A stretch of DNA of 41,152 bases from a virus. Under the pieces are notes generated by a model. The model was given only the letters and a program-made list of their open reading frames with translations, searched no databases and was not told the origin of the DNA. The position numbers were made by a program, and so were the translations under genes. The stretch covers positions 1 through 41,152 of IMG/VR virus record IMGVR_UViG_3300044960_000362; one strand, 5' to 3'. Below are positions 1 to 41,152 of the stretch, in pieces; the stretch's first letter is position 1, and the number at the start of each line of letters is the position of its first letter.

Positions 1-126
1 CCCAGGAGCGCGCCATCGGGCAGGCGGCCGACCAGGAGGAGGCGGCGCGGCATCGCACGGTCGCCGCCAGCCAGGAGCAGTTCGCGGTCCTGCAGCGGAT
101 CGAGGATCTCCAGCAGCGCGGGCGCG
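1..126. repeat. Terminal direct repeat (left copy), circle-closing overlap
   Basis: Bases 1-126 are identical to 41025-41150; the next base differs (127 versus 41151). The repeat lies inside the tape measure gene, and the frame entering from the right end continues in phase here. This is what an assembler leaves when it closes a circular or circularly permuted genome with a k-mer near 127. A true short terminal redundancy is less likely because the repeat sits in mid-gene. Confidence 0.9.
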
Positions 127-1598
127 CGCTGCTGCTCGACGCGGACGGCAAAACCGCCAGCCTGGCGCGGTCCATCGCCGAGGCGCGCGCGCAGGATCTC
201 CAGACCCAGCAGAAGGCCGTCCAGGCGGCCGAGCAGCAGCGCGAGACCGACGCCCAGATCCAGACCATCCTCCAGGCCATCGCCGATCACGCCGCCCCGG
301 ACGCGCTGCTCACCCCGCTCGAGAAGGCGCAGGCGCAATGGGCCGCCTACGTCGAGAGCGTGCAGAAGGCGCAGGAGCAGCAGGCGAGCCTCCAGTCGGG
401 GCTGGAGGCGATCGCCTCCAGCGGGGTGGACATCCAGGCGCTGGCGCAGGATTTCCGCGACCTGACGGCCGAGACGCAGGCGCTGAACGCGGCCCAGGCG
501 CAGCTCCGCGACACCCAGAGCCAGCTCGCCGCGGTGCAGGCGCAGCTCGAGCAGGCGAGCCTGGCGGTGCAGGCGCAGAACCTCCAGGCCGACGCCCAGG
601 AGCTGCCGCTCAAGGAGCAATTGATCCGGCTGGAGATGCAGCGTCTCCAGCAGCAGCAGGCCATGACCACCGCGGTCAGGCAGACCACCGACGCGCTGAA
701 TCAGGAGGTCGCCGCGCTCGCCAAGCGGTCGGGCCTGTCCGCCTCCGAGATTCACCGCGGCCTGGCGGCAGGGATGCTCGTCAACGCGCCCGATCAGGGG
801 CAGGGGCAGTCACCGCTCGACAAGCAGATCGCGGACCTCCAGACGCAGATCGCCCTGATCGAGAAGCAGAAGGAGCTGAACCAGACGATCGCGGCCGAAC
901 AGACCAGCGCCGCCCAGCAGCAGGCGAACGCGCTCCAGCAGCAGCAGACCACCCAGCAGGCAATCGTCGCCGCGATCCAGGCGCAGATCGACAAAACGAA
1001 CGGCGTGATCGACGCCATGAAGCCCATCCCCGACGCGATGCAGCAAGCGCTCGACCAGATGACCCAGTGGGGGATCCTGACCAGCCAGCAGCGCGACGCG
1101 ATCGGCTCCAGCGCGGGCGTCGCGGGGGCGATCCAGACCGCGACCGACTACGCGCGCCAATACGGCGACGTGGCGAGCGCGGCCATGCACGACACGCAGA
1201 CGGCGGCCGACCAGGCGCGCGACGCGGTCAACAGCCTGGCGGCCGCCTTCCGCGCGCTGGCCAGCGCCCGCAGCGACGCGGCCGCGAGCAGCAGCGGCGG
1301 ATCGAGCGGCAGCGGCACATCGCTGGGCGTGCTCGGCTTCGCGTCGGGCGGCGTGGTGCCAGGGCCGCTCGGGGCGGCGCGGCTGGCGGTCGTGCACGGG
1401 GGCGAGACGGTGCTGCCCGCGGGCCGCGGCCAGCCGAGCATGCTCCCCTCGATCAACGTGACCGTGACGGGCAACCAGATCAGTAGCCCCGCGGACGAGG
1501 AGCGCCTGGCGCAGCGGGTCGCGCAGCAGGCGCTCGCGGCCTGGCGCAGCGCGCTCGGCCAGGGCAGCCGCGCCGTCAACAGCGTGACGCGCCCCTGA
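1..1598 (+). CDS. Tape measure protein, C-terminal part (continues from 39890)
   Basis: This is the 3' part of the gene that starts at 39890. Joining 39890-41024 to 1-1598 gives 911 codons (910 residues) without a stop. The tape measure protein fills the tail tube and sets tail length during assembly. What is visible here is a long Gln/Ala-rich helical region full of QAQ and LQQQ runs (coiled coil), then a Gly/Ser linker, then an ending with GFASGGVVPGPLGAARLAV and HGGETVLPA, which is typical of siphophage tape measure C-termini. At about 1.5 angstrom per residue it would predict a tail near 135 nm (family rule, inference). Its stop overlaps the next start (TGATG). Confidence 0.9.
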   Translation, partial: QERAIGQAADQEEAARHRTVAASQEQFAVLQRIEDLQQRGRALLLDADGKTASLARSIAEARAQDLQTQQKAVQAAEQQRETDAQIQTILQAIADHAAPDALLTPLEKAQAQWAAYVESVQKAQEQQASLQSGLEAIASSGVDIQALAQDFRDLTAETQALNAAQAQLRDTQSQLAAVQAQLEQASLAVQAQNLQADAQELPLKEQLIRLEMQRLQQQQAMTTAVRQTTDALNQEVAALAKRSGLSASEIHRGLAAGMLVNAPDQGQGQSPLDKQIADLQTQIALIEKQKELNQTIAAEQTSAAQQQANALQQQQTTQQAIVAAIQAQIDKTNGVIDAMKPIPDAMQQALDQMTQWGILTSQQRDAIGSSAGVAGAIQTATDYARQYGDVASAAMHDTQTAADQARDAVNSLAAAFRALASARSDAAASSSGGSSGSGTSLGVLGFASGGVVPGPLGAARLAVVHGGETVLPAGRGQPSMLPSINVTVTGNQISSPADEERLAQRVAQQALAAWRSALGQGSRAVNSVTRP

Positions 1599-1960
1599 TG
1601 GCCACGTTTCGCTCTCAGGCGTTCACCCAGCTCCCCGACGCGAACGGCTACCTGCCGCTCCCGATGTCCGACGGCGCCGAGATCTCCGAGCGGCCGTTCA
1701 TCGGCACCTCGGGCGCGATCGACGTCCAGGGCGTGGCCACCCCGATCCAGCGCTGGGAGTTCCCGATCCTGGCCACGCTCAGCGTGCTCCAGGCGCTCCA
1801 GGCGTTCACCCAGCCGGCGAATGTCGCCAGCGGGACGCTGGTGGACGAGCTCGGCACGAACTGGACGGGGATGGTGCTGAAACAGGTCACGCAAGCGCGG
1901 CTCGGGCAGGACGGGAGCCGCGTGCGGGCCGTCCTCGTCTTCGAGCGGGCGGCGCCGTGA
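1598..1960 (+). CDS. Small minor tail protein (distal tail region)
   Basis: This 120-residue protein begins at an ATG overlapping the tape measure stop and ends in a GTGA overlap with the hub gene. It is compact, beta-rich and has no signal peptide. It contains PIQRWEFPILATLS, followed by a stretch around a conserved-looking NWTG. In siphophages the slot right after the tape measure usually holds the distal tail (Dit) or a small tail-tip protein, so position is the main argument. The protein is shorter than classical Dit proteins, so it may be only a Dit-like core. Exact family not recognised. Confidence 0.55.
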   Translation: MATFRSQAFTQLPDANGYLPLPMSDGAEISERPFIGTSGAIDVQGVATPIQRWEFPILATLSVLQALQAFTQPANVASGTLVDELGTNWTGMVLKQVTQARLGQDGSRVRAVLVFERAAP

Positions 1961-3843
1961 CGCTCGCCACCGAGCGCGCCGCCGCCGTTCACCGCCCCAC
2001 CTGCGTGGTCTCTCTCGACTCGTTCCCGGTCACGACGCCCGTGCTGTCGTGCATGGTGGACCTCGGCCACGACAGCGTCACCGCCAGCGCGACGGTCGTG
2101 TTCGCGGCCAACCTCAGCGCGCAGACGTTCTCCCAGCGCCGCCAGCAGCTGGCCATCGACCTGGGCTGGAACGGGGTCACCGCGCGCGTGTTCACGGGCG
2201 TCGTGCAGACCAGGGAGCGGAGCGCGGGCCAGCTCACCAACACGCTCACCGCGCTCGGCCGCATGAGCCTGGCGCAGGTGGGTATCTACCAGGACTTCAG
2301 CTACGCCAACCAGACGGGGAAGCAGATCATCACGGACCAGCTCGAGCAGGTGGGCATCCTGGCGGGCAATCTGAAGCTCGACGATGAGCCGGGTGGCGCG
2401 GTCACGTTGGGGACGGTGCAGGCGATCGCGGTCAGCCACGGATCGAACCCCGCGGAGATCATCGACAGGATCGACAACTGTTTCGGGATGCGGACCTTCG
2501 ACACCAGGACGGGCGTGGTGCGCCGCATGCGGGTCACGGGCCGCCCCAGCGCCAATGCGCGCGTGACCCGCTCGAAGGCGAGCCCAGACTTCTTCGCGCT
2601 GAAGCGCCGCGAGACGATCGCGGATATCCGCAACAAGGTGATCGTGGAGGGGTTGCCGAAATCGGACGGGACATCGGTCGCGGCAGGCGCATCCGCATTC
2701 AACCCGCTCGTGCCCGACCCGCCAGGCTACGTCGAGCTGATCGTCTCGGAGGACATCCTCCAGAGCACCGAGCAATGCCAGACGAGCGCGGACATCATCA
2801 TTCAGGATACGAACCTGCTGCGCGAGGAGATCGAGTACGAGATTGTCGGCGACCCGACCTGCCAGCCCGGCGACACCGAGGCGGTGGTGTGGGACGATCT
2901 CGGCTGGTCCGCGGCCACGAACTACCGCGTCAAGCATGTGCGGCACACCGTCACGCCCCAGGGCTACTTCACGACCGTCACCGCCACGGGCGGGGCCACG
3001 GGGGGCGGCTCGGAGCCGGGCGAGATCGAGGTCCAGCCCGACGCCCAGTTCACCTGGCGGGCCACCAAGCGGAGCGACCACTTCGACATCGACTGCACCG
3101 ATGAATCGACCGACCCTGACGGGACCATCAGCACCATCGCGTTCAGCAACGACCAGACGGCCGACACGTCGAGCACCACCACCTATCACTTCGAGGTGCC
3201 GCTCTCAACCGGGACGGTCGTGGTCTCGGAGACGGTCACGGACAACGACGGGCTGACGGACAACGCCAGCGCCACCATCGACCTCACGGCGCTGGGCGGC
3301 GGCAGTGACGGCACCCCGCCGATCGGGGACGGCACGGGCGGCGGCGATCCGACGGGCGGGGTGGCGGGATCGAGCAGCGTGAGCGTGTTCAGCGGGACCG
3401 TCGGCGGCTTCCTGGGCGGGAAGCTCAAGTACGTGGCCGGAGACGCGAGCGCCTACGCGGGCTGGCAGTACGCCGGCTTCGACGATTCGGGCTGGGCGAC
3501 GCCGGTGGACGCCTGCCCGACGATCGGGCTCGTCTACCCGCCCGGCACGGGGCCGATCTCCTACGACGCCGGCTGCTCGCTGCCCAACGGCCACCTGCTC
3601 TACCGCTACGAGTTCACGCTGGCGACCGGGACCTACAGCCTGACGGACTTCATCTGCGCCGGCGACGACTGGCTGTTCGTCTGGATCAACGGCCAATTGC
3701 TGCTCAACGTCCCTGGCGCGGGGGGCGCCAGCCCCGCCTTCACCCAGCTCCTGGTCATGGGCACGAACTGTCTCGCGATCCAGGCCGAGAACACGGGCGG
3801 CGGCGGGCACAACGTGGGATTCTCGTTTCGGGTGCAGGGATGA
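1957..3843 (+). CDS. Tail hub/tip protein with PKD and jelly-roll domains
   Basis: A 628-residue modular tail-tip protein with a GTG start overlapping the previous stop. Residues 1 to about 345 look like a baseplate-hub (gp27/gpD-type) beta-barrel region, with VFTGVVQTRERSAGQLTNT. Residues about 355-450 form a PKD-like immunoglobulin domain (PDAQFTWRAT, SDHFDIDCTDESTDPDGTIS, then VTVTDND-like strands). A Gly/Thr linker follows. Residues about 470-628 resemble a galactose-binding jelly roll, with the AGFDDSGWATP signature seen in glycosidase-associated sugar-binding domains and GDDWLFVWINGQ. PKD and jelly-roll modules suggest surface glycan binding (inference). The propeller protein follows directly by an ATGA overlap. 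Confidence 0.7.
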   Translation: MTLATERAAAVHRPTCVVSLDSFPVTTPVLSCMVDLGHDSVTASATVVFAANLSAQTFSQRRQQLAIDLGWNGVTARVFTGVVQTRERSAGQLTNTLTALGRMSLAQVGIYQDFSYANQTGKQIITDQLEQVGILAGNLKLDDEPGGAVTLGTVQAIAVSHGSNPAEIIDRIDNCFGMRTFDTRTGVVRRMRVTGRPSANARVTRSKASPDFFALKRRETIADIRNKVIVEGLPKSDGTSVAAGASAFNPLVPDPPGYVELIVSEDILQSTEQCQTSADIIIQDTNLLREEIEYEIVGDPTCQPGDTEAVVWDDLGWSAATNYRVKHVRHTVTPQGYFTTVTATGGATGGGSEPGEIEVQPDAQFTWRATKRSDHFDIDCTDESTDPDGTISTIAFSNDQTADTSSTTTYHFEVPLSTGTVVVSETVTDNDGLTDNASATIDLTALGGGSDGTPPIGDGTGGGDPTGGVAGSSSVSVFSGTVGGFLGGKLKYVAGDASAYAGWQYAGFDDSGWATPVDACPTIGLVYPPGTGPISYDAGCSLPNGHLLYRYEFTLATGTYSLTDFICAGDDWLFVWINGQLLLNVPGAGGASPAFTQLLVMGTNCLAIQAENTGGGGHNVGFSFRVQG

Positions 3844-5375
3844 GTTTCGACAGCACGTTCCGCGAGTTGCTGCGGGTGATCGACGAGCGCATCGCCTACC
3901 AGTTCATGCGGAGGGGCTGGCGCGGCAACACGCTGGACGCGGGCCACGTCGGCGGGGTGCTGGGCGGCAGTGGCGGCAGCGGGGCGCCGATCGGGATCGA
4001 CCCGAGCGTCACCAGCCCGATCCTGGCAACCTATGCCACGCAGGCATTCTCGCCCGAGCGCTGGACGGTGGACGGCCGAATCTCCGCGATCTCGGGAGTC
4101 GGAGGGCAATTCGTGGTGCCGTCATCGCGCAGCATCTCGCGCGTGCTGCTCGCGTGCGCCGCGCTCGGCAGCGCGTCGAGCACGATCGTGGACCTCAACC
4201 GCAACGGCTCCAGCCTGTTCGTGGACGCGACCCGCCCGACGCTGGCGCACGACGACGCCGACGGCTACGCGGCGGCCACCCCCGACCAGCACCTGCTGGC
4301 GGAGGGGGACCTGCTCACGCTCGACATCGACCAGGCGGCGACCGCGGCGGGTCAGCTCGACGTGCAGGTCGAGTGGGGCGGCGCCTGGGATGCCTGGCCC
4401 GCCCCGCCCAGCGGGGACCTCACGGGCGGCAAGCCCAACGGGAGCGACACGGCGAACATCGTGCTGCCGCTGGGCGCGAGCGGCGCCTGGGACGACTACC
4501 GCATCAGCGGCGCCACGCCCGTGGTGGATGGCGACACCGTGTATCTGTTCTACACGGGCAGCTCGGACCTGTTCGTCTACCAGGTCGGGGTGGCCAGCCA
4601 GCCGCTCGAGGGCTTCAACCCGACCAGCGGCTGGACCAAGTACGCGAGTAACCCGATCCTCAGCCACGGCGGCAGCGGCGACTGGGACGAGATGAGCGTC
4701 GCGGGCACGGTCGTGCTGCACGACCGCGCGGCGGGGCTGTGGAAGATGTGGTTCGGCGGCTTCGACAGCTGGCCCGGCGGCACGATCCAGGTCGGCTATG
4801 CGACCGCCACCAGCCCTTTCGGGCCGTGGACCAAGTACGGCGGCAACCCGATCCTCTCGCCCACGGGCTGGGAGGGGTCGATTCTCGGGATCGGCAGCGT
4901 GATGAAGCGCGGGCCGAGCGACTGGGTGGCGCTGTACCAGGGCAACGAGCCCGCCAGCACCGACGCCGCCATCGGGCTCCTCACCTCGACGGACGGCATC
5001 AGCTGGAGCCGCTACGCGGGCAATCCCGTGATCTCGCCCGCGGGCAGCGACTGGATGCAGGGCGCGGTGTTCAACCCCTCGACGTTGATTCTGCGCGACG
5101 GCACCTATTACCTCTACGTCGCCGGCAAGCCCAGCGACCTGGGGTTCAGCAAGATCGGCCGGGCGACATCCACCGACCTGCACACCTGGACGCTCGACAG
5201 CAGCGCCGCGGGGGTAGTGATGCACGCGACCCGCACCTGGGAGGGGGCGGCCAGCGCGCCCGGCGAGACCGAGGGGCCGCGGCTGATCCGCATCGGCGGC
5301 TCGGACTACCTGTTCTACGACTGCTGGTTCGGCGACCCGTCGACGATCGGGGTGGCCGTGGTGGCGGTGCCCTGA
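3840..5375 (+). CDS. Tail protein with five-bladed beta-propeller (GH43/GH130-like)
   Basis: A 511-residue protein starting in an ATGA overlap with the hub gene. After an N-terminal attachment region of about 190 residues comes a five-bladed propeller of the glycosidase type. Blade-edge motifs repeat: TKYASNPILS, TKYGGNPILSPTG and SRYAGNPVISPAG. The blades contain DGDTVYLFYTG, LWKMWFGG, DGTYYLYVAGK and ETEGPRLIRIGGSDYLFYD, the last recalling the EGP segment of GH43/GH130 enzymes. Acidic residues sit at the usual blade starts (DDYR, DWDEMS, TEGP), so activity is possible but unproven. Likely a receptor-binding or glycan-degrading tail component. A purely structural propeller is the alternative. 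Confidence 0.7.
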   Translation: MSFDSTFRELLRVIDERIAYQFMRRGWRGNTLDAGHVGGVLGGSGGSGAPIGIDPSVTSPILATYATQAFSPERWTVDGRISAISGVGGQFVVPSSRSISRVLLACAALGSASSTIVDLNRNGSSLFVDATRPTLAHDDADGYAAATPDQHLLAEGDLLTLDIDQAATAAGQLDVQVEWGGAWDAWPAPPSGDLTGGKPNGSDTANIVLPLGASGAWDDYRISGATPVVDGDTVYLFYTGSSDLFVYQVGVASQPLEGFNPTSGWTKYASNPILSHGGSGDWDEMSVAGTVVLHDRAAGLWKMWFGGFDSWPGGTIQVGYATATSPFGPWTKYGGNPILSPTGWEGSILGIGSVMKRGPSDWVALYQGNEPASTDAAIGLLTSTDGISWSRYAGNPVISPAGSDWMQGAVFNPSTLILRDGTYYLYVAGKPSDLGFSKIGRATSTDLHTWTLDSSAAGVVMHATRTWEGAASAPGETEGPRLIRIGGSDYLFYDCWFGDPSTIGVAVVAVP

Positions 5376-5728
5376 TGCTGGTCAACGACCGCCAGTACGG
5401 GCGCCCGCTGGTGCTCTACCAGGACACGCAGGCCAACGTGGAGGCGCTCAGCGGCGACGCGGTGGCGGAGGGCGCGGTTGCCTACGCCACCGACACCGAC
5501 CAGATCGGCACCTACGATGGCTCGGCCTGGCAGTGGGGCTCGGCCGTGAGCGCGCTGGACGACCTGAGCGACGTGACGCTCACTAGCCCCGCGCTCGCGG
5601 ATCGGCTGCGCTACGACGGCTCGGCATGGCGCAACAGCGCGCTGCGCTGGGAGCCCGTCACGAATGGGGATGCCGCGAGCCCCGAGCTGGTGTTCGCGGG
5701 CGGCGACGTGGTCATGGTGGAGGCGTAG
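5375..5728 (+). CDS. Small tail-fibre-like protein
   Basis: 117 residues, from an ATG overlapping the propeller gene stop. The sequence has the loop pattern common at phage fibre bases: AYATDTDQIGTYDGSAWQWG, then LDDLSDVTLTSPALADRLRY and DGSAWRNSALRWEPVTNG. The 'DLSDV...GDRLRYDGSAWRN' style is frequent in tail-fibre repeats. It abuts the next fibre gene with no gap, so the two probably act together. It may be an attachment module for the following fibre. No enzymatic residues are evident. Confidence 0.6.
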   Translation: MLVNDRQYGRPLVLYQDTQANVEALSGDAVAEGAVAYATDTDQIGTYDGSAWQWGSAVSALDDLSDVTLTSPALADRLRYDGSAWRNSALRWEPVTNGDAASPELVFAGGDVVMVEA

Positions 5729-6583
5729 ATGGCGCTCTGGTCCAGCATGGTCGGCTACGGCTTGACGAGCGCGCGGCCCAGCGCGGGCATCGCGGGGCGC
5801 CTGTACTACTCGACCGACGACGTCGTGCTCTACCGCGACAACGGCTCGAGCTGGGACACGGTCGGGGTGGGTTCGGCGCTCAGCAACCCGATGACCACTC
5901 AGGACGACCTGGTCGTCGGGGGCGCATCGGGGGTGCCCGCGCGGCTGGCGAAGGGCTCGGACGGCCAGGTGCTCACGGTGGACCCGAGCACGCACCATCT
6001 GGTATGGGCGACGCCGAGCTCTGGCAATAGCTTCTCCGATGCCGAGGGAGACCCCGCCCCCACCGCGCTGACAGCGGCGGACGGGACCAGCACCTACGCC
6101 GCCCGCCGCGATCATGTTCACACGGTCGGCACGCTGGTCGTCAAGCGCAAAACGGCCGACGAGACGGTTAACAACTCGACGACGCTCCAGAACGACGACC
6201 ACCTCACGTTCACAATCGGCGCATCCGAGATCTGGGCTTTCTGGGGCATGCTCGCGCTCACAACTCCGTCATCTGCTACGCCGGACCTGAAGGCGGACTT
6301 CGATATTCCCAGCGGGGGGAATGTGCGGAGCACATTCATAGGTCCCCAACTTGGGGTGACGGATGCCACGAACACGCAGATGTACTCGAACCATATCGAT
6401 AGCGGCGGCGTGCATACCATCGGCATCACCACCGGCGGGCAGATCGGTGTCCTCTTCAGTGGGGTTGCGCGGAACGGAGCGACGCCCGGCTCCGTGAGGC
6501 TGCGCTGGGCCCAGAACAGCGCAGCGTCCGAGAATACGACGATTCGCACTGACTCGTTTCTCGTCGCGATGCGGATTGCATAG
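5729..6583 (+). CDS. Tail fibre-like protein, last gene of the tail operon
   Basis: 284 residues, immediately after the previous stop. The N-terminus has GRLYYSTDDVVLYRDNGSSW, a fibre-type repeat related to that in the preceding protein. Next come KGSDGQVLTVDPSTHHLVWA, a typical phage fibre segment, and DAEGDPAPTALTAADGTSTY with RRDHVH. The C-terminal half, from the run before TLQNDDHLTFTIGASEIWAF onward, is a beta-sandwich-like tip seen in many uncharacterised virion proteins. It probably forms the exposed host-contacting tip. The GC content is visibly lower in the last 300 bases, consistent with exchange of the tip. It converges on the GT87-like gene and overlaps its 3' end. Confidence 0.7.
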   Translation: MALWSSMVGYGLTSARPSAGIAGRLYYSTDDVVLYRDNGSSWDTVGVGSALSNPMTTQDDLVVGGASGVPARLAKGSDGQVLTVDPSTHHLVWATPSSGNSFSDAEGDPAPTALTAADGTSTYAARRDHVHTVGTLVVKRKTADETVNNSTTLQNDDHLTFTIGASEIWAFWGMLALTTPSSATPDLKADFDIPSGGNVRSTFIGPQLGVTDATNTQMYSNHIDSGGVHTIGITTGGQIGVLFSGVARNGATPGSVRLRWAQNSAASENTTIRTDSFLVAMRIA

Positions 6584-7490
6584 CATGCATCCGCATCGCG
6601 ATTCCCAGCCACGCGACCGGCGCCATCGCGCCGTACTCGTGCCAGGTGAGCCGCCCGGCCAGCAGGCCGCAGAAGACGAGCACCGCGAGCGCGAGGCCGG
6701 GCGGCCGCGCCCGCAGCGCGAGCCCCAGCCCGACCATGAGCAGGACCGCCACCACCAGCGGCCCCGCGCTCGCGGGAACCATTCCCGCGGGCCAGATGGC
6801 GCGCGCGGCATCGATCCCGCTGGGCCAGAGCAGCCAGGCCGCGGGGCGTGCCACCGCGACCACCGCCAGGACGGCGACCAGGCAGGTCGCCACCAGGCCG
6901 CGCAGCATGCGCCAGTCGCGCAGCGCCAGCGGCCACAGCCCCGCCGCCAGCATCTCGACGTTCGGGCGAATGAGCAGGCCGAGCGCCAGCAGCACGCCCG
7001 CGCGGCCAGGCCGCCCCGTCTGGCGCAGCCGCCAGGCCCCCAGCACCAGCGCGAGCTGGGGAAGCGTGAAATTGCCGTAGAGGAGGTCGCTCCGCGCATC
7101 GGTGCCGAGCACGAGCGCCGCGCCGCCCAGCAATCCCAGCCACAGGCGCGGCCGCAGCCCGAGGAGGGCCTGACCGAGCAGGCAGCCCGCGAGCAGGCTG
7201 GCCACCTGGAGCCCGCTCCAGACCAGCGTCGCGGCATCCTCGCCCAGCGGCACCAGCGGCAGCACCAGCAGGGCCAGCGACGGCGGCAGCGGCGACGGGA
7301 ACGCCACGCAGCGGCCCGCCTCGCAGTGGGCCACCCACGCGGCCTGCGCCTGGGGGGCGATCCCGTGAGAGAGCGCGGCCGCCAGCGCGAACGCCTCGCG
7401 GAAGTCGCTGCTGAGCTGCGCCAGCGGCAGCCAGACGCCGACCAGGAACGCCAGCAGCGCGGGGGCCAGGAGCAGCGCGTCGCGTCGCAC
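6456..7490 (-). CDS. Polytopic membrane glycosyltransferase, GT87-like
   Basis: 344 residues with about eight hydrophobic helices, read leftward from a GTG preceded by GGCGGGG. Features match GT-C enzymes of family GT87, which use polyprenyl-phosphate sugars: an early SSDFREAFALAAALSHGIAP segment (acidic residue after helix 1), YGNFTLPQLALVLGAWRL, and AGVLLALGLLIRPNVEMLA, followed by LALRDWRMLRGL. Such phage enzymes may modify host envelope glycans and block superinfection (inference from seroconverting phages). The last 43 residues run antisense to the fibre gene and look non-native, so the ancestral stop may have been lost by recombination. No other gene on this strand is near; it acts as a stand-alone moron. 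Confidence 0.7.
   Translation of the reverse strand: MRRDALLLAPALLAFLVGVWLPLAQLSSDFREAFALAAALSHGIAPQAQAAWVAHCEAGRCVAFPSPLPPSLALLVLPLVPLGEDAATLVWSGLQVASLLAGCLLGQALLGLRPRLWLGLLGGAALVLGTDARSDLLYGNFTLPQLALVLGAWRLRQTGRPGRAGVLLALGLLIRPNVEMLAAGLWPLALRDWRMLRGLVATCLVAVLAVVAVARPAAWLLWPSGIDAARAIWPAGMVPASAGPLVVAVLLMVGLGLALRARPPGLALAVLVFCGLLAGRLTWHEYGAMAPVAWLGIAMRMHAMQSASRRETSQCESSYSRTLRCSGPSAASRSRASLRSAQPH
6564..6601. terminator. Long hairpin across the fibre stop codon
   Basis: The left arm at 6564-6581 pairs with 6585-6601, giving 17 base pairs with one bulged T and a 3-nt loop (AGC). The stem contains the fibre stop TAG. It lies where two convergent genes meet and could end rightward transcription, but there is no T-tract. 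The leftward reading frame passes through it. Confidence 0.5.
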
Positions 7491-7582
7491 CCCGCCAGTC
7501 TAGCGCGTCCGCGTGAGCGGCGCATCGTTGGCCGCGTTACGCAACGCGTCTGGCGCACAACGGGCGGATGTGTGGCGGCGCC

Positions 7583-7611
7583 TTGTCTCGCGCGCGCGGG
7601 GGCGCTAGCAT
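7583..7611 (+). promoter_or_regulatory. Sigma70-like promoter of the lysis operon
   Basis: TTGTCT (7583-7588), a 17-nt spacer, then TAGCAT (7606-7611). The same -10 hexamer, spacer length and preceding GC occur in the rightward promoter at 16037-16065. Expected transcription start is near 7618, upstream of the membrane protein start at 7667. Nothing else is seen in the intergenic stretch 7491-7666. Confidence 0.65.
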
Positions 7612-7666
7612 GGCGGCGGAATGTGTGGCGCGGGTGCTGGCCGAGTCTGCGAGGGGCGGTGTGCGC

Positions 7667-8236
7667 ATGTGGTGGGCGCTAGGCCGCTGGGAGACCCTGC
7701 TCGGGGCCAGCAGCGTGGGGCTGGGGACCACGGTCGGGCTGCTGCTGCGCGGGGCGCACCTGCCGCTCCAGCAGGCGGACGCCAACGTCTCGTTCTCCAC
7801 CGTCGCCCTGGTCGGCCTCGTGTTCGGGGCGCTGGCCACCCCGATCGCGGTGCTGTTCCGCAGCACCGAGGCCAAAAACGCGGCCCTTGTCGGGGCCAAG
7901 GACCAGCAGATCGCCAGCCAGGAGGCGCACATCATGGCGCTCAACGCGCGGCTCGAGCAGGCGCAGTCGGCGATGAGCGGCAAGGACTCGGCGACGCTCG
8001 AGCTGGTGACGGGGCTGATCCGCACGACGGAGGCGGGATTGGCGCGGATGGCCGAGGCGATCCAGGCCAACACGCGCGTGACCGAGGATCGCAACCGGGC
8101 GGCGAGCGCCGAGCACCAGCGATTGGAGGCCAACCTGGTGCAGCAGACCACGATCCTGGGCGATCTGCTGGCGGGCTCGGCGGTGCTGGACGCGGTGCGC
8201 CAGCGCGGGGCGAAGGCGCCGCGCGGGGGGGAGTGA
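7667..8236 (+). CDS. Two-helix membrane protein with coiled-coil tail, first lysis-operon gene
   Basis: 189 residues from an ATG preceded by GAGGGG (10 nt upstream). The frame is open further upstream, but the promoter at 7583-7611 excludes those starts. Two membrane segments are visible: LLGASSVGLGTTVGLLL (about residues 11-28) and FSTVALVGLVFGALATPIAV (about 44-64). A charged heptad-rich region follows (NARLEQAQSAM, TTEAGLARMAEAIQ). The topology suggests an inner-membrane anchor with a cytoplasmic coiled coil. A holin/spanin-like accessory role is possible from position. No family recognised. The stop overlaps the next ATG. Confidence 0.6.
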   Translation: MWWALGRWETLLGASSVGLGTTVGLLLRGAHLPLQQADANVSFSTVALVGLVFGALATPIAVLFRSTEAKNAALVGAKDQQIASQEAHIMALNARLEQAQSAMSGKDSATLELVTGLIRTTEAGLARMAEAIQANTRVTEDRNRAASAEHQRLEANLVQQTTILGDLLAGSAVLDAVRQRGAKAPRGGE

Positions 8237-8469
8237 TGGCTGGGCAGGGCGAGCGGGGCTCCCCAGACGGCTGGCCGTCTGGGGTCCCCGAGCGGCCGCG
8301 CATCTGGGACCAGGTGCGGGCACTGCTGGGCACGGCGGCGGCGGGGCAGGGGGACACGGCGCGGCTGGACCCGAGCATCGATCGGTCGCGCGCCTGGTTC
8401 GCGCTCTGGCTGGTCGAGCACGGCCGTCTGAGCGACGAGGCGGGCCCTGGCGGGCGGGTGACGGGGTGA
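8236..8469 (+). CDS. Hypothetical 77-residue protein
   Basis: ATG overlaps the preceding stop (TGATG). The protein has a polar N-terminus (AGQGERGSPDGWPSGVPERP), then RIWDQVRALLGTAAAGQGDT and SRAWFALWLVEHGRLSDE. It has one moderately hydrophobic stretch but no clear membrane helix. The DNA contains a short inverted repeat (CCAGACGGC and GCCGTCTGG) near the start. Function unknown; it sits between two membrane-type genes in the lysis operon. Confidence 0.5.
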   Translation: MAGQGERGSPDGWPSGVPERPRIWDQVRALLGTAAAGQGDTARLDPSIDRSRAWFALWLVEHGRLSDEAGPGGRVTG

Positions 8470-8573
8470 CGCCCTGGGCGTGCTGCTGGCTCTGCTGGGC
8501 GGCGTGCGTGCTGCCCGAGCGGATCGCGCGGCCGCTGGTGCGGCTGGTGCGCTGGCGGCGCGGCTGGGACTGA
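8466..8573 (+). CDS. 35-residue Trp/Cys-rich membrane micropeptide
   Basis: A GTGA overlap with the previous gene opens a 36-codon frame ending at 8573. The first half is very hydrophobic with many Cys and Trp (TPWACCWLCWAACVL); the second half is basic (RPLVRLVRWRRGW). A short helix followed by an Arg-rich tail suits a small membrane peptide. Evidence is the coupled start and the composition only. Confidence 0.4.
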   Translation: MTPWACCWLCWAACVLPERIARPLVRLVRWRRGWD

Positions 8574-8618
8574 GGCGGCGGCGGGCCGCACGGCGACGAG
8601 ACGGACAGGGAGACTGAC

Positions 8619-8837
8619 GTGGCCAACGCAGCGCAGTTCGAGCAGGACCGCACCGACTGGTGCCGATCGCACGGCTACCACACGCACGATGAGCTTGAGG
8701 CCCGAATCAAGGAGCTGAATCCCGACCTGGCCGAGGTCAGCGGGCTCAGCAATCACATCAACCGCTACTTCAAGAAGCACGGCAAGAGCGGCAGCTTCGC
8801 CGACGTCGTGGCGTTCGTCCGCGCCGATCTCGGGTGA
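8619..8837 (+). CDS. Hypothetical 72-residue soluble protein
   Basis: GTG start preceded by AGGGAG. Acidic/basic helical protein: EQDRTDWCRSHGYHTHDELE, then EVSGLSNHINRYFKKHGKSG and FADVVAFVRADLG. It looks like a compact all-helical domain without membrane segments. The stop overlaps the next GTG, so it is translated as part of the lysis operon. No family recognised. Confidence 0.55.
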   Translation: MANAAQFEQDRTDWCRSHGYHTHDELEARIKELNPDLAEVSGLSNHINRYFKKHGKSGSFADVVAFVRADLG

Positions 8838-9034
8838 GCGAGCGGCGGGCGGCGTACCTGGTCGAGCGGGCGCTGGCGGCGCGCTGCCGCCTGTGCACGC
8901 GGCCAGCGGTGGGCGAGCGGGTGCTGGCGGTGCGCATCGGCGGCCAGACCGAGACGTGCAGCGTGGCGGTGTGCGCGCTGCACCGCCGCGCGCGGCGGGC
9001 CGTGTGGCGGCGGCTCCTGGGGAGGCGGGCATGA
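8834..9034 (+). CDS. Small Cys/His protein, possible zinc binder
   Basis: 66 residues with a GTGA-coupled start. CRLCTRP near residue 18 and CSVAVCALHRRARR near residue 42 supply paired Cys and a His, a plausible four-ligand zinc site. The C-terminus is strongly basic (RRARRAVWRRLLGRRA). Possibly nucleic-acid binding. The next gene starts inside its stop (ATGA). Confidence 0.5.
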   Translation: MSERRAAYLVERALAARCRLCTRPAVGERVLAVRIGGQTETCSVAVCALHRRARRAVWRRLLGRRA

Positions 9035-10110
9035 GCGACGATCTGGCGCGGCGGCTGGCGGCGGCGGAGTCGCTGCTGGCGCTGCTGGAGACGCAGCAGG
9101 GGCTGCTCACGGAGCTGGGGCGGGCCGTGCTGCGCGGCGACTGGGGCTACGGCCGCATGCTCGTGGACGCGCTCGACCCCGCCCACGCCGGCCGCTGGAC
9201 CAACGCCACGCCGCGGCTCGAGGGCGGCGTCACCCCGCCCGTGCCGCCCGACGACGGCCCGCCCCCTGATCCGATCCCCGATCCTGGGCCGCCGCTGCTG
9301 CCAATCCCCGACCCTGCACCGCCGCCAGCATCGCGCATTCAGCTCGGCGTGCTGCAGAACAACGGGCCTGGGATTCAGGGGGCGCTCAAGGTCGTGCACG
9401 ACTCGCACCTCCAGTGGGTGCGGGTCACGGCGGTGCACGCGCTGCCGCTGGTGTTCGCGGCGCTGGCGGACGGCGGGCCGCGCATCCTCTACTCGCTCGG
9501 GGACCGGAGCCCCGCGGACGCCGCGCTGATCGCCCGCCGCTACGGCGCCCAGATCGCCGCGTGGGGCCTGGCCAACGAGCCGAGCCCGCGCGACGGCACG
9601 GTGGCGGAGGTGCTGGCCCTGCTCACGGACCAGGCGGACGCGGTGCGCGGGGCGGTGCCGGGCGCGGTGCTGGTCGGCCCCGACCTCCAGGCTGGGGTGC
9701 TGGCGACGGACTGGGGCCAGCAGCTGGTGCGGGCGCTGGTCGGCCAGCACCTGCTCGACGCCTGGAGCGTGCACGCGATCGCACCGGCGGCGGGGGCGGC
9801 GCGCACGGTGGCGGACGCGAGGGCGGCGCTCGCCACGCTGCGGGCGTGCGGGGTGCCGCCCGAGGCGCCCGTGTGGCTGACCGAGTTCGGCGACCCTGGC
9901 GACCAGCGGGCGTTTCTGGCGGCGGTCGTGCCCCAGCTGGCGGCGGCGGGGTATGCGGTCGGGATCGTGAGCATGCTCGTCGATCCTGGCGCGGACAGCG
10001 ACTATCACGGCTACCAGCTCTGCGACGCGAGCGGGGCGCCGCGCGACGGGTTCGCGGCGCTGGACGCGCTCGCCCTGGCGGAGCGGCAGCGCGCGGGCGG
10101 TCCGTGCTGA
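9031..10110 (+). CDS. Clan GH-A (TIM-barrel) glycosidase with Pro-rich linker, first of a pair
   Basis: 359 residues. Residues 1-60 are helical, followed by a long Pro/Asp linker (about 65-102). The catalytic barrel begins at IQLGVLQNN. Two glutamates stand where clan GH-A retaining enzymes need them: E183 in WGLANEPS (acid/base, NEP motif) and E285 in VWLTEFGDPG (nucleophile). The substrate is unknown; by position in the lysis operon it may cut a host wall or capsular glycan. The N-terminal helical part plus linker resembles the modular build of phage lysins. The next gene is a related barrel. Family-level assignment (GH5, GH39, GH128 or similar) cannot be made by eye. Confidence 0.7.
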   Translation: MSDDLARRLAAAESLLALLETQQGLLTELGRAVLRGDWGYGRMLVDALDPAHAGRWTNATPRLEGGVTPPVPPDDGPPPDPIPDPGPPLLPIPDPAPPPASRIQLGVLQNNGPGIQGALKVVHDSHLQWVRVTAVHALPLVFAALADGGPRILYSLGDRSPADAALIARRYGAQIAAWGLANEPSPRDGTVAEVLALLTDQADAVRGAVPGAVLVGPDLQAGVLATDWGQQLVRALVGQHLLDAWSVHAIAPAAGAARTVADARAALATLRACGVPPEAPVWLTEFGDPGDQRAFLAAVVPQLAAAGYAVGIVSMLVDPGADSDYHGYQLCDASGAPRDGFAALDALALAERQRAGGPC

Positions 10111-11027
10111 GCGGGATGGGCCTCCAACTCCCGCCGCTGGCGGTCCCCGAGGCGGGGGCGGCCCTCGAGCGGGGCGCGGCCTGGGTGGTCGTGCCGCTGT
10201 GGGAGACGGTGGACCCGCTGCGGCTGGCCGAGCACGCGGCGGCGGGGCTGGCGGTGGTCGGCATCGTGGATCGGCGCGCCTGGGAGGCGGGACCGCTCGA
10301 GCGCACGGCGGCGCTGTTCGGCCCGAGCCTCACGGCGATAGTGGCGGGCAACGAGCCAGATGGCAGCGGACCCGCCTCGTGGACGATGGACCAGGCAGCG
10401 GCCGCGGCGCTGCTCGGCGACGTGGCGGCGGCGTTCCGCGCGGTCAACCCGTCCATCCTGGTCGGCTGGCCCGGCCTGATCAGCGGGCAGCCCGCATGGG
10501 CGGAGCCCGCGGCGGATGCGGGCGCGGACGTGGTGCTTCTCCACCTCTATGCGGCAACGGAGGAGACCGTCGGTTCTCTGTTGGAGAACTACCGCGCGGT
10601 CACGCCGCTGCCGCTGGTGATCAGCGAGTGCTGGCCCGATGCGGCCGTGGCGCGCGCGGCGCGGGCGGCGGGGGCGGCAGCGGTCGCCTGGTGGCTGGAG
10701 ACCCCCGGCGACGCGCGTCCGGGCGAGGCGCTGGGGATCGCGGGGCACGACGATCTGGAGCGCGCATTCAGCGCGCTGGCGGCGGAGTGGATGGAGGGAC
10801 AGGTGACGCAGGCGGAGGACATCGCGGCACTGAAGGCGCTGGCGGCGGCGCAGCGCCAGGAGATTCAGATACTCGAGCGGCAGCAATCACTTCAGACGGC
10901 GGCGATCCGCCGCATTCTCGAGGGCCGCTGGCAGGCGAGCGGGTTCGGGGCCGAGAGCGCCGAGGCGGAGCTGTACGCGCTCGACCCCACCCTCGAGGGA
11001 CAGGTCGCGGTCGTCCCTTTCCCGTAG
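10104..11027 (+). CDS. Clan GH-A glycosidase with C-terminal coiled coil, second of a pair
   Basis: 307 residues. GTG at 10104 overlaps the preceding stop; ATG at 10116 is an alternative start. It has the same barrel logic as its neighbour: E84 in IVAGNEPDG (acid/base) and E175 in PLVISECWPDA (nucleophile), with WWLETPGD near strand 8. The C-terminal 75 residues form a predicted coiled coil (TQAEDIAALKALAAAQRQE, QSLQTAAIRRILEGRW). The head of the upstream protein (LETQQGLLTELGRAVLRGDW) resembles this tail (LERQQSLQTAAIRRILEGRW), so the module appears to have been permuted between the two genes. Likely a secreted or lysis-released glycan hydrolase. Confidence 0.68.
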   Translation: MLSGMGLQLPPLAVPEAGAALERGAAWVVVPLWETVDPLRLAEHAAAGLAVVGIVDRRAWEAGPLERTAALFGPSLTAIVAGNEPDGSGPASWTMDQAAAAALLGDVAAAFRAVNPSILVGWPGLISGQPAWAEPAADAGADVVLLHLYAATEETVGSLLENYRAVTPLPLVISECWPDAAVARAARAAGAAAVAWWLETPGDARPGEALGIAGHDDLERAFSALAAEWMEGQVTQAEDIAALKALAAAQRQEIQILERQQSLQTAAIRRILEGRWQASGFGAESAEAELYALDPTLEGQVAVVPFP

Positions 11028-11053
11028 CCCCGTCGTCACCCGCGACGGGGCTG

Positions 11054-11641
11054 GTGAGCGCGATCGACGTCTCCAGCCATCAGGGACTCGACATCGGGCC
11101 GCTGCTGGACCGCTACCAGCCCGAGCACGTGATCTGCAAGTTGTACCAGCCGATGGAGCTGGGTGGGGTCGGGGCCGAGTACCCGATCGCGCAGGCGGCG
11201 GCGGCGCGAGCGCATGGCTGCACGGTGGGCGGCTACGTGTGGGTCTACGTGGGCCCCGATGGGCGGGTGCAGGTGGCGAATGCGCTCGCCACGGCTGCCA
11301 GGGCGCAGATCGAGCTCGGGCCGTCCAACCCCCTGTGGCTCGACTGCGAGGACTTCACCGATGGCAGCTACCCCAGCCTGGGCGTAATCCGCCAGGCTGT
11401 CGCGGAGTGCCAGCGGCGCGGGCTCGCGGTGGGCATCTACACGGGCTCCTGGTGGTGGTCGCCACGCACCGGCGACAGCGCGGAATTCTCGGCGCTGCCG
11501 CTGTGGTATGCCAGCTACGACGGCCGTGCCATGCTCGGCTCGCCAGGGTTCGGCGGCTGGACCGAGGCGGCGGGCAAGCAATGGACGGATGAGCCCGTGG
11601 ACCGCTCGGTCTTTCGCGGTCGCTGGGCGGCGCGCGCGTGA
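11054..11641 (+). CDS. GH25-family muramidase (endolysin)
   Basis: 195 residues from a GTG at 11054. It carries the GH25 lysozyme signatures: N-terminal SAIDVSSHQG, central LWLDCEDFTDG with the Asp/Glu catalytic pair, GIYTGSWWW, LPLWYASYDG, and a C-terminal KQWTDEPVDRSVFRG corresponding to the usual 'QW...DxNxF' end. It hydrolyses the MurNAc-GlcNAc bond of peptidoglycan. There is no signal peptide, so release presumably depends on the holin encoded at 11996. It is a bare catalytic domain without cell-wall-binding repeats, somewhat short for the family. Confidence 0.85.
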   Translation: MSAIDVSSHQGLDIGPLLDRYQPEHVICKLYQPMELGGVGAEYPIAQAAAARAHGCTVGGYVWVYVGPDGRVQVANALATAARAQIELGPSNPLWLDCEDFTDGSYPSLGVIRQAVAECQRRGLAVGIYTGSWWWSPRTGDSAEFSALPLWYASYDGRAMLGSPGFGGWTEAAGKQWTDEPVDRSVFRGRWAARA

Positions 11642-11763
11642 CCTGCCCCGTGTGTCGCCGCGCCGCCTCGCTGGTGCTCCAGCGCTGCACCGAGCCTGGC
11701 GTGTGGCTGCGTCAGTGGCGCTGCCTCGGCGGGCACGTCTGGTGGACGGGGGCTGAGGGGTGA
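11638..11763 (+). CDS. 41-residue zinc-ribbon peptide
   Basis: The GTGA overlap with the lysin stop opens a 42-codon frame. The sequence starts TCPVCRRAASLVLQRC and has QWRCLGGHVWW: two Cys pairs spaced like a zinc ribbon, with an aromatic tail. Translation is coupled on both sides. It is similar in build to the next gene. Confidence 0.55.
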   Translation: MTCPVCRRAASLVLQRCTEPGVWLRQWRCLGGHVWWTGAEG

Positions 11764-11993
11764 GCCTGCCCCGCTGCCGCTGGCCCGGCTGCGGCGGGGT
11801 GCTCGTCGGCGCCCAGCGCGTCGAGGACCGCGGGCTCGACTGGGGCTGCCTGCTCTGCGGCCGCGGACCCGAGAGCCCCGCAGCGCCAGCAGACGCCCCA
11901 CTTGCAGCGCGCCCCGCACCAGTCGCAGCGCCACATCGCTGGAGACAACGCGCGCCGCGGCGGGATTCGCGGACGGCGGTCAGGAGAGGTTAG
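11760..11993 (+). CDS. Small zinc-ribbon protein with basic tail
   Basis: 77 residues from a GTGA overlap. CRWPGCGG and CLLCGRG give a four-Cys site within the first 35 residues. The rest is Pro/Ala-rich and ends basic (HRWRQRAPRRDSRTAVRRG). With the preceding 41-residue ribbon it forms a tandem of tiny Cys4 proteins between lysin and holin. Function unknown. Confidence 0.5.
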   Translation: MSLPRCRWPGCGGVLVGAQRVEDRGLDWGCLLCGRGPESPAAPADAPLAARPAPVAAPHRWRQRAPRRDSRTAVRRG

Positions 11994-11995
11994 GG

Positions 11996-12253
11996 ATGGA
12001 CGTGCTTCAGGGGCTGGTCGGGGTGGCGGGGGCGCCCGTCGTGGTCGCGCTCGTGCACGTCGCGAAACCATGGCTGCGCGATCAGCGGCTGTGGCCGGCG
12101 GCGGCGATCGCGCTCGGGGTCGCCTGGAACCTGGCGCTGGCGGCGGTGCTGGGGCGGCCGCTGGCGGAGGCGGCGCTGCTGGGGGTGCTGGTGGGACTGG
12201 CGGCGAGCGGCGCCTGGTCGGCGGGCAAAACGGTCGCAGAGGGGCGGGGCTAG
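11996..12253 (+). CDS. Holin-like membrane protein
   Basis: 85 residues with three hydrophobic segments (about 5-22, 33-53 and 57-74): LVGVAGAPVVVALVHVAKPW, WPAAAIALGVAWNLALAAVL and AALLGVLVGLAASGAW. The tail is short and charged. Size, topology, the position two small genes after the muramidase, and the place at the end of the operon fit a holin that permeabilises the inner membrane to release the lysin. A terminator hairpin follows. The subfamily is not certain (r1t-like proteins are similar in layout). Confidence 0.7.
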   Translation: MDVLQGLVGVAGAPVVVALVHVAKPWLRDQRLWPAAAIALGVAWNLALAAVLGRPLAEAALLGVLVGLAASGAWSAGKTVAEGRG

Positions 12254-12260
12254 ACGCGGA

Positions 12261-12288
12261 GCCGCCCCCTGGGGGTGCAGGGGGCGGC
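12261..12288. terminator. Hairpin terminator between convergent operons
   Basis: A perfect 10-bp stem: GCCGCCCCCT (12261-12270) and AGGGGGCGGC (12279-12288), with an 8-nt loop. It sits between the end of the lysis operon (12253) and the end of the leftward operon (12318). There is no T-tract on either side, so its strength is uncertain. Confidence 0.7.
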
Positions 12289-12317
12289 GGGTCAGCAGCC
12301 AGGAGCGTGGTTGGCGA

Positions 12318-12528
12318 TCAGTCCTCCTCGTCGAGCCAGCGGCCCTCGGCATCGGTGAGGATGCCGCGCTCCGCGAGCTGGGCGCCAGCGGGCTCGGAGC
12401 GGTCGAGCCCGTAGCGGGTGCACAGCTCGTCGTAGACGGCCACGCCATGCGTCGAGCGCGGCCAGCTCACGCGCGTCGAGCGCGGCCAGCGCCTCGGGGC
12501 TGGCGGGCAGCAGCCGCGGCTCCTCCAC
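12318..12528 (-). pseudogene. Last gene of the leftward operon, apparent frameshift
   Basis: The reading starts at a GTG (12528) preceded by GGGAGG and gives MEEPRLLPASPEALAALDAR, ELAALDAW. Near 12440-12450 the natural-looking sequence shifts to another frame, VAVYDELCTRYGLDRSEPAG then ILTDAEGRWLDEED, ending at 12318. In the starting frame the continuation (to 12292) is Arg/Pro-rich nonsense. A one-base indel, either biological or from sequencing, would join them into about 69 residues. The first half contains a 24-bp direct repeat (LAALDA twice), a likely slippage spot, but its length keeps frame. Function unknown. Confidence 0.45.
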
Positions 12529-12529
12529 C

Positions 12530-12883
12530 TCAGCCCTCCCGCGCCACCGACCGGGTCACGCGCCACGACTCGGCGACCATGTCCAGGTCCGCCAGCAGCT
12601 CCTCGAGCGGGTAGCCCTCCCGCGCCGCGAGCTCCGCCGCGTAGGCGCGCAGGGTCGTCTCGCGCGGCAGCCACTCCAGCCGCCAGCCGTCGAGCTGCTC
12701 GTTGCGCCGCGCCCAGCGCGTGGCCCACTCGTCCGCGGGGTCAATCGCGGCGTAGTGCACGCCGCGGCGGAACTCCCCCTCCCAGCACAGCGAGCCGAAC
12801 AGCGGGCGCGGCGCGTTCCAGACCTCCCAGCCCGCAGGGATGGTGCTCGGCCGCTCGCCGAGTACGCGCAGCGTGGTGGCCAT
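12530..12883 (-). CDS. Hypothetical 117-residue protein
   Basis: Starts at an ATG preceded by GGAGGAG. Trp-rich and acidic: AGWEVWNAPRPLFGSLCW, GVHYAAIDPADEWATRWARR and LDGWRLEWLPRETTLRAYAA, ending LLADLDMVAESWRVTRS. It looks like a soluble alpha/beta domain of the small early proteins that temperate phages carry in repressor-controlled operons. Part of the leftward operon whose promoter is at 15161-15189. No family recognised. Confidence 0.6.
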   Translation of the reverse strand: MATTLRVLGERPSTIPAGWEVWNAPRPLFGSLCWEGEFRRGVHYAAIDPADEWATRWARRNEQLDGWRLEWLPRETTLRAYAAELAAREGYPLEELLADLDMVAESWRVTRSVAREG

Positions 12884-12895
12884 TCCAGCTCCTCC

Positions 12896-13174
12896 TCAGA
12901 ACGGCAGGCCGTCGTCCTCGGGGACGCGGTCCGCCTGGCCGCTGGCCGCGCGCTCGTGCTCGGCCGCCAGCGCCTCGATCTGCGCCTGGTCGAGCACGAC
13001 GAGCCACCCGCCGTGCACGGCGTCGGGCGCCAGGCGCAGGATGCCCGCCGCGTCGGGTGCCACCTCGCGCCAGGCGCGCGGGCAGGTCCAGCGCGGTCCG
13101 TGGTAGCGGCGGGTGGCGCCCCGCCCGTAGGGGCGGAGCGTCTCGCCGCACACGGGGCAGGTGGGGCTGGTCAC
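12896..13174 (-). CDS. Cys-containing protein with SSB-like acidic C-terminal tip
   Basis: 92 residues. The GTG overlaps the stop of the upstream gene. The N-terminus has TSPTCPVCGETLRPYGRG and a third Cys in PRWTCPRAW, a partial zinc-ribbon pattern. The middle has GGWLVVLDQAQIEALAAEHE. The last residues, RVPEDDGLPF, copy the acidic-then-hydrophobic tip of single-stranded DNA binding protein (DDDIPF in E. coli), which recruits repair and replication partners. The phage helicase ends similarly (DEDVPF). Whether the protein binds DNA is unknown. Confidence 0.6.
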   Translation of the reverse strand: MTSPTCPVCGETLRPYGRGATRRYHGPRWTCPRAWREVAPDAAGILRLAPDAVHGGWLVVLDQAQIEALAAEHERAASGQADRVPEDDGLPF

Positions 13175-13461
13175 TCGACCGGCCGCACGCGGAGCATCCC
13201 GCGCCCACTCGACTGGCTGACCTCCAGCACGACCAACGCGCCGCACAGTGCGCACTGGCGCGGGGGGAGCTGGCCTCCGCGGCGCAGCTCGCCATAGCGG
13301 TTCGTGCCGAACCGCAGTCGCCGCACGGCGTCGCCAACGGCCTGGTGGTCGCCATAGCCACCACCGATGATGCCGCGATTGTCGCGACATGTCTCCTCGC
13401 CTGGGAGCCGATAGTGGGGCTCCCACGTCTCGATCTGGCGAATGATGTCGTCAGCGGTCAT
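13171..13461 (-). CDS. Hypothetical 96-residue protein with a CxxC
   Basis: ATG start preceded by GGAGGAGACG. Contains DDIIRQIETWEPHYRLPGEE, a Gly-rich GIIGGGYGDHQ, then RQCALCGALVVLEV. Only one CxxC pair plus an early Cys (EETCRDN) is present, so a metal site is possible but incomplete. It overlaps the downstream gene by GTGA. Leftward early operon member. Function unknown. Confidence 0.6.
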   Translation of the reverse strand: MTADDIIRQIETWEPHYRLPGEETCRDNRGIIGGGYGDHQAVGDAVRRLRFGTNRYGELRRGGQLPPRQCALCGALVVLEVSQSSGRGMLRVRPVE

Positions 13462-13545
13462 CGTCTCCTCCGTGCGGCTGATCGTCTGCCGATCCCCCGC
13501 ACCCCGCCCGCCCCAGTCACCCGAGGCGAGCGGCGTGCGCTGGAC

Positions 13546-13680
13546 CTAGCGGCGCGGCCCCCAGATCTCATCGAGGAGGCGCTCCTCCTCGTCGGTGCGG
13601 CTCGCGCCGCGCAGCCCGCCCGCGGGGGCGAGCGGGGCATCGGCGCCGGGCGGGAGCTGGATGTAGGGAAAGCTGATCAT
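13546..13680 (-). CDS. 44-residue hypothetical peptide
   Basis: ATG at 13680 preceded by GAGGAGAGAG, the best start for this frame. Sequence MISFPYIQLPPGADAPLAPA, then SRTDEEERLLDEIWGPRR: a Pro-rich head and an acidic helix. The strong ribosome binding site supports translation. No family recognised. An 84-nt gap follows before the next downstream start. Confidence 0.5.
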   Translation of the reverse strand: MISFPYIQLPPGADAPLAPAGGLRGASRTDEEERLLDEIWGPRR

Positions 13681-13693
13681 CTCTCTCCTCCTC

Positions 13694-13909
13694 TCAGGCG
13701 CCTGGGAGCGCCCGCTCGCGCCGCGCTGGCGGCAGCGCATCAATCCGCCGCGCGAGCTCCGCCAGCGCCAGCTCGGCCCACTCGGGCACGGGCGTCACGC
13801 CGCGCTCCCAGCGGGCGATGGTCCGCATACGGACCCCCAGCAACTCCCCGAGCGCCGTCTGGGAGAGCCCCAGACGGCGCCGCGCGTCCCGCAGCTCGAT
13901 GCGGGTCAT
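13694..13909 (-). CDS. XRE-type helix-turn-helix regulator
   Basis: 71 residues. The ATG overlaps the stop of the upstream gene (ATGA). A Cro/C1-type HTH covers about residues 3-40: RIELRDARRRLGLSQTALGE, LLGVRMRTIARWERGVTPVP. The 'LSQ..LGELLGV...TI..WERG' pattern is diagnostic. The short C-terminus (WAELALAELARRIDAL) may dimerise. Being in the leftward operon under the repressor-type promoter, it could be a second switch regulator or an antirepressor-type control protein. Confidence 0.75.
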   Translation of the reverse strand: MTRIELRDARRRLGLSQTALGELLGVRMRTIARWERGVTPVPEWAELALAELARRIDALPPARRERALPGA

Positions 13910-14088
13910 CGCGGCACCAGCGCGACATCCGTGCCGCAGAGCGTGCAGGGCCGGCCCGGCGGGCTGGCGGCCGCTCGCGGGTCGGCGCGGCGGAGCATCG
14001 CGCAGTCGTTGCACCGAAACTCGTAGCTCACGTAGTGCTGGCACGTCCCCGCCGGGCGAGGCGGCAGCAGACTCGGGTCGCTCGTCAT
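13906..14088 (-). CDS. Small zinc-ribbon-like protein
   Basis: 60 residues. ATG at 14088 is preferred over the one at 14094 because the GAGGAG lies six bases before it. Cys-rich: TCQHYVSYEFRCNDCAMLRR and RPCTLCGTDVALVPR give CxxC pairs that could bind one zinc. Translation is coupled to the HTH gene downstream. Function unknown. Confidence 0.55.
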   Translation of the reverse strand: MTSDPSLLPPRPAGTCQHYVSYEFRCNDCAMLRRADPRAAASPPGRPCTLCGTDVALVPR

Positions 14089-14098
14089 GGTCATCTCC

Positions 14099-14449
14099 TC
14101 AGCCCACCAGCGCCAGGGGGTAGCGCAGCCGGGACCCGGCCTCCTCCGCCTGGAGCCACTCGATATCCTCGATCCCGAGGTTGACCGCGGACGCGATCAC
14201 GTCCGCCATGGCGGCCTTGAGCGCGGGCGGGAGCCCGTACTCGCCGCTGGGCCAGTCCCGGCCGAGCGCGGCGCCCAGCTCGCGTGCGGTCGTCTGGACC
14301 GCGCCGACGATGCGCGGATGGCCGCTCGCGGGCTCCTGGGCGTCCAGGTCCACGATCCAGAGATCGCCGCTGGTGTGCTGCACCAGCGCGCGCCAGGTCT
14401 CGCCCATGTCCACGATCAGATGCGCCGCCCTGGTCCGCTCGTCCATCAT
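14099..14449 (-). CDS. Hypothetical 116-residue protein
   Basis: Starts at the first of two ATG codons after GGAGGAG. Soluble alpha/beta sequence: AAHLIVDMGETWRALVQHTS, GDLWIVDLDAQEPASGHPRI and LKAAMADVIASAVNLGIEDI. No motif recognised. The frame is open to a GTG at 14479, but that would remove the ribosome binding site. Leftward operon. Confidence 0.6.
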   Translation of the reverse strand: MMDERTRAAHLIVDMGETWRALVQHTSGDLWIVDLDAQEPASGHPRIVGAVQTTARELGAALGRDWPSGEYGLPPALKAAMADVIASAVNLGIEDIEWLQAEEAGSRLRYPLALVG

Positions 14450-14472
14450 GTGCTTCTCCTCCAGATCGGGGC

Positions 14473-14706
14473 TCACCACAGGTCAGCCCCCAGCGTTCCC
14501 GGCCGCCCCAGCGCGGCGGCGACCATGGTCGGATCCCCGACCAGCAGCACGCCGAACCCGGCGGCCACACGCACGAGCGTGTGGCCGGGGTAGTCGGCCT
14601 CGACCACGATCTCGGTCCCGCGCGGCAGGGACACCCGCCGCCACGGCTCGCCCACCTCGCCAGCCAGCTCGGCCAGGACGATGTCCTGGGTCAGCGTCTC
14701 CGTCAT
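14473..14706 (-). CDS. Hypothetical 77-residue protein
   Basis: ATG immediately after the upstream stop (TGAGATG). Beta-rich: QDIVLAELAGEVGEPWRRVS, GTEIVVEADYPGHTLVRVAA and FGVLLVGDPTMVAAALG. It could be a small sandwich or SH3-like fold. No family recognised. Leftward operon. Confidence 0.55.
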   Translation of the reverse strand: MTETLTQDIVLAELAGEVGEPWRRVSLPRGTEIVVEADYPGHTLVRVAAGFGVLLVGDPTMVAAALGRPGTLGADLW

Positions 14707-14707
14707 C

Positions 14708-15115
14708 TCAGCCCTCCACCAGGTCGTAGCAGTCGGGGCACACCACCCCGTCCGCGGACGACATCAGGAGCGCCAGGCGCGTCTCGGCGCCGCAGCGGGC
14801 GCAGCGGCGGGTCGGCGGGGCGGATGGCCGTGTTCTGGCGGCGGCGCGCTCCTCGCGGATGCCCGCCAGGCGGCGGCGGCCCAGCAGATGGTGCAGCCGC
14901 GCCGCGCGGCCGAGCGCCGCCCACTCGGCCCCGCTGTAGTTGGCGTAGTCGAGCGCGTACTCGTCGCGCTCGACCTCGCGGTCGCTCCGCGTCTCGATCC
15001 CGAGCGCCGCGCACGCGGCATCGTAGCCGTCGCGCGTCCGCGCCTGGACCAGCCAGTCGGGCTGGTCATCCAGGAACGGGTACGCCGGGTCGAACTCGGC
15101 GATGGCCTCGTCCAT
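14708..15115 (-). CDS. Hypothetical protein with C-terminal zinc ribbon, first gene of the leftward operon
   Basis: 135 residues from an ATG preceded by GAGGAGGAGAG. The frame is open further upstream, but the promoter at 15161-15189 and the ribosome site favour this start. The N-terminal half is helical and acidic (DEAIAEFDPAYPFLDDQPDW, YALDYANYSGAEWAALGRAA). The C-terminus has RRCARCGAETRLALL and GVVCPDCYDLVEG, a Cys4 zinc ribbon. First gene after the operator-controlled promoter. Function unknown. Confidence 0.65.
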   Translation of the reverse strand: MDEAIAEFDPAYPFLDDQPDWLVQARTRDGYDAACAALGIETRSDREVERDEYALDYANYSGAEWAALGRAARLHHLLGRRRLAGIREERAAARTRPSAPPTRRCARCGAETRLALLMSSADGVVCPDCYDLVEG

Positions 15116-15160
15116 CCTCTCCTCCTCGCGCAACCATCGGGCCGCGCTCCTCACACACGC

Positions 15161-15189
15161 ATAATAGCACACAATGTCCTATTGTGCAC
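15161..15189 (-). promoter_or_regulatory. Promoter of the leftward early operon
   Basis: On the minus strand: GTGCAC (15184-15189), a 17-nt spacer, then TATTAT (15161-15166), preceded by TGC as an extended -10. It drives 15115 to 12318. An operator fills its spacer. Confidence 0.7.
15167..15187. promoter_or_regulatory. Operator O-left, GCACA-N11-TGTGC
   Basis: Inverted repeat GCACA (15167-15171) and TGTGC (15183-15187). It lies directly upstream of the -10 element. The same arms, spacing and geometry occur at 16039-16059. Likely bound by the divergent XRE repressor. Confidence 0.65.
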
Positions 15190-15269
15190 GCGATCGCGGG
15201 GGTGATTCGTGTCACAATGTCTGGACTAGCGGCGCCAGTCGGCGAGGCGCACGGGCTGGGCGAGAAGCA

Positions 15270-15434
15270 TCAGGCCCGCGCGCTCGCTGGCCGAGGCTGC
15301 TCGATCGCGAGCTCGCGGCGGAGGAAATCCACGAAGCGCGTCTCGACGCCCCCGTAGAGCCTGATCGTGAATGGGCTGCGTCCCCGCTGCCCCAGCACCG
15401 AGAGGTGGTAGTCACGCGCGCGCGCCAGTTGCAC
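15270..15434 (-). CDS. 54-residue hypothetical protein in the switch region
   Basis: A GTG preceded by GAGAGGGGG opens 55 codons in a region otherwise empty between the repressor and the leftward operon. The sequence looks coding: LARARDYHLSVLGQRGRS, PFTIRLYGGVETRFVDFLRR, ELAIEQ. It reads as a compact beta-hairpin plus helix. A promoter-like pair lies at 15488-15516. It might be a small regulator or immunity-region protein; no family recognised. Confidence 0.5.
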   Translation of the reverse strand: MQLARARDYHLSVLGQRGRSPFTIRLYGGVETRFVDFLRRELAIEQPRPASARA

Positions 15435-15487
15435 CTCGAGCCCCCTCTCTCCCGGAGCGAGCTCCCCACCTACTCCGGGCGAGAGTG

Positions 15488-15516
15488 AGGATAGCGCACG
15501 CGCTTGACGTTGTCGC
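15488..15516 (-). promoter_or_regulatory. Possible promoter for the 54-residue ORF
   Basis: Minus strand GCGACA (15511-15516), 17-nt spacer, TATCCT (15488-15493). The hexamers match consensus only partly. The rest of 15435-15571 shows nothing else clear. Confidence 0.35.
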
Positions 15517-15571
15517 GACTTGACCCTGGCGATTGTGGCTCCTAATTCGCGCGATCTGACGGCCGCGCGTC

Positions 15572-15961
15572 CTATGCGCGCGCGCCGACCAGCGCCCGCC
15601 GCATGCCGGCAGACGAATTCGCTAACCGCGGCGGCTCCTCCCTGTGCTCCGGATTAGCAGGGCCGGGGGCGCACGCTCCGTTCGCGCCGCGGGCCAGGCT
15701 ATTCCGGCTCGCGTACCAGTCGCGCACGCTGCGCGCCGAGCTCGACACGCGGTAGCCGAGCGCGCCCAGCAACGTCTCGAGCTCCATCCCGTAGCAGTCC
15801 GCGAGCGCCTGGAGCTGGTCGGTGCTCGGCGTGCGGTAGCCGAGCTCCCAGCCGCTCACCTGGCCGGGCTGCACCTGTGCGGCCCGCGCGGCCTCCGGCA
15901 GGCTCTTGCCGGCCAGCATCCGGAGCCAGCGCAGGCCGGCGGCTCTCCACCGTCTGTCCAC
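15572..15961 (-). CDS. XRE-family repressor (CI-like)
   Basis: 129 residues from a GTG at 15961 preceded by GGGAGG (8 nt spacing). The frame is open further upstream, but the promoter at 15997-16025 rules that out. An XRE helix-turn-helix lies at about residues 17-70: LAGKSLPEAARAAQVQPGQ, VSGWELGYRTPSTDQLQALA, DCYGMELETLLG. The C-terminal 55 residues are low in structure. There is no LexA/CI-type peptidase domain, so induction by RecA cleavage is unlikely. It is divergent from the excisionase-like gene, with promoters and an operator between them, as in temperate phage switches. Confidence 0.75.
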   Translation of the reverse strand: MDRRWRAAGLRWLRMLAGKSLPEAARAAQVQPGQVSGWELGYRTPSTDQLQALADCYGMELETLLGALGYRVSSSARSVRDWYASRNSLARGANGACAPGPANPEHREEPPRLANSSAGMRRALVGARA

Positions 15962-15996
15962 GTTGGCGGCCTCCCTATCCGTGATCTCCCGTAGCA

Positions 15997-16025
15997 ATTG
16001 TACGCATAGCGCACATAACGCGCAA
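15997..16025 (-). promoter_or_regulatory. Repressor promoter
   Basis: Minus strand TTGCGC (16020-16025), 17-nt spacer, TACAAT (15997-16002). Transcription would begin near 15990, leaving a short leader before the GTG at 15961. A GCACA half-site at 16011-16015 lies in the spacer. Confidence 0.65.
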
Positions 16026-16036
16026 TAGGGCGGTGA

Positions 16037-16065
16037 TTGCACATGGCGGACGACTGTGCTAGCAT
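16037..16065 (+). promoter_or_regulatory. Rightward early promoter
   Basis: TTGCAC (16037-16042), 17-nt spacer, TAGCAT (16060-16065). Expected start near 16072, which makes the ATG at 16074 too close and supports the GTG at 16092. It opens the long rightward early operon. Confidence 0.7.
16039..16059. promoter_or_regulatory. Operator O-right, GCACA-N11-TGTGC
   Basis: Arms at 16039-16043 and 16055-16059, ending directly before the -10 hexamer. Identical in arms and spacing to 15167-15187. Occupancy would block the rightward promoter. Confidence 0.65.
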
Positions 16066-16091
16066 GCTAGCGAATGTTAGGGGGTGCCGTT

Positions 16092-16289
16092 GTGGCGAGC
16101 CGAGACCCCGAGCTGCTGACGGTGCGCGAGGCGGCGGCGCTGCTGCGCGTGCATCCCTGGACGATCCGCCGCTGGGCGATGCAGGGGCGCATCCGCACGA
16201 CGCGCTTCAGCCCGCGCACGATCCGGGTGGCGCGCTCGGAGCTGCGCCGCCTGCTGCGCGAGGCCGAGGCGGGGGAGATTCCCGCGTGA
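16092..16289 (+). CDS. MerR/excisionase-like HTH protein
   Basis: 65 residues from a GTG at 16092 preceded by AGGGGG. It carries an excisionase-family winged HTH: LLTVREAAALLRVHPWTIRR, WAMQGRIRTTRFSPRTIRVA, RSELRRLLREA. This fold is used by Xis proteins and by small Cro-like regulators. It is the first gene of the rightward operon, divergent from the repressor. With no integrase in the genome, a regulatory (Cro/Cox-like) role is more likely than excision. Confidence 0.75.
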   Translation: MASRDPELLTVREAAALLRVHPWTIRRWAMQGRIRTTRFSPRTIRVARSELRRLLREAEAGEIPA

Positions 16290-16369
16290 GCGCGCGCGAC
16301 GCGCTGCGGCTGGCGCTGCTGCTCGGCCTGGTGGCGCTGCTCGTGCTGGCGGCGGGGAGCCGCTGGTGA
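16286..16369 (+). CDS. 27-residue single-helix membrane peptide
   Basis: GTGA-coupled frame: a short SARDALR head followed by one hydrophobic helix (LALLLGLVALLVLAA) and GSRW. The last codons belong to the 31-bp direct repeat that flanks the GNAT gene. Supported by coupling and composition only. Confidence 0.45.
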   Translation: MSARDALRLALLLGLVALLVLAAGSRW

Positions 16370-16375
16370 GCGGGC
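16345..16375 (+). repeat. 31-bp direct repeat, left copy flanking GNAT gene
   Basis: Identical to 16857-16887. Spans the end of the membrane peptide (AAGSRW, stop) and the GTG start of the GNAT gene. Confidence 0.9.
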
Positions 16376-16881
16376 TCGTCGTGCGCGACGCCACGCTCGC
16401 CGACATCCCCTACGTGGACGGACTGCGACGGCGCGAATCGGGGACGCTCGGATTCCTGCCGCTGGCCGCCTACGAGAAGATCGTCACGCAGACGCAGCAT
16501 CACGGCGATCGTCTCTGGATCGCTGTGGCTGCGGGCGACCCGGTCGGATTCCTCTACGCCTCGCCGGGCCGAGTTGGCGCGGCGGTGCGCGTGATCCAGG
16601 TCTGCACGCAGCCCGACGCCCGGCGGCGCGAGTACGCGGCCGCGCTCATGGCGCGCGCGGAGCGCATGGCGGATCGGCTCCAGCGCCCGGCCGTGAGCGC
16701 GCGCGTGGGGGCCGACCTCGAGGCGCGCGCGTTCTGGGATGCGCTCGGCTACGCCATCGTCGCGCTCGAGCCGGGCGGGGCACGCCGCCGTCGCCTGCTG
16801 GAGGTGCGCATGCGCCCCAGGCCAGGCGCGCTCATGGGGACTGCGCCAGCTCCGCCGCTGGCGGCGGGGAGCCGCTGGTGA
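16366..16881 (+). CDS. GNAT-family N-acetyltransferase
   Basis: 171 residues from a GTG inside the left direct repeat. The GNAT fold is visible: VVRDATLADIPYVDGLRRRE, GFLPLAAYEKIVTQ, DRLWIAVAAGDPVGFLYASP, VIQVCTQPDARRREYAAALM (acetyl-CoA loop region, without the canonical QxxGxG) and ARAFWDALGYAIVALEP. It would transfer an acetyl group to an unknown amine; phage GNATs often sit in early regions. Its last six residues (AAGSRW) duplicate those of the upstream peptide because the right direct repeat covers the stop. This suggests the gene entered as a cassette. Confidence 0.75.
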   Translation: MSGLVVRDATLADIPYVDGLRRRESGTLGFLPLAAYEKIVTQTQHHGDRLWIAVAAGDPVGFLYASPGRVGAAVRVIQVCTQPDARRREYAAALMARAERMADRLQRPAVSARVGADLEARAFWDALGYAIVALEPGGARRRRLLEVRMRPRPGALMGTAPAPPLAAGSRW

Positions 16882-16887
16882 GCGGGC
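16857..16887 (+). repeat. 31-bp direct repeat, right copy flanking GNAT gene
   Basis: Identical to 16345-16375. After the copy the GTG continues only 11 codons to a stop at 16913, a remnant of the start junction. Confidence 0.9.
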
Positions 16888-16964
16888 CGCGCGGGGAGGC
16901 GCCCGCCCATTGACCGCTCGCGCCCCACCCGACCCCTGCACGGTCGGCGGCGCGACACGCAACG

Positions 16965-16993
16965 GGGCCAGGAGCGGCAGACGCCCCTGGCCC
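16965..16993. terminator. Short hairpin upstream of 17020
   Basis: GGGCCAGG (16965-16972) pairs with CCTGGCCC (16986-16993) around a 13-nt loop. There is no T-tract. It could be an attenuator in the leader of the next gene. The remaining 16890-17019 shows nothing else. Confidence 0.3.
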
Positions 16994-17019
16994 ACGACCC
17001 GCGGAGAAACGAGGTCACC

Positions 17020-17403
17020 GTGACTATAGCACAGGCTCCCCAGGCGATTCTGACGGCGCGGCGCATCGCGGCCAGCCCGTCGGACCACACCCGCGACCTG
17101 ACCCAGGTGCTGCCGCCCGTGGCCCCGTGCGGGGCGCTGGCGCGGCGCATCGCCGCCCGCGCCTCGGAGCGCGCCCGCGACCTGGAGGCGCTGCGGCTGG
17201 CCATCACCGAGGCCAGCACCCACGCGCAGGAGATGTGGGGCCGGGTCAACGCCATCGCGGAGCGGGTGGGCAGCCCGCTGTCGGGCAGACGCGAGTGGCG
17301 GGCGCTGCTGGTGGCGCGGCGGGCGGCCACGGCGGCCGAGCTGGCCGTGCTCGACGCCGAGCTCGCGTTCGACGACGCGGCCCAGGCGGGAGGCCAGCCG
17401 TGA
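17020..17403 (+). CDS. Hypothetical helical protein ending in GGQP
   Basis: 127 residues from a GTG with GAGG upstream. Mostly helical and Ala/Arg-rich: ALARRIAARASERARDLEAL, LAITEASTHAQEMWGRVNAI and REWRALLVARRAATAAELAV. It ends AQAGGQP; the two following genes have the same four-residue ending because the junction DNA is repeated. Coiled-coil interactions seem likely. No family recognised. Confidence 0.55.
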   Translation: MTIAQAPQAILTARRIAASPSDHTRDLTQVLPPVAPCGALARRIAARASERARDLEALRLAITEASTHAQEMWGRVNAIAERVGSPLSGRREWRALLVARRAATAAELAVLDAELAFDDAAQAGGQP

Positions 17404-17612
17404 GCGATGACGGCGTTCTCCGCATCTCTGCGGACCTCGCGCGCCTGCGCGAGGCGGTGGAGCAGATGACGCTCGCGGTGCAGACGCTCGCGGTGATCCA
17501 GTGCGCAAGCGCGAACATCGCGCCCGGCCCGTGGATGGACTGGAGATCCGCTGCCCGGATGGCCGCCCAGGCCGCCCAGGCGCTCGAGGAAGCGGCGGGA
17601 GGCCAGCCGTGA
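17400..17612 (+). CDS. Hypothetical 70-residue protein ending in GGQP
   Basis: The GTG lies in the first junction repeat. Helical: LRISADLARLREAVEQMTLA, VQTLAVIQCASANIAPGPW, AARMAAQAAQALEEAAGGQP. No family recognised. Coupled at both ends by the repeated junction, so it behaves like an interchangeable cassette. Confidence 0.55.
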   Translation: MSDDGVLRISADLARLREAVEQMTLAVQTLAVIQCASANIAPGPWMDWRSAARMAAQAAQALEEAAGGQP

Positions 17613-17851
17613 GCCGCACGCTCGACCTCAAGGACGACGAGGGCGCGGTGCTGCTGCTCACCGCCGTGGAGCTGCGCACGCTGCTGGCGGCGGGACACGC
17701 CGTGATGGCGGCCTGGCACGAGGTGGCGACCTCCGGGCGCGAGCGCGGGCGGCTGGACACCGACTACTACGGCCTTCTGCGCGCGGTCGTGCGCAAGCTG
17801 GAGGCCGTGTTCGCGGAGGCCGACGCCGCCGACGCGGGAGGCCAGCCGTGA
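17609..17851 (+). CDS. Hypothetical 80-residue protein ending in GGQP
   Basis: GTG within the second junction repeat. Sequence SRTLDLKDDEGAVLLLTAVE, LRTLLAAGHAVMAAWHEVAT, DTDYYGLLRAVVRKLEAVFA. A short acidic beta start followed by two helices. No family recognised. The third junction repeat forms its end. Confidence 0.55.
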   Translation: MSRTLDLKDDEGAVLLLTAVELRTLLAAGHAVMAAWHEVATSGRERGRLDTDYYGLLRAVVRKLEAVFAEADAADAGGQP

Positions 17852-18198
17852 GCGACATCGCCGACCTGCTGCGCGCCGCCCGCGCGCTGCTCGAGCCCGA
17901 GGGCGCCTGGTGCCAGGGCGCGTATGCGCTGACCGACGACGGGCATACCACCATGCTCGGGGCCCCCAACTGCGTGCAGCGGTGCGCCATCGCGGCCCTG
18001 CATGAGGCCTATCCGCTGGAGCGGCCTGTCCGCGAGTCGGCCTTCGACAACGCCTGGTTCCTCCTCGCCGAGGCGATGGGCGTCAGAGTCAGTGAGGTCG
18101 AGGGGTGGAACGATGTGCCTGGGCGCACCCAGGCCGAGGTGCTCGACGCATTCGAGCGCGCGATCGCCAGCGCCGAGCGGGAGGACGCGCATGACTGA
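17848..18198 (+). CDS. DUF6197-like protein
   Basis: 116 residues from the third junction repeat. The pattern fits the DUF6197 family found in phages and actinobacteria: LLRAARALLEPEGAWCQGAY, a Cys/Ala stretch (NCVQRCAIAALHEAY), AWFLLAEAMG, and the closing GWNDVPGRTQAEVLDAFERA. Molecular function of the family is unknown to me. It overlaps the following membrane peptide gene by eight bases. Confidence 0.65.
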   Translation: MSDIADLLRAARALLEPEGAWCQGAYALTDDGHTTMLGAPNCVQRCAIAALHEAYPLERPVRESAFDNAWFLLAEAMGVRVSEVEGWNDVPGRTQAEVLDAFERAIASAEREDAHD

Positions 18199-18331
18199 GC
18201 GACCGCACACCACCTGCGACGGCGATTGGGACGAGGAGCCGGGCGGCGAGTTCGCCGCGTGGCTGGGCGTGCTGCTGCTGGCCGGGGCGGCGCTGGGGGC
18301 GCTGCTGTGGCTCGCGCGGGGGGCGCTGTGA
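18191..18331 (+). CDS. 46-residue single-pass membrane protein
   Basis: ATG overlaps the end of the DUF6197 gene. Acidic N-terminus (TCDGDWDEEPGGEF) followed by one strong helix (AAWLGVLLLAGAALGALLWL) and an ARGAL tail. It is the second of three one-helix peptides in this operon (16286, 18191, 18972). Function unknown. Confidence 0.5.
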   Translation: MTERPHTTCDGDWDEEPGGEFAAWLGVLLLAGAALGALLWLARGAL

Positions 18332-18975
18332 TGGCCGTCGAGCGCGCGTCCGACCGCGACCCCGACGACGATCTCCGCGCCTGGTGGCGCAGCGAGATGG
18401 GGCGGGGCGCCCCCATCCCCGCCCTGGTGCAGCGCGCGTTCGCCGCGGGGCGGGCCTCGGGCTCGGCCTGCGCGGAGGCCTGCTGCACCGCCTCCGCGGC
18501 GGATGTGCTCGAGGCGCACGGGGTCCCGCCGCACTGGCTCTCGGAGACGCACGCGGCGCTCGCGGTGCCGCTGCTGCGACGGCCAGGGGCGTGGGTGCCC
18601 GTCCAGGAGCTGGTGCGCGCCGTCTGGCGGCTCGACTGGCTGGATAAGGCGCTGCGGCACAACCTGCGCGTGCACGTCGCCCGACTGCGGCCCCCGCTCG
18701 CCGCGGCGGGCTGGCGGATCGAGAACGGGGGACATTTCGGCTACCGCGCGGTGCCCTGCCCGCCGGAGACGGGCCGCTGGCGCCCGCCGCCGCCCGACTG
18801 GCGGATCCCGCGCGGGCGGCTGCTTGACGCGAGCCAGGTGGCCGAGATGCGCCGCCGCGCCGGGGCGGGCGAAGCCCACCACGCGCTGGCGGACCGCTAC
18901 GGCATCACCTGCGACTACGTGCAGCGCATTCTGCGCGGCGATGCCTGGCGGCGCGATGCGGGACGCGACGCATGA
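18331..18975 (+). CDS. DNA-binding protein with OmpR-type winged helix and second HTH
   Basis: 214 residues; ATG overlaps the previous stop. The central part, about residues 70-145, matches the OmpR/PhoB C-terminal winged helix: AVPLLRRPGAWVPVQELVRA, VWRLDWLDKALRHNLRVHVA, RLRPPLAAAGWRIENGGHFG. There is no receiver domain. The C-terminus, LLDASQVAEMRRRAGAGEAH, HALADRYGITCDYVQRILRG, DAW, is a second HTH of the type attached to homing endonucleases (NUMOD-like). Two DNA-reading heads on one chain suggest a regulator or a recruiter. The early part has a Cys-rich turn (CAEACCTAS). Confidence 0.65.
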   Translation: MAVERASDRDPDDDLRAWWRSEMGRGAPIPALVQRAFAAGRASGSACAEACCTASAADVLEAHGVPPHWLSETHAALAVPLLRRPGAWVPVQELVRAVWRLDWLDKALRHNLRVHVARLRPPLAAAGWRIENGGHFGYRAVPCPPETGRWRPPPPDWRIPRGRLLDASQVAEMRRRAGAGEAHHALADRYGITCDYVQRILRGDAWRRDAGRDA

Positions 18976-19088
18976 GCGGGCGGCGCGGCGACGACGAGAT
19001 CGGGCCGACGGGCGCAACGATCCTGTGGCTGCTCGCCAGCCTGGCCCTGCTGGCGATGGTCGCGATCACCTCGGGAGTGCTGCGATGA
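18972..19088 (+). CDS. 38-residue single-helix membrane peptide
   Basis: ATGA-coupled on both sides. Charged head (SGRRGDDEIGPTG), then one hydrophobic helix (ATILWLLASLALLAMVAITS). It resembles the other one-helix peptides of this operon. Function unknown. Confidence 0.45.
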   Translation: MSGRRGDDEIGPTGATILWLLASLALLAMVAITSGVLR

Positions 19089-19834
19089 CGGACACGGAGA
19101 TGGCGGAGACGACCGAGCTCGGCCCGCTGGAGCGGGCGATTGTGGCGGGCGACCTGGCGTCGCTCAGCGAGCGGGAGCGGGTGCAGCTCTACCTGCGCAC
19201 CTGCGAGTCGCTCGGGCTCAACCCCTTCACCCGACCGTTCGACTACCTGCGGCTGTCGGGGAGGCTGGTGCTGTATGCCACGCGCGGCTGCGCGGACCAG
19301 CTCCGCACCCGCCGCGGCGTGAGCGTGACCGCGGTGCGCACCGAGCTCCAGGGCGACCTGGTGCTGGTCACGGTGAGCGCGCGCGACCGCAGCGGCCGCG
19401 AGGACTCCGACGTCGGCGCGGTGCACGTGGCGGGGCTGCGCGGCGAGGCGCTCGCCAACGCGACCATGAAGGCCGTCACGAAGGCCAAGCGGCGCGTCAC
19501 GCTCTCGCTGTGCGGGCTGGGCTGGATCGACGAGAGCGAGGTCGACTCGATCCCTGGCGCCGAGCGGCTGAGCCTGCCCGCCTCGCTGCCCGCGGACGGC
19601 GGGGAGCGCGACGAGCCGAACGGCCAGGCCCCCGCTCCGCCCGCGGACCCGCTGGTGCTGGAGACGCCGCTGTGCGAGGAGTGCGGCGAGCGGCTCGCGG
19701 ACGCCACCGACAGCCGCGGCACGGTGCGCACGGTGGTGCAGATCGCGGGCCGGGGGCGGCGGCTGCTGGGGCGGGTGCTGTGCGCCGAGCACCTGCGCGC
19801 GGCCGAGCGGGAGCGCCAGGAGCGGGGGGCGTGA
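19085..19834 (+). CDS. RecT-like single-strand annealing protein with C-terminal zinc site
   Basis: 249 residues. A phage recombination pattern is visible: LYLRTCESLGLNPFTRPFDY, LRLSGRLVLYATRGCADQLR, then EALANATMKAVTKAKRRVTL and SLCGLGWIDESEV. 'GLNP...LY...DQL...MKA.TKAKRR' is shared by RecT/Erf-type annealing proteins and their uncharacterised relatives. The C-terminal extension has CEECGERL and CAEHL, a likely zinc ribbon. It would pair complementary single strands during phage recombination and replication. Neighbours are primase-type and helicase genes. The exact family is uncertain. Confidence 0.65.
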   Translation: MTDTEMAETTELGPLERAIVAGDLASLSERERVQLYLRTCESLGLNPFTRPFDYLRLSGRLVLYATRGCADQLRTRRGVSVTAVRTELQGDLVLVTVSARDRSGREDSDVGAVHVAGLRGEALANATMKAVTKAKRRVTLSLCGLGWIDESEVDSIPGAERLSLPASLPADGGERDEPNGQAPAPPADPLVLETPLCEECGERLADATDSRGTVRTVVQIAGRGRRLLGRVLCAEHLRAAERERQERGA

Positions 19835-19878
19835 GCGCGCGCATTCTCATCGGGGACTACGGGCGGGCCGTCTCGTGA
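19831..19878 (+). CDS. 15-residue linker ORF
   Basis: GTGA overlaps at both ends link the annealing protein gene to the primase-type gene through a 16-codon frame (SARILIGDYGRAVS). It may only carry ribosomes across the gap. Weak evidence for a functional peptide. Confidence 0.3.
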   Translation: MSARILIGDYGRAVS

Positions 19879-20513
19879 CAGCGCAGGGCCAGGCGCCAGC
19901 CCTGCGTGCGGAGGATGGTCCGCGGACGCCTCCAGACGCGCCAGAGGTGGCCGCGGCGCGGCTGCTGGGCCACCAGCGGCTCTACCGCCGCACCCCGACC
20001 GCCGACCTGCTGGCGCTCGCCGAGTGGGCCGCCCGCGAGCTGGAGGCGGCCCCCAGCGCGGCCCTGGCCGCCTACTACGGCGGCACGCTCGACGCGCTGC
20101 GGGAGGAGGCCGAGCGCCGCCAGCGCCGCCCCACCACCGCCCTCGCCGCCCCCGCCCGCGTGACGCCCGCCCTGATCGCGCGCGTCAAGGCGGCGGTGCC
20201 GTGCCCGGAGCTGATCCAGCACGGCGGCAGCGTGGACCTGCGGCCGGTGCCGCCCCACGCGCCGCGCCACTGGGTCGCCCGCTGCCCGCTCGGCACCCAC
20301 CGCGACACCGACCCGAGCTTCACGGTGTGGGCCGACCACTTCTGGTGCTTCGGATGCGCTGTGGGCGGGGACGTGATTGAGTGGGCGCGCATCCGCGCGC
20401 GGCTCGAGCCGCACCAGTTCGTCGAGGCGCTGCGGATCGTGGCGGCCTACGCGGGGATCAGCCTGGACGAGTCGCCGGCGCGGGACCTGCGCGCCGCCCT
20501 GGTGAACCGGTGA
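19875..20513 (+). CDS. Primase-type CHC2 zinc-binding domain protein
   Basis: 212 residues, GTG in a GTGA overlap. The C-terminal half carries the DnaG zinc domain: ARCPLGTHRDTDPSFTVWAD, HFWCFGCAVGGDVIEWARIR, with ligands C137, H142, C158 and C161, followed by ALRIVAAYAGISLDE. No TOPRIM polymerase domain follows in this protein or the next, so it is likely a template-recognition or loader subunit. The N-terminal 100 residues are helical. It is coupled by GTGA to the RepA-like helicase, suggesting one replication complex. Confidence 0.75.
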   Translation: MTAQGQAPALRAEDGPRTPPDAPEVAAARLLGHQRLYRRTPTADLLALAEWAARELEAAPSAALAAYYGGTLDALREEAERRQRRPTTALAAPARVTPALIARVKAAVPCPELIQHGGSVDLRPVPPHAPRHWVARCPLGTHRDTDPSFTVWADHFWCFGCAVGGDVIEWARIRARLEPHQFVEALRIVAAYAGISLDESPARDLRAALVNR

Positions 20514-22003
20514 GCGCGGCCGAGCCGATCCCGCTGCGGCCGGCGCTGCCGGAGGTGACGCCGCTCGGGCTCGGCTACACGCTCGACCTCGGGCCGCTGG
20601 GGCTCGTGCTCGCGGCCGACCGGCTGCGCGAGTCGGGCGGCGACCTCTCGGCGCGGCTGCGCGTCACCAGCACCCGCAGCGGCCTGCCAACCGTGATCCA
20701 CAACGCGCGCGCCAACCTGTCCAGCTCGACCGCGCGCGCCACGCTCGCGCGCCACCTCGAGCTGGCGTGCGGCCGCGACCCGGAGGGCCGCCAGCGCATC
20801 CCGGCCGCGGACTGGCTCGGGGTGCTCAACCACTTCTGCGACGCGGTGGACCGCCAGCGCGAGGAGGGCGAGCCGATCCGCGCTGGCGGTCTCGAGCCCG
20901 TCTCCGAGGAGTCGCCCTGGGCCGTCGAGCGGCTGGTGGCGCAGACCGGCATCAGCCTGATCTACGGACCGCGGGGTGCCGGCAAGGGGTTTCTGTCGGT
21001 CGCGCTCGCGGTGTGCATGCAGCTCGGGCTGCCATTCTGCGGGCTGCTGGTCGAGCGGCGGAGGCCGCTCTATCTCGACAAGGAGGACTCCTTCGAGGTC
21101 TTCAACGGGCGCGTGCGCGCGGTCTGCGCGGGGCTCGGCATTGCCCCGATCGCCGTCGACCGCTGGGTGCCGCGGCGGCGCCTGTCCGACCACACCGAGT
21201 TCCTCGCGCGCCAGATCGCCGAGCAGGGCTACGGCGCGCTGATCCACGACTCTGTGCAGCGGCTCTCGGGCGGACCCGGTGAGCACGCGAGCTGGGAGTC
21301 GATCGCTATCGAGTACGCCGAGGCCGTCGCTCTGCTGGGACCCGTGGCGCACCTGCTGATCGACCATGTCTCGGCGGATGGGCAGCGCCAGGGCCTGGCG
21401 GGGAAGGCGGTCGGGGCCGACCGAAAAATGGCGGACGCCCGCGTGAGCTGGGAAATTCGAAATGCTCAGGAGGCCGAGAGCAATTTCCTCGATCTGGGCC
21501 TCTACCACATCAAACGCAACAACACGCGGCAATTCGCCCCGATCGGGCTGCGCGTGGAGTTCGAGTCCGACGCCTGGGGGCGGGCGACGTCCGTCGCGTT
21601 CCGCCGCCAGGACGTGCGCGACGTGGCGGCGCTGGTGGCGCGGCTCGCCCTCCCCGAGCAGGTCGTGGCAACGCTGCGTCGGCTCGGGCGGGTCACTGCG
21701 GAGGATGTAGCGCTCGAGCTCGGGATCACCGAGAGCAGCGCGCGGCGCGAGCTCGCGCAGCTCACGCGGGCAGGCCGGAGCATTTTAGTCGAGGGTGGGC
21801 GCGGTCGCGGACGGGTCGGGACGTGGGATCTGGCGGGCTCAGAAAATGCTCAAAATGCTCCCCCCCCTAATACCCCCCCATTACGAGCATTTTGTTCGCC
21901 GCCGCGGAGCGGCGAACAAAATGAAAATGCTCAGGCAGAAAATGCTCGGAGCGCATTTTCTCCGAGCATTTTCGAAGAGGAGGACGAGGATGTGCCGTTC
22001 TGA
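20510..22003 (+). CDS. RepA-like AAA/RecA-fold replicative helicase
   Basis: 497 residues, GTG start in a GTGA overlap. Walker A IYGPRGAGKGF (about 151-161), a Walker B-like GALIHDSV (about 242-249) and LLIDHVSADG (about 282-291) mark a RepA/AAA_25 hexameric ATPase. A winged helix follows (ALPEQVVATLRRLGRVTAED, VALELGITESSARRELAQLT). The last 55 residues are low-complexity (Asn/Gln/Ala/Pro) because the DNA there holds repeated AAAATGCTC sites and hairpins. The end, FEEEDEDVPF, mimics the SSB acidic tip. Probable initiator/helicase acting at its own internal origin, as lambda O does. Confidence 0.8.
   Translation: MSAAEPIPLRPALPEVTPLGLGYTLDLGPLGLVLAADRLRESGGDLSARLRVTSTRSGLPTVIHNARANLSSSTARATLARHLELACGRDPEGRQRIPAADWLGVLNHFCDAVDRQREEGEPIRAGGLEPVSEESPWAVERLVAQTGISLIYGPRGAGKGFLSVALAVCMQLGLPFCGLLVERRRPLYLDKEDSFEVFNGRVRAVCAGLGIAPIAVDRWVPRRRLSDHTEFLARQIAEQGYGALIHDSVQRLSGGPGEHASWESIAIEYAEAVALLGPVAHLLIDHVSADGQRQGLAGKAVGADRKMADARVSWEIRNAQEAESNFLDLGLYHIKRNNTRQFAPIGLRVEFESDAWGRATSVAFRRQDVRDVAALVARLALPEQVVATLRRLGRVTAEDVALELGITESSARRELAQLTRAGRSILVEGGRGRGRVGTWDLAGSENAQNAPPPNTPPLRAFCSPPRSGEQNENAQAENARSAFSPSIFEEEDEDVPF
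21778..21973. other. Candidate replication origin: iterons and two long hairpins
   Basis: Exact AAAATGCTC at 21843, 21852, 21924 and 21939; its complement GAGCATTTT at 21778, 21885 and 21964. A near copy is at 21951. Two perfect hairpins lie here: 15 bp (21888-21902 with 21909-21923, 6-nt loop) and 14 bp (21938-21951 with 21960-21973, 8-nt loop). C-tracts and AT runs lie between them, in a genome that is otherwise GC-rich. All of this is inside the helicase coding sequence. Confidence 0.65.
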
Positions 22004-22316
22004 GGAGTGGCGCGGCTGGCCAGCGTGGGCGGAGGCGCTGACGAGCGACGACGAGGAGGAGGCCGGCCGGGCGCTGGCGCAACTGTTGTGCTCCGCGCTC
22101 GGGGCACGCGCGGAGCTGGCGCGGCAGGGCGATGGCGAGCTCGGGATGAGCGACGAGGAGCTGCTGCGCGTGGCGAGCTGGGCGCGCGAGACCGTGCTCA
22201 TGGCCTCCGCGCTCCTGCTCATGGCCGACGGGCGCGTGGGCGCCACCTTCAATGCCAACGGCGAGATGACGTTCTGCCGCGCTCCCGCTGGCAATCCGTG
22301 GAGGGCTCGCCCGTGA
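21990..22316 (+). CDS. Hypothetical 108-residue protein
   Basis: ATG at 21990 preceded by GAGGAGGACGAGG, overlapping the end of the helicase gene in another frame. Helical: EEWRGWPAWAEALTSDDEEE, AGRALAQLLCSALGARAELA, LLRVASWARETVLMASALLL. It ends GATFNANGEMTFCRAPAGNP. No family recognised. Part of the replication operon. Confidence 0.6.
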   Translation: MCRSEEWRGWPAWAEALTSDDEEEAGRALAQLLCSALGARAELARQGDGELGMSDEELLRVASWARETVLMASALLLMADGRVGATFNANGEMTFCRAPAGNPWRARP

Positions 22317-22573
22317 TGGCCCTGGTCTCGCTGCTGTGCCTGCTCGTTGGCCACCGCCGCGCTGGGGCGCGCTGCCGCGTGCGCTGCGGCCGCTGCCGCA
22401 CGACGCTGGAGACCTGCGAGCAGTGCGGTGGCGAGGGCACGACGCAGCCGGGCGAGCGGAACGACTGCGGGCTCTGCGGCGCGGTGAGCGTCTGGGATCT
22501 CTGCCTGGGCCGCTGCGACGACCAGGGGCGGCACGCTGCGGGCGGAGAATCGACGCAGCGGGGCCGCGCGTGA
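22313..22573 (+). CDS. Cys-rich zinc-ribbon protein
   Basis: 86 residues; GTG overlaps the previous stop and is followed directly by an ATG (22316), either of which may start. After a hydrophobic head (ALVSLLCLLVGHRR) come CGRCRTTLETCEQCGGEG and NDCGLCGAVSVWDLCLGRCD: several CxxC pairs, enough for two zinc ribbons, DnaJ-like in spacing. Perhaps nucleic-acid or protein binding. GTGA-coupled to the nuclease gene. Confidence 0.55.
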   Translation: MMALVSLLCLLVGHRRAGARCRVRCGRCRTTLETCEQCGGEGTTQPGERNDCGLCGAVSVWDLCLGRCDDQGRHAAGGESTQRGRA

Positions 22574-22947
22574 CCGCCGACCCGCGCCTGCTGGCCCAGA
22601 TCAGCGAGGAGGCGTTGCTCGAGCGCGTGCGCCGCCTCGCCCGCCTCACGGGCTGGCATCTGTACCACACGCGCGACAGCCGCCGCTCCGAGCCCGGCTT
22701 CCCGGATCTCCTGCTCGTCCACCCCGACTCGCCGATCGCGCTGGCGGTGGAGCTCAAGCGGGAGCGCGGGCGGCTCTCGGCGGCGCAGACGCGCTGGCTG
22801 GCATTGCTCGCGGGCAGGCGGCTGCGGGTCGGCGTGTGGCGCCCGTCGCACTGGGACCAGATCGAGGCGATCCTGATCCGCCCCGAGCTGCTGGCGGCGC
22901 CGCTGCGCATCGCGGCGCTGGACGACCCGATGGAGGAGCAGCGATGA
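22570..22947 (+). CDS. VRR-NUC domain nuclease
   Basis: 125 residues, GTGA-coupled. A PD-(D/E)XK nuclease of the VRR-NUC type: GWHLYHTRDSRRSEPGFPDL, LLV with D46, then ALAVELKRERGRLSAAQTRW (E61, K63, Q73) and VGVWRPSHWDQIE. Stand-alone phage VRR-NUC proteins are structure-specific nucleases proposed to resolve recombination junctions. It fits with the annealing protein and helicase upstream. Confidence 0.85.
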   Translation: MTADPRLLAQISEEALLERVRRLARLTGWHLYHTRDSRRSEPGFPDLLLVHPDSPIALAVELKRERGRLSAAQTRWLALLAGRRLRVGVWRPSHWDQIEAILIRPELLAAPLRIAALDDPMEEQR

Positions 22948-23576
22948 GCATGCTGAGTGACGCGGACCTGAGGGTGCTGATGGAGGGAAACCCCCGCGAT
23001 CTGGAGTATCGCCTGGTCGATCGGCTCGCGAGCGCCCGTGCCGCCGCCCGCCGTGCGCTCCAGATCGCCGAGCTGCAGCGCGATGCCGTGCGCGAGACGC
23101 TGGGCGAGGTGATCTCCGAGCGCGACGCTGCCCTCCGACGCATCGCGGCGCTGGAGGGGGCGCTCGCGATGGTTCGAGATAGCGCAATGCAATGCGCTTC
23201 TCGCCGTCAGCCCGCGCCCAGCGGAGGAGGAGGAGCAATGACCGACACGGTGGTGGACCTGGCGCTGCTGGAGACGGTCGCCCGCGCGGCCACGCCTGGC
23301 CCCTGGACCTACCAGCACGCACTGACCGACGAGGAGGCGGGCATGGCGGGCGGGGTGCCTGCGCGCGTCGTGGCCGAATCGCCCGACCACGAGGACGACG
23401 AAGAGGGACTGCTCCTCGTCGTGGTGGAGGACCTCGCCGAGTGCGACGCGCGGCACATCGCCGCCTGGAACCCGCGCGTGGCGCTGGCGCTGCTCGAGCG
23501 AGTGCGCCAGCTGGAGGAGGACCTGGCCGCGGCGCGCGAGGCGCTGGGGCTGGCGATCAGGGCGGGCCGCGCGTGA
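22944..23576 (+). CDS. Ea22/ead-like protein with strong internal start
   Basis: 210 residues, ATGA-coupled. Residues 1-90 are a coiled coil (ALRRIAALEGALAMVRDSAM). Residues 99-210 form a distinct module: LLETVARAATPGPWTYQHAL, an acidic stretch (SPDHEDDEEGLLLVVVEDLA), then DARHIAAWNPRVALALLERV and RQLEEDLAA. This is the pattern of phage ead/Ea22-like proteins. An in-frame ATG at 23238 has GGAGGAGGAGGAG just before it, so a 112-residue short form is probably also made. Its stop overlaps an unused GTG; repeat array 1 begins two bases later. Confidence 0.6.
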   Translation: MSMLSDADLRVLMEGNPRDLEYRLVDRLASARAAARRALQIAELQRDAVRETLGEVISERDAALRRIAALEGALAMVRDSAMQCASRRQPAPSGGGGAMTDTVVDLALLETVARAATPGPWTYQHALTDEEAGMAGGVPARVVAESPDHEDDEEGLLLVVVEDLAECDARHIAAWNPRVALALLERVRQLEEDLAAAREALGLAIRAGRA

Positions 23577-23578
23577 CG

Positions 23579-23740
23579 GCGCCAGCCAGGAGGATCGAGC
23601 GCACCCCCTCGTCAGAGCGAGCCATTGTAGCCGCGAGCACCGTGGGAGAAGAGCGAGCCAATCCTCGTGAGAGCACCAAATTGTGCGAGCGAGCCAGAAA
23701 CCGAGAGAGCACCCCAGACCGTGAGCGCCCCACACACCGA
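23579..23740 (+). repeat. Alternating-block repeat array 1 (four 36-bp units plus end block)
   Basis: Units start at 23579, 23615, 23651 and 23687, each GAGCGAGCC-N9-GAGAGCACC-N9. The array ends with GAGCGCCCC-N9 (23723-23740). The first unit is degenerate (GCGCCAGCC), and unit 2 has GCGAGCACC. All nine 9-nt spacers differ. It fills the space between the stop at 23576 and the ribosome site before 23753. The ERA/EST frame is open and in phase with the next gene. Confidence 0.9.
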
Positions 23741-23752
23741 GGAGGAGCACCC

Positions 23753-24604
23753 GTGAGCACCGCACTCGACGACCCCGACACCACATCCGTTGTGATCGAC
23801 CCCACCATCCTGCTGCGCAAGGACCTCAAACGCGCCGCCGACACCCTCGGCCCGCGCGAGGCGCGGTTCCTCGTGGACCTCTACTACCAGATCCAGGACT
23901 ACCGCCTGGCCACCAACCTCCAGATTCTCGCGCTCGGCGGCGCCGGCGAGCCGCACCTGGCCATCGGCTGGGCGCGCGGCCAGATGGCCGACCTGGAGGC
24001 CACCATCCGCGCCGTGCTCGACCGCTACACGATGGTCGAGCCCACGGGCATGGGCGCCTGGTCGCGCGCGATCGTCGGCGTCGGCCCCGTGCTCGCCGCG
24101 GGCCTGCTCGCTCATCTCGACATCACCCGCGCCCCCACCGCGGGGCACTTCTGGCGCTTCGCGGGCCTGGACCCGACCCTGACCTGGGAGCGGGGACAGA
24201 AACGCCCCTGGAACGCCCAGCTGAAGGTGATCTGCTGGAAGCTGGGCCAGTCGTTCATGAAGGTCCAGAATCACCCCAAGGACATCTACGGGCACCTCTA
24301 CGTCGAGCGCAAGGCGTACGAGCAGGCGCGCAACGGCAGCCCCGAGATCGCCGCCCAGGCGGCCCAGATTCTCGCCACGCGCCGCATCGGCAAGGACACC
24401 GAGGCCTTCAAGGCCTACGCGGCGGGCCGCCTGCCGCCCGCGCAGATCGACGCCCGCGCCCGCCGCTGGAGCATCAAATTGTTCCTCGCCCACTACCACG
24501 GCGAGGCGTACAGGCGGCACTACGGCATCGAGCCGCCGCTGCCCTACGCCATCGCCCAGCTCGGCCATGCCCACCTGATCGAGCGGCCGAACCCCACGCG
24601 CTAG
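23753..24604 (+). CDS. Protein with Transposase_20-like (IS110 C-terminal) helix-hairpin-helix domain
   Basis: 283 residues from a GTG with GGAGGAG upstream. The same frame is open back to a GTG at 23573 through array 1. Helical N-terminal part (LYYQIQDYRLATNLQILALG). The centre matches the helix-hairpin-helix region of IS110-type transposases: AIVGVGPVLAAGLLAHLDIT, FWRFAGLDPTLTWERGQKRP, LKVICWKLGQSFMKV. The QSG-type serine region appears as WERG, and no N-terminal DEDD nuclease domain is seen, so transposition is unlikely. The C-terminus is helical and basic. Arrays 1 and 2 flank the gene on both sides; its stop lies inside array 2. Confidence 0.6.
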   Translation: MSTALDDPDTTSVVIDPTILLRKDLKRAADTLGPREARFLVDLYYQIQDYRLATNLQILALGGAGEPHLAIGWARGQMADLEATIRAVLDRYTMVEPTGMGAWSRAIVGVGPVLAAGLLAHLDITRAPTAGHFWRFAGLDPTLTWERGQKRPWNAQLKVICWKLGQSFMKVQNHPKDIYGHLYVERKAYEQARNGSPEIAAQAAQILATRRIGKDTEAFKAYAAGRLPPAQIDARARRWSIKLFLAHYHGEAYRRHYGIEPPLPYAIAQLGHAHLIERPNPTR

Positions 24605-24966
24605 CCAGAATGCGGGAATGCACCAGAGATGCGGAGCGAGCCAACGTGTGTGCGAGCACCACAGTATGGGAGCGAGCCAGAAGGGCCGAGAGCACCAAGC
24701 TACGGGAGCGAGCCCTAGCGAGCGCGCGCACCACATCATGCGAGCGAGCCAGGGTCGGGGAGAGCACCACTATCCGCGAGCGAGCCAGGAACCTGGAGAG
24801 CGCCAAAGAGCGCGAGCGAGCCGAAGCGACGGAGAGCAGCACGATGAGCGAGCGAGCCCTCATAGGCGAGAGCACCATGGTGAGTGAGCGAACCGCAGAG
24901 CGAGAGAGCACCATGTTTGACGCGCGAGCCATCCCAGTGGAGAGCACCCAGATGAGCGAGCGCCCC
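24598..24966 (+). repeat. Alternating-block repeat array 2 (ten 36-bp units plus end block)
   Basis: Ten units in exact 36-bp steps from 24598 to 24957, each GAGCGAGCC-N9-GAGAGCACC-N9, then the end block GAGCGCCCC (24958-24966). The first unit is degenerate (GCGCTAGCC, GAATGCACC), and unit 2 has GCGAGCACC, as in array 1. Twenty spacers, all different; most begin with A. It begins on the stop codon of the upstream gene and runs almost to the ribosome site of the next gene. Confidence 0.92.
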
Positions 24967-24999
24967 GCCCCCGCGATCACGACTGACAGGAGCAGCCTC

Positions 25000-25560
25000 A
25001 TGCCCGCGCCAAGCCCGCCGCTCTATACCCCCCGCCGCGTGCGCTTCGTGCTCGCCCATTGGGAGGAGCTCGAGGCGCTCGCGGCCTCCGCCTCCGCAGC
25101 CGCCCACCTCCGCGTCTACCTCGACCACGAGTGGGCGCTGCTCCAGTCCGACCGCTCCCGCCGCGACTGCCTCTGCCCGCTCGGCGAGCCCACCCCGCCC
25201 GCTCAGGCCGGCCGCCGCTCGGCCTGGGGCGACGGCGCGCACGGCGCCCAGCACACGCTCGCCGACCTGCGCCAGGCGGCCGACTCCCTGCCCATCACCT
25301 GGACCGCAACCCGCGCCATCTACGCCCAGCAGGCCCGCTTGGGCGAATGGCGCTTCCGCCATGGCATCTACCGGCGCGGCGCCCGCGGGCGCCCCCAGGA
25401 CGCCCTCATCGAGCCCGCGACGGGAGCCTGGCAGGTCGCCACGCGCATGATGGCGCTGGCGCTCGGCTGGCGGCGCTTGACAATTGACGCCAACATCCCG
25501 CATCCTGAGGGTGCTCGGCAGCCGCATCCCCAGCGTCAGCCCGCCAGCTCGGCGGGCTGA
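25000..25560 (+). CDS. Hypothetical protein following array 2
   Basis: 186 residues from an ATG at 25000 preceded by AGGAG. The same frame stays open through array 2 to an ATG at 24610, which would add about 130 residues of ERA/EST 12-mers. Core sequence: RRVRFVLAHWEELEALAASA, AAHLRVYLDHEWALLQ, CLCPLGEPTPP, LADLRQAADSLPITWTATRA, IYAQQARLGEWRFR and MALALGWRRLTID. Two helical segments and a possible HTH-like end recall late-gene regulator (phage RinA/ArpU-type) proteins found just before terminase genes, but I cannot assign it. It ends in a hairpin. Confidence 0.55.
   Translation: MPAPSPPLYTPRRVRFVLAHWEELEALAASASAAAHLRVYLDHEWALLQSDRSRRDCLCPLGEPTPPAQAGRRSAWGDGAHGAQHTLADLRQAADSLPITWTATRAIYAQQARLGEWRFRHGIYRRGARGRPQDALIEPATGAWQVATRMMALALGWRRLTIDANIPHPEGARQPHPQRQPASSAG
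25536..25560. terminator. Hairpin at the end of the preceding gene
   Basis: TCAGCCCGCC and GGCGGGCTGA form a perfect 10-bp stem with a 5-nt loop, ending on the stop codon. No T-tract follows. Confidence 0.45.
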
Positions 25561-25572
25561 GCCATTCTCGCC

Positions 25573-25884
25573 ATGGCCCCGCCCCGCCCCTGCCTCGATT
25601 GCGCACGCATCACGACGCATGGCCCGCGCTGCCCGGTCTGCCAGCGCCGACATTGGAGCGGGCAGGACGCCCGCCGCGGCTCCCGCCACGAGCGCGGCTA
25701 CGGCAACGACTGGCTCCGCCTCAGCGCCGCGGTGCTCGCGCGCGACGGCTACCAGTGCGCCTACTGCGGCGGGCTGGCCACGACCGCCGACCACGTCGTG
25801 CCCCGCAGTCGCGGCGGCTCCGACGACCCGAGCAACCTCGTGGCCGCCTGCCGCCGCTGCAACAGCCGCAAGGGCGGCCGCTAG
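25573..25884 (+). CDS. HNH endonuclease
   Basis: 103 residues. Two structural CxxC pairs frame the HNH core: N-terminal CLDC and CPVC, then [30 protein letters not shown] and [13 protein letters not shown]. Catalytic residues are D73-H74 and N88; zinc is held by C62, C65, C93 and C96. Phage HNH proteins next to terminase genes assist DNA cleavage during packaging in HK97-like phages. The position right before the small terminase supports this role. Confidence 0.85.
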
Positions 25885-26016
25885 CGTGCCCGGAGCGCGA
25901 AAATGACGCCGCGGGTGCGCCGCGCACGCTCTGGCCCTTCCTGGAGCCCCAGGGGGGACGAAAAAGTCTGCGGCTCGGTGCGCCAGGAACCCGCGCGCCA
26001 CCTCGAGTTTTTCCTG

Positions 26017-26033
26017 TACGGGTTTTGCCCGTA
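26017..26033. other. Small hairpin in the 25885-26047 intergenic region
   Basis: TACGGG-TTTTG-CCCGTA, preceded by a T run (26009-26012), in a gap that is more AT-rich than its surroundings. It may be part of a cos/pac region or a leader structure. No gene was seen in 25885-26047. Confidence 0.3.
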
Positions 26034-26047
26034 GAAGCCGGGAGCCG

Positions 26048-26569
26048 ATGGGCACACGAGGGCCGGCGCCGAAGCCGGCGACTGAGCGGCAGAATCGCAA
26101 CCCGCATCGAGAGATCGGGCTGGTAATCCCGGCGCCTACGCAGAGCATGCCGAAAGCGCCGCGCGGTCTACTGGAGTCGAGCCGGAAGCGCTGGGCGGCC
26201 TATTGGTCGAGCGCGGTGGCGCAGGCGGCTGATCGCGTGGTGGACCTCCATCGGGTAGAGCGCTGGATCCGGGCCGTTGACGAGTACGAGCGCGTGCTGC
26301 CGGTGTTTCGCAAGACGCGGCTCGTGAAGAATGCGCCGGGGAGCGTGGTACTCAACCCGCTCGCCGGCTATCTGAATCAGCTTGAGGCGGTGATCCAGCG
26401 TGCGGAGACGGACCTGGGCCTAACGCCGGTCGCTCGGCTGCGGCTTGGGATCGCCTACGGGCAGGCGCGCCTGACGGCGGAGGAACTGAACCGCGCGCTC
26501 TCAGAGGGAGAGCGCCAGATCGGGGATGCCGGGGGCGAGGCATGGACAGAGGAATGGGAGGCGGTGTGA
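26048..26569 (+). CDS. terS: Terminase small subunit, P27 family
   Basis: 173 residues from an ATG with GGGAG upstream. The P27-family hallmarks are present: the opening GTRGPAPKPATERQNRNPHR, APRGLLESSRKRWAAYWSSA, a helical middle with RWIRAVDEYERVLP, and NPLAGYLNQLEAVIQRAETD, LGLTPVARLRLG near the end. It recognises the phage DNA packaging site and recruits the large terminase. The following methyltransferase gene intervenes before terL, an unusual order. Confidence 0.9.
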   Translation: MGTRGPAPKPATERQNRNPHREIGLVIPAPTQSMPKAPRGLLESSRKRWAAYWSSAVAQAADRVVDLHRVERWIRAVDEYERVLPVFRKTRLVKNAPGSVVLNPLAGYLNQLEAVIQRAETDLGLTPVARLRLGIAYGQARLTAEELNRALSEGERQIGDAGGEAWTEEWEAV

Positions 26570-27864
26570 TCCCCCAAGCGGTCCCGCTGGATCGGCTACA
26601 GCCCGCGCCATGGAATCCGCGCATTCTCAGGGAGAAGCGCTTCCGGGACTTGTGTGCCAGCCTCACGGCCGATCCGGGGCTGCTGGAGCGGCGGCCGATT
26701 CTCGCCAATGCGCAGGGGATTATCTATGCGGGGAATCAGCGGTTCCGCGCAGCGCAGCATCTTGGCTGGACGACCGTCCCGGCGGTGCTGGACGATATCA
26801 CGGACGCCGAGGCCAAGGCGCGATCGGTGCGAGACAACGCGGCGGCGGGCGAATGGAACGAGGACCAGTACGGGGAGCTGCTCCACGAGTTGCGCCAGTC
26901 GGGCGTGAGTCTCGCCAGTCTCGGTGCTGATGCGGCCGAAGTCGAGCGCCTGCTCGCTGGCGTAGGCGGCGGCATCGAAGAGGATGTCATCCCCGAGCCG
27001 CCCGCTGAGCCGATCACCCGGCCGGGCGACCTGTGGCTGCTGGGGCCGCACCGGGTGCTATGCGGGGATAGCACGCGGCGCGAGGACGTGGAGCGGGTGA
27101 TGGGCGGGCAGCGGGCGAGGGGGGTTTTTACCAGTCCGCCATTTCTGCAGCAACGTGCCTATGCTGGCAACATGGCATCCGATTGGCATGCTCTCCTCTC
27201 CTGCGTGTTCTCCGCCGGACTGGCCTTTGTGGAGGAGGATGCACAGGTCTTTGTGAATCTTGGTCTAGTGCATCGTGATGGCCGCGTTATCCGCTACTGG
27301 GACTCATTTCTCGATGACGTCGAGTCTGCTGGTTGGCCGCTTTTTGCTTGGTACGTATGGGACAAACTCAATGGCATGCCCGGCGACTGGAACGGAAGAT
27401 TGGCTCCCGCACATGAGTGGATATTCCATTTCGCTCGTGTTGCAGATCGGCCTGAGAAGGTAACTCCGAGCAAGAATTGTGGCCGCCGCGTCGGCAGGAC
27501 TCAGCGAAATCCCGATGGCAGCCTCAAACAATTCACAGGAGCGGGTGATCCGATTCAGCCGTTCAAGATTCCAGACAGCGTGATTCGTCTTTCGCCCCAG
27601 AAGCCTGACGAGGAAGTGAACGATCATCCCGCACCATTTCCCGTTGGATTGCCAGCGGCATTCCTCGAGGCGTGGAATGGGCGAGACTGGTATGATCCCT
27701 TTCTCGGCAGCGGGACGACCCTCATCGCCGCGCACCAGCTGGGCCGCATCTGCTATGGGCTGGAGATCGAGCCGCGCTACTGCGATGTGATCGTCAACCG
27801 CTGGCAGAACCTCACCGGCGAGACGGCGCGGCGGGAGTCGGCAGGCACATATGCCGCGTCCTAG
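26566..27864 (+). CDS. ParB-like domain fused to a DNA methyltransferase
   Basis: 432 residues from the GTG overlapping the terS stop; in-frame ATGs at 26542 and 26554 are alternatives. Residues 1-140 are a ParB/Srx-type domain (LQPAPWNPRILREKRFRDL, IIYAGNQRFRAAQHLGWTTV). Then comes an N4/N6 (beta-class) methylase with motif IV TSPPF (189-193) before motif I DPFLGSGTTLIAA (from D377). It methylates adenine or cytosine amino groups, probably to protect phage DNA from host restriction. Bases about 27120-27690 are clearly more AT-rich than the flanks, so the catalytic core seems swapped in. It overlaps terL by 14 bases. Confidence 0.85.
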   Translation: MIPQAVPLDRLQPAPWNPRILREKRFRDLCASLTADPGLLERRPILANAQGIIYAGNQRFRAAQHLGWTTVPAVLDDITDAEAKARSVRDNAAAGEWNEDQYGELLHELRQSGVSLASLGADAAEVERLLAGVGGGIEEDVIPEPPAEPITRPGDLWLLGPHRVLCGDSTRREDVERVMGGQRARGVFTSPPFLQQRAYAGNMASDWHALLSCVFSAGLAFVEEDAQVFVNLGLVHRDGRVIRYWDSFLDDVESAGWPLFAWYVWDKLNGMPGDWNGRLAPAHEWIFHFARVADRPEKVTPSKNCGRRVGRTQRNPDGSLKQFTGAGDPIQPFKIPDSVIRLSPQKPDEEVNDHPAPFPVGLPAAFLEAWNGRDWYDPFLGSGTTLIAAHQLGRICYGLEIEPRYCDVIVNRWQNLTGETARRESAGTYAAS

Positions 27865-29362
27865 CCAGGGCGCGCGGGTCGTCCGGTTCATTGAGACGCA
27901 TTGCGTCTTCACGAACGGCGAGTGGATCGGCCAGCCGTTTCGTCTGCTGGACTGGCAGAAGCGCCTGATCTATGGCCTCTTCGAGGTGGGCGCGGACGGG
28001 CTGCGCAAGCACCGCTGGGCCTACATCTCGGTGCCGAAGAAGAACGGGAAGACGGAGCTCGCGGCGGCTATTGGCCTCTATCTGCTGATCGCCGACGGGG
28101 AGCCGAGCCCGCTCGTGGTCTGCGCGGCGGCGAGCGATGAGCAAGCGGACCTGGTGTATGGCGCGGCGAAGCGCATGTGCGAGCTCTCGCCGACCCTGAG
28201 CCAGATCACGGAGCGATTCGACAAGGAGATTCAGGTGCCCAGCATTCCGGGGGCGCGTCTGAAGCGCGTTGCGGCGGTCACGGGCACGAACGACGGGCAG
28301 AACATCTCGGCCTGCCTGCTCGACGAGCTGCACGAGTGGACGGGGCCGAAGGGTACCCAGGTATGGAACGTACTCACGAATGGGACGGGGGCGCGGCGAC
28401 AGCCGCTGGTAATCCAGACGACGACGGCGGGCTATGACCAGGACTCCATCTGCTACCGCCAGTATCAGTATGGCCGCAAGGTGGCGAGTGGAGAGATTGA
28501 TGACCCGGCGTATTTCTCCTGGTGTCAGGAAGCGCCGGAGTCGGCCGATCATCACGAACCGGCGGTCTGGGCGGCGGCGAACCCGAGCTATGGCGTGCTG
28601 GTGCACGAGCCGTTTTTTCGCGATCAGTTGAGCAAGAAGACCGAGGCGGTGTTTCGGCGCTATTTCCTGAATACCTGGACGGCGAGCAGCGAGGCGTGGC
28701 TCCCATTCGGGGCCTGGGATGCGTGCAGGGAGCCCGCGCTCGAGCTGGACCCCGCCCTCCCGCTGCGGGTCGGGATCGACGTGGCACTGCGCAACGACAG
28801 CACGGCGGTGGTATGCGCCCAGCGGCAGGGCGAGCGCACGGTGGTGCGGGCGAGGGTATGGGAGAACCCCTACGCGGAGGACGACCCGCGGCATGGCGAC
28901 TGGAGCCTGAACCTGTTCGAGGTGGAGGAGCATCTACGCGCGCTGCGCGAGCGGTTCCCGGCTCCCGCCTGCGAGATTGATGGCGCGGTGCAGCCAGGGC
29001 CCGAGTTCAGCTACGACCCCGCGTATTTCCAGCGCTCGGCGCAGGTGTTGAGCGGAGACGGATTGGCGATGGTCGAGTTCCCGCAGCATGACGGCCGCAT
29101 GGTCCCCGCCAGCCAGCGGCTCTACCAGCTCGTGGTCGAGCGCAGGCTGGCCCACGACGGCGACCCGATCCTGGCGCGCCAGGTGGCCAACGCCGTGGCC
29201 GACCAGAAGCCGCGGGGGTGGCGCCTCAGCAAGCCGAAGGGGTCGCGGCGGAAGATTGACGCGGCAGTCGCCTGTGCGATCGCGTGTCTGCGCGCCCAGG
29301 AGCCCGCGCCCGCGAGCGAGTACCTCTACGCCGATAGCCGCCCGCTGCTGGTGCTGGGGTGA
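27851..29362 (+). CDS. terL: Terminase large subunit (Terminase_1 type)
   Basis: 503 residues. The ATPase domain has Walker A VPKKNGKTEL (61-70) and Walker B CLLDELHEW (D158, E159), followed by the coupling motif LVIQTTTAGYD. The nuclease domain begins at VGIDVALRNDSTAVV with D310, and continues with DPRHGDWSL and KIDAAVACAIACL at the end. It pumps DNA into the prohead through the portal and cuts it. Length is normal for the HK97-type family. Start ATG overlaps the methyltransferase end. Confidence 0.93.
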   Translation: MPRPSQGARVVRFIETHCVFTNGEWIGQPFRLLDWQKRLIYGLFEVGADGLRKHRWAYISVPKKNGKTELAAAIGLYLLIADGEPSPLVVCAAASDEQADLVYGAAKRMCELSPTLSQITERFDKEIQVPSIPGARLKRVAAVTGTNDGQNISACLLDELHEWTGPKGTQVWNVLTNGTGARRQPLVIQTTTAGYDQDSICYRQYQYGRKVASGEIDDPAYFSWCQEAPESADHHEPAVWAAANPSYGVLVHEPFFRDQLSKKTEAVFRRYFLNTWTASSEAWLPFGAWDACREPALELDPALPLRVGIDVALRNDSTAVVCAQRQGERTVVRARVWENPYAEDDPRHGDWSLNLFEVEEHLRALRERFPAPACEIDGAVQPGPEFSYDPAYFQRSAQVLSGDGLAMVEFPQHDGRMVPASQRLYQLVVERRLAHDGDPILARQVANAVADQKPRGWRLSKPKGSRRKIDAAVACAIACLRAQEPAPASEYLYADSRPLLVLG

Positions 29363-29517
29363 CGCTCGACCGCGCGCTCACGGTCATCCTGGTGGTTGGC
29401 GGCGTCCTGCTGGTGGCCGCGGCGGCCGGGCTGGTGTTCGTGCCGCTGGCGCTGCTCTGGCTCGGCCTGGTGTGCCTGGCGCTGGCGGGGTTCGGCCTGC
29501 GCTATGGGGGGTTCTAG
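29359..29517 (+). CDS. 52-residue two-helix membrane protein
   Basis: GTGA overlap with terL. Almost wholly hydrophobic: LTVILVVGGVLLVAAAAGLV, FVPLALLWLGLVCLALAG, then FGLRYGGF. Two membrane helices with a short loop. Small membrane proteins at this position between terminase and portal occur in other siphophages; role unknown. The portal GTG follows directly. Confidence 0.6.
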   Translation: MTLDRALTVILVVGGVLLVAAAAGLVFVPLALLWLGLVCLALAGFGLRYGGF

Positions 29518-31902
29518 GTGGGGCTCATCCGCGCCATGTCCAACCTGCGGGCGGCGGGCGGCTGGGCGGGGGCGTCGGACTACTGGTACCAGCCGCTGGG
29601 CTGGGGCCAGCCCGTCGCCGGCCAGCAGGTGACCCCCGACACCGCGCTCGCCACGTCGGCGGTGTGGTCCTGCACCTGGCTGATCGCGGAGTCGGTGGCC
29701 ATGCTGCCGCTCAACGTCTACCAGTACCGCCGGGGCGGCGGGAAGGACTATGCCCGCGACCACCCGGTGTTCGACTTGCTGCACGACCAGCCGAACCCAT
29801 GGCAGACGGCGGTCGAGTTCCGGGACATGATGCAGGGGCACGTCCTGCTTCGGGGCAACGCCTACGCGCTCATCGTGCCGGGGCCGCGCGGACCCGTGGA
29901 CCAGCTCATCCCGCTGCATCCCGACCGCATGCGGGTCGAGCAACTGCCCGACCGCTCGATCCGCTACAGCTATCAGCCCCAGGGCATGGCCCAGCGGGTG
30001 GTCTATCTGGAGGATGAGATTTTCCATCTGCGCGGACCGTCCAGCGATGGCGTGATGGGGCTCTCGATCATTTCGGCGGCCCGCAAATCGCTCGGGCTCG
30101 CATTGGCGGCCGAGGATTATGGCGGTCGCTATTTCGGCAACGGCTCGCGCCCCGGCGGCGTGCTCACCACCGCTGGGAAGCTCTCGCCCGGCGCGGCCGA
30201 GGACCTCAAGCTGCGCTGGGAGCAGGCGTATGGCGGGGCCAACGCCCACCGCGTGGCGGTGCTCGAGGAGGGGCTCTCCTGGCAGCAGATGGGACTGAGC
30301 AACGAGGATAGCCAGTTCCTCGCCTGTGTTGTTCCTGGTACGCCCGTAACCATGGCGGACGGAACTCGCATGGCGGTTGAGGCGCTGCGGCCAGGGGACG
30401 AAGTCGTCGGGTGGCGCGATGGCCCCGTCTCTGCGCGCGTGCATGCGGTTGGGCTGCCACGGGTCAAGCCCCTGGTGCGCATTACGACGGCGCGCGGACG
30501 CGAGTTGATCGCAAGCGCGGATCATCCGTGTTTGGCGCGCGAGCGACTCCGCACTCCTGGGAATCGCGTGGACGACTCCCCAGATTCCTGGGTGCCGCTG
30601 TCTGCAGTGAAGCCGGGGATGCTCATTCGTGTTGGATTGGGGCATGTTCCGCAACCCGATGCGCTGAGCACTGACCGAGCATGGATGCTAGGCGCAATGA
30701 CTGGCGACGGATATATCCGCACGGCTGGGTTTTCATTCTGCAATGCCGACGCCGGTGTGATTCAGGAGATGGATCGAGTCGCGGTCACGATGGGGGGCGG
30801 CCTCTCCCACGCGACGAGCCGCCCCTATGATTGGAACCTCAATACTGGTGGGACGCGAGGACGGGGCGGCTCGGAAATCCGCTCCCTGTTCAACGAGAGC
30901 GGGCTTGTCGGGAAGCACTCCCATTCGAAGCGCGTGCCCGATGCGGTGTTGCGCGGCGGCCCATCAGCCTGGCGGGGATTCCTCTCGGGGTACCTCGATA
31001 CAGACGGTTCGGTGCGCGATCCTGACGGTCGGCAAACGCCGGCGGTGTATTGGAGTAGTGTCAGCCGTCCACTGCTTGAGGACTGTCAGCATCTCCTGAG
31101 CATGCTCGGAATTCAGAGCGCCATCTACCGGATGCAACTGCCGGGACGGCGGATGTTTCCCCATGGAGAGAGCCCGACGCTTGAGTCCTGGGGACTCTAC
31201 GTCATGGGAACAATGCCCCTACGTCTTTTGGCTCACGCGCTCGTGCCTCATCATCCCGACAAGCGGCGGCGGCTTGCGCGCTATGGGAACCTCCCGCCGA
31301 GTCGATACAGCGACCGCAATTTCTTCTATGACCGCGTTACATCGGTCGAGCCACTCCCGCCCGGACCCACCATTGGTGTTGAAATTGAGGATGTGCACAC
31401 GCACATCACGGGGGGGCTCGTTACGCACAACACGCGCGAGTTCCAGGTGGTGGATGTGGCGCGCTGGTTCCGCGTCCCCCCCCATATGATCGGCACCGTC
31501 GACCGCTCGACCTCCTGGGGCACGGGGATTGAGCAGATGTCAGTCGGGTTCGTGGCGTTCACGCTGATGCCCTGGCTGACGCGCTGGGAGCAGAAGATTC
31601 AGCAGCGGCTGCTGACCAACGGCTCCTACTTCGCGCGCCACCAGGTGCAGGCGCTGATGCGCGGCGACACGGCCACCAGGTTCGCGGCCTACGCAATCGG
31701 GCGCCAATGGGGGTTCCTCTCGGTGAACGACATCCGCGCGCTCGAGGACATGAACCCGGTCGAGGGTGGCGATGAGTACCTTGTGCCGCTGAACATGGCG
31801 CCGCTGGGGACCACGCCGCCCGGACCCCAGGGGACCGACGCGCGGGCGGACCTCGAGGAGCTCCGGGCGCTGGTCGGCGCGGGGAGGAACGGGCATGGCT
31901 GA
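29518..31902 (+). CDS. Portal protein (HK97 type) interrupted by an intein
   Basis: 794 residues from a GTG. Extein parts are residues 1-269 and 639-794 (425 after splicing). Portal features: TSAVWSCTWLIAESVAMLPL, YQYRRGGGKDYARDHPVFDL, LIPLHPDRMRVEQL and SNEDSQFLA, then TREFQVVDVARWFRVPPHMI, EQMSVGFVAFTLMPWLTRWE. The portal is the dodecameric gate for DNA at one capsid vertex. The insert lies in the most conserved segment (SQFLE/TREFQ), a frequent intein site. The N-terminal C270 and final HN followed by Thr fit splicing. Stop overlaps the protease ATG. Confidence 0.92.
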   Translation: MGLIRAMSNLRAAGGWAGASDYWYQPLGWGQPVAGQQVTPDTALATSAVWSCTWLIAESVAMLPLNVYQYRRGGGKDYARDHPVFDLLHDQPNPWQTAVEFRDMMQGHVLLRGNAYALIVPGPRGPVDQLIPLHPDRMRVEQLPDRSIRYSYQPQGMAQRVVYLEDEIFHLRGPSSDGVMGLSIISAARKSLGLALAAEDYGGRYFGNGSRPGGVLTTAGKLSPGAAEDLKLRWEQAYGGANAHRVAVLEEGLSWQQMGLSNEDSQFLACVVPGTPVTMADGTRMAVEALRPGDEVVGWRDGPVSARVHAVGLPRVKPLVRITTARGRELIASADHPCLARERLRTPGNRVDDSPDSWVPLSAVKPGMLIRVGLGHVPQPDALSTDRAWMLGAMTGDGYIRTAGFSFCNADAGVIQEMDRVAVTMGGGLSHATSRPYDWNLNTGGTRGRGGSEIRSLFNESGLVGKHSHSKRVPDAVLRGGPSAWRGFLSGYLDTDGSVRDPDGRQTPAVYWSSVSRPLLEDCQHLLSMLGIQSAIYRMQLPGRRMFPHGESPTLESWGLYVMGTMPLRLLAHALVPHHPDKRRRLARYGNLPPSRYSDRNFFYDRVTSVEPLPPGPTIGVEIEDVHTHITGGLVTHNTREFQVVDVARWFRVPPHMIGTVDRSTSWGTGIEQMSVGFVAFTLMPWLTRWEQKIQQRLLTNGSYFARHQVQALMRGDTATRFAAYAIGRQWGFLSVNDIRALEDMNPVEGGDEYLVPLNMAPLGTTPPGPQGTDARADLEELRALVGAGRNGHG
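30325..31431 (+). other. Intein with LAGLIDADG homing endonuclease (in portal)
   Basis: 369 residues. Block A: CVVPGTPVTMADG with Cys1. Block B: ELIASADHPCLA. Endonuclease motifs: AWMLGAMTGDGYIRTAG and FLSGYLDTDGSVRDPDG (the two dodecapeptide helices with acidic catalytic residues). Block F/G: TIGVEIEDVHTHITGGLVTH followed by Asn, then Thr as +1 nucleophile. All splicing residues are present, so it should be active. The endonuclease would spread the intein into empty portal alleles. Its GC content is lower than that of the surrounding portal sequence. Confidence 0.92.
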
Positions 31903-32983
31903 GGATCTGGCGGTGGGGGGCGTCGTGCTGTACCCGCGCATTCTGCGCGCGCTCAGCTCCGCCCCCTGGGCGATCCTGCCGGAGAAGCTCGCCGCCATCT
32001 GCGACCTGATGGCGCTACGGGCCGCGGGCGGGCGCGTCTCGGCCGACGAGGTGCAGACGCTGGTCGGCGCCGCGCGGCGGGGCGAGGTGAGCCGCCAGGG
32101 GAGCGTCGCGGTGATCCCGATCATGGGCACGCTCGTCCAGCGGACCGGCGCGATCGGCGAGTCGAGCGGCCTCCAGGGCCTCGACGGGCTCGCCCAGCAG
32201 CTCCGCTCGGCGCTGGCCGACCCGAGCGTCTCCAGCGTCCTGCTGCAGGTGGACAGCCCCGGCGGCAGCGTGTTCGGCGTGCCCGAGCTGGCGGCCGAGA
32301 TCGCGGCGGCGCGCGGCCAGGGCAAGCCGATCGTGGCGGTCGCCGACTCGATGGCGGCCTCGGCCGCATACTGGCTGGCGAGCCAGGCCGACGAGCTCGT
32401 GGTCACCCCGAGCGGGCTGGTGGGCTCGATCGGCGTGATCGCCGCGCATGACGACCTCTCCGGGGCGCTGGCGCAGCGGGGCATCGTGACCACGTTCGTG
32501 ACCGCGGGCAAATTCAAGGCCGAGGGGGCCTCGGAGTTCCCGCTGTCGGCCGAGGCCCGCGAGCAGCTCCAGCGCGAGGTGGACCGCTACTACGGCATGT
32601 TCGTCGGGGCGGTTGCCGGGGGGCGCGGGGTGCCGAACGCGGCGGTGCGGACCGGGATGGGCGAGGGGCGGCTGGTGGGGGCGCAGGCGGCGGTGGCGCA
32701 GGGCATGGCCGATCGGATCGGCACATTCGCCGAGACGCTCGCGAGGATGCAATCGGGCGGCTACCGCCGACCGCGGCGCCGCGCCCAGGCGGCCGAGGAC
32801 GACGCGCCGTACCTCCTGCCCGCGCAGATCGCCCCGATCGAGGCCGCTCCGGGCGACGCGGGCGAGGAGCGGGCCGCTGAGACGGAGCCGCCGAGCGTGG
32901 CGGCGGAGGACCCCGCCGTGGCGGCGGATCTGGAATGGCGGCGGCGGCGGCTGGCTCGCCAGGGGGCGCTCGCAGCGCGCTAG
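31895..32983 (+). CDS. S49-family prohead protease (SppA-like)
   Basis: 362 residues. S49 peptidase core: SVAVIPIMGTLVQRTG, VLLQVDSPGGSVFGVPEL, ADSMAASAAYWLASQADELV with nucleophile S156, VGSIGVIAAHDDLS and TAGKFKAEGASEFPL with the general base lysine (K208). The Arg/Ala-rich tail (YRRPRRRAQAAEDDAPYLLP) may serve as scaffold. It cleaves the capsid delta domain during head maturation. It follows the portal and precedes the capsid gene, the usual order. Confidence 0.9.
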   Translation: MAEDLAVGGVVLYPRILRALSSAPWAILPEKLAAICDLMALRAAGGRVSADEVQTLVGAARRGEVSRQGSVAVIPIMGTLVQRTGAIGESSGLQGLDGLAQQLRSALADPSVSSVLLQVDSPGGSVFGVPELAAEIAAARGQGKPIVAVADSMAASAAYWLASQADELVVTPSGLVGSIGVIAAHDDLSGALAQRGIVTTFVTAGKFKAEGASEFPLSAEAREQLQREVDRYYGMFVGAVAGGRGVPNAAVRTGMGEGRLVGAQAAVAQGMADRIGTFAETLARMQSGGYRRPRRRAQAAEDDAPYLLPAQIAPIEAAPGDAGEERAAETEPPSVAAEDPAVAADLEWRRRRLARQGALAAR

Positions 32984-33006
32984 GCGCCCCAGCCTCAGGC
33001 CTCGGC

Positions 33007-33034
33007 AGCCCGCCCAATCGGGGGCGGGCTTTTT
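33007..33034 (+). terminator. Intrinsic terminator between protease and capsid genes
   Basis: AGCCCGCCC (33007-33015) pairs with GGGCGGGCT (33022-33030) around a 6-nt loop, followed by TTTT. It is the only hairpin in the window with a proper T-tract on the coding strand. It may set the ratio of capsid to upstream transcripts. Confidence 0.8.
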
Positions 33035-33151
33035 CGTGGGACTCCAACGAGGCGCGGGCCTCGTGGGCGTCCCTCGGCACGGAGCGCCGCCAGGAGCGGC
33101 GAGGAGGGGCTCCAGCGCGACGGCTCGCGCTGCGATCCCGAGGAGAGGGAG

Positions 33152-34630
33152 ATGTCCGGACGGTGGCAGGCGCTCCTCCAGGAGCGCGCGGACCTGGTGG
33201 CCGAGGGCGAGCGGATCCTCGGCGCCTCGGAGCGGGAGGGGCGATCCCTGAGCGCCGACGAGCGGGCGCGGGACGACGCGATCAACGCGCGGCTGGCGGA
33301 GATCAGCGCGGACCTGGCGCGCGAGGAGCAGCGGCGGGAGCGGCTGCGCACGGTCCAGGCGGGCGGGGTGGACCTGACCGCCAACGCCCACGTCCACGGG
33401 GCGGCGGGCTACGGCCCCGAGGTGCGCCGCACCGCGGCGGGCGTGGTGGATGCGAGCGGCAACCCGGTCGCCCAGACGACGATCCGCATCGGGAGCCACG
33501 CGGCCTCGTTCCCGCGCCTGATCCCCGTCGTCTCTGACGACGCGTGGGGCCGGGTGGAGAACGGGCGGCCCCTGGCGGCACTCAAGCCGTGGGGCTCCGA
33601 CACGGGCGCCCCATTCGGCGAGTTCCTCGTGGCGGTCGCCAAGAGCCGCATGGGCATGTCCCACGACCCGCGGCTCAACTACACCGCCGCGGCCCAGGGC
33701 GCGGGCGAGAACACTCCGGCCGACGGCGGGTTCCTCGTCCAGCAGGAGGTCAACACCGCCATCGTGATGCTGATGCACCAGATGGGCCGCATCATGTCGC
33801 AGGTGGACAAGATTCCGCTCGGGCCGAATAGCAACGGTCTGACGCTCACCGCGATCAAGGAGACGAGCCGCGCCACGGGCAGCCGCTGGGGCGGGGTGCA
33901 GGGCTACTGGGCCGACGAGGGCGGGGCCGGCACGGCCACCCGGCCGAAGTTCCGCCGCGTCGCGATGCTGCTCCGCAAGCTCATCGCGCTCGGCTATGCC
34001 TCCGACGAGCTGCTCAACGATGCGGTCGCGCTCGAGGCGGTCATGACCAAGGCGTTCGCGGAGGAGCTCCTGTTCCTGACCGAGGACGCCATCATCCGCG
34101 GCACGGGGGCCGGCCAGCCGCTCGGCATTCTCAATGCCGCCGCCACCGTCAGCGTCTCGAAGGAGACGGGGCAGGCGGCGGCGACCATTGTCGCCAGCAA
34201 CCTCAGCAAAATGTGGGCGCGGCTGGACGCCGGCTCGCAGGCGACGGCCCAGTGGTACATCAACGTGGACTGCCAGCCTCAGCTCGACGAGCTGTTCCTG
34301 CCCGCGGGCACGGCTGGCCTGGAGCCCCGCTTCGTCTCCTACGGCCAGGATGGCATCCTCCGCATCAAGGGTCGCCCGGTCGTGCCCATCGAGTACTGCG
34401 CCACGCTGGGGACGGTGGGCGACATCATCCTGGCGGACTTCGACGACTACGCGCTCATCGAGCGCGGCCCCGAGCAGGCGAGCTCGATCCACGTCGCGTT
34501 CACCACGGACGAGACCGCCTTCCGCGCCACGTACCGGGTGGACGGCCAGCCCAAGCTCGAATCGGCGGTGACGCCCTACAAGGGGTCGAACACCCTCTCG
34601 CCGTTCGTCACGCTCGCAACGCGGGCCTAG
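33152..34630 (+). CDS. Major capsid protein (HK97 fold)
   Basis: 492 residues from an ATG with GAGGAGAGGGAG upstream. The N-terminal 70 residues are a charged coiled coil (WQALLQERADLVAEGERILG, ARLAEISADLAREEQRRERL), the delta/scaffold domain removed by the S49 protease. The HK97 core follows: GGFLVQQEVNTAIVMLMHQM, VQGYWADEGGAGTATRPKF, LRKLIALGYASDELLNDAVA, DAIIRGTGAGQPLGILNA, GTVGDIILADFDDYALIERG and TTDETAFRATYRVDGQPKL. It assembles the icosahedral shell. Confidence 0.93.
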   Translation: MSGRWQALLQERADLVAEGERILGASEREGRSLSADERARDDAINARLAEISADLAREEQRRERLRTVQAGGVDLTANAHVHGAAGYGPEVRRTAAGVVDASGNPVAQTTIRIGSHAASFPRLIPVVSDDAWGRVENGRPLAALKPWGSDTGAPFGEFLVAVAKSRMGMSHDPRLNYTAAAQGAGENTPADGGFLVQQEVNTAIVMLMHQMGRIMSQVDKIPLGPNSNGLTLTAIKETSRATGSRWGGVQGYWADEGGAGTATRPKFRRVAMLLRKLIALGYASDELLNDAVALEAVMTKAFAEELLFLTEDAIIRGTGAGQPLGILNAAATVSVSKETGQAAATIVASNLSKMWARLDAGSQATAQWYINVDCQPQLDELFLPAGTAGLEPRFVSYGQDGILRIKGRPVVPIEYCATLGTVGDIILADFDDYALIERGPEQASSIHVAFTTDETAFRATYRVDGQPKLESAVTPYKGSNTLSPFVTLATRA

Positions 34631-34652
34631 GGCCGCAGAAAGGGGGATTCCC

Positions 34653-35168
34653 ATGACCATCCTGGGGCTGCTCTCGCAGATCCAGATCGTGCCCGCCTTC
34701 CGCCCTGTCGATCTCCAGACCGCCGACAACAACGGCGACTGGGTGTCGCTGAAGGGCTATGCCGGCTGCCTGGTGCTGTTCCACAGCGCGATCGGCACCG
34801 CGGGCGACGACCCGACCCTCAAGCTCCAGCAGGCCACGGTGGTGGCGGGGAGCGACGCGAAGGACTTGGCTTTCACGCAGGTCTATACCAAGCAGGCGGC
34901 GACCAACCTGCTGTCCACGGGCCAGTGGACCGCGGTCACGCAGGCGGCGGCCACGTCCTACACCAACGCCACCGCGGCCGAGCAGGAGGCGCTCTGGGCG
35001 ATCGACGTTCCCGCCAGCATGCTCGACGTCGAGAACGGATTCTGCTGCCTCCAGGCGAGCGTGGCCGACGTGGGCGGCAACGCCCAGCTCGGCGCCTGCT
35101 ACTATCTGCTCTACGGCGCGCGGTTCCCGGACGCGCCGGAGAACATGAAGAGCGCGATCGTCGACTAG
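34653..35168 (+). CDS. Capsid decoration-type structural protein
   Basis: 171 residues from an ATG with AAAGGGGG upstream. Sequence: QIVPAFRPVDLQTADNNGDW, VSLKGYAGCLVLFHSAIGTA, GDDPTLKLQQATVVAG, DLAFTQVYTKQA, VENGFCCLQASVADVGGNAQ. A beta-sandwich-like protein often encoded right after the capsid gene in HK97-type phages; such genes encode decoration or head-associated proteins. Exact family not known to me. A large palindrome follows. Confidence 0.6.
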   Translation: MTILGLLSQIQIVPAFRPVDLQTADNNGDWVSLKGYAGCLVLFHSAIGTAGDDPTLKLQQATVVAGSDAKDLAFTQVYTKQAATNLLSTGQWTAVTQAAATSYTNATAAEQEALWAIDVPASMLDVENGFCCLQASVADVGGNAQLGACYYLLYGARFPDAPENMKSAIVD

Positions 35169-35190
35169 TCGCGGAACCACCGCGAGAACG

Positions 35191-35218
35191 CGGGGGCGGG
35201 CCGATCGGCCCGCCCCCG
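35191..35218. terminator. 28-bp perfect palindrome after the decoration gene
   Basis: 14-bp arms, centre GGCCGATCGGCC, all G/C apart from the central AT, with no T-tract. It sits in the 66-nt gap between two virion genes. Possibly a transcription pause/terminator or an mRNA-stabilising hairpin. Confidence 0.5.
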
Positions 35219-35234
35219 GCGTATGGAGGCACAC

Positions 35235-35777
35235 ATGCCAGTCACCAACGTGCGCAGCAGGTGGATCGGCGGCGACCTGTATTTCTACGACCTCGCGGGC
35301 AACGAGATCCTCCACGTGGACGGCACCAACCGCAAGCTGGTGCTCCCGACCGGCTCGGAGCTGGACGTGGCGGGCGTGGCGGTGGACAGCACCACGCTCG
35401 CGGCCGACAACCAGGACGGCGCCAACGTCGCGGTGGTCGCCGACGTCAACACGACGGGAGGCATCCCGCTGCTGTTCCGGGTCGCCGCCGCCGCCCTGAC
35501 GGGCAACGTGGACGTGATCATGGACGCGAAGGTGCGCGTGATCGACGCCTGGTGCATCGCGACCGCGGCGGGCGGCGCGGGCGACACCGTGACCGTCTCG
35601 AACGGCGCGACCGCCATCACCGACGCGATGGACCTCAACGTCGCGGACAAGGTTCTGGTGCGGGCTGCGAGCATCGACGACGCGGCGCACGAGATCGCGG
35701 CGGCGGGCACGCTGCGCGTGGCGGGCGCCTCCGCGGTCAACGCCCAGGTGTACGTGCTCGCGGTGCGGGTCAGCTAG
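35235..35777 (+). CDS. Virion structural protein, head region
   Basis: 180 residues from the ATG at 35235 (TGGAGG five bases upstream), preferred to the ATG at 35223. N-terminus RSRWIGGDLYFYDLAGNEIL, HVDGTNRKLVLPTGSELDVA resembles the fibre-like 'NEIL..DG.NRKL..P.GS' repeat of head-decoration proteins. The C-terminal half is a beta-rich domain (IPLLFRVAAAALTGNVDVIM, KVRVIDAWCIATAAGG, NAQVYVLAVRVS). Probably a head fibre or decoration protein. Confidence 0.55.
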   Translation: MPVTNVRSRWIGGDLYFYDLAGNEILHVDGTNRKLVLPTGSELDVAGVAVDSTTLAADNQDGANVAVVADVNTTGGIPLLFRVAAAALTGNVDVIMDAKVRVIDAWCIATAAGGAGDTVTVSNGATAITDAMDLNVADKVLVRAASIDDAAHEIAAAGTLRVAGASAVNAQVYVLAVRVS

Positions 35778-35779
35778 CG

Positions 35780-36148
35780 ATGGCGGGCACCGTCACCACG
35801 ACCGAGATTCTCTACGACACCGTCAGGAAGATCACCTTCACGTGGCTGAGCTCGGCGGGCGGGGCCGCGGACGGCGCGACTACCGCCGTGCTCACGGGCG
35901 AGCTGGTGCGCGCGGTCCAGATTCCCGACTCGGGCGGCACCCAGCCGTCGGACGCCTACGACGTGACGGTGCTCGACTCCGATGGCGCGGATGTGCTGAG
36001 CGGGCTCGGCGCCAACATCTCGCAGAGCGGCATCACGACCAAAACCACCATCGACGGCCTGGGGGCAGTCGTGGCCAGCGCCCTGACCCTGCACGTCACC
36101 AACGCTGGCAACGCGAAGGGTGGCAAGACCATCCTCTACCTGCGCTAG
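35780..36148 (+). CDS. Virion structural protein, 122 residues
   Basis: ATG two bases after the previous stop. Beta-rich: TTTEILYDTVRKITFTWLSS, AVLTGELVRAVQIPDSGGTQ, DAYDVTVLDSDGADVLSGLG and ALTLHVTNAGNAKGGKTILY. The alternating pattern suggests a small beta-sandwich domain, in the cluster of head-associated proteins that precedes the connector gene. No family name recognised. Confidence 0.55.
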   Translation: MAGTVTTTEILYDTVRKITFTWLSSAGGAADGATTAVLTGELVRAVQIPDSGGTQPSDAYDVTVLDSDGADVLSGLGANISQSGITTKTTIDGLGAVVASALTLHVTNAGNAKGGKTILYLR

Positions 36149-36150
36149 CG

Positions 36151-36963
36151 ATGGCGAACTGGTACGTCACGCGGGACGACCTCAAGAGCAGCGTGAACGT
36201 CTCGGACGCGCTGCTTGATGCCGAGGTGGACGCGGTGCTCGAGGCGGTGAGCCGCCAGATCGACCTGTACTGCGCGCGGCAGTTCTGGCCCGTCGTGGCG
36301 ACCCGCCACTACAGCCCGATCAGCTCCCAGCGGCTTCTGGTGGACGACCTGCTCAGCGTCTCGGCGGTCACGCTCGACCTGGATTGGGATCGGGTCTACG
36401 AGACGGCGCTCGACTCCTCCTCCTATGACCTGCTGCCGTTCAACGCGGCGCAGGAATCGCCGCCGGCGCCGTACACGCGGCTGGAGATTCGCCCGCTCAC
36501 CAGCCTCGCCTTCTGGAGCGGGCCGCGCGCCGTCGAGATCGCCGGCACCTGGGGCTACTACGACGTGCGCGAGACGGTGGGGACCACCCTGGCGGAGGAC
36601 CTGGACGACAGCGAGACGGCGATGGACGTGGCGGACGGGACGGCGGTCGCGGTCGGCCAGACGCTCTGGATCGACTCGGAGGCCATGTTCGTCTCCGACG
36701 TCGCGGCGAACACGCTCACCGTGACGCGCGGCGCCAACGGCACGACCGCCGCGACGCATGCCAACGGGGCCAGCCTCCAGCGGCAGACATACCCGGTGAT
36801 CAGCCGCGCGGCGCTGCTCCAGGGGGCGCGGCTCCTCCAGCGGCGGCTCGCCCCGCTCGGGGTGATCGAGTCGCCGTCGATGGCGCCCATGCGCGTCTCG
36901 GCAGCGCTGGACCCCGACGTGCGGGTGTTGCTGGCTCCATTCAGGCGGGCGGTGCTGGCCTGA
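36151..36963 (+). CDS. Head-tail connector (adaptor) protein
   Basis: 270 residues. The N-terminal part has the gp6/adaptor pattern: MANWYVTRDDLKSSVNVSDA, LLDAEVDAVLEAVSRQIDLY, CARQFWPVVATRHYSP, then a beta region (LEIRPLTSLAFWSG, VEIAGTWGYYDVRE). The middle (GTTLAEDLDDSETAMDVADG, GQTLWIDSEAMFVSDVAANT, LTVTRGANGTTAATHANGAS) is an inserted beta domain common in larger adaptors. The C-terminal helix (AALLQGARLLQRRLAPLG) closes the fold. It attaches under the portal. Confidence 0.75.
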   Translation: MANWYVTRDDLKSSVNVSDALLDAEVDAVLEAVSRQIDLYCARQFWPVVATRHYSPISSQRLLVDDLLSVSAVTLDLDWDRVYETALDSSSYDLLPFNAAQESPPAPYTRLEIRPLTSLAFWSGPRAVEIAGTWGYYDVRETVGTTLAEDLDDSETAMDVADGTAVAVGQTLWIDSEAMFVSDVAANTLTVTRGANGTTAATHANGASLQRQTYPVISRAALLQGARLLQRRLAPLGVIESPSMAPMRVSAALDPDVRVLLAPFRRAVLA

Positions 36964-37370
36964 TGCTCGGGCGGCTCGAGGTGCGGATGCAGGGCCTGGA
37001 GGCGCTGGCGGCAAAGCTGCAGGCGGAGCGGCTCTACCGCAGGGACTTTCGGCGCGGCTTCGCCCAGATCGTGCGCATGGGGCGCGATGCTGGCCGGGCC
37101 GCGGCCCCGGTGCGCACCGGGGCGACCCGCAGGCTCCTCACCAGCAAGGTCCGCGGCAGCCCGACGCCCACGCTCGCCGTGATCCACACGACCGCGGTGA
37201 GCCCGCGCCCCTACCGCGGTCGCCCATTTCCCTACCCGCGGCGGCAGGAGTACGACGCCCGCATGGGGCACCAGTTCTGGCTGCGGAACGCGATCCAGTC
37301 GGTGATGGGCGCGATGCGCTCGGCGCTGGAGGAGCTCGCCCAGCGCGTCGAGGGGAGCTGGCGTGGCTAG
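36963..37370 (+). CDS. HK97 gp10-like head-tail joining protein
   Basis: 135 residues, ATG overlapping the previous stop. Pattern of the HK97-gp10 family: RLEVRMQGLEALAAKLQAER, a basic helix RRDFRRGFAQIVRMGRDAGR, AAAPVRTGATRRLLTSKVRG (the 'APVRTG.LR.S' motif), and a C-terminal helix ALEELAQRVEG. It joins the head adaptor to the tail. It overlaps the next gene by 8 bases. Confidence 0.8.
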   Translation: MLGRLEVRMQGLEALAAKLQAERLYRRDFRRGFAQIVRMGRDAGRAAAPVRTGATRRLLTSKVRGSPTPTLAVIHTTAVSPRPYRGRPFPYPRRQEYDARMGHQFWLRNAIQSVMGAMRSALEELAQRVEGSWRG

Positions 37371-37779
37371 CATCGCCGCGCTGCGCGACGCGCTCCAGAC
37401 CAGGATCGCCACCGTGAGCGGCCTGCGCGCCTACGACACCTGGCCCAGCCCGCTGATGCCGCCCGCGGCGCTCGTGCGCCCGGCGGACCCGATGGTGGAG
37501 TTCGAGGAGGTTCTGGGGCCGAGCACCCAGGCGCTCTACCACTTCGAGGTTCACGTGGCGGTGGGGCTCGGGGACCTGCGGAGCGCGCAGGACGCGCTCG
37601 ACGGCTACTTGAGCCCGAGCGGGTCGGCCAGCGTGCCCGCCGCGATCCTGGGGGACCGCACGCTCGGCGGATTGGCCAACGGCACCTGGGTGCGGAGGGC
37701 GCGGCAATGGGGATCGGAGCTGATATCGGGGGTCGAGGTGCTGGGCGCGATCCTGGACGTGGACGTGGACGCCGGGTGA
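37363..37779 (+). CDS. Tail terminator-type protein
   Basis: 138 residues from a GTG. IAALRDALQTRIATVSGLRA, YDTWPSPLMPPAALVRPADP, TQALYHFEVHVAVGLGDLRS, AQDALDGYLSPSGSASVPAA: the 'ALR..L...I..V.GLR.Y..WP..', 'P.A.V' and beta layout is typical of neck/tail completion proteins of siphophages. It caps the tail tube and joins it to the head. Position between gp10-like and major tail protein genes agrees. Confidence 0.7.
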   Translation: MASIAALRDALQTRIATVSGLRAYDTWPSPLMPPAALVRPADPMVEFEEVLGPSTQALYHFEVHVAVGLGDLRSAQDALDGYLSPSGSASVPAAILGDRTLGGLANGTWVRRARQWGSELISGVEVLGAILDVDVDAG

Positions 37780-37997
37780 GCCGCTACCGCGCGCTCGTCG
37801 GTCTCAGCTACCCGACCGACCCCGCCGTGCTGGCGCGGCTGGCGGCGGGCGAGGACGTGCCGCTCGGCGAGCGCCGCATGCGGCATGTCGAGGCGGGCGC
37901 CGTGGTCGACGACCTGCCCGCGACGAGCCTGCCCTGGCTGCTGGGCGACGGGCTGATCGAGGCGGTGGTGGAGGAGGAGCATGAGCAAGCGGAGTAG
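37776..37997 (+). CDS. Small hypothetical protein before the tail tube genes
   Basis: 73 residues, GTGA overlap. SRYRALVGLSYPTDPAVLAR, LAAGEDVPLGERRMRHVEAG, AVVDDLPATSLPWLLGDGLI, EAVVEEE. Resembles short 'YRAL.GL.YP....' proteins found in many siphophage neck clusters. Function unknown. Overlaps the next gene by 17 bases. Confidence 0.6.
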   Translation: MSRYRALVGLSYPTDPAVLARLAAGEDVPLGERRMRHVEAGAVVDDLPATSLPWLLGDGLIEAVVEEEHEQAE

Positions 37998-38718
37998 CGC
38001 CGACATCGGGTGCCTGCTGGTCGACGGCTACGACCTGCTCGGCGTCTCCACCGACCTCGAGGACACCGTCGAGGCGCTGTTCGACGATACGACCGCCTTC
38101 GGGGACGCCTGGACCGAACAGGCCTACGCGGGCCTGCGCAAGGGCACCATCAGTCAGAAGGGCTTCTACGACGACGCGACCGATAGCGTCAACGACGCGC
38201 TGGCGGCCAACACGGGCGTCTCCCGCGTGCTGGTGTACGGCCTGGAGCAGAACACGGTCGGACGGCATTTCATCGGCTACGCGGGCGCGCTGGAGACCAG
38301 GTACGAGCGGATCGCGGCGCTCGGGAAACTGCACCGCGCCAACGCCAGCTATGTCGGCTCGGGCCAGGTGGAGGAGGGCGTGGTCCTGCATGCCCACGCG
38401 GCCGAGACCGCGGATGGCGACACGACCGCCACCTCGGTGGACAACGCGGCGCAGACCACGGCGGGCGGGGCGGTCTACCTCCAGGTGAGCGCGCTGACGC
38501 TGGGCGGGTTCGACGACCTCCTGGTCACGGTGCAGGACTCGGCCGACGACGTGACCTACGCGGACCTCCAGGCGTTCGCGGCGGTCAGCAGCGCCCCCGC
38601 CGCCCAGCGCGTGGCGAGAAGCGGCACCATCCGCCGCTACGCGGCCGTCGCCTGGACGTTCGAGGGAGCGGGCAGCGGCCAGTCGGCAACGTTTCTCGTG
38701 GGGCTCGTGCGCAACTAG
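37981..38718 (+). CDS. Major tail protein-like, larger paralogue
   Basis: 245 residues. The first 130 residues carry a tail-tube pattern (GYDLLGVSTDLEDTVEALFD, AFGDAWTEQAYAGLRKGTIS, QKGFYDD). The second half (VYLQVSALTLGGFDDLLVTV, QDSADDVTYADLQAF, TIRRYAAVAWTF) is a beta domain that reads like a bacterial-Ig or receptor-type extension. The motif around FGDAWTEQ...GLRKG recurs in the next gene, so the two are related. This one may be the tube protein or a variant carrying a surface domain. Confidence 0.65.
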   Translation: MSKRSSADIGCLLVDGYDLLGVSTDLEDTVEALFDDTTAFGDAWTEQAYAGLRKGTISQKGFYDDATDSVNDALAANTGVSRVLVYGLEQNTVGRHFIGYAGALETRYERIAALGKLHRANASYVGSGQVEEGVVLHAHAAETADGDTTATSVDNAAQTTAGGAVYLQVSALTLGGFDDLLVTVQDSADDVTYADLQAFAAVSSAPAAQRVARSGTIRRYAAVAWTFEGAGSGQSATFLVGLVRN

Positions 38719-38760
38719 GGTGATTCCGCGCGGCATCGCCGCGGCGGCGGGGAGGGAGAG

Positions 38761-39186
38761 TTGGCCAAATACTCGAGCGCGAATGTCGAGATCCAGGTGG
38801 ATGACAGCAGCGGCAGCCTGGTGGACATGAGCAACTACATCCGCGAGTTCAACGGCTTCGACGTCGAGGCGATGGTCGAGGACGGCCACGCGTTCGGCGA
38901 TTCCTGGGTCGAGCAGCTGTTCAGCGGCCTGCGCAAGGCCAACGACATTACGATCAAGGGCCAGTACGACGACACGGCCACGACGGGCCCGAACGTCATG
39001 TTCAACGACGTTGGCAATACGGGCTCGAGCGGCGCGGGCACCCGCACGCTCAAGGTGACCTGGGGCAACAGCAAATACACCCAGGTCGAGGTCTGGATCA
39101 AATCGTACCGGCGGCTGCCGTCGGTCGGGAAATTGACCGAGTACGAGGTGGTGCTGAGCCCCTCGGGAGCCGTGACGGAGGGCTAG
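38761..39186 (+). CDS. Major tail protein-like, smaller paralogue
   Basis: 141 residues from a TTG preceded by GGGAGGGAGAG. Sequence NVEIQVDDSSGSLVDMSNYI, REFNGFDVEAMVEDGHAFGD, SWVEQLFSGLRKANDITIKG, QYDD and RTLKVTWGNSKYTQVEVWIK, SYRRLPSVGKLTEYEVVLSP. The AFGDSWVEQLFSGLRK stretch parallels AFGDAWTEQAYAGLRK of the upstream protein. Size and order directly before the chaperone genes make this the better candidate for the main tube subunit. Confidence 0.7.
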   Translation: MAKYSSANVEIQVDDSSGSLVDMSNYIREFNGFDVEAMVEDGHAFGDSWVEQLFSGLRKANDITIKGQYDDTATTGPNVMFNDVGNTGSSGAGTRTLKVTWGNSKYTQVEVWIKSYRRLPSVGKLTEYEVVLSPSGAVTEG

Positions 39187-39187
39187 C

Positions 39188-39601
39188 ATGGCGCTGACCT
39201 CCTCGGTCGTCACCCGCCACGAGATCCCGCACGAGCCGGGCGAGTGGATGCGCCTGCGGATGCTGTCCTGGCGCGAGCTCGACCTGGCGCGGCAGGAGCG
39301 GGTGCTGGCGATCGCGCGCTACCACCGCAGCGTCGGGCTCGACTACCTGCGCGACCTCCAGGCCTCGGCGCGTGAGCCGAGCGCCGACGACAACGGGCGC
39401 GCCGCCGCCTCGCCGACCGCGGACGACCTGCTCGCGAGCTACGACCGCGGCACCCTCCTGCGCGCGGGGATCGTGGAGTGGAGCTATGACCCGCCCGTGA
39501 GCCCCGAGACCATCGACGCGCTGGACGAGCAGACCGCGCTCTGGGCCGCGCGGCTGCTCGTGCCAGCCCCGCCGCCGGAGGCCGAGCGCCTAAAAGGCTG
39601 A
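39188..39601 (+). CDS. Tail assembly chaperone, first frame (gpG-like)
   Basis: 137 residues. Helical and charged: EPGEWMRLRMLSWRELDLAR, QERVLAIARYHRSVGLDYL, SYDRGTLLRAGIVEWSYDPP, VSPETIDALDEQTALWAARL. The position between the tail tube and tape measure genes is diagnostic for chaperones that coat the tape measure. The frame ends at CTA AAA GGC TGA, where a -1 slip would fuse it to the next frame. Confidence 0.7.
   Translation: MALTSSVVTRHEIPHEPGEWMRLRMLSWRELDLARQERVLAIARYHRSVGLDYLRDLQASAREPSADDNGRAAASPTADDLLASYDRGTLLRAGIVEWSYDPPVSPETIDALDEQTALWAARLLVPAPPPEAERLKG
39592..39597 (+). other. Possible -1 frameshift site (AAAAGG)
   Basis: AAAA at 39592-39595, immediately before the stop of the first chaperone frame. 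The next gene lies in the -1 frame, so slippage on AAA yields a fused product. The TGATG overlap alternatively allows re-initiation. Confidence 0.45.
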
Positions 39602-39906
39602 TGGCGCTGGACCGCGCGCTGGACGGACGGGGCGCTCCGCCCGATGAGTGGCTCCTGTCGCGGCTATGCGAGGAGCTCGGCGTGCCGCTGGTGGCGGGGG
39701 GCGCGCTCGACCAGCCGCTGGCGCTGGCGCTGGACGTGCTCGAGCTGCGGGCCTACGCGCGGGCCAAAGCGGCGCTCGAGGCAGCCGAGAAACCCGAGGA
39801 CGTGCCGCGCACGCCCGCCGTGGGCTGGGTCGGCGAGGTTCAGGCGGCGCTCTGGCAGGAGCGCCAGGCGCGGAGGGGGGCCGAGGCGGATGTCGGCGAA
39901 CGCTGA
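39601..39906 (+). CDS. Tail assembly chaperone, second frame (gpT-like)
   Basis: 101 residues from an ATG overlapping the previous stop, or made as an extension by -1 frameshift. Sequence GRGAPPDEWLLSRLCEELGV, PLALALDVLELRAYARAKAA, LEAAEKPEDVPRTPAVGWVG, EVQAALWQ. Short, helical and just before the tape measure gene, which it overlaps by 17 bases. In lambda the equivalent T domain recruits tail tube subunits. Confidence 0.65.
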   Translation: MALDRALDGRGAPPDEWLLSRLCEELGVPLVAGGALDQPLALALDVLELRAYARAKAALEAAEKPEDVPRTPAVGWVGEVQAALWQERQARRGAEADVGER

Positions 39907-41152
39907 TCTGGCGATCCTGATCCGCGTCCGCGACGAGGCGACGGCCGGGCTGCGGCAGGTGCAGGCGCAGGTCTCGGCGCTGGGCCGCACCCTGCCGCGC
40001 GAGCTGGCGGGCCCGCTCGGCGCGATCGAGACGGCGGCCCGCGGCGCCAGCAGCGGCCTCGGCATCCTCGGGTCGGCGGCGGGCGGGCTGACCGGACCGC
40101 TGGGCCTGGGGGTCGCCGCGGCCACGGCGCTCGGGGCGGGCCTCGTGGAGCTCGGGCGGATGGCCGCCGACGAGCAGGTGGGCATCGCCCGCCTCCAGGC
40201 CGCGCTCGCCGCCCAGGGCATCAGCTACGCCGACCAGGGCGAGCAGATCGAGGCGCTCATCCACCAGCGGGAGCGGCTCGCCTACAGCGACGACCAGCAG
40301 CGCGACGCGCTGGCCGAGCTGGTCCGCCATACCCACAGCCTGACGGAGGCCGAGCAGCTCGAGGCCGTCGCCATGGACGTGGCCCGCGGCAAGAACATGG
40401 ACCTCCTATCCGCGGCGACGCTGGTCGGGCGCGTGCACGACGGCAACGTCACGATCCTCAAGCGCTACGGGATCGCGGTGCGCGACGGCGCGAGCGGCAC
40501 CGAGGCGCTGGCGGCGGTGCAGCAGCAGTTCGCCGGGCAGGCCGCGGCCTACGCCGAGACCTCGGCGGGCGCCTGGCAGCGGTTCGACATCGAGCTCCAG
40601 AACGTCGGCGAGGACCTCGGGCAGGCGGTCCTGCCCGCCATGACGCGCACCGGCGGGGCGCTCGCCGATCTCATGGACGCGCTCCAGGACACGGGCGGCC
40701 TGGAGGCGTTCGCCAGCGCGCTGAGCGGCGCGCTCAATCCCCAGATCGACGACCTCGCGCAGAAGGCGCGCTACTCGGCGCGGGAGATGGCCACGCTGCG
40801 CCAGGCGATCGCCGACGCGCGGGCCGAGGCGGCTCGCGGGCCGCTGCCGGGCGGTGCGACGGGGGGCGGCGGGCTCGCGGGCGGCGAGGGGCTGCCCCAG
40901 GCGGCCAATCCGGGCGCGCTGCTGCCGACCTACCCGTCCTCGGCGCTGGATGCCGAGGTTGAGCGGCGCGACCAGGCTCGCCAGCGCGCCGCCGACGAGC
41001 TCCAGATCCTGGCGCGCATCGACGCCCAGGAGCGCGCCATCGGGCAGGCGGCCGACCAGGAGGAGGCGGCGCGGCATCGCACGGTCGCCGCCAGCCAGGA
41101 GCAGTTCGCGGTCCTGCAGCGGATCGAGGATCTCCAGCAGCGCGGGCGCGGG
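39890..41152 (+). CDS. Tape measure protein, N-terminal part (continues at 1)
   Basis: ATG at 39890, overlapping the chaperone gene. The frame is open to the window end and continues in phase at base 1 (910 residues in all). N-terminus: SANADLAILIRVRDEATAGL, RQVQAQVSALGRTL, the standard opening of tape measure proteins. A hydrophobic Gly/Ala segment (GLGILGSAAGGLTGPLGLGV, AAATALGAGLVEL) may insert in the host membrane for DNA entry. Coiled-coil stretches follow, then AGAWQRFDIELQNVGEDLGQ, AVLPAMTR, the usual conserved block of the TMP core, and a Gly-rich linker. Confidence 0.92.
   Translation, partial: MSANADLAILIRVRDEATAGLRQVQAQVSALGRTLPRELAGPLGAIETAARGASSGLGILGSAAGGLTGPLGLGVAAATALGAGLVELGRMAADEQVGIARLQAALAAQGISYADQGEQIEALIHQRERLAYSDDQQRDALAELVRHTHSLTEAEQLEAVAMDVARGKNMDLLSAATLVGRVHDGNVTILKRYGIAVRDGASGTEALAAVQQQFAGQAAAYAETSAGAWQRFDIELQNVGEDLGQAVLPAMTRTGGALADLMDALQDTGGLEAFASALSGALNPQIDDLAQKARYSAREMATLRQAIADARAEAARGPLPGGATGGGGLAGGEGLPQAANPGALLPTYPSSALDAEVERRDQARQRAADELQILARIDAQERAIGQAADQEEAARHRTVAASQEQFAVLQRIEDLQQRGRG
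41025..41150. repeat. Terminal direct repeat (right copy)
   Basis: Exact copy of bases 1-126. The unique genome length is therefore 41,024 bases if the copies are collapsed. Confidence 0.9.

What the first reader, a model, noticed from the sequence alone, without database searches (positions are those of the whole stretch)
24598..24966. Regular two-block array with unique 9-nt spacers (array 2)
Ten units in perfect 36-bp register alternate GAGCGAGCC and GAGAGCACC, each followed by a 9-nt spacer. The blocks are well kept (GAGCGAGCC exact in seven units), whereas all 20 spacers differ. No indel breaks the register over 360 bp. This is not a simple tandem repeat, nor a CRISPR array (repeats and spacers far too short), nor ordinary iterons (spacers of exactly equal length, two alternating repeat types). 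Candidate roles are a protein-binding array for packaging or partition, a transcribed regulatory RNA, or a coding repeat. I know of no named system with this layout.
Basis: seen in the sequence. Interest (0 to 1): 0.9.

Follow-up and report, generated by a model that had tools for sequence, protein, structure and literature searches.

The report
TIGR guide-RNA arrays with TasA gene
The regular repeat array in this phage is a TIGR guide-RNA array, a recently described RNA-guided DNA-targeting system, and it sits next to the gene for its partner protein TasA; the system is known, but a clue from a relative suggests such phages may use it against competing prophages.

Summary
In detail: ten units in exact 36-nt register at 24598-24966, plus a second array of four units at 23584-23732. 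The two arrays flank a 283-aa gene (23753-24604). The interpretation "no named system" is wrong. This is a TIGR array (Faure 2025, PMC12045711). Its protein is a Tas protein by profile (PDB TasR 3.5e-25, TasH 2.6e-17) and by fold (best Foldseek hits TasH/TasR). It has no nuclease domain, so it is TasA. Repeats are really 10 nt (edge GAGCGAGCCA, loop GAGAGCACCA) and spacers 8 nt, nearly the same as the experimentally tested array of Salicola phage CGphi29. 93 of 96 loci searched, the window included, hold such arrays. Edge repeats show compensatory pairing, spacers turn over while tas stays 97-98% identical, and no reading frame is kept. Spacers matched nothing in their own or related TIGR phages beyond chance. 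One exact match was found: a guide of the Acidobacteriaceae KBS 96 TIGR prophage hits the early operon of another integrated phage element in the same chromosome (suggestive, p about 0.01-0.06). Verdict: new member of a known kind, with a testable lead on what TasA targets.

The parts
23584..23732 (+). TIGR array 1: 4 units, from truncated edge AGCCA (23584-23588) to truncated terminal edge GAGCGCCCCA (23723-23732)
23753..24604 (+). tasA gene (GTG start, 283 aa, stop TAG 24602-24604): Tas protein with Nop/IS110 C-terminal-type domain and no nuclease domain
   Evidence: Pfam Transposase_20 5.6e-5; phrog_4285 4.3e-43 over residues 18-280; PDB profile TasR 3.5e-25, TasH 2.6e-17; AlphaFold pLDDT 87.5; Foldseek TasH/TasR top hits
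24598..24967 (+). TIGR array 2: 10 units; first truncated edge AGCCA 24603-24607 overlaps the tasA stop codon; terminal truncated edge GAGCGCCCCG 24958-24967
24634..24643 (+). example of a full edge repeat GAGCGAGCCA (internal pairs 3-8 and 4-7)
24688..24697 (+). example of a loop repeat GAGAGCACCA
24675..24710 (+). example of one predicted 36-nt tigRNA (AGCCA + spacer A GAAGGGCC + loop + spacer B AGCTACGG + GAGCG)
   Evidence: boundaries inferred from processing of known TIGR arrays laid on this sequence

Best explanation
A phage-borne TIGR-TasA system. The two arrays are transcribed on the + strand together with tasA and cut in the middle of each edge repeat into 14 RNAs of 36 nt (AGCCA-spacerA8-GAGAGCACCA-spacerB8-GAGCG). 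A TasA dimer binds one such RNA through the box D (GA) and box C (CA) motifs of the edge and loop repeats. Spacer A pairs with one strand and spacer B with the other strand of an adjoining 16-bp DNA site (5'-A-rc(B)-3', gap 0-2), so that TasA opens and sharply bends the DNA. TasA has no nuclease, so the likely effect is to block transcription or replication of competing mobile elements. Shown here: arrays, protein family and fold, pairing pattern in edge repeats, spacer turnover. Inferred from PMC12045711: transcription, processing, dual-strand pairing. Inferred, with weak direct evidence (about 0.5 likely): the competing-element role.
For: Tas homology: PDB profile hits TasR 9mty 3.5e-25 and TasH 21kl 2.6e-17, ahead of IS621 at 4e-6; Foldseek top 11 hits all TasH/TasR. 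Array layout: 93 of 96 loci (window included) hold dual-repeat units, 1624 in all. The tested Salicola CGphi29 array has edge AAGCGAGCCA, loop AAGACAACCA, 36-nt units and 8-nt spacers. Truncated edges at both ends, as in the published description. Covariation: edge pair 3-8 formed in 14 of 15 distinct consensus repeats (G-C, A-T, T-A, G-T), pair 4-7 in 14 of 15, while shifted pairs mostly fail; last base of edge and loop change together (A/A 75, G/G 14, A/G 3). The array starts on the tas stop codon in the window and 24 relatives, and one unit further on in 16 more. Spacers turn over while tas is 97-98% identical. Role: guide 2 of the KBS 96 TIGR prophage exactly matches, gap 0, an early gene of another integrated phage element in the same chromosome.
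Against: No RNA or protein data from this phage. No intrinsic terminator (+ strand) or sigma-70 promoter found near the arrays. Guides gave no more matches than control geometries in 2.1 Mb of TIGR phage DNA, and no convincing own-genome target was found, so the target class is unproven. The KBS 96 match is one hit from six guides (chance about 0.02-0.06).
Confidence: 0.92

Rival explanations
1. The array is coding: the frame reads ERA-xxx-EST-xxx and continues into a 316-aa ORF.
For: The frame is open through array 2 in the window.
Against: Among 83 arrays of relatives and the window, the homologous frame is open in only 5 and any forward frame in 12; arrays with edge GATTGAAACA (L038, L041) have more stops than units in that frame. 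The downstream gene has its own ATG at 25000 with a ribosome-site-like sequence before it.
Confidence: 0.02
2. The array is a DNA-binding array (partition or packaging site), helped by the nearby ParB-like/methyltransferase and terminase genes.
For: It lies just upstream of HNH, terminase small subunit, ParB-like methyltransferase and terminase large subunit genes.
Against: Two repeat types in fixed order, truncated ends, RNA-type covariation inside the edge repeat and constant pairing with a Tas gene fit an RNA guide array. G-T outnumbers A-C at the paired edge positions (160 v 90; T-G 149 v C-A 67), as expected if the + strand is an RNA.
Confidence: 0.03
3. The TasA gene is an IS110-type transposase and the arrays are bridge-RNA-like parts of a transposon.
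For: Pfam Transposase_20 and PHROG label 'transposase'.
Against: At 283 aa the Transposase_20 match starts only at residue 107 and no DEDD catalytic domain was found; Tas chains score far better than IS621; tandem guide arrays are not a bridge-RNA feature.
Confidence: 0.02
4. Same TIGR-TasA system, but its job is other than competition (regulating host or phage genes, or guiding integration).
For: The published work leaves the function of TasA open; no competitor targets were found for most guides here.
Against: No convincing cis targets in own genomes; spacers turn over fast, as expected for a changing set of opponents; one exact match to a co-resident phage element.
Confidence: 0.4

Closest known systems
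TIGR-TasH of Salicola phage CGphi29 (SpTIGR; HQ634153)
   Same: 36-nt units, 8-nt spacers, edge AAGCGAGCCA against GAGCGAGCCA here, loop AAGACAACCA against GAGAGCACCA; array downstream of the tas gene
   Different: TasH carries an N-terminal HNH nuclease; the window protein has none; 26% identity over 60% of the protein
TIGR-TasA (solo Nop domain, e.g. Flavonifractor plautii FpTIGR)
   Same: nuclease-free Tas with dual-repeat array upstream and/or downstream (PMC12045711)
   Different: FpTIGR has 18 nt of variable sequence per guide; here 16 nt. Sequence not compared directly
TIGR-TasR (PDB 9mty)
   Same: best profile match, 3.5e-25; Foldseek match 1.5e-6
   Different: RuvC nuclease at the N terminus; UG/CCA boxes and 9-nt spacers
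IS110 transposases with bridge RNA (IS621, ISCro4)
   Same: shared Nop-like RNA-binding domain
   Different: much weaker profile match, 4e-6; no catalytic domain and a tandem guide array here

Membership tests
TIGR-Tas | Tas protein with Nop domain next to the array | tested here: met
   TasR/TasH best by profile and fold
TIGR-Tas | two alternating 8-12-nt repeats with short equal spacers | tested here: met
   10-nt repeats, 8-nt spacers
TIGR-Tas | array starts with 5'-truncated and ends with 3'-truncated edge repeat | tested here: met
   AGCCA at start, GAGCG at end in both arrays
TIGR-Tas | predicted rho-independent terminator after the array (described as typical, not essential) | tested here: not met
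   none found on the + strand; the paper says 'typically'
TIGR-Tas | box C and D covary between edge and loop; extra pair in the edge repeat supported by covariation | tested here: met
TIGR-Tas | transcription and processing to 36-nt tigRNAs | not testable with these tools
   needs small-RNA sequencing
TIGR-Tas | dual-strand RNA-guided DNA binding | not testable with these tools
   the guide match is only indirect
TasA subtype | no nuclease domain fused to the Nop domain | tested here: met
   283 aa, Pfam finds only Transposase_20; the N-terminus is helices 17-31, 34-63, 69-95
TasA with TasParB operon | parB-like gene in operon with tasA | tested here: inconclusive
   a ParB-like/DNA methyltransferase fusion lies at 26542-27864, three genes further downstream, not adjacent
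CRISPR | 25-36-nt repeats with similar-sized spacers and cas genes | tested here: not met
   repeats 10 nt, spacers 8 nt; the gene between the arrays is tas, and no cas gene appeared among the neighbouring proteins scanned
IS110 transposon | DEDD catalytic domain plus C-terminal domain | tested here: not met
   only the C-terminal type domain is found

The most novel reading that the evidence does not exclude
Nuclease-free TIGR-TasA systems carried by temperate phages use their guides to silence other phage elements integrated in the same host. In Acidobacteriaceae KBS 96, TIGR guide 2 (TAAAAGCA/TTCGATTC) exactly matches, with zero gap, the start of an excisionase-like gene in the early operon of a second integrated phage element. 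Guide 5 matches the replication-like gene of the same element with two edge mismatches, at a site not conserved in the TIGR prophage's own homologous gene.
Probability: 0.3. Interest if true: 0.85.

Novelty: new member of a known kind. Interest (0 to 1): 0.45.

Why it matters
The published work says natural TIGR targets are hard to find and that the function of nuclease-free TasA is unclear (PMC12045711). Here is a large related set (364 viral relatives; 1624 guide units in the loci read) with fast spacer turnover, and one concrete guide-target pair inside a single sequenced isolate that can be tested directly.

Tried and rejected
Searches used a wrong start (23755) for tasA and are void for that gene; redone. 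Coding repeat: rejected. Guide targets in own and related TIGR phages: no excess over control geometries or mispaired spacers. Two widely shared guides scanned in viral contigs: one gave 69 contigs, 29 of them one abundant phage family with a 1-bp gap at the start of a conserved gene, but other guides of the same arrays do not match that family beyond controls, so it is most likely chance plus abundance. A nearly duplicated Propionivibrio guide gave no match in 200 genomes of its family. Limited mobile-element DNA from other TIGR host genomes gave no exact match; for L093 no 8/8 guides could be extracted, so it was not tested. Relatives of the targeted KBS 96 replication-like protein were not found in viral contigs, nor convincingly in 200 family genomes. 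Rfam: no match.

Full report
OBSERVATION. The sequence at 24598-24966 is as described. Ten 36-nt units stand in exact register; the conservation sum for ten units is 266 against at most 209 elsewhere in the window. A second array of four units lies at 23584-23732. Between them is one gene, 23753-24604, GTG start, 283 aa. The window is an IMG/VR virus record of 41152 bases with about 72% G+C.

PROTEIN. Pfam gives Transposase_20 (IS110 C-terminal type) at residues 107-142. PHROG 4285, labelled 'transposase', matches residues 18-280 at 4e-43. A profile of 27 relatives finds TasR 9mty (3.5e-25) and TasH 21kl (2.6e-17) in the PDB, then IS621 (4e-6). The AlphaFold model (pLDDT 87.5) is closest to TasH and TasR (Foldseek 4.7e-7 to 3e-4, the first eleven hits), then to IS110 recombinases. 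No nuclease domain is present, so by the published scheme (PMC12045711) it is a TasA.

ARRAYS. [quoted passage not shown] The window fits: array 2 starts AGCCA inside the tasA stop codon (TAG CCA) and ends GAGCG; array 1 likewise starts AGCCA and ends GAGCG. Comparison with relatives shows 10-nt repeats and 8-nt spacers. The experimentally studied Salicola phage CGphi29 array reads AAGCGAGCCA / AAGACAACCA with 8-nt spacers and 36-nt period, almost the window's own repeats. The 14 guides (A/B, 8 nt) are listed.

RELATIVES. 364 viral stretches (80 kept) and 11 bacterial genome loci encode relatives, besides four from a first scan. 93 of 96 loci, the window included, hold dual-repeat units, 1624 in all. 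At locus-consensus level the edge repeat pairs at positions 3-8 in 14 of 15 distinct sequences (G-C, A-T, T-A, G-T) and 4-7 in 14 of 15 (C-G, T-A, T-G); shifted controls such as 4-8 (1 of 15) and 3-7 (4 of 15) fail. The last repeat base changes together in edge and loop. In the window and 24 relatives the first truncated edge is fused to the tas stop codon (TAGCCA, TAAGCCA, TGAGCCA), and in 16 more the first parsed edge is exactly one unit later, probably because the script missed the first unit. This suggests one transcript for tas and array (inference). No frame is kept open across arrays.

SPACERS. Close relatives share some units, in part in other order, while others differ: L020 and L021 have 97.6% identical tas but share 6 of their 24 and 46 units; L021 and L026, 98.1%, share 7 of 46 and 12. 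Some arrays with tas only 82-85% identical share units with identical spacers but diverged repeats (L008/L015: spacers 1%, repeats 10%); the match filter on spacers biases this comparison, so it is only a hint of selection on guides. Spacers are poorer in G+C than their phages (window 58% by the 8-nt parse against 72%; mean 48% against 55%).

TARGETS. From the published 8-nt 3' overhangs and the C-5 rule I derived the target as 5'-A-rc(B)-3', gap 0-2. In 2.1 Mb of TIGR phage DNA 1159 guides gave no excess over three control geometries and mispaired spacers. For the isolate KBS 96 (L087), six guides were searched in its 6.7-Mb genome. Guide 2 gave one exact zero-gap match, TAAAAGCAGAATCGAA at 6329962-6329977; the other five gave none, and reversed control patterns none. 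Chance for six guides and three gaps is about 0.06 (0.02 for gap 0), assuming equal base use. The site lies in the 86-aa HTH_17 gene of an element with integrase, HTH_3 regulator, a second HTH_17 gene, a replication-like gene and a prohead protease. Guide 5 matches that element's replication-like gene with two mismatches. That gene's product has a 59% identical relative (over its C-terminal half) in the TIGR prophage itself, where the site is not conserved. In 620 kb of KBS 96 DNA, mostly around integrases, 1 of 6 own guides but 1 of 1153 foreign guides match exactly (Fisher p 0.010); this DNA was chosen after the hit, so the figure flatters somewhat. I rate the competing-element role as about even, unproven.

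LIMITS. No expression data; the host of the window phage is unknown; the KBS 96 result is a single case.

Noticed in passing
L004:8984-10663 and L005:8276-10372: The tas genes of these relatives carry large in-frame insertions at two different sites. The L005 insert is an intein by Pfam (Intein_splicing and LAGLIDADG_3); the L004 insert has intein-like ends but no Pfam hit. The main text of the TIGR paper does not mention inteins.
   Followed up: partly
window 23753-24604: PHROG family 4285, annotated 'transposase / integration and excision', covers this Tas protein over nearly its full length; the family label is probably wrong for TIGR loci.
   Followed up: partly
window 26542-27864: A ParB-like domain fused to a DNA methyltransferase sits between terminase small and large subunit genes, three genes downstream of tasA; the paper reports ParB-like genes in operons with some tasA genes.
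   Followed up: no
L096:1619-2674: This tas gene has about 60 aa more than the window protein between the positions matching window residues 145 and 150.
   Followed up: no
L003:1716-1812: In this relative a short array upstream of tas lies on the opposite strand to the gene; it was the only locus where the parser found minus-strand units.
   Followed up: no
L038 and L041: Two phages with otherwise identical arrays differ by one extra unit next to a near-identical one, a possible recent unit duplication.
   Followed up: no
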